From: a virus
Length of the DNA stretch: 22,797 bases
Virus record (IMG/VR): IMGVR_UViG_3300031885_000122
Location: 1-22,797 of that record
Strand: one strand, 5' to 3'
In this document: piece after piece, positions 1 to 22,797 of the stretch
How the letters are laid out: each line of letters starts with the position of its first letter
Position numbering within the stretch: position 1 is the stretch's first letter
Made by a program: the position numbers and the translations under genes
Notes under the pieces: model-generated
What the model was told of the DNA's origin: nothing
The model's input: only the letters and a program-made list of their open reading frames with translations
Databases searched by the model: none

Positions 1-76
1 CCACGATGCTCACATCCCCGAGGGCCCCGATCGCCAGGCTGAGATCCTTCTGTCCGTGGAGTTCGAACTTCGGCAT
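1..76 (-). CDS. Start of a gene that leaves the window
   Basis: An ATG at 76, preceded by GGGAGAGAGG, opens a frame of 25 codons that runs to the window edge without a stop (MPKFELHGQKDLSLAIGALG, then DVSIV). It begins 25 bases after the previous stop and on the same strand, so it is probably the next gene of the same operon. Too little is visible for any functional call. Confidence 0.62.
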   Translation of the reverse strand, partial: MPKFELHGQKDLSLAIGALGDVSIV

Positions 77-101
77 GACGTACCTCTCTCCCTGCTCCTG
101 G

Positions 102-596
102 TCAGACTGAAACCGTGACCCAGTCGGCGCTCTCCATGCTTCTCCAGGCGTCGTACATCTCCGTCAAGTTGGAGCCCCATCCCAGGTTCACGTTGGTCGC
201 GACCTTGAAGGCCTTCGCCGCGGCGTCCGCCTGGGCCTTCAACATGGGTTGGAGTTGCATGTAGGACCGCCACCGGTCGAAGAGTTTGATGGACGTGTTC
301 CCGGACTGGTACTGGAACTCGTTCCTCGCCATCCAGAGCGCGACCTCGTTGAGCGTTCGGCAGACGGCAAGGTCGAGGACCAGGCGTACGGCCCTGGTGG
401 GGATGTCCATGAACGTCCAGGCCGTGTCGAAGACCGGTCCCATGAGATTCAGGTCCTCGAGGGCCTCGTAGAGGATCCTGGCCAGGTCCGGATCCGAACT
501 CTCCTCCGCCTGGTAGAGGTAGTTGACCTCCGGGTAGTCACGGAGCTTCGACCGGAGTTCTCGAACCAGCGGTTTTGGGACTCGGACCTCTGGCAT
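102..596 (-). CDS. Small helical protein of unknown function (164 aa)
   Basis: I do not recognise a family. It is mostly helical: a charged N-terminus (PKPLVRELRSKLRDYPE), an acidic part (EESSDPDLARILYEALED), an amphipathic helix with RAVRLVLDLAVC, and a Trp-rich C-terminal region (WGSNLTEMYDAWRSMESADW). AGGAG stands 8 bases before the ATG. It begins 11 bases after the previous stop. Head-completion and neck genes often lie in this place; the sequence itself does not identify one. Confidence 0.72.
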   Translation of the reverse strand: MPEVRVPKPLVRELRSKLRDYPEVNYLYQAEESSDPDLARILYEALEDLNLMGPVFDTAWTFMDIPTRAVRLVLDLAVCRTLNEVALWMARNEFQYQSGNTSIKLFDRWRSYMQLQPMLKAQADAAAKAFKVATNVNLGWGSNLTEMYDAWRSMESADWVTVSV

Positions 597-607
597 CGTT
601 GCCGCTC

Positions 608-1051
608 CTACCGGCTGTGCTTCTTCTTCGACCTCGGCTCGTCCTTGCCCTTCTCATCAAGGATACGCGCTTCCGTCCCGAGAACCATGTCCGTGATCGC
701 TTTCTTGGTCTCTTCGCTGACCTTGACGGGCGTCTCCACGACAGCCGGAGCCTGAGGGGCAACCGGATAGATGTTCTTGGGGACCATGATTTCGGGAGGC
801 AAGCCCTTGCCTTCGAAGACGCTCTCGGGGACCGACCAGCCGAGGTCCTTCAGAACCATCGGGTCCGTCATGGCGCCGATCTTCTCGAGGTTCTTGTCCA
901 TGTTGGCGATGGCCAGGTACATCCCGTGGTCGGTCATGGCGTACGGGTAGAGCTGATCCTCCTGGATGATCTCTTCCCTGCGGGTCCTCAACCGGGCCGT
1001 GCCGGCCTCGATGACCCCTTCCTTGAACGAGACGACTCTCACGTTTCTCAT
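608..1051 (-). CDS. Small protein of unknown function after the capsid gene (147 aa)
   Basis: I do not recognise a family. The first 90 residues mix short strands and helices, with a basic stretch (ARLRTRREEIIQED). About 40 residues of Pro/Val/Ala-rich linker follow (APQAPAVVETPVKV), then a helix and a very basic C-terminus (KDEPRSKKKHSR). The ATG at 1051 has AAAGGTG before it. A GTG about two codons further up exists only in another frame. The terminator lies 27 bases upstream, so transcription must either read through or start anew. Position after the capsid gene suggests a neck or connector role, but this is inference. Confidence 0.75.
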   Translation of the reverse strand: MRNVRVVSFKEGVIEAGTARLRTRREEIIQEDQLYPYAMTDHGMYLAIANMDKNLEKIGAMTDPMVLKDLGWSVPESVFEGKGLPPEIMVPKNIYPVAPQAPAVVETPVKVSEETKKAITDMVLGTEARILDEKGKDEPRSKKKHSR

Positions 1052-1078
1052 GGTGCACCTTTCTCCCTGCTCCGATAC

Positions 1079-1115
1079 AAAAAGAGAAGGCCCGCCCGAG
1101 GGCGGGCGGGCCTTC
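1079..1115 (-). terminator. Strong intrinsic terminator after the capsid gene
   Basis: Read on the minus strand, AAGGCCCGCCCG and CGGGCGGGCCTT form a 12-bp perfect stem (13 with the flanking G-C pair) around a 4-base loop (CCCT). CTC and then five T residues follow. It lies 24 bases after the capsid stop codon and 27 bases before the next start, so it separates the capsid gene from downstream genes and could reduce their expression. No promoter is evident between it and the next gene. Confidence 0.92.
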
Positions 1116-1139
1116 CCAAGAGAGCGAACCTACCGGCTG

Positions 1140-2327
1140 TTACACCGGCACCGGGATCGAGGTCCTCGTGTGGTCGTTGATGATCCGGAGGCTGCCGGCG
1201 CCCGTGAGGGCGTCCAGCGGGTCCTGGAACTGCACCGGGATGGTGAGCTCCGCGCCCTTCAGGAGGACGCAGGCCACGCCCAGGATGTTCCCGAACCCCG
1301 CCCCGATCTCTTCCCAGGCTTCCATGGAGATGAACCGGCCGCGCCGGTCGATGAAGAACTTGGTGTTGTCGAGGATGAGGAACCGGCCCAGGAACTGGGG
1401 CGACGGGAAGCAGAAGATCTGTCCCGGCATCACGAGCTTCGGGTTGTCCCGGACGGTCGTGACGTAGGTGAACCCGCCGATCGTCGTGTACTTGTACCCG
1501 TCCTTGACGATCTCGCTGGTCACCTCGAGGCCGGCCTCGTTGACGGACCACGCCACGGTGTCGGCGTAGTCGTACTCGTGCATGAGGAAGCACTTGGCCT
1601 TCATCTGGCGCGCGGCGCAGACCTTCACGACCTCGCGGAGGACGATGCGGTTGAACTCCGTCTGGTCGCTGAACAGGACGTTCGTGTGGTAGCCGCGGGC
1701 GCGGTTCAGGGCCGAGGTCGGGATCGCGGCCGCCCAGGGGCTCGCCTGGTAGATCTTGTTCTGGGTGAAGAGGAAGTTGGCGAGCTCGGTCTCGTCCGCG
1801 AAGTTCTTGGTCGTGGAGTAGACCCCGCGCTCCACCAGCTTGTTGTACTGGTGCCGGGTCGCGAGGAAGAGGGCCGCCTTCACGTGGTCCATGAAGGACA
1901 GGTCCTCGGCCTCCTGGATGTCGCGGACGATGTTCTGTTCGATGACCTTCGTCAGCGGCATGCGGTACGCCCGCAGCTCCGACTCGGTCTTCTGGAAGGT
2001 GTCGCTGGAGATGGTGTGGAACCGGATCGAGTAGCGCTTGCCCATGATCCAGGTCTTGTCGGGCTCGCCGCGCCAGTTGATCCGCATGGCGACGGAATCC
2101 GGCTCGATGTCGTCGACGTACTCGAGCGAATCCTCCGTCAGGGAGCGCTGGCACTCGCGCTCGGTCACGGTCTCGGGGGTCATGATCTTGCGGCAGAACG
2201 CGTTCTCGCGCAGCTTGTGCTGCACGAAGAGCCCGGTCGCCTGGCCGAGCTTTTCCATCGTCTCGCCGCCGGCCTTGATGGCCTCGCCGAACAGGGCGTT
2301 GAACTGGTCCGGGGTGAACTCGATCAT
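1140..2327 (-). CDS. Probable major capsid protein (395 aa)
   Basis: This is the likely shell subunit. Length (395 residues) and position (after a protease and small scaffold-like genes, before small neck-type genes, with a strong terminator behind) match major capsid genes. The sequence has an early helical arm (ALFGEAIKAGGETMEKLG), which may be processed or act as an N-arm, a beta-rich middle and a helix with RIVLREVVKVCAARQMKAKC. Its C-terminus (FISMEAWEEIGAGFGNILG, then a hydrophobic stretch) resembles the closing part of HK97-fold capsid proteins, which often contain a Gly-rich helix near the end. AAGGAG precedes the ATG. No cleavage site is obvious to me. Alternatives are another abundant virion protein; a structure prediction would decide. 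Confidence 0.65.
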   Translation of the reverse strand: MIEFTPDQFNALFGEAIKAGGETMEKLGQATGLFVQHKLRENAFCRKIMTPETVTERECQRSLTEDSLEYVDDIEPDSVAMRINWRGEPDKTWIMGKRYSIRFHTISSDTFQKTESELRAYRMPLTKVIEQNIVRDIQEAEDLSFMDHVKAALFLATRHQYNKLVERGVYSTTKNFADETELANFLFTQNKIYQASPWAAAIPTSALNRARGYHTNVLFSDQTEFNRIVLREVVKVCAARQMKAKCFLMHEYDYADTVAWSVNEAGLEVTSEIVKDGYKYTTIGGFTYVTTVRDNPKLVMPGQIFCFPSPQFLGRFLILDNTKFFIDRRGRFISMEAWEEIGAGFGNILGVACVLLKGAELTIPVQFQDPLDALTGAGSLRIINDHTRTSIPVPV

Positions 2328-2394
2328 GTCTCTGCTCCTTGACTACTTGTTGCTCACGGGCCTCGCAGTACGCCACGGGCGCGAACTACGGCGC

Positions 2395-2910
2395 TTAGGC
2401 GCTCCTGACGACGCCGTTCGAGTTGAACACGAACCACACGATCCCCTGCGAGATGCGGTAGACCGTGCCGAACCAGGGACGGTTGATCGGGATGGGGGCG
2501 CCGCCGCCCGGCGGGTTGTAGGCGCGGGGACGGGCGCTCGCGCCGATGGCGACGACGTCGCCGAGGGCGGGCACCGTGGCCGGGTCCCACTCGGACTGCG
2601 CGATCCCGATGGGGAGTCCGCTGCCGACGATCCCCGAGAGGCCGCCCGTTCCGTGCTCGAGGGTGGGGGCGGACGCGTCGAAGTTGTCCTTGGTGCTGGC
2701 CTTGACCGACCCGTGGACCGTGTCGAGGAAGTTCAGGTACGCGAAGAAGTCGGCGGCTCCCGCGAGCACGGCCCGGCCCTGCGCGTCCTCCTTGATGAAG
2801 CGCCCTTCCGGCACCGCCGCCCCCGAGTAGTCCAGGTGCATCAGGTTGACGGCGGAGATCTTGGAGTTCAGGCGCACCAGGCTGGTGGTCTTACGATCGT
2901 CGTATCCCAT
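2395..2910 (-). CDS. Small beta-rich protein directly before the capsid gene; possible head decoration protein (171 aa)
   Basis: I do not recognise a family. Unlike its neighbours it looks beta-rich, with many Gly, Ala and Pro residues (GTGGLSGIVGSGLPIG; a GGGAP stretch) and a C-terminus of alternating hydrophobic residues (TVYRISQGIVWFVFNSNGVV). AAGGAG precedes the ATG. It ends 67 bases before the probable major capsid start. Decoration proteins are often encoded beside the capsid gene, so a surface role is plausible. No decoration signature can be named, so this is a positional guess. Confidence 0.75.
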   Translation of the reverse strand: MGYDDRKTTSLVRLNSKISAVNLMHLDYSGAAVPEGRFIKEDAQGRAVLAGAADFFAYLNFLDTVHGSVKASTKDNFDASAPTLEHGTGGLSGIVGSGLPIGIAQSEWDPATVPALGDVVAIGASARPRAYNPPGGGAPIPINRPWFGTVYRISQGIVWFVFNSNGVVRSA

Positions 2911-2925
2911 CTGGAGTCTCCTTCG

Positions 2926-3303
2926 TTACATGGACCTTGTGTTCGGGGCGACGTTGTCCCGGAGGAAACGGGTCAGCGGATCCGCCTTGTCGTCCGCGTC
3001 TCCCTGATCCTGCGTAACCTCGCCGATCGCCAACGACCGGTTGATCCCGAGTGCGAGCGCTTCCTTCAACACTTCCATTCGCCCCGGGTCCGCCAAGAAC
3101 TGCTCGGCGGTCTTCAGCGCGTCGCTTGGGTCGATGTGTCCCTTGGTCACCAGGTCCAGAACCTCGCGAAGGATGTGGTTCTCCCCCTCGACGGCCGCGA
3201 GTTTCTCTTGATCCCGCGCGCCCTTGTCCTGGGCCTGCTTGATCATGCGCTGCTGAGAGAAAAGCGCCCCTTGGATCTCGGCTGCGACTTTTTTGCCGTT
3301 CAT
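2926..3303 (-). CDS. Small coiled-coil-like protein, unknown function (125 aa)
   Basis: I do not recognise a family. Residues 5-55 look like one long charged helix (QQRMIKQAQDKGARDQEKLA, then an Asn/His-containing stretch), which is likely coiled coil. A second helical part around KTAEQFLADPGRMEVLKEAL follows. The C-terminus is acidic and then basic. The ATG overlaps the previous stop (ATGA). It is one of several short helical proteins before the capsid gene and might act with them as scaffold or core; that is inference from position. Confidence 0.75.
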   Translation of the reverse strand: MNGKKVAAEIQGALFSQQRMIKQAQDKGARDQEKLAAVEGENHILREVLDLVTKGHIDPSDALKTAEQFLADPGRMEVLKEALALGINRSLAIGEVTQDQGDADDKADPLTRFLRDNVAPNTRSM

Positions 3304-3587
3304 CGGTGCATCGCCTCCGTCAGCACGTCAACCGCCATCAGCAGCTTGGCGGTCGCGAAGTTTCTCGCGCGCTCGACGGCTGCCTTCTTCTGGAGCGCGT
3401 CATCGTGTTCTTCTTCTTCCACCCAGTTGTTGAGTTCCGCGGAAAGCCGCTTGATCTCCGCCGCGTCCTTTTCCGGCATCTCGTCGAGAAGCGAATCGAG
3501 GGTTCCTTCATTGGACGCCGAAGCGCCCGTATGGGCCGCATTGGCCCTTGCCCGCTCGATCAAGGCTTTGATGTCGATGCCGCTCAC
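3300..3587 (-). CDS. Small helical protein, unknown function (95 aa)
   Basis: I do not recognise it. It starts with a GTG at 3587 that has AGGAGA 9-10 bases before it; no ATG fits better. The protein looks helical, with an acidic middle (WVEEEEHDDALQKKA) that could form a coiled coil. The stop codon overlaps the next ATG in an ATGA, so the next gene is probably translated by coupling. Small size and position between protease and capsid suggest a head-assembly accessory. Confidence 0.72.
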   Translation of the reverse strand: MSGIDIKALIERARANAAHTGASASNEGTLDSLLDEMPEKDAAEIKRLSAELNNWVEEEEHDDALQKKAAVERARNFATAKLLMAVDVLTEAMHR

Positions 3588-3618
3588 GACTTCATCTCCT
3601 GGCTACCGCGCCCCGTGA

Positions 3619-4083
3619 CTACTCCTCCTCTTCCCCCGCCTCTTCCTCCTCTTCGGTCTCCGTCTCGGTCTCGGCCTCGGGGTCGTACTTCCCCGCGTAG
3701 TAGTCGGAGAGGAGAGACGCGCAGGCGTCCCCGAAGTCCTCGGCGTCTTCGTCCGTGGCGATCTTCTCGATGTCCTCCTCGGTGACCCCCTTCGAGGCCA
3801 GGAGGAAGGCGAGCGTCTCTCCGTGACCGAACCAGGCTTCCGCTTCCTTGTTCATCATCTCGCCTTCGACCAGTTCGGCCGCCAGGCTGAGAACCTCGGA
3901 CGCGTTGAGCTCGGGGAGCTCGCCGTCGGCGCAAGCCTGCTTGACGATGTCGAGGGCCTGGTCGAGCAGCTCGATCCGGTTCTCGTCGTCCTGGTAGGCC
4001 TCTTCCAGGTTCTTGAGTTTGAGGGACGCCTCCTTCTCGATGACGCCCTCGTAGATGCTCTGCATGCTGAGTTCGTCGGCCAT
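3619..4083 (-). CDS. Highly acidic helical protein, scaffold candidate (154 aa)
   Basis: I do not recognise a family. The protein looks almost entirely helical and very acidic. It ends in a long run of Glu and Thr/Glu repeats (from about residue 134, with ETETETEEEEE). The only aromatic-rich patch is WFGHGETLAFLL, near the middle. AAGGAG precedes the ATG at a normal distance. Acidic helical proteins encoded just before the major capsid gene are often scaffolds or scaffold-like, and the run of small genes here fits, but no scaffold family signature can be seen by eye. Glu-rich tails are also found on proteins that shield or release DNA-binding partners. Confidence 0.78.
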   Translation of the reverse strand: MADELSMQSIYEGVIEKEASLKLKNLEEAYQDDENRIELLDQALDIVKQACADGELPELNASEVLSLAAELVEGEMMNKEAEAWFGHGETLAFLLASKGVTEEDIEKIATDEDAEDFGDACASLLSDYYAGKYDPEAETETETEEEEEAGEEEE

Positions 4084-4087
4084 GACT

Positions 4088-4291
4088 TCAGCTCCTTGTG
4101 GTCAGTTCCTCCGCGATCGCGGCCCCGAAAAGGATGATCTCCTGCTCGTCGAGGTCGAGATCGAGGCGCCCCGCCTCCTTCTCGATGAGAATGGTCTCGA
4201 CGGCCGTGGCGAGCAGAACGGATTCGTCCTCCCCCAGGAAGGACGAGCCGGCTTCGAAGGCCTCGGCCAACTTGTCGAAGTCGATCGGCAT
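4088..4291 (-). CDS. Small acidic helical protein (67 aa)
   Basis: I do not recognise it. This short gene sits at the end of a longer open frame whose upstream part overlaps the preceding gene and is not coding. I chose the ATG at 4291 because GGGAGGG lies just before it and the start falls 17 bases after the previous stop. The protein is acidic and looks wholly helical: FDKLAEAFEAGSSFLG, a Val/Leu-rich helix, then LDLDLDEQEIILFGAAIAEE. It ends 4 bases before the next gene, consistent with translational coupling. It could be a small head or chaperone-like protein, but nothing in the sequence proves that. Confidence 0.68.
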   Translation of the reverse strand: MPIDFDKLAEAFEAGSSFLGEDESVLLATAVETILIEKEAGRLDLDLDEQEIILFGAAIAEELTTRS

Positions 4292-4308
4292 GGTGAATTC
4301 CCTCCCGC

Positions 4309-4713
4309 CTACTTGCCCACGGCGTCGTTCGGGTTCGGGTTGTGGACCTGCTGCGGGGCCGTCTTCTCGGCGACGACCAGCGGGCTCCCTCCGGGGATGC
4401 TGGGCACCGTGCCGGGGGTCTTCATGCCGTGGGCGGCGAAGACTTTGTCCGCGATGCGCTTGAAGTTGGACTTGTCGTTGCTCGTGTTGCCCTTGGAATC
4501 CGGGGTCTTGCCGCTGGCGCCCGCCGGGGGCTCCGCGACTTTCTCGAGCATGCCCTCGACGAGAGCGTGGCCCATGAGCTTGCCGGAGTACCAGAGGTCG
4601 TTCGCGAGAGCCGTCTTCTCCTGGTCCTCGGTGCTGAGGGCTCCGCCCTGGGCGGCCACCTTCTCCATGGTGCCGTCCTTGCGGATCTTTTCCATCATCT
4701 CGGAGATGTTCAT
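4309..4713 (-). CDS. Small protein of unknown function, possibly scaffold-related (134 aa)
   Basis: I do not recognise a family. The first 65 residues look helical and mixed-charge (MNISEMMEKIRKDG; LVEGMLEKVAE). The middle, from about residue 65, is rich in Gly, Ser, Lys and Asn (GKTPDSKGNTSNDKSN) and probably flexible. The end is Pro/Asn-rich. The ATG has GAGGAGG in front. A gap of 66 bases separates it from the protease stop. A longer start in the same frame is not supported by a ribosome site. It is the first of a series of small genes between protease and capsid, where many phages encode scaffold or core proteins. Confidence 0.75.
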   Translation of the reverse strand: MNISEMMEKIRKDGTMEKVAAQGGALSTEDQEKTALANDLWYSGKLMGHALVEGMLEKVAEPPAGASGKTPDSKGNTSNDKSNFKRIADKVFAAHGMKTPGTVPSIPGGSPLVVAEKTAPQQVHNPNPNDAVGK

Positions 4714-4779
4714 GAGTCCTCCTCGGTGTCTCCCTCGCCCGGCTCAGATACTTGAGGGGCCCCAAGCCCCAACCACGTC

Positions 4780-6249
4780 TCACTCATCCATGCCCGCGCC
4801 CGCGATGAAAGGCATCATCATCCTGTTCGGATGATCCGTGGCCGCCTTCTCAAACCCGAGTCCGACCATTTTTGCTTCAACGGCATTCGGGTCCAGGAAC
4901 AGCCGCACGGACGGATGAGCCGCCACCTGAGCCAACTTGTCAAGGTCAAGCCCCTCGCGGAGCCATCTCCGGTAACCCTCGTAGGAAGCCCGTTTCGCAA
5001 GAACCACGATCTTGCGGGGCGCCTCCGGGAGATCCTGAGAGACTCGATCCGAAAAGTGCGGGTCGAACATCGACCTGCGTCGGACGAGAGGCTTTACCTT
5101 CTCCATTATTGTAGCGCTGGGGGCCTGGAGTTCAAGATCCTGAGGGAATTCCCCGCCCCCGGTCACGCGGTCCGTCTCCTCCGGGTTCATGATGATCCCC
5201 ATCGAGGTCAACGCGGAGACGACGGACGGGAGAGAGACGTCGAGATTCATGATCTCGGGGGCCGTCTCCGTCCGTGCTCGATCTCTACGGACCATGTCCC
5301 TGATGAAGTCCCACAGGGATGGGTCAATGGGCGATGGACCGAGGTTCTCGGCCGGCGCCTGGGCCGGAATCTTCTTCGTGATCTCGGCTTCCTTCTGCCC
5401 GCCGGCTGACAGGAAGTCCATGATCCCGGCGAACTTCGACATCCCCTCGGGGACCGGGAGAGCGAGACCTGTCTCCTCGTCGACCCCGAAGAATTGCTGG
5501 ACCGAGGCGACCTTCTTCAGGGAGTAGGCGCTCCGGTCCGCGGGAACCATCACGACCGAGATGTCGAAGAACCTCGGGAAGTAGTTGTACGAGAAGACCT
5601 TGGTCCCGTCCGGCATGATCTCGTTGAGATGGTTCTTCAGATGATCGCAATAGTCCTCGCGGCGAGCCGCCGGATGGAAACACACCGAGCACACGTCGAA
5701 AGGCAATTTGCTGCCCATGGACCACGGAACCAACTCGCCGGCGTTGATCCGCCGGATGACATCGGGAGCCTTCTCGCTCGAAATGAACACGATCAGCTCA
5801 ACCCGGTGCATCCTCTCGTTGTACGCTGCACAGCAAACACGTTCTCCGATGGCGTGGGCAACGTCCTTATTCTGATGGTGCATGAATGGATACGCATACC
5901 GTTCGAAGGTCGTGTACCCATAATCCACAGGCATCGGGAGTTTGTTCTCCCGGAGATAGTCCTTCACGGGGAGCGGAGGTGGATCCCCAAGAAGACTCCA
6001 TTCTGGGAAAAAGTCCCCATTCTTGTTCCCGGACCACCACTCCCCTGCCCCGATCGCATTCAGCAGCACGTAGACCCCGTCGTCGCGCGGCCTGATCTTG
6101 TCCATGAAGTCGAGGAGCTTCTCGGGGATGTACGTGGACCCGGCGATCTTCTCGAGCGAACGGGGATGAAGTGGAATGGCCACGGGGCCCCAATCGGGGC
6201 TGTCGCAGCCGAGGGGCGTGATGCTGAAAGGTCCGAGGTCGGTGAACAT
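4780..6249 (-). CDS. Probable prohead (capsid maturation) protease, 489 aa
   Basis: This protein is expected to cut scaffold and capsid proteins during head maturation. The visible layout fits herpesvirus-type prohead serine proteases. NKNGDFF (75-81) is followed by the His pair FMHHQNK (H124/H125), then AIGERV, and then Ser177 in VPWSMGS. That spacing of about 52 residues is close to the His-Ser spacing in HK97 gp4 and T4 gp21. After the Ser comes a Cys/His cluster (C187, C190, H192, C201, H203, H207) that could bind zinc, then YFPRFFDISVV (D229), which resembles the strand carrying conserved residues in these proteases. The C-terminal 230 residues are an extra Pro-rich and helical region. 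The start codon abuts the previous stop (TAGATG), with GAGG in front. Position between terminase and capsid genes agrees. The triad assignment is inferred. Confidence 0.65.
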   Translation of the reverse strand: MFTDLGPFSITPLGCDSPDWGPVAIPLHPRSLEKIAGSTYIPEKLLDFMDKIRPRDDGVYVLLNAIGAGEWWSGNKNGDFFPEWSLLGDPPPLPVKDYLRENKLPMPVDYGYTTFERYAYPFMHHQNKDVAHAIGERVCCAAYNERMHRVELIVFISSEKAPDVIRRINAGELVPWSMGSKLPFDVCSVCFHPAARREDYCDHLKNHLNEIMPDGTKVFSYNYFPRFFDISVVMVPADRSAYSLKKVASVQQFFGVDEETGLALPVPEGMSKFAGIMDFLSAGGQKEAEITKKIPAQAPAENLGPSPIDPSLWDFIRDMVRRDRARTETAPEIMNLDVSLPSVVSALTSMGIIMNPEETDRVTGGGEFPQDLELQAPSATIMEKVKPLVRRRSMFDPHFSDRVSQDLPEAPRKIVVLAKRASYEGYRRWLREGLDLDKLAQVAAHPSVRLFLDPNAVEAKMVGLGFEKAATDHPNRMMMPFIAGAGMDE

Positions 6250-7959
6250 CTACCTCACCGATGCCTGATGCAGGCGTTCGAGAAGGATATCGAAGGAAGC
6301 TGACTTAGAGAACTTTCCGGACTCGTCGCGAGCCCGACCCGGATTGGCGACTGCAGCCTTCCCCTTGGCCTCCTTCGGGGGTGAAGCCTGTGCCTTTTCC
6401 ATCTGTGCCCTGGTCTGACCCTTTGCGTACCCCATTGGAGCAGCCGACATGATCTTAGGATCGTGGCCCAGCCACTTCTCAGCGTACGGCATCGCAAACT
6501 GGGGCGCGCTCATGGCCAGCATCCACGGGACCATGCCTTCCACGCCCATTGCGTTCAGGAGCAGGGCCGGGGCGATTCCCATTCCGGTCTGGACGGCGAA
6601 CCGCTTCCAGTCCGGCATCTCGGTGATGTTCTGCTTCTGTTTCCAGGCCTCGAATCCTTTGCCACCCATCTGCGCTTCCTGGAAGCGTTGCATCTGCTCC
6701 TGGGTGAACTCTCCGGTTGTTCCGGCCGCTCCCGCTCCGGCCGCTCCGGCCGCTCCGCCTTTTCCACCCTTCTTCTTAGCGGCAGCGTCGACCGGAGTCT
6801 CAGGTTTGGCTGACGGCTTGAACTCCGTAGGAGTGGTGGCACCAGGAGGCGGAGCCTGCGTTCCGGCCTTGCCTCCCATCCGGATGTCTTCCATCAGGCG
6901 CTTCGGAGGTGCCTTCCCTCCGCCGGGCACGTTGACCTCGGATCCCATCATCCGGGTCATCTTCTGCTGCGAAGTCTCAGCGGCCGGCGCAGGAGTGGAT
7001 GACGGAGCCGGAGTCGGTGTCGGGGACGGAGCAGGCTTCGGAGCCGTCGCGCCATATCCCTTGTTGAAGGGATCGACCATCGGCATCGCCGTGGGGCCCG
7101 GCGTTCCGGTCGGAGTCACTCCTTTTCCGGCAGGAACCGGTGCCGGTGCACTGTATCCCTTGCCGAAGGGGTCGGCCATGGGCATCGCGGTAGGACCTGG
7201 TGTTCCGGTCGGCGTCGCGCCTTTTCCGGGAAGAGCCGGAGAGGGCTTACCTCCCGGAGGTCCCGCCGAGGGAGCCACGGTCTTTCCCCCTCGGGAATCC
7301 GGAACCATGTCCGGAGGCTTTGCAGGAGCGGAAGGAGTCGGAGATGGTCTCGGAGGTCCACCGACTCTGGGATCGATGGGGAGCGCCGTCTTAGGCGACG
7401 GCGCCATCATCCTGGTCTTTGCTACCGGCAACGCTTGCGGCGTAGGTTCGGGAGCTGGTGCTGGTACCGGTGCGCGGGCCTTGAGAGGACTTGATTTTGC
7501 GGCCGGAGCCGGCGTCGGAGCCGCGGGATCGTATCCCTTGGGAAAGGAGACTTCTCCCTTCGCTTCGCCCTTCAAGGCCCCCTTCGCGCGCATCGTGGCC
7601 ACGTTCTTCCGCATGATCTCCGTCTTGGTCGGATCGACTTTGACGTCGGTGACGGGATCGGGAACCTTCCTGGCCGCCATCGCTCCCGGCTTGGTCTTGA
7701 ACTTCGGCCTGGCGGCGGCGAACTTGAGCAGGCAGAGATCGATCGCTCCGAGGTACTCCCCTGCGAACTGGTCGATGAGACGATCTACGGCCGATTTGTC
7801 CATCTCTTGTCTCAGTACCGACTCCTGGTACTTCCTCTTCGACCGGCCGAGTTCCTTCGACAGGATTCCGCTCCCGGCTCCGGGCTCCCTCAAGGTCGAC
7901 CGCTCGGACTCGGTGGGGAACATGGACATCACTGGACCGCGATGATAGGTGACGTCCAC
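6250..7959 (-). CDS. Pro/Ala-rich repeat protein with a C-terminal hydrophobic region (569 aa)
   Basis: I do not recognise a family. The order is: a helical, charged N-terminus (residues 15-95); a long Pro/Ala/Gly/Thr region (about 145-390) that is probably disordered; a Gly/Ala tract (399-415); a helical part; a hydrophobic Met/Ala/Pro region (456-492); and a basic tail. Inside the Pro-rich region two adjacent 33-residue units (245-277 and 278-310) are identical at 27 positions by my count. A short piece near 141-153 (KGYDPAAPTPAPA) resembles their end. The start is a GTG at 7959, directly after the previous stop, with GAGGTAGGA in front; an ATG ten codons later is the alternative. The stop abuts the ATG of the protease gene. 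A flexible linker or internal head protein is plausible, but this is inference. Confidence 0.78.
   Translation of the reverse strand: MDVTYHRGPVMSMFPTESERSTLREPGAGSGILSKELGRSKRKYQESVLRQEMDKSAVDRLIDQFAGEYLGAIDLCLLKFAAARPKFKTKPGAMAARKVPDPVTDVKVDPTKTEIMRKNVATMRAKGALKGEAKGEVSFPKGYDPAAPTPAPAAKSSPLKARAPVPAPAPEPTPQALPVAKTRMMAPSPKTALPIDPRVGGPPRPSPTPSAPAKPPDMVPDSRGGKTVAPSAGPPGGKPSPALPGKGATPTGTPGPTAMPMADPFGKGYSAPAPVPAGKGVTPTGTPGPTAMPMVDPFNKGYGATAPKPAPSPTPTPAPSSTPAPAAETSQQKMTRMMGSEVNVPGGGKAPPKRLMEDIRMGGKAGTQAPPPGATTPTEFKPSAKPETPVDAAAKKKGGKGGAAGAAGAGAAGTTGEFTQEQMQRFQEAQMGGKGFEAWKQKQNITEMPDWKRFAVQTGMGIAPALLLNAMGVEGMVPWMLAMSAPQFAMPYAEKWLGHDPKIMSAAPMGYAKGQTRAQMEKAQASPPKEAKGKAAVANPGRARDESGKFSKSASFDILLERLHQASVR
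7030..7227 (-). repeat. Two tandem 99-bp in-frame units
   Basis: Two adjacent units (7129-7227 and 7030-7128) encode 33 residues each, with the shared core TPTGTPGPTAMPM followed by [AV]DPF and KGY. Amino-acid identity is 27 of 33 by eye. The DNA is also similar (for example GGCATCGC at 7181 and 7082 on the plus strand), but third positions have drifted. This points to an older duplication that has been kept in frame. Confidence 0.88.
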
Positions 7960-7962
7960 GTC

Positions 7963-8634
7963 CTACCTCTTCCTGCCGGTATTGGGGTCGAACTTGCCTT
8001 CTCCTTTGCTGCCGCCGTAGAGCTTGGCCATCTCCATGAGCGACTGCCCGGACGGGCCGGTCGCGTCGAGTGCCCTCGAGGGGATGTCCTTCTGGATCCC
8101 CACCAGCTCCCTAAGGATCTGCGGGGTCGCGAGGCTCGGACCGGCCTTGTGCCACTGGGACAGGAGGTTGCCTGCGATGAGCGGGTTCTTCGCCACGGAC
8201 GGGGCGAAGTCCACGATGGCCTGGAAGTACATCGGGACGTTCGGGTCCCCCTTGAGTTCCGGATGGTCCCTCATGATCGTCGCCAGGGACTGCTTTACCG
8301 CGCTGCCCTCCTGGAGGTACTTGATCCCGTGGGCGACGAGGGGCGTGGCCGCGATGGCCGTCGCCAGCGGGGCCAGGAGCAGGCCGAGGGTCTGGAGGGA
8401 TCCTGCCGTCTTCTCGTAGAAGGAGAGGAACTCGACGGTCCCGTTCAGGCGATCGAAGGTCTCCTCGTCGATTCCCTTGAACTCGTCGACGAAGAATCGG
8501 ATGAGGTCCTGCTCCTTGCAGCCGTCGGACGCGATCTTGATCAGCCGGGCGGCGACCCGGCCGAGATCCTCCTGCTCTTCCTGCGTGAATTCCAGGTCGC
8601 CGTAGAGCGCGGCGTACTTCTTCATGAGGGGCAT
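7963..8634 (-). CDS. Small helical protein with a central hydrophobic segment, unknown function (223 aa)
   Basis: I do not recognise a family. Residues 15-75 look helical and acidic. Residues 80-103 form one long hydrophobic segment (LQTLGLLLAPLATAIAATPLV), long enough to cross a membrane once. The rest is mixed, ending in a basic tail (GEGKFDPNTGRKR). I chose the first ATG (8634) because GAGG stands about 9 bases before it. The next ATG, three codons later, has no such site. It lies between two other genes with single hydrophobic segments and is 16 bases from the previous stop. Being in the head module suggests a virion role. A holin is unlikely, because a single protein this size in the head cluster would be atypical, but it cannot be excluded. 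Confidence 0.75.
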   Translation of the reverse strand: MPLMKKYAALYGDLEFTQEEQEDLGRVAARLIKIASDGCKEQDLIRFFVDEFKGIDEETFDRLNGTVEFLSFYEKTAGSLQTLGLLLAPLATAIAATPLVAHGIKYLQEGSAVKQSLATIMRDHPELKGDPNVPMYFQAIVDFAPSVAKNPLIAGNLLSQWHKAGPSLATPQILRELVGIQKDIPSRALDATGPSGQSLMEMAKLYGGSKGEGKFDPNTGRKR

Positions 8635-8650
8635 AACAACCTCGTCAGCC

Positions 8651-9754
8651 TCAGTTGATCATCTCTTGAAGCCGCTCGGCCTCGTTGTAGGGCTGGTTCT
8701 TCTTGTGCTTGAGTTCCCTTCCGATGTGTCCGGCCGTGCCCACTGCTGCGGCGCCGAGACCGAGCGTCGCGGCGGGAATTCCGATCGTGAGGGCGGAAGG
8801 GATCGACGCATCCTTGGCGAAGTTCTCGATGAACTCGAGGAATCCATCGAGACCCGCCTCGGCTTGCTTGCGGAAGTTGTCCAGCGTGTCGAGCAGCTCC
8901 CGGCTGAAGTCCTCCGGGGTCTTGAGGGACTCCATCCTGTCGACGACGGCGTTCCCGAACGTGTCCATCAGGCGGAGGCGCTTGGAGGCCCGGTCCTCGT
9001 CGCTGATCTTGTTCTTGATCGTGTCGAGGTAGATGGCCAGCACGTGCCCGCCGTTGACGATGTCCAGGGTGCTGTCGGGCATCTCGAGGTTGTCGTTGAT
9101 GAGGGACTTGTCCACGGGGGCGCCCAGCTTCATCATGTCCTGCCGGATGCCTTCGAAGACTTCCTTCCAGATCGGTGCCCATTCCGGGTCGCGGCCGCAC
9201 GCGAACTTGAACAGGTCGGAGAGCTTCCCCTCGTTCAGGATGATGTGCTCCTTGGCGAGGTTGGCGACCTTGTGCATCTCCCCCTCGAGTTCCCCGCGGA
9301 GGCCCATGATCTGGCTGTTCAGTTCGTCCCGGTACCGGATCACGCGTGACGCCAGCTTCTTCATGAGGAGATCGGCGTTCCTTTGGCGGCACCCGTCTCC
9401 TTCGGGGTCCGTGATCGCCAGTTCGGCCGTCTTCACGAAGGCCGGCCTGACCGCATCGAGAACCTCGAAGACCGATGCGTGCTTGGCCAGAGGCGCGGAG
9501 GAGACGCGGATCTGCTGGATGACCGCGTCGGCGTCGGCGAGGTCGATGGTGAAGTTCTTGTCCTCCGACCGCTTGAGCATGGCGAGGTTCGCGTCGTGGT
9601 TGGCGATCTCGGCAACCCTGCGGATCTGCATCGGGTTGAGTTCGTTCGCCTCGGCGGCCTTTCGGAGGGACTCGTTCAGACTGACCCCGCTGGAAAGGAA
9701 GTTGTCGCTCACTTCCTTGGCGAGAGTCATCAGTTTCATGGGATTGACGTCCAT
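8651..9754 (-). CDS. Helical protein with one C-terminal hydrophobic segment, unknown function (367 aa)
   Basis: I do not recognise a family. The first 310 residues look almost wholly helical and contain few prolines. A single hydrophobic Gly/Ala-rich segment (residues 318-343, ending GLGAAAVGTAGHIG) could cross a membrane or pack as a helix hairpin. A basic, Lys-rich patch (348-353) and an Asn/Glu tail follow it. The ATG is preceded by an ideal AGGAGG site, and 47 bases separate it from the terminase stop. In many phages the portal gene sits here, but this protein is short, helical and shows none of the portal features I know. An internal or injected virion protein is one possibility; that is inference from position and the hydrophobic segment. 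Confidence 0.75.
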   Translation of the reverse strand: MDVNPMKLMTLAKEVSDNFLSSGVSLNESLRKAAEANELNPMQIRRVAEIANHDANLAMLKRSEDKNFTIDLADADAVIQQIRVSSAPLAKHASVFEVLDAVRPAFVKTAELAITDPEGDGCRQRNADLLMKKLASRVIRYRDELNSQIMGLRGELEGEMHKVANLAKEHIILNEGKLSDLFKFACGRDPEWAPIWKEVFEGIRQDMMKLGAPVDKSLINDNLEMPDSTLDIVNGGHVLAIYLDTIKNKISDEDRASKRLRLMDTFGNAVVDRMESLKTPEDFSRELLDTLDNFRKQAEAGLDGFLEFIENFAKDASIPSALTIGIPAATLGLGAAAVGTAGHIGRELKHKKNQPYNEAERLQEMIN

Positions 9755-9801
9755 GCCTAACCTCCTGAGTTCAAGTAAGGATACCCGCCGGTAGACTCAA
9801 A

Positions 9802-12800
9802 TCAAATCGAGGGCAGCGAGGTGGACACGAGCCGCCCCTTCCTCTGAAGAGCCGCATGGTAGCAGTATAGCACGGCGTGGAAGGCGTCGTCCGGAAGCGT
9901 GTGGTCGTACTTTATCCGGTTCGTCGTGTGGCTGTACTCCACATAGATCGAGGTGAAGTCGTCGATGAACCTCTTCATCTCGTCCTGCCGGAAGAAAGTG
10001 ATGATCCCCCGCTTGATGCCGTCGATCGTCTTCTCGATCGCCGTGTTCCTGTCGATCATGTACCGGAAGGCCTGCTGATGGAAGGTGTACGGACTATGGG
10101 AGGCGACGTACTCGGCCTCGAGGAGGAGCGGGTAGTCCCCGAGCCTCGACCACCCGTGATCGGCGACCAGGCGCGCGTTCGTATGGACTCCGAACCCGTA
10201 GTCGGACATGATCCATTGGACGCCGTGCTCCCGGATGATCTGGTTGATGATCTCCGGTTGCCGGGCCAGGTTTGCCAGTTCACCGACGAACCTGATGATC
10301 TTCACGATCCGGAACCGACCGTCTGGGAAGTAGGCCCCCATGGCGACCACAGTGAAGGACGGCCCGACGCCCTTCTTGGTCCTGCGCTCGCCCATCTCGC
10401 TCATGCCCGTGGGGGAGTACCCTCCGGTCCCGTGGTCGACGCCGGCGCAAAGGAAGATGTCCTGCGTTCCGAGTTTACGTCCCTCTTCCGGGGTGACCGG
10501 GTCTCGCTCCTCGCAACGCTTGAAGACGTCCGCCTCCGTGAGGACCAGCTCCCCTTCGTCGTATGGAAGGCCGAGAACTTCGTTGAAGAAGACCTTCCGA
10601 GGGATGTTCGGGTCTTCCATCTTGGCGAGGATCTTGGCATGCGTGGTGAACGGAACCATGAGTTGCGGGATCCGGATGCCCCACCAAGAGTCCAGCATCG
10701 ACGGACGAAGAGGATGCCACTTCCCATTCCTCATGTCGATCGGGCCGCCGCACTTCGTGCAGATGTAACCTTTCTTCCCGATGACCTTGTCGTCGAGGTA
10801 GTTCTCGTGACCGGACCCGCACTTCACGAGCCACTCGAACTGGCAGGTCTCCTTGTAGCGCCGGTTCAGGGTGTTGCTCGTCGTCTTGGGAGTCCCGGCA
10901 TAGGTCCGGAAGGTTTTATCCGGCTCGCCCTGGAAGTGGGACATCGACTCTTCGAGGATCGGGATGTTGTCGGAGATGATGTCCTGGATCTCGTCGATGA
11001 GCAGGTGGTTGGCCGTGATCCCGCGGGACGGGTCGGCCGAGTAGTAGCAGGACCGGAAGTTGATCAGGCTCCCGTTCGCAAATTCCCTGGACCCGACCTG
11101 CCACACGTTGGCCCTGGACCGGAAGCCCTGGGTGACCACCTCCGAGTCCTCGCACATGGGCCGGAAACGCTGCTGGCTGAACAGGGCGACCTGGTCGTGC
11201 CTGGGCTCGATGGCCAGGGTAAAAAATGTGGGATAGATGATGCTCAGGGTGATGGCCTTGGAGGCCAGGGAGGAGCTGTTATGGGTCACGAGACCTTCAG
11301 CGACGAAGTTGTGAGTGCCCTCGACCTCGAAGTCGATGCACTCCTGAACCCCTACCGGAGTGATCTCCGTGATCTCGTCCCAGAAGAGATCCGAGTAGAC
11401 GTGACGTTCCAGGATGTCGACGAGCCGTTGATCGTACCGTTTGTCCGATCGGAAGAACGCTAAGTACAACTCAAGCCGATCCTTCGTAGGAGGATACTTC
11501 AGGGTTACCTTGAGACCGCGTGAGTACGGGCTACGTTTGTCGGCCCTTCCCATCCGGATTCTTCCGTCGCGGGAGGATAGGATGCCCTTGATCAGCGAGT
11601 TAATTTCTTTCGGGAACGTGTCTCTGTTGTTGTTCGACAAAGTCGACGGAGGCTTGATACCCTCACTCTTTCCGAGAGCCCCGATCTTCTCCAGGAAGCA
11701 CCGGATCCCTTCCTGGGTCTCGATTCGGAGTATGTACGCAAACCGGCGCTCCCCTCGACGTTTGAAGATGTTGGGCCAGTTCTCACGGAGCTTGGAGGGG
11801 ATCCCAAATTTCCAAAGAATGGCTTGAACATCCTTGGCCAGGCGAAGGGAGATGGAGCAGTACTCGATCGAGTACTTCGATTGACCGTTCCTCTTGACGT
11901 GTCCATCCGTGGACCAAAGACGGTTCAGGAAGAGGGACGTCTGGCGCCGGTCGAGATCGAAGACCCAGTCCGGGATGAACTTCGTCGCTGACCGTGTGTC
12001 GTGAAGGCCGTCTTGTTTCATCCAGTCCCGGAGGGGTCCGGCCTGTCTCAGATGTATACCGAGTGCAGGTGTTTTCTTCTTCTTCTGATGAATCCTGTAT
12101 GACCCGCCAATGGAATGGATATCAGCCAGGAACTCATTCAACTTTGGACCGGGAACGGACGTGAAAGAGTACTGGGCGTCCCCGATGTGACCGTCGCCGA
12201 TCATGTAAGCGGTGAGCCGGATCCTTTCATCAGGCATCGGAATCCGGTTGAAGGATCCGCATTGACGGACAGCAGCAAGTCGGTCACCGACCTTCAACTC
12301 TCCGCCAGGAACCCACCGGCTCCACAGTCTCATCGGATGCGTGGTGGCAATGATGACTTCATGGCCCTGGCGAGTCTTCACCTTGAGGCAGGGTTTCGAA
12401 TACCGACGGGAGACCCAGGTCACTTTCCCGGAGGTCATGCTGGCGCCATCGTTGGACATCGTCGCGAGATCATCACCGACACGGACCGTCCCGGCTTCGA
12501 TGAGACGGCCGTTCTCCAGGCTCACAAAAGCATTTACCTGGACAGTTTTTTCGACCTGGCGGCCGGCCATGATGAGAATGTTCCTGGAGCCTACCGGGTA
12601 CTTCTTCCTGACGTCATAGACGGCACGGAGGTATTGTCGATTGGAGAGGTCGAGCTTCTTCCTGTTGATGACGATCATCTCTTCCGCGTAACTGGAGATC
12701 CATCGCTTGCGAACGGAATCAAGGATCTTCTCGGAGTCATACTCCATTTCCTCGGCCGCTTCGGAGATCGTCGAGGGCCTCGGCTCGAAGGACAAGGTCC

Positions 12801-12855
12801 TTCCCTCGGTCAACGCCGCTGCTACCCGATCGACGACGATCTCGTCGATGTTCAT
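9802..12855 (-). CDS. terL: Large terminase subunit (TerL), interrupted by an intein; 1017 aa precursor, 594 aa if spliced
   Basis: This is the packaging motor: an ATPase that drives DNA into the prohead, plus a nuclease that cuts the concatemer. The precursor reads GRQVEK at residues 98-103, just before the intein (residues 104-526), and SSSLASKAI just after it. Joined, these give a Walker A loop of the GRQVEK-S type, with Glu where most P-loops have Gly. Walker B is HLLIDEIQ (D621, E622). The coupling motif is YAGTPKTTSN (652-661). A zinc-ribbon-like set (C679, H683, C699, C702) follows, as in lambda gpA-like terminases. The RNase H-like nuclease has D807 (GVDHG), D885 (SDYGFG) and D989/D990 (DDAFHA). 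The spliced length of 594 residues is normal for the family. The ATG overlaps the previous stop codon (ATGA) and has AAGGA in front. No frameshift is seen. Confidence 0.93.
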   Translation of the reverse strand: MNIDEIVVDRVAAALTEGRTLSFEPRPSTISEAAEEMEYDSEKILDSVRKRWISSYAEEMIVINRKKLDLSNRQYLRAVYDVRKKYPVGSRNILIMAGRQVEKTVQVNAFVSLENGRLIEAGTVRVGDDLATMSNDGASMTSGKVTWVSRRYSKPCLKVKTRQGHEVIIATTHPMRLWSRWVPGGELKVGDRLAAVRQCGSFNRIPMPDERIRLTAYMIGDGHIGDAQYSFTSVPGPKLNEFLADIHSIGGSYRIHQKKKKTPALGIHLRQAGPLRDWMKQDGLHDTRSATKFIPDWVFDLDRRQTSLFLNRLWSTDGHVKRNGQSKYSIEYCSISLRLAKDVQAILWKFGIPSKLRENWPNIFKRRGERRFAYILRIETQEGIRCFLEKIGALGKSEGIKPPSTLSNNNRDTFPKEINSLIKGILSSRDGRIRMGRADKRSPYSRGLKVTLKYPPTKDRLELYLAFFRSDKRYDQRLVDILERHVYSDLFWDEITEITPVGVQECIDFEVEGTHNFVAEGLVTHNSSSLASKAITLSIIYPTFFTLAIEPRHDQVALFSQQRFRPMCEDSEVVTQGFRSRANVWQVGSREFANGSLINFRSCYYSADPSRGITANHLLIDEIQDIISDNIPILEESMSHFQGEPDKTFRTYAGTPKTTSNTLNRRYKETCQFEWLVKCGSGHENYLDDKVIGKKGYICTKCGGPIDMRNGKWHPLRPSMLDSWWGIRIPQLMVPFTTHAKILAKMEDPNIPRKVFFNEVLGLPYDEGELVLTEADVFKRCEERDPVTPEEGRKLGTQDIFLCAGVDHGTGGYSPTGMSEMGERRTKKGVGPSFTVVAMGAYFPDGRFRIVKIIRFVGELANLARQPEIINQIIREHGVQWIMSDYGFGVHTNARLVADHGWSRLGDYPLLLEAEYVASHSPYTFHQQAFRYMIDRNTAIEKTIDGIKRGIITFFRQDEMKRFIDDFTSIYVEYSHTTNRIKYDHTLPDDAFHAVLYCYHAALQRKGRLVSTSLPSI
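11278..12546 (-). mobile_element. Intein with LAGLIDADG (DOD) homing endonuclease inside TerL
   Basis: This 423-residue in-frame insertion splits the Walker A loop of the terminase. The C-terminal splice blocks are canonical: block F is VQECIDFEVEGTHNF (503-517), and block G ends VTHN (523-526) before extein Ser527. Block A fits the standard spacing only if the first intein residue is Thr104, where inteins normally have Cys or Ser. Block B keeps its His (H173), but the residue three before it is Ala, not the usual Thr. Two endonuclease motifs are seen: LTAYMIGDGHI (D221) and LFLNRLWSTDGHV (D317), both with the expected Asp, so the DNA-cutting domain may be intact. Three 60-base lines I counted within it are 50, 45 and 57% G+C (11461, 11581, 11641), against 63% in the downstream extein (10441). 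This suggests later arrival. A Val105 start would leave KTSSSLA after splicing, which fits P-loops less well. Confidence 0.88.
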
Positions 12856-13958
12856 GGCTTGTCCTTGACCTTGGACTTGTCTTCGATCAGCGGAGGACTT
12901 TCGGGAGGCGGGATGTCGAGATCGATGTCATCCTCGATCGGATCGACGACGAACTTCTCGAACATCTTGGCGACTGCCGAGCTGGCGGTCCCTCCAAGCG
13001 TGTCGAGCCGGTCGCTGGCCTTGAAGAAGATGTCGAGATGAGCCCTCATGGCCTGAAGACCAAGATCCGTCGTGTTCCATTGCTTGTTGGCAAGGTAGGC
13101 AACCTGGGCGTCCTTCTTGATGACCTCGAGGACTGCGCGCGTATCCGCTGCGGAATCGATCCCCTGTCTGGCGCCGTACTCCGAGAGTGACTGCTTCCTG
13201 GCCATGAACCGCATCCTACGCTCGTCCGGTGGGAGGAGGAGGCTGTATGCGTCAAGGTCGGCTTTCGGAAGCTCGTGGATCGAATAGAACAGGGTCCGGT
13301 AGGCGATGATCGCCTCGACGGGAATCATGTCCTTCAGATGGAGGACCTTCCCGTAGAGCCCGGCGATCTCGTCGGACGTCGCGTTGGTAGATAAGAATGG
13401 TTCAACCATCTCCCTGGACTTGATGATGTACGTCAACTGACTTATCAACTCGGGATGGTCGTAGTACGTCTCGATCCCGAGAAGCTTGAGAAGGACCCTG
13501 AATTTTGACTTCAGGCCGGGCTTCCTCGGTTCGTTGCCGGAGACGACGGCCTTCTCGAATTCGTCGGGAAGATGCTGGATGAAGAGGGAGTAGTACCGAT
13601 TGATCTCGGCCCTTCGAAACTTCATCGTGAGCGGGACAAGGCCGATCTGAATCAGTTCCTCGAGGACCTCCGATGCCGGCGTATTCAGGAATCGGAGGGT
13701 GAGGAACCTGTGAAACGGCATCGTGATGCCAATGCTTCGGTGCTTACTGCCGAAGCTGAAGATGTCGTTTCGGGCCGCACGGAACACGAAGTCATTGTGT
13801 TCCGAAGCCTCGATGAACTCTCTCCCGCCGCCATACGTGACGTCGCCCTTCAAGAAGCCTGACTTCTTGAGGGTCTCGTACGTCTGAAACGCGATTCCGT
13901 ATTTTGTCAGAACCTGGCTTCGAGATAGGCGGTCGGGGTCACTCCGGTTGTGCCCCAT
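12852..13958 (-). CDS. Winged-helix protein next to the large terminase; possible small terminase (368 aa)
   Basis: Residues 12-50 read as a helix-turn-helix with a wing: SRSQVLTKYGIAFQTYETLKK, a turn with SGFLKGD, then GGGREFI. This resembles the MerR-like DNA-binding domain of lambda gpNu1, the small terminase subunit. The remainder is mostly helical, with a basic middle (FRRAEINRYYSLF; KPGLKSKFRVLLKLLG). It ends in an acidic, Pro-rich and then Lys-rich tail. It starts at an ATG preceded by AGGAG, overlaps the gene before it by 20 bases, and shares an ATGA overlap with the large terminase that follows. Small terminases bind the packaging start site and are usually encoded directly before the large subunit, which fits. 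At 368 residues it is longer than the common 150-200, so another DNA-binding or virion role is possible. Confidence 0.4.
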   Translation of the reverse strand: MGHNRSDPDRLSRSQVLTKYGIAFQTYETLKKSGFLKGDVTYGGGREFIEASEHNDFVFRAARNDIFSFGSKHRSIGITMPFHRFLTLRFLNTPASEVLEELIQIGLVPLTMKFRRAEINRYYSLFIQHLPDEFEKAVVSGNEPRKPGLKSKFRVLLKLLGIETYYDHPELISQLTYIIKSREMVEPFLSTNATSDEIAGLYGKVLHLKDMIPVEAIIAYRTLFYSIHELPKADLDAYSLLLPPDERRMRFMARKQSLSEYGARQGIDSAADTRAVLEVIKKDAQVAYLANKQWNTTDLGLQAMRAHLDIFFKASDRLDTLGGTASSAVAKMFEKFVVDPIEDDIDLDIPPPESPPLIEDKSKVKDKP

Positions 13959-15723
13959 CGACGGAGCTCCTCAGCTGTTTCAACTGCCGAATCACGTTGT
14001 CCAGCGAGAACAGCGCCGTCTTCACCGGGCCCTGCTCCAGTTGCAGGCCCAGCCTTGAGGCCAAGAGAAGCTTGGCGAGGGACGAGGAGGCCTCCTCGAG
14101 TTCGTCCGTGTGCTCCATGAACTTGAGGAGGTTTACCTCATTGAGGAAGTTCAGCCCGAGGACCGTGTCGACCGTGCTCTTCGCGTCCTGCTCCGACACG
14201 TCGAGTGCGATCTTGAAGAACGAATAGCCCTCGCAAGGCCGAATCCTCGCCGCCGCCTGGATGAGGTTGACCGGGCCGGATTCAAAGCTGGAAGATGCGG
14301 CCGCGATCTTTTCGAGGCGCCCACCGCCGCTGGGTTCGGAGGCCGGACCCATGGTAAAGAACGCCGAGCCTGATGTTTCTGCTTTCTTCATCATCTCGAG
14401 AGCGACGGACGGCCCCGTACGCTCCGAGAGGGCTCGGCAGAAATCGGTCCTCGACTCGCCGGTCTTCGACACCTCGTCCATCTCCGCCCCGTGGATGGAG
14501 TAGGAAAGTCCGCGGCAGCGGATCTCGACGGCGTTGAGCGGCCAGTCGATCTTGTTCGAGTCGATCGAGTTCGCCACCTTCCCGAGTCCGGCGGCGCAGC
14601 CCATCCAGTTCCACTCGGGTCCCATGAAGACGGTGTCCCCGAGCTGGTGGAAGCCCTGGTACTTGTCCGAGGCGTAGATGGTCTTGAACCCACCGGTGGC
14701 CATGAAGTCGGCCACCTTGATGAAGGGCACGCCGTCCTCGTTCGAGCCGAGGTAGAGGAAGCGCACCGGCCACGTCGCAACGGCATGGCCTTCCTTGATC
14801 ATCCAGAAGAAGCCCACGTCGTTGGTCTTCGGGGCCTCGGCCATGGCGATCTTGCTGAGTCCGTTCGCGTCCTTGATCTCGCGGCCGCCCACGTGCTCGG
14901 CGATGGCGATGGTCCTGTCCCCCTCGAGGCTCATGGCGAGCTTCACGCCCATCGGCTTGGTGGGTTCCAGCGGGTTCGCGTCCCATCCGATCACCTGGTC
15001 GAAGACGAAGGCGGCGCACTTGTCGGTGCCGCCGAAGAGGACCGAGTAGATGCCTGGCTGGGACACGTCCTCGTAGGGACGGAACTTGATCTCCTCGACC
15101 TTCCAGGTCTGCTTGGCTTCGGCTTCCTTCTGGAGGGTCTCGCGGGCGGCGACGGCATAGTCCGTCACCACGCCCCTGAGGATGGTGTTGGCGGCAAGGG
15201 CGTACTCCGTCCCTTCGCGGCCGATCGTCTCGAAGGACTTCTTCAGGTCGTCCAGCGTGAAGGACAGCCCGGAGGAGAAGGAGTACTTCCCGGAGAACGG
15301 CGCGCGGGTGACGTTGTAGATCGACATGTCGGCGAGTTCGCCCTGGCCCGGCTCCGATGCGGTCCCGAGTTCGGTCTTCTGGAGAGAGGAGAGGAAAGTG
15401 GCCTTGGTCATCGGGCGGAGCTTGCCCTCGTGCCAGAACAGGTCCAGCGGGGAGAGCTTGAAGTTCTCGATGATCAGTGGGATGGCGGCCTTGTCGTCGA
15501 TGACGATCTGGCCCACGCCGGCGCCGGCCTCGGGATCCGTTCGGTTCATGTGGATGCGGATGTCGTGCTCCTGCAAGAACGGGTTCTGTTCGTGCAGGTA
15601 CATCATGATCTCGCTTTCCCACTTGGCGGGGTCGCGCCCGAGCTTGACGTTGGCGACCTTCTCGACCTCCCCGAGGGAGGCTGCAGTGAGGAACAGCGGG
15701 CTGCCGGCGATCTCGGCCTTCAT
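13939..15723 (-). CDS. Large protein of unknown function, probably virion (594 aa)
   Basis: I do not recognise this protein. It starts at an ATG preceded by GGAGGAG, 10 bases after the stop of the gene upstream. The first 300 residues mix beta and helix and include a basic amphipathic stretch (PLIIENFKLSPLDLFW). The middle is rich in Gly and aromatic residues (for example GPEWNWMGCAAGLGKVAN). The last 100 residues look helical, with a Leu-rich segment (LAKLLLASRLGLQLEQG) and a basic end. There are no catalytic motifs, signal peptide or obvious membrane segment. It lies between a probable spike protein and the packaging genes, and its length suits a structural or internal virion protein. It does not show the features I would expect of a portal. 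The last 20 bases overlap the start of the next gene. Confidence 0.8.
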   Translation of the reverse strand: MKAEIAGSPLFLTAASLGEVEKVANVKLGRDPAKWESEIMMYLHEQNPFLQEHDIRIHMNRTDPEAGAGVGQIVIDDKAAIPLIIENFKLSPLDLFWHEGKLRPMTKATFLSSLQKTELGTASEPGQGELADMSIYNVTRAPFSGKYSFSSGLSFTLDDLKKSFETIGREGTEYALAANTILRGVVTDYAVAARETLQKEAEAKQTWKVEEIKFRPYEDVSQPGIYSVLFGGTDKCAAFVFDQVIGWDANPLEPTKPMGVKLAMSLEGDRTIAIAEHVGGREIKDANGLSKIAMAEAPKTNDVGFFWMIKEGHAVATWPVRFLYLGSNEDGVPFIKVADFMATGGFKTIYASDKYQGFHQLGDTVFMGPEWNWMGCAAGLGKVANSIDSNKIDWPLNAVEIRCRGLSYSIHGAEMDEVSKTGESRTDFCRALSERTGPSVALEMMKKAETSGSAFFTMGPASEPSGGGRLEKIAAASSSFESGPVNLIQAAARIRPCEGYSFFKIALDVSEQDAKSTVDTVLGLNFLNEVNLLKFMEHTDELEEASSSLAKLLLASRLGLQLEQGPVKTALFSLDNVIRQLKQLRSSVDGAQPE

Positions 15724-15733
15724 GGCTCCTCCG

Positions 15734-17047
15734 TCAGACCATCACGTCGCTATAATAGTCCGGCAACCCCATCTTGCCGAGCGAGCCGGCCAACGAGCCG
15801 ATCAGGTCCGGCGAGACCAGCGTTACCGTGGATGCCGGCGGCACGTAACCATGGACGTGGGTCATTAGAGCCTGAACATCGCTCTTGTAAACCTCGTCCA
15901 CGAACGACTTCAGGACCGCCAGTTCACCCTTGCTCCCAAAGTATACGCTTTTCTTGAATCGAATCCCTGCCCCCATTGACCCTTGGTACCACTCGCACAG
16001 GGGATCCAGGGGACTCGGGGTCTTGTCGTGGGTGAAGGTGGCCACTTTGGCAGGGTCCCACATCACCCAAGGACCACCGAACCCGATGGTCTTGGCCTTG
16101 ATGAAGAGGCCCTCTGAGTTCAGTGAGATGAACTGGTCCTTTCCCCAGGAGATGACGGCCTCATCCTCGTTGAACCGGAGCTGGTAAAGGTTGGAGGCAG
16201 CGTTCGATCCATCCTTGGAGACCGTCAACCGGACTTCGTTCAGTTCATTGTCGACTTCGAGGGTTCCGAACTTCCGAAGCTGGATACGCGCGCCGCGCTT
16301 GATGGTCTGGTTCAAGGTCTTCTTGCTGCGGCCGAACTTGAGATCATCGGCATCCCTGAGCCCGCCGGCCTCGACGGCGAAATCCCGATCGGTTGGCTTA
16401 TCGGAATCGGAGGACAATGACGCCTCAAGACGGACGGGAGCCTTGTCCTGCGGCGTGGGGGAATCATCGATCTTCGAGGTGTCATCCTGTTTTTCGGTGA
16501 AGACCTTGAAGATGAACCCGGGGACGATGTTTACCGTGATCTGCCTGGCCGTGAAGACCAGGGCGTTCTTGGCGGCCAGGAACGCGGCATAGAGGATGTT
16601 GGAGACGAAGTGGATCAGGCTCCCGTCCGAGAAGGTCCTCACCTGAGTTTCCGTCTCACGACTCTTCATGATCACGTCGCCGTGGACGGGAGTGAACTCC
16701 TCGTTGGGATCGCCATAGTTCGGGAGGTTCTCCGTGTCGGACTTGCCGAGTGCATAGTCCTGGAATTGCTCCTGCTCCTCGGCAAGTAGTTCCAAGACCG
16801 TTTTCTCGGCACCATTCTCGATCGGGGCCTGGGCCAGGGGAACCCGGCAGACGATGATCCAGCCAAACAGATTGTGATGGGAGCAAAGGACCTGATCGCC
16901 TTCCTTGTACGGGTTGTAGACGCCAAGATCGCACGGATGGCAAACCTGCTGAACGCCGAGGCCCAGCATGGTCACATAGTAGATCTTCTTGGTGTGATAG
17001 GCCCTGTCGATCACACCCAGGTGAAGAGTCGGGGGATCCATCGGCAT
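15734..17047 (-). CDS. Probable baseplate/tail-spike-associated protein (437 aa)
   Basis: I do not recognise a close family; the call rests on the shape of the sequence. The N-terminal part, around residues 40-70, holds the pattern NPYKEGDQVLC followed by GWIIV. This resembles the small OB-fold domain of phage baseplate spike and hub proteins. The middle has a proline-rich, Asp/Ser/Thr-rich stretch. It is followed by beta-rich sequence with alternating short strands (KDGSNAASNLYQLRF, then AVISWGKDQFISLNSEGLFI), as expected of a beta-helical or spike-like body. Near the C-terminus, ALMTHVHGYVPP resembles the His-containing end of Mu gp45/P2 gpV-like spike proteins. The ATG at 17047 lies 7 bases after the polymerase stop codon, with a weak AGGTG ribosome site overlapping that stop. 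The likely role is in the virion. Any other beta-rich structural protein is possible. Confidence 0.4.
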   Translation of the reverse strand: MPMDPPTLHLGVIDRAYHTKKIYYVTMLGLGVQQVCHPCDLGVYNPYKEGDQVLCSHHNLFGWIIVCRVPLAQAPIENGAEKTVLELLAEEQEQFQDYALGKSDTENLPNYGDPNEEFTPVHGDVIMKSRETETQVRTFSDGSLIHFVSNILYAAFLAAKNALVFTARQITVNIVPGFIFKVFTEKQDDTSKIDDSPTPQDKAPVRLEASLSSDSDKPTDRDFAVEAGGLRDADDLKFGRSKKTLNQTIKRGARIQLRKFGTLEVDNELNEVRLTVSKDGSNAASNLYQLRFNEDEAVISWGKDQFISLNSEGLFIKAKTIGFGGPWVMWDPAKVATFTHDKTPSPLDPLCEWYQGSMGAGIRFKKSVYFGSKGELAVLKSFVDEVYKSDVQALMTHVHGYVPPASTVTLVSPDLIGSLAGSLGKMGLPDYYSDVMV

Positions 17048-17054
17048 CGGTCAC

Positions 17055-20000
17055 CTACGGCCGCTTGTACCCGCCGAAGGCCACGCGCGTGATCGGGTGG
17101 CCCTTGGCCGTGTCCGCCTTTTCAAGCGTCGCCGGAGCCCGCTGGAGGGTCTCGTGCAAGCGCTCAAACATCAGTTTACCGAAGAGGTCATCCCCGTGAT
17201 AGGGGGAAACACGGATGGGCAGCAGAGTCGACTGGTAGAGAATCTTCCTTCCCTTGCCGATCTTCTTGTTGACCTCGTCGATGGCGTTGACGGAGACGAT
17301 GTCGCCGCGATAGACGTGAAATTTCTCCCCGTCGCCGGCGTCGGTCACCTCGGCCCGGTCCGTCATGGGCTTGATCACGGCCTCGAAGATCTTCTGCTTC
17401 ATCCGGATCCCGCCTCCGGAGTACTCCTTCTGCAGGTCCGAGATGATCTGGCCGCGGACCCTGTGGATGTCCCCCGTGATGGACAGAAGTTCCTGGGGCT
17501 TGATGACGCCGGTTGCGGAGAGCTTCTGGCCGGCGACGACCTTGTCGCCCTTCTTCACGCCGAGCCCGGTCTCCTTGGGGACGAAGTGGTCCTCCGTGCC
17601 GACGGTGACGTCCCAGCCTCCGCCGAGTCCCTTCTTCACGGACGACACGGACCCGGAGACCGACGAGAGCGTGGCCTTGCCGAGAAGGTTCTCCGGCATC
17701 TCATAGATCTGCTCGATCCGATCGAACCCGACTGCCGAGCGACCGGCGGCGCCGCCTGTGTGGAACCCGCGGAGCATCGTCTGTAGGACCGGCTCGGTGA
17801 CGGTCTGGCCGGCCAAGGCCCCGATGTGGAATCCGATCGCAGGGAATTGGCCGGTCTCGTCGAGGCCGTAACACTTCTGGCAGATGCCCCGGATCGCCTT
17901 GCACTTCAAGGGCGACCGCATCTTGATCACGGACGTCTTCCTGGTGCGAAGCTTCTGGACGAGCTCGGGAGTCATGACCTTGCCCTTGAACGGACCATCG
18001 GAGACCACCCGATCAAGGGCCTCCCTGGACTCCACCGGGAAGACGAGACCGTCGGTCGATCCACAATCGGCCATCGAGATGATCTGGTCGATCGTCGTGT
18101 TCACCAGGCGCTTGCTCAGAGCCCCGACGTCGCGGGTTCCCAGGCCCTTCTGCATCAGGCCCTTCCTGGAGCCCGGCAGGGTGGACCAGTACGCGGCAAT
18201 GTCGTGTCCCTCGGCGAAAGACTTCTTGATCGGAACCTGGATGATCTGGTCCCGGTGGTCGGTCATGGCCACGGGAGCGGCCAGCATCTGCGTCATCTGG
18301 TCAGCCTTCCCGAAAGCCCCGGAGAGGATGCCGCCGATCACGAACCGGTTGTCCTTCATTCCCTTGACTTGGGCATTCAGTTTGTCGACGGCCTCCAAGT
18401 AGGCCTTGTCAAAACCAACGCCCTTCACCTTCCCGGCCGCTTCGGCCAAGATCTTATCCCGTGCCTTGTAGTCGAACTCGAGGTCCTTCAGGCCGACGGA
18501 GAACCCAACTTCCGTGACATACTTGGCCCCGAGATCCTTCAGCCTGTTGATCACAGACCCGGCCTCGTTCGGTTTCTCCTTGGCGATCTTGAAGAGGGCA
18601 TCCTTCATGATCTTTCCGGTTATCGTGACGTTCCCGGGTTTGAACCCGACCGGGAATGAGTCGTTGACGATCAGCCTTCCCGGCGTCCAGATCCCTTCCC
18701 CCTTCACCATGACGGGCGTGTTGACCTTGATCGCCTTCCGTCCATAGAGAGCCATCATGTCCTTGAAGCTCGCCGCGGCCGCCGGAGTTCCCTTGGGCTC
18801 GGTCATCAGGTAGAGACCAAGGACGTACTCCTTGCTGGGCGCGTGCATGAGCGAATCGCTCGATACGGAAAGCAGATTCCTGGATGGGAGTTTGTCCAGG
18901 GCTTCCTTTCGGGCAGCCTCACTGACAACGGTGTGTACACCCATGGTGTCGCCGTCGAAATCGGCGTTGAATCCCGAGACGATCAGCGGGTTGATATGGA
19001 TCGCCTGACCCGTTACCAGCATCGGTCGGAACGGAAGCATGCTGAATTTGTGGAGCGTGGGGGCCCGGTTCAGGTAGACCGGCCGGTCCTTGATCTCGGC
19101 GCGAAGGACGTCCATCGCCTTGGGGTCCTTCTTCTCGATGAGGTCCAGGGCCTCGTTCGGGGTGAGACCGGCGCCGACCAGGCCTCGTACGACGAACGGC
19201 CTGTAGATCATGAGGGCCATGTCCTCGGGAAGCCCGACCTCGTCGATGCCGAGAGCAGGGTTCGGGATCACCGTCGACCTGCCGGACAGGTCCTGTGGAC
19301 GGCGGACGGCGCGGCCCTGGAAGAGGCCGAACTTGTTCGTCTGCCCCTTGACCGTTGCGATGAACCCCTTGAAGTTCTTCGATCGCGTGAGCGGCTCGGT
19401 CACGCCGGCCATCCCCTGCACGGCGCCGTAGAGACTCGCTCGGAGAGGGGCCAGGTTCTTCGAGTCGACGCCCTGGTTCTTGAGGTCCAGGAGCTGCTTG
19501 TTGATCAGCAGAATCTCCCGATAGCAGTGGTTCGGGTCGGCGACGTTCAGGGCGCCGTCCGGAAGCGGATAGATCGGACGGAACTGCGGAGGGATCACCG
19601 GGACCTTGCTCCAGATGTAGGCCTCCGACGGGCTCATCTTCAGGGCCTTCAGAGCCTGGAGGTACCGACGTTTCCTGTTCAGGTCATCCAGGGTTGAAGC
19701 GCGGGCCGTCCTGATCTTGGCGATCGTCTCATTTAACTGGGCGTCGACATCCACTCGGTCGAGCAGGCGCTTGATCCCTTCTCCGGCCGGCTTCCCCATC
19801 GTCGGGTCGGCCACCAGCTTTCCGTCCTTCGTGACGAAGGTCTCCCCGCTCATGATCGACTTGAACTGGGAAGAGGAGATACCGGTGACGGAGATGATCG
19901 GCCGCTCCATCAAGGGGTTCGGGATCGACGACTCGAGATCGATGTGACTCCAGGAAACTCCTCCGAACCCTCCCGTCACCGACCGGTCGAACAGACCGCC

Positions 20001-22797
20001 AGGCTCCGGCTTCAGGTCCGATGCACGAACCACGCTCGGATTGGTTATGGCTCCGTTGGATCGTGACACGATGTCCTTGTCCGTCAGGGGCAAAGCCTTG
20101 AACTGGGTGCCCTCCTGTTTCAGGTTGATCCCGGCACCCTCAAGGTAGGTCACCAACTTGTCGAGGATGAACGGAGATTGTGGCGGGGGAGTCGGAAGGC
20201 CCATCTGCCAGGCGCGCCAGTACTCGGGGTTCGAGGAGCTCTTCAAACTCATGGCATCCTTGAGGAAGTGCGTGGAACCTCCACCAAGGAGTGCATAGAT
20301 CTCCCCGGTCCCGATGTTCTGGGCGCTTTCTCCTGAGATCTTCGCCGGTTGCATGTCTGAGGTGTAGGGCCCCAGGGCCTTCGCCGAGAACTTGTGCCGG
20401 ACCTGGTGCTTCAGTTTCATGAAGTTGACCCGGCCCACGAAGATGTCGTCGAGCTTCTTATTCTCGACCGGGTCGTAGATGGTCTCCGTGTCCGTGAGTC
20501 CGGCCTCCTTCAGGTCGTTCTGGATCTTCTTGAGGGAGGATTCGGACGAGAAGTTGTCCACCAGGTACTTCTTCCCGGTCTTCTCGGCGATCTTTCCGGC
20601 AACCGCCTCGAACATTTGTCCTGGATTGATGCGACCGGCAATTCCTGCCGGATTGAAGATGACATCGATCGTCCGCCCCTTGGAGTCCTTGTACATCTCC
20701 TTGTCGGGGATGATCTGAGTGACGATGCCCTTTCCCCCAGACCTGTTGCTGAACTTGTCTCCGACCTGCGCTGCCTCAAGGGTCCGCAGGAAGACCTTGA
20801 TGAACCGGCCGGTCTTGATCACGTCCACGACCTCGGCAGGATATTCTCCGTCCCAGGCCACGGAGACGTCGCGGAACGGGTTGGCCAAGGACTTGTGGAT
20901 CTTCGCGTAGTCCATCTCCTCCTGGAACTGGATCTGGTCGACGGCCGGGATGACGACGGTCTTTGAAGGGATGGTCACTCCCTTCTTGATGACACCGTCC
21001 GGATCATAGAATCCCGAAGTCATCTCGGCGGCCTTGTCGGGAAAATGGGCCTGCCAGATCTTGAAGCCGATCTTCGACGTGACCGTCCGGTCGAACCGGA
21101 ATTCATATTTGTGTTCGGACGTCATCCGCTTTGAGGCACCCTCGGAAACGACGATCGCATCCTCGAAATTCTGACCCTTGTACGGCATGTACGCGGTGAT
21201 AAGGTCACAGCCGATCGCCAGCGTCCCGCCCTTCGAGAAATTGTTGTTCGCTATGACCTGTCCCTTCTTCACCCGATCGCCGACCTTCACGAGCGGCGTG
21301 TCCGTGAGAAAGGCTTCGCTGTTCAACGGATAGAGGTAGTGGAGGTTGACGATGTGGACCGCTCGGTCCGACCCCCTGATCTTGATCTCTTCCTTTCCGA
21401 TCCGCTCGACGACGCCGTCGACGGGGGACTGCATGTTCATGAACTTCCCGAAGAAGTCGTGGTAGCCGAGGTCGCCGGAGTAGCGGGCCTGTACCATCGG
21501 CGGGTCAGGATTTGCCAGGGCGACGGCCTGCTCGATGTGCCTATCGGCCATCAGAACCCGGTTCGGGCTGTTGTTGTGGAGGAATGGGATCGAGTTCGTG
21601 ACGACGGAGAAGAAACTCTTCGGGTCCTGGAAGATGTAATCCACCTTCTTCGCTGGAACGAACTCGATCTTCGATCTGATCCTGGCCTTTACCATCGGGG
21701 CTATGGGGACCGGTACTTTTCCGGATAAGTTGAACTGATCGAAGAATGCGACGGTTACCGTCTCCAACTCCTGAGTGTTCTTCTGGACCTTCTTCCCGGT
21801 CTTGGCGTCGAAGACCCGGAGCGTAAGGAGGTTCCCTTCCTTCTCTGCGGCGACGGTGAGGTGACCCGTAACGCCAATGTGCCCGCCTTCAGGCGAATGC
21901 GTTCCATCCAAGAAGCCCATCTGAGACGGATGGACCAGGCGGAGCGGATCCGTGATCGCGTGCTCGCTCTGGATCCCGCCCTCGCCCATCGTCGTGGTGA
22001 GCTGATTGGTCGAGGCGATGTCGATGGGATTGTGCTGGTCCGAGTACCGGGTGAACTCGCTGGTCTTGAACCAGTCGATCACCGGATTGGAGAACGTCGA
22101 CGGCGAGATGAGCCTGGCGATCTTGGGGCCCTCGATGCCGCGGTCCATCCTCATGGAGATCTCGCGGACCACGTTCGGGACCACCTTGGCCAGGCGCTCC
22201 GGAACGAAGTCCTCGACGGCGTGGATGGACTTGAAGGCCAGGGACTCCGTGTCGTCCGGCTCCACGTGCTCCTGGGCGAGGGCGATCGCCTTCTTCGAGG
22301 ACTCGACGAGGAGCTGCGGCGTGATGCTCTTGAATTCCTTTCCGAGGGTGATCCTCGAGATTGCCGGGTCGAGCACCTTCGAGGCGAAGAACGAGGTCAC
22401 TTCCGTATTCAGAACGGCTGCGTCCGTAGGCATCTCCGCGTAACGGCGCATCGACTGATAGAGTTTCCGGACCGAGTCCTTGTCGGTCTTGGATTGGTTA
22501 GCCTCGAGGACCTCGGAACCCCATGCGTTACCGAGATCCGAATCCGAGACGCCAAGAGCGTGGAGCACCGGGTAGAGGTCCACGATCGTCGTCCCGGACT
22601 TGAGACGGAAGATACCGGTCTGCCGGAGAAAGACCACGCGATACCCGCCGCCGGCGGCGTTGATGAAGGTCTCGGTGTCGTTGGTGGACGTGTACCGGGT
22701 GTAGGGCCCGGGACGGAGCCGGAGCTGGTTCACCGTCTGGAGCTCGTTCCCCTCGACGATGTAGGAAGTCCGGCAGGTGATGTGGGGAAGGGTGACC
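17055..22797 (-). CDS. Single-chain RNA polymerase: beta and beta-prime homologues fused; 5' end outside the window
   Basis: This is a DNA-directed RNA polymerase catalytic protein, with about 1913 residues visible. The reading frame stays open past the GTG at 22733 to the window edge. The 21 extra codons encode a stretch matching bacterial beta (YIVEGNELQTVNQLRLRPG against FVINGTERVIVSQLHRSPG), so that GTG is internal and the true start is outside. Numbering from that GTG, the beta part has the rifampicin region (229-290), NFEDAI (522-527), the GDK...GGKG lysines (K660, K668) and H776, and ends near 870. The beta-prime part follows in the same frame: PVIPPQFRP (1045), LSGRSTVI (1149), the catalytic NADFDGD (1256-1262, bases 18948-18968), the bridge helix (1506-1541), a zinc site (C1557, C1611, C1618, C1621) and a trigger loop with Q1651, R1655 and H1658. 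The first zinc ribbon of beta-prime is absent. All catalytic residues I could align are present, so it is probably active. Its partners (alpha, omega or sigma) are not seen here. It may transcribe phage genes or travel in the virion; the sequence does not decide this. Confidence 0.95.
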   Translation of the reverse strand, partial: VTLPHITCRTSYIVEGNELQTVNQLRLRPGPYTRYTSTNDTETFINAAGGGYRVVFLRQTGIFRLKSGTTIVDLYPVLHALGVSDSDLGNAWGSEVLEANQSKTDKDSVRKLYQSMRRYAEMPTDAAVLNTEVTSFFASKVLDPAISRITLGKEFKSITPQLLVESSKKAIALAQEHVEPDDTESLAFKSIHAVEDFVPERLAKVVPNVVREISMRMDRGIEGPKIARLISPSTFSNPVIDWFKTSEFTRYSDQHNPIDIASTNQLTTTMGEGGIQSEHAITDPLRLVHPSQMGFLDGTHSPEGGHIGVTGHLTVAAEKEGNLLTLRVFDAKTGKKVQKNTQELETVTVAFFDQFNLSGKVPVPIAPMVKARIRSKIEFVPAKKVDYIFQDPKSFFSVVTNSIPFLHNNSPNRVLMADRHIEQAVALANPDPPMVQARYSGDLGYHDFFGKFMNMQSPVDGVVERIGKEEIKIRGSDRAVHIVNLHYLYPLNSEAFLTDTPLVKVGDRVKKGQVIANNNFSKGGTLAIGCDLITAYMPYKGQNFEDAIVVSEGASKRMTSEHKYEFRFDRTVTSKIGFKIWQAHFPDKAAEMTSGFYDPDGVIKKGVTIPSKTVVIPAVDQIQFQEEMDYAKIHKSLANPFRDVSVAWDGEYPAEVVDVIKTGRFIKVFLRTLEAAQVGDKFSNRSGGKGIVTQIIPDKEMYKDSKGRTIDVIFNPAGIAGRINPGQMFEAVAGKIAEKTGKKYLVDNFSSESSLKKIQNDLKEAGLTDTETIYDPVENKKLDDIFVGRVNFMKLKHQVRHKFSAKALGPYTSDMQPAKISGESAQNIGTGEIYALLGGGSTHFLKDAMSLKSSSNPEYWRAWQMGLPTPPPQSPFILDKLVTYLEGAGINLKQEGTQFKALPLTDKDIVSRSNGAITNPSVVRASDLKPEPGGLFDRSVTGGFGGVSWSHIDLESSIPNPLMERPIISVTGISSSQFKSIMSGETFVTKDGKLVADPTMGKPAGEGIKRLLDRVDVDAQLNETIAKIRTARASTLDDLNRKRRYLQALKALKMSPSEAYIWSKVPVIPPQFRPIYPLPDGALNVADPNHCYREILLINKQLLDLKNQGVDSKNLAPLRASLYGAVQGMAGVTEPLTRSKNFKGFIATVKGQTNKFGLFQGRAVRRPQDLSGRSTVIPNPALGIDEVGLPEDMALMIYRPFVVRGLVGAGLTPNEALDLIEKKDPKAMDVLRAEIKDRPVYLNRAPTLHKFSMLPFRPMLVTGQAIHINPLIVSGFNADFDGDTMGVHTVVSEAARKEALDKLPSRNLLSVSSDSLMHAPSKEYVLGLYLMTEPKGTPAAAASFKDMMALYGRKAIKVNTPVMVKGEGIWTPGRLIVNDSFPVGFKPGNVTITGKIMKDALFKIAKEKPNEAGSVINRLKDLGAKYVTEVGFSVGLKDLEFDYKARDKILAEAAGKVKGVGFDKAYLEAVDKLNAQVKGMKDNRFVIGGILSGAFGKADQMTQMLAAPVAMTDHRDQIIQVPIKKSFAEGHDIAAYWSTLPGSRKGLMQKGLGTRDVGALSKRLVNTTIDQIISMADCGSTDGLVFPVESREALDRVVSDGPFKGKVMTPELVQKLRTRKTSVIKMRSPLKCKAIRGICQKCYGLDETGQFPAIGFHIGALAGQTVTEPVLQTMLRGFHTGGAAGRSAVGFDRIEQIYEMPENLLGKATLSSVSGSVSSVKKGLGGGWDVTVGTEDHFVPKETGLGVKKGDKVVAGQKLSATGVIKPQELLSITGDIHRVRGQIISDLQKEYSGGGIRMKQKIFEAVIKPMTDRAEVTDAGDGEKFHVYRGDIVSVNAIDEVNKKIGKGRKILYQSTLLPIRVSPYHGDDLFGKLMFERLHETLQRAPATLEKADTAKGHPITRVAFGGYKRP

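Follow-up and report, generated by a model that had tools for sequence, protein, structure and literature searches.

A probably splicing-competent viral terminase intein with threonine at residue 1, in a family where Cys, Ser and Thr interchange

Can protein splicing in nature begin with threonine? This question is raised by a gene for the terminase large subunit (TerL) in the virus record IMGVR_UViG_3300031885_000122 of IMG/VR, of which positions 1 to 22,797 were analyzed; this whole stretch of 22,797 nucleotides is referred to here as the window. The gene contains an intein whose first residue is Thr104. Threonine is bulkier than serine, and the Thr usually found at position 7 of block B (B:7), which is missing here, helps to strain the scissile bond. 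In several inteins, replacement of Cys1 by Ser (C1S) kills activity, and Ser1 is said to need dedicated activation without a counterpart at Cys1 sites (PMC10189870). These points were counted against splicing by Thr1. No characterized natural Thr1 intein was found in the open-access literature searched; one may exist elsewhere. A sequence-only reading of the locus offered three options: Thr starts splicing, another mechanism is used, or splicing is slow or conditional. The analysis described below favors the first, since residue 1 is only ever Cys, Ser or Thr in 26 diverged and often-switching alleles, and speaks against the other two.

The terL gene (9802..12855, on the minus strand like all features given below) encodes 1017 amino acids and matches the terminase large subunit family PHROG 675 (E 1.2e-46). 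Its product combines a P-loop ATPase and a nuclease with this family profile match, as a terminase large subunit does; the Pfam GpA_ATPase match of 22.5 bits lies slightly below the cut-off of 25.6. The protein is composed of an N-extein (residues 1-103), the intein (104-526) and a C-extein (527-1017), and would have 594 residues once spliced. The intein itself (11278..12546, 423 residues) comprises a splicing domain and a LAGLIDADG endonuclease domain, recognized by two Pfam families whose scores exceed their cut-offs (Intein_splicing, 43.9 bits; LAGLIDADG_3, 55.8 bits). As in other homing endonuclease inteins of this type, two LAGLIDADG motifs, AYMIGDGHI (12184..12210) and LFLNRLWSTDGHV (11896..11934), both supported by the LAGLIDADG_3 match, lie inside the HINT domain; the endonuclease domain looks intact, and its cleavage activity is a prediction. 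The five adjoining large ORFs (window 6250-9754 and 12852-17047, minus strand) have no PHROG match. Genes of similar sequence flank TerL in three other loci (L002, L003 and L011), as in the window, and these ORFs probably encode structural proteins of phages from a poorly known group. A further record, L001 (IMGVR_UViG_3300032931_001135), starts within TerL and matches it at 100% identity from residue 774 to residue 1017, without reaching the intein; the same phage population has therefore been seen twice.

The N-extein ends in GRQVEK (12547..12564), the first portion of the Walker A P-loop. Intein-free TerL homologues from IMG/VR, 53-59% identical to the window TerL over the compared extein, read GRQVEK-TSTIAGK (L002), GRQVEK-SSSMASI (L003) and GRQVEK-STTIAAK (L011). 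Excision of residues 104-526 yields GRQVEK-SSSLASK, in register with all three, while an intein starting at Val105 would leave one surplus residue. Consequently, only the junctions K103/T104 and N526/S527 are permitted (slashes mark insertion boundaries here and below), and residue 1 is Thr104, with the codon ACT (12544..12546). The AlphaFold2 (AF2) model of the intein (pLDDT 90, pTM 0.90) leads to the same position: when it is aligned to crystallized inteins, including that of Mtu RecA, model residue 11, which is T104, stands opposite chain residue 1. Thr104 thus occupies the catalytic position, as the sequence-only reading had claimed, and the comparison with intein-free homologues that it had called for excludes a junction at any other residue. 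It is hardly conceivable that the threonine reflects a sequencing or assembly error or a misplaced junction. The window allele does rest on one metagenomic contig, but nine further Thr1 alleles come from other contigs and use the codons ACA, ACC and ACG, which makes an error at 12544-12546 very unlikely, and one junction is common to the three intein-free homologues. On the sequences compared, both possibilities are already refuted for the intein family as a whole.

Class 1 inteins are defined by Ser1, Thr1 or Cys1 (PMC5222942, PMC3196547), so that Thr1 does not lie outside the known scheme. Besides a residue 1 of this kind, the window intein has His173 at B:10 (12337..12339), Asp508 at position 4 of block F (F:4; 11332..11334), a block G ending in Thr524-His525-Asn526 (G:5 to G:7; 11278..11286), and Ser527 (11275..11277) as the +1 nucleophile, a position that takes Cys, Ser or Thr in class 1. 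The B:10 His, the F:4 Asp, the block G His-Asn pair and such a +1 residue are the usual ones in that class, though not every one is indispensable. The B:7 Thr, usual but not required, is replaced by Ala170 (12346..12348). A profile alignment pairs A170 and D508 with the B:7 Thr and the F:4 Asp, respectively, of the Ssp DnaB intein; A170 and D508, together with H525, N526 and the +1 Ser, are all present as first described. The class 2 inteins known so far, which are orthologues of KlbA, have Ala1, a G:6 Ser and a +1 Cys (PMC4031507), whereas the window has Thr1, His525 and Ser527 at these places. The misfit to the class 3 signature noted earlier also stands: F:4 is Asp508 rather than Cys, with Cys506 (intein residue 403, 11338..11340, kept in 25 of 26 family alleles) located at F:2; B:12 is Met175 rather than Trp; and only Thr524 at G:5 agrees. 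The spacing between Cys506 and Thr524 was considered as a route to class 3 and rejected, as the segment CxDxxVxxxHNFVA aligns ungapped with class 1 DnaB inteins. The NX His after Arg/Lys, which marks the Ser1 or oxyester subgroup, is lacking. The nearest solved structures to the AF2 model are endonuclease-bearing inteins (TliVMA, 7qss/7qsu, Z 32). The modeled splicing domain superimposes on the class 1 Ssp DnaB intein 1mi8 with an rmsd of 1.4 over 138 residues (Z 22.5) and is farther from the class 3 intein 6bs8 (Z 18.2).

Intein-alignment searches and DNA-pattern searches of IMG/VR recovered the family to which this intein belongs. An allele was taken to be a distinct sequence with readable ends at the same P-loop site; 25 were found in addition to that of the window, giving n=26. 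Twelve begin with Cys, four with Ser and ten with Thr, and no other first residue occurs among them. All four Thr codons are used at residue 1 (ACT in the window, ACC, ACG and ACA elsewhere). The B:10 His and the block G His and Asn are invariant across the family, including all Thr1 alleles, and Ser occupies +1 in 26 of 26. The F:4 Asp is invariant except in the Cys1 outgroup allele L043, and the G:5 Thr is present in every Thr1 and Ser1 allele; the Thr1 alleles keep every other catalytic residue. A coupling of the B:7 Ala to Thr1 did not hold up: B:7 is Ala in 24 of 26 alleles and Gly in L043 and L070, regardless of residue 1 and thus also with Cys1, which rules out Ala at B:7 as a partner of Thr1. 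Single-protein searches were less productive, and the family came to light only once alignments served as queries. With TerL as query only three matching loci were obtained, and with the intein only distant inteins in IMG/VR and three matches in genome_contigs (archaeal HerA-like ATPases, one deltaproteobacterium). The DNA-pattern loci L104, L110 and L113 proved to be chance matches, as did most new loci of a later pattern search. Outside the family, Thr1 was seen in none of the other, mostly Cys1, inteins with a readable first residue.

Mobile inteins commonly insert in P-loops. The proposal that the present intein acts as a timer of DNA packaging by interrupting the ATPase loop is unsupported. 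Distantly related Cys1 inteins occupy the same kind of site in Bacillus phage KLEB27-3, in Psychrobacillus phage Perkons and in an archaeal ATPase, and mycobacteriophage inteins are hosted most often by TerL, where they interrupt the ATPase domain (PMC5050341). Other inteins encountered in the searches widen this picture. In Diapherotrites and Micrarchaeota MAGs (L029, L030), Cys1 inteins 28% identical to that of the window interrupt the P-loop of HerA-like ATPases at GARGSGK/C. A DarB-like antirestriction gene of Klebsiella phage Miami (L037) is interrupted at its P-loop by an intein that begins with Asn and shows the class 3 signature of Trp B:12, Cys F:4 and Thr G:5. Two related TerLs (L057, 2524-4050; L058, 2587-4113) have an empty P-loop, GRQVEK-STLLGN, and a different Cys1 intein at NADR/C...HN/TRGIPA, which on its sequence constitutes a second TerL insertion site. 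The TerLs of L043 and L046 contain, in addition to the P-loop intein, an in-frame insert in the nuclease domain, DWG/CHDEETRIL...VAYQGN/TGEN, which ends in Gly-Asn rather than His-Asn; this looks like a third intein site.

The distribution of the family bears on whether its members splice. The nearest relatives of the window intein (L038, L061, L039 and L062) are 58-64% identical to it, and the TerLs that hold them are only 26-39% identical to the window TerL, while the TerLs closest to it (53-59% identical) are empty, that is, intein-free. Similar inteins in distant TerLs, together with empty close ones, indicate horizontal transfer of the intein. A non-splicing insert that wrecks the P-loop of an essential motor would hardly spread in this way, which favors splicing competence. 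Selection could be assessed best for L040 (Cys1) and L041 (Thr1), whose C-exteins are 93% identical (dN/dS 0.13) and whose inteins give a dN/dS of 0.25 with unsaturated synonymous sites. Given these values, both alleles presumably yield a working TerL. More distant pairs give values of 0.10-0.20 at near-saturated dS, and dS saturation in most pairs limits the use of this measure; where it can be measured, the ratio is well below 1, which, as far as sequence comparison goes, is purifying selection on the intein.

These results weigh on the possibility that the Thr1 alleles are crippled or conditional, with splicing slow or absent. TerL would then come from another source or be freed by some trigger, which could set the time of packaging. 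Changes from Cys to a hydroxyl residue mostly impair tested inteins (PMC10189870), and the absence of the B:7 Thr points in the same direction. However, ten Thr1 alleles with all other catalytic residues, arising by repeated switches and spread across distant TerLs, are difficult to reconcile with this scenario, as is a dN/dS well below 1 where measurable. Moreover, the window contains a single TerL copy (the contig being fragmentary, another copy may lie elsewhere), and nothing indicates a trigger. This scenario is therefore considered improbable.

The main argument for a catalytic Thr104 comes from the way in which residue 1 changes. On a tree of 25 alleles, built with the residue-1 column left out, the Cys, Ser and Thr states are unclustered: residue 1 requires at least 11 changes, and shuffled labels require 11.1 on average. 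The Thr label alone requires at least six changes on strongly supported branches. For example, L081 (Thr1) is nested in a supported group with L079 and L082 (both Cys1), and L040 pairs with L041. Cys, Ser and Thr together make up 14.5% of residues overall in the alleles, and no other well-filled alignment column has three states that all fall within this set. A position that switches often and yet stays Cys, Ser or Thr most plausibly supplies a nucleophile through its side chain; a position released from this duty would drift to other residues. The count of switches may be too high if inteins have recombined internally. Homing may also overwrite residue 1 with the +1 Ser or Thr codon of the recipient and thereby bias it toward Ser and Thr, but this does not explain the absence of later drift.

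The same restriction affects two mechanisms in which Thr104 would not be the nucleophile. In the first, similar to class 2, Ser527 would attack the Lys103-Thr104 amide directly, with Thr104 as a bystander. All remaining catalytic positions are present, and the class 2 KlbA intein likewise has Tyr 21 residues ahead of its block B His. However, KlbA combines Ser at G:6 with Cys at +1 (PMC4031507), whereas His and Ser are found here; Ser is a weak nucleophile for attack on an amide, and the confinement of residue 1 to Cys, Ser and Thr would be left unexplained. This mechanism is accordingly very improbable. In the second, resembling class 3 with the nucleophile at a new place, Cys506 at F:2 would attack the N-terminal scissile bond and residue 1 would be irrelevant. 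Cys156 (intein residue 53, 12388..12390, ahead of block B; kept in 24 of 26 alleles, with Ser in L043 and Gly in L125) and Cys506 are both kept in nearly all alleles, whether residue 1 is Cys, Ser or Thr. Every allele with a variable residue 1 has Cys506 (the outlying Cys1 allele L043 alone lacks it), the spacing of 18 from Cys506 to Thr524, counted on sequence, equals that in the class 3 intein L037, and the G:5 Thr with the B:12 Met recalls the MCT triplet of AceL NrdHF (PMC7891396). Nevertheless, the profile alignment places Asp508 and not Cys506 at F:4, Cys1 alleles retain Cys506 as well, the modeled fold is nearer to class 1, and residue 1 stays Cys, Ser or Thr in 26 alleles; in class 3 inteins, by contrast, this position drifts to Ala or Asn, as L037 illustrates. 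Initiation by Cys506 is thus unlikely. It is slightly less probable still that such initiation, by freeing residue 1, defines a splicing class of its own, the fourth, in which an intermediate between classes 1 and 3 survives.

If Thr104 is the nucleophile, some feature of the active site may help a hydroxyl to act. In known Ser1 inteins, the scissile bond has the NX His close by, preceded by Arg or Lys (PMC10189870); 2cw7, a Ser1 intein, has Arg and His 24 and 23 residues ahead of its B:10 His. This His was rejected as an activator here: the position at -23, derived from the 2cw7 sequence by counting residues and not from coordinates, is Arg150 (intein residue 47) in the window, and none of the 14 Ser1/Thr1 alleles has His there. 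A different residue does covary with the nucleophile, namely Tyr152 (intein residue 49, located 21 positions ahead of the block B His; 12400..12402). Tyr49 is found in 14 of 14 Ser1/Thr1 alleles vs 3 of 11 Cys1 alleles (Fisher p 1.5e-4; with the column chosen from about 400 scanned, Bonferroni correction gives about 0.06). L125, a Cys1 allele found later, has Ile49 as predicted, which brings the Cys1 count to 3 of 12 and p to 7e-5. Two to three of four phylogenetically independent contrasts agree with this association, and none opposes it. Pro at intein residue 52 shows a like trend (14 of 14 vs 5 of 11). The Tyr also occurs in 2cw7 and in the Ala1 KlbA intein, and the latter means that it is not unique to hydroxyl nucleophiles. 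The 'YxKP' turn (Tyr152, Pro155), invariant in the hydroxyl alleles, is best regarded as a lead, being the best candidate for what enables a hydroxyl nucleophile.

Taken together, the evidence points to a mobile class 1-type intein, probably able to splice, that lies between the P-loop Lys and Ser and has Thr104 as its likely N-terminal nucleophile. In such a mechanism, the Thr104 hydroxyl would attack the Lys103 carbonyl in an N-to-O acyl shift, and the N-extein would then pass to Ser527 through transesterification. Cyclization of Asn526, aided by His525, would release the intein, after which an O-to-N shift would ligate GRQVEK to SSSLA; the predicted spliced peptide across the junction spans GRQVEKSSSLASK. 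In the active site of the family, which has neither the B:7 Thr nor the NX His, any of Cys, Ser and Thr would serve as residue 1. From these comparisons we infer splicing itself, Thr1 as its nucleophile and any role of Tyr152. The ten Thr1 alleles intermixed with Cys and Ser alleles suggest that Thr can start protein splicing in nature.

A change of Cys1 to Ser usually abolishes intein activity, and no Cys intein has yet been made into a useful Cys-free one (PMC10189870). The natural family described here has switched among Cys, Ser and Thr no fewer than 11 times within a single scaffold, and Thr1 and Cys1 are about equally common in it. Its close pairs (L040 vs L041; L081 vs L079 and L082) would make hydroxyl-initiated splicing directly comparable, and the family may serve as a source of thiol-independent splicing domains. 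The broader finding is not one odd intein but a family in which residue 1, supposedly the least changeable, is interchangeable among Cys, Ser and Thr. What is new here is the free interchange of Cys, Ser and Thr within one active site, the lack of both the B:7 Thr and the NX His known from Ser1 inteins, and the occurrence of Tyr at intein residue 49 in 14 of 14 Ser1/Thr1 vs 3 of 12 Cys1 alleles.

Comparison with known systems places these features in context. Like the Ssp DnaB (1mi8) and Npu DnaB (4o1r) inteins, the window intein has the HINT fold (Z 22.5 and 21.5), the B:10 His, the F:4 Asp and the block G His-Asn pair; unlike these cyanobacterial inteins, it has a Thr1 that interchanges with Cys and Ser in its family, Ala at B:7 and Cys at F:2. 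With the cysteine-less Ser1 inteins (PolB16 OarG, PI-PkoII/2cw7, Mvu TFIIB) it shares hydroxyl nucleophiles at both junctions, but their NX His is near-invariant (PMC10189870), whereas the window has Arg150 followed two residues on by Tyr. Class 3 inteins, such as mycobacterial DnaB-1 and AceL NrdHF, have the same Thr at G:5, and Met at B:12 is known from AceL NrdHF, a split class 3 intein with the MCT triplet (PMC7891396); in contrast to class 3, the window lacks Trp at B:12, has Asp and not Cys at F:4, and belongs to a family in which residue 1 is always nucleophilic. Finally, the inteins of phages KLEB27-3 and Perkons likewise follow immediately on the P-loop Lys of TerL, but they begin with Cys and are only about 23-26% identical to the window intein.
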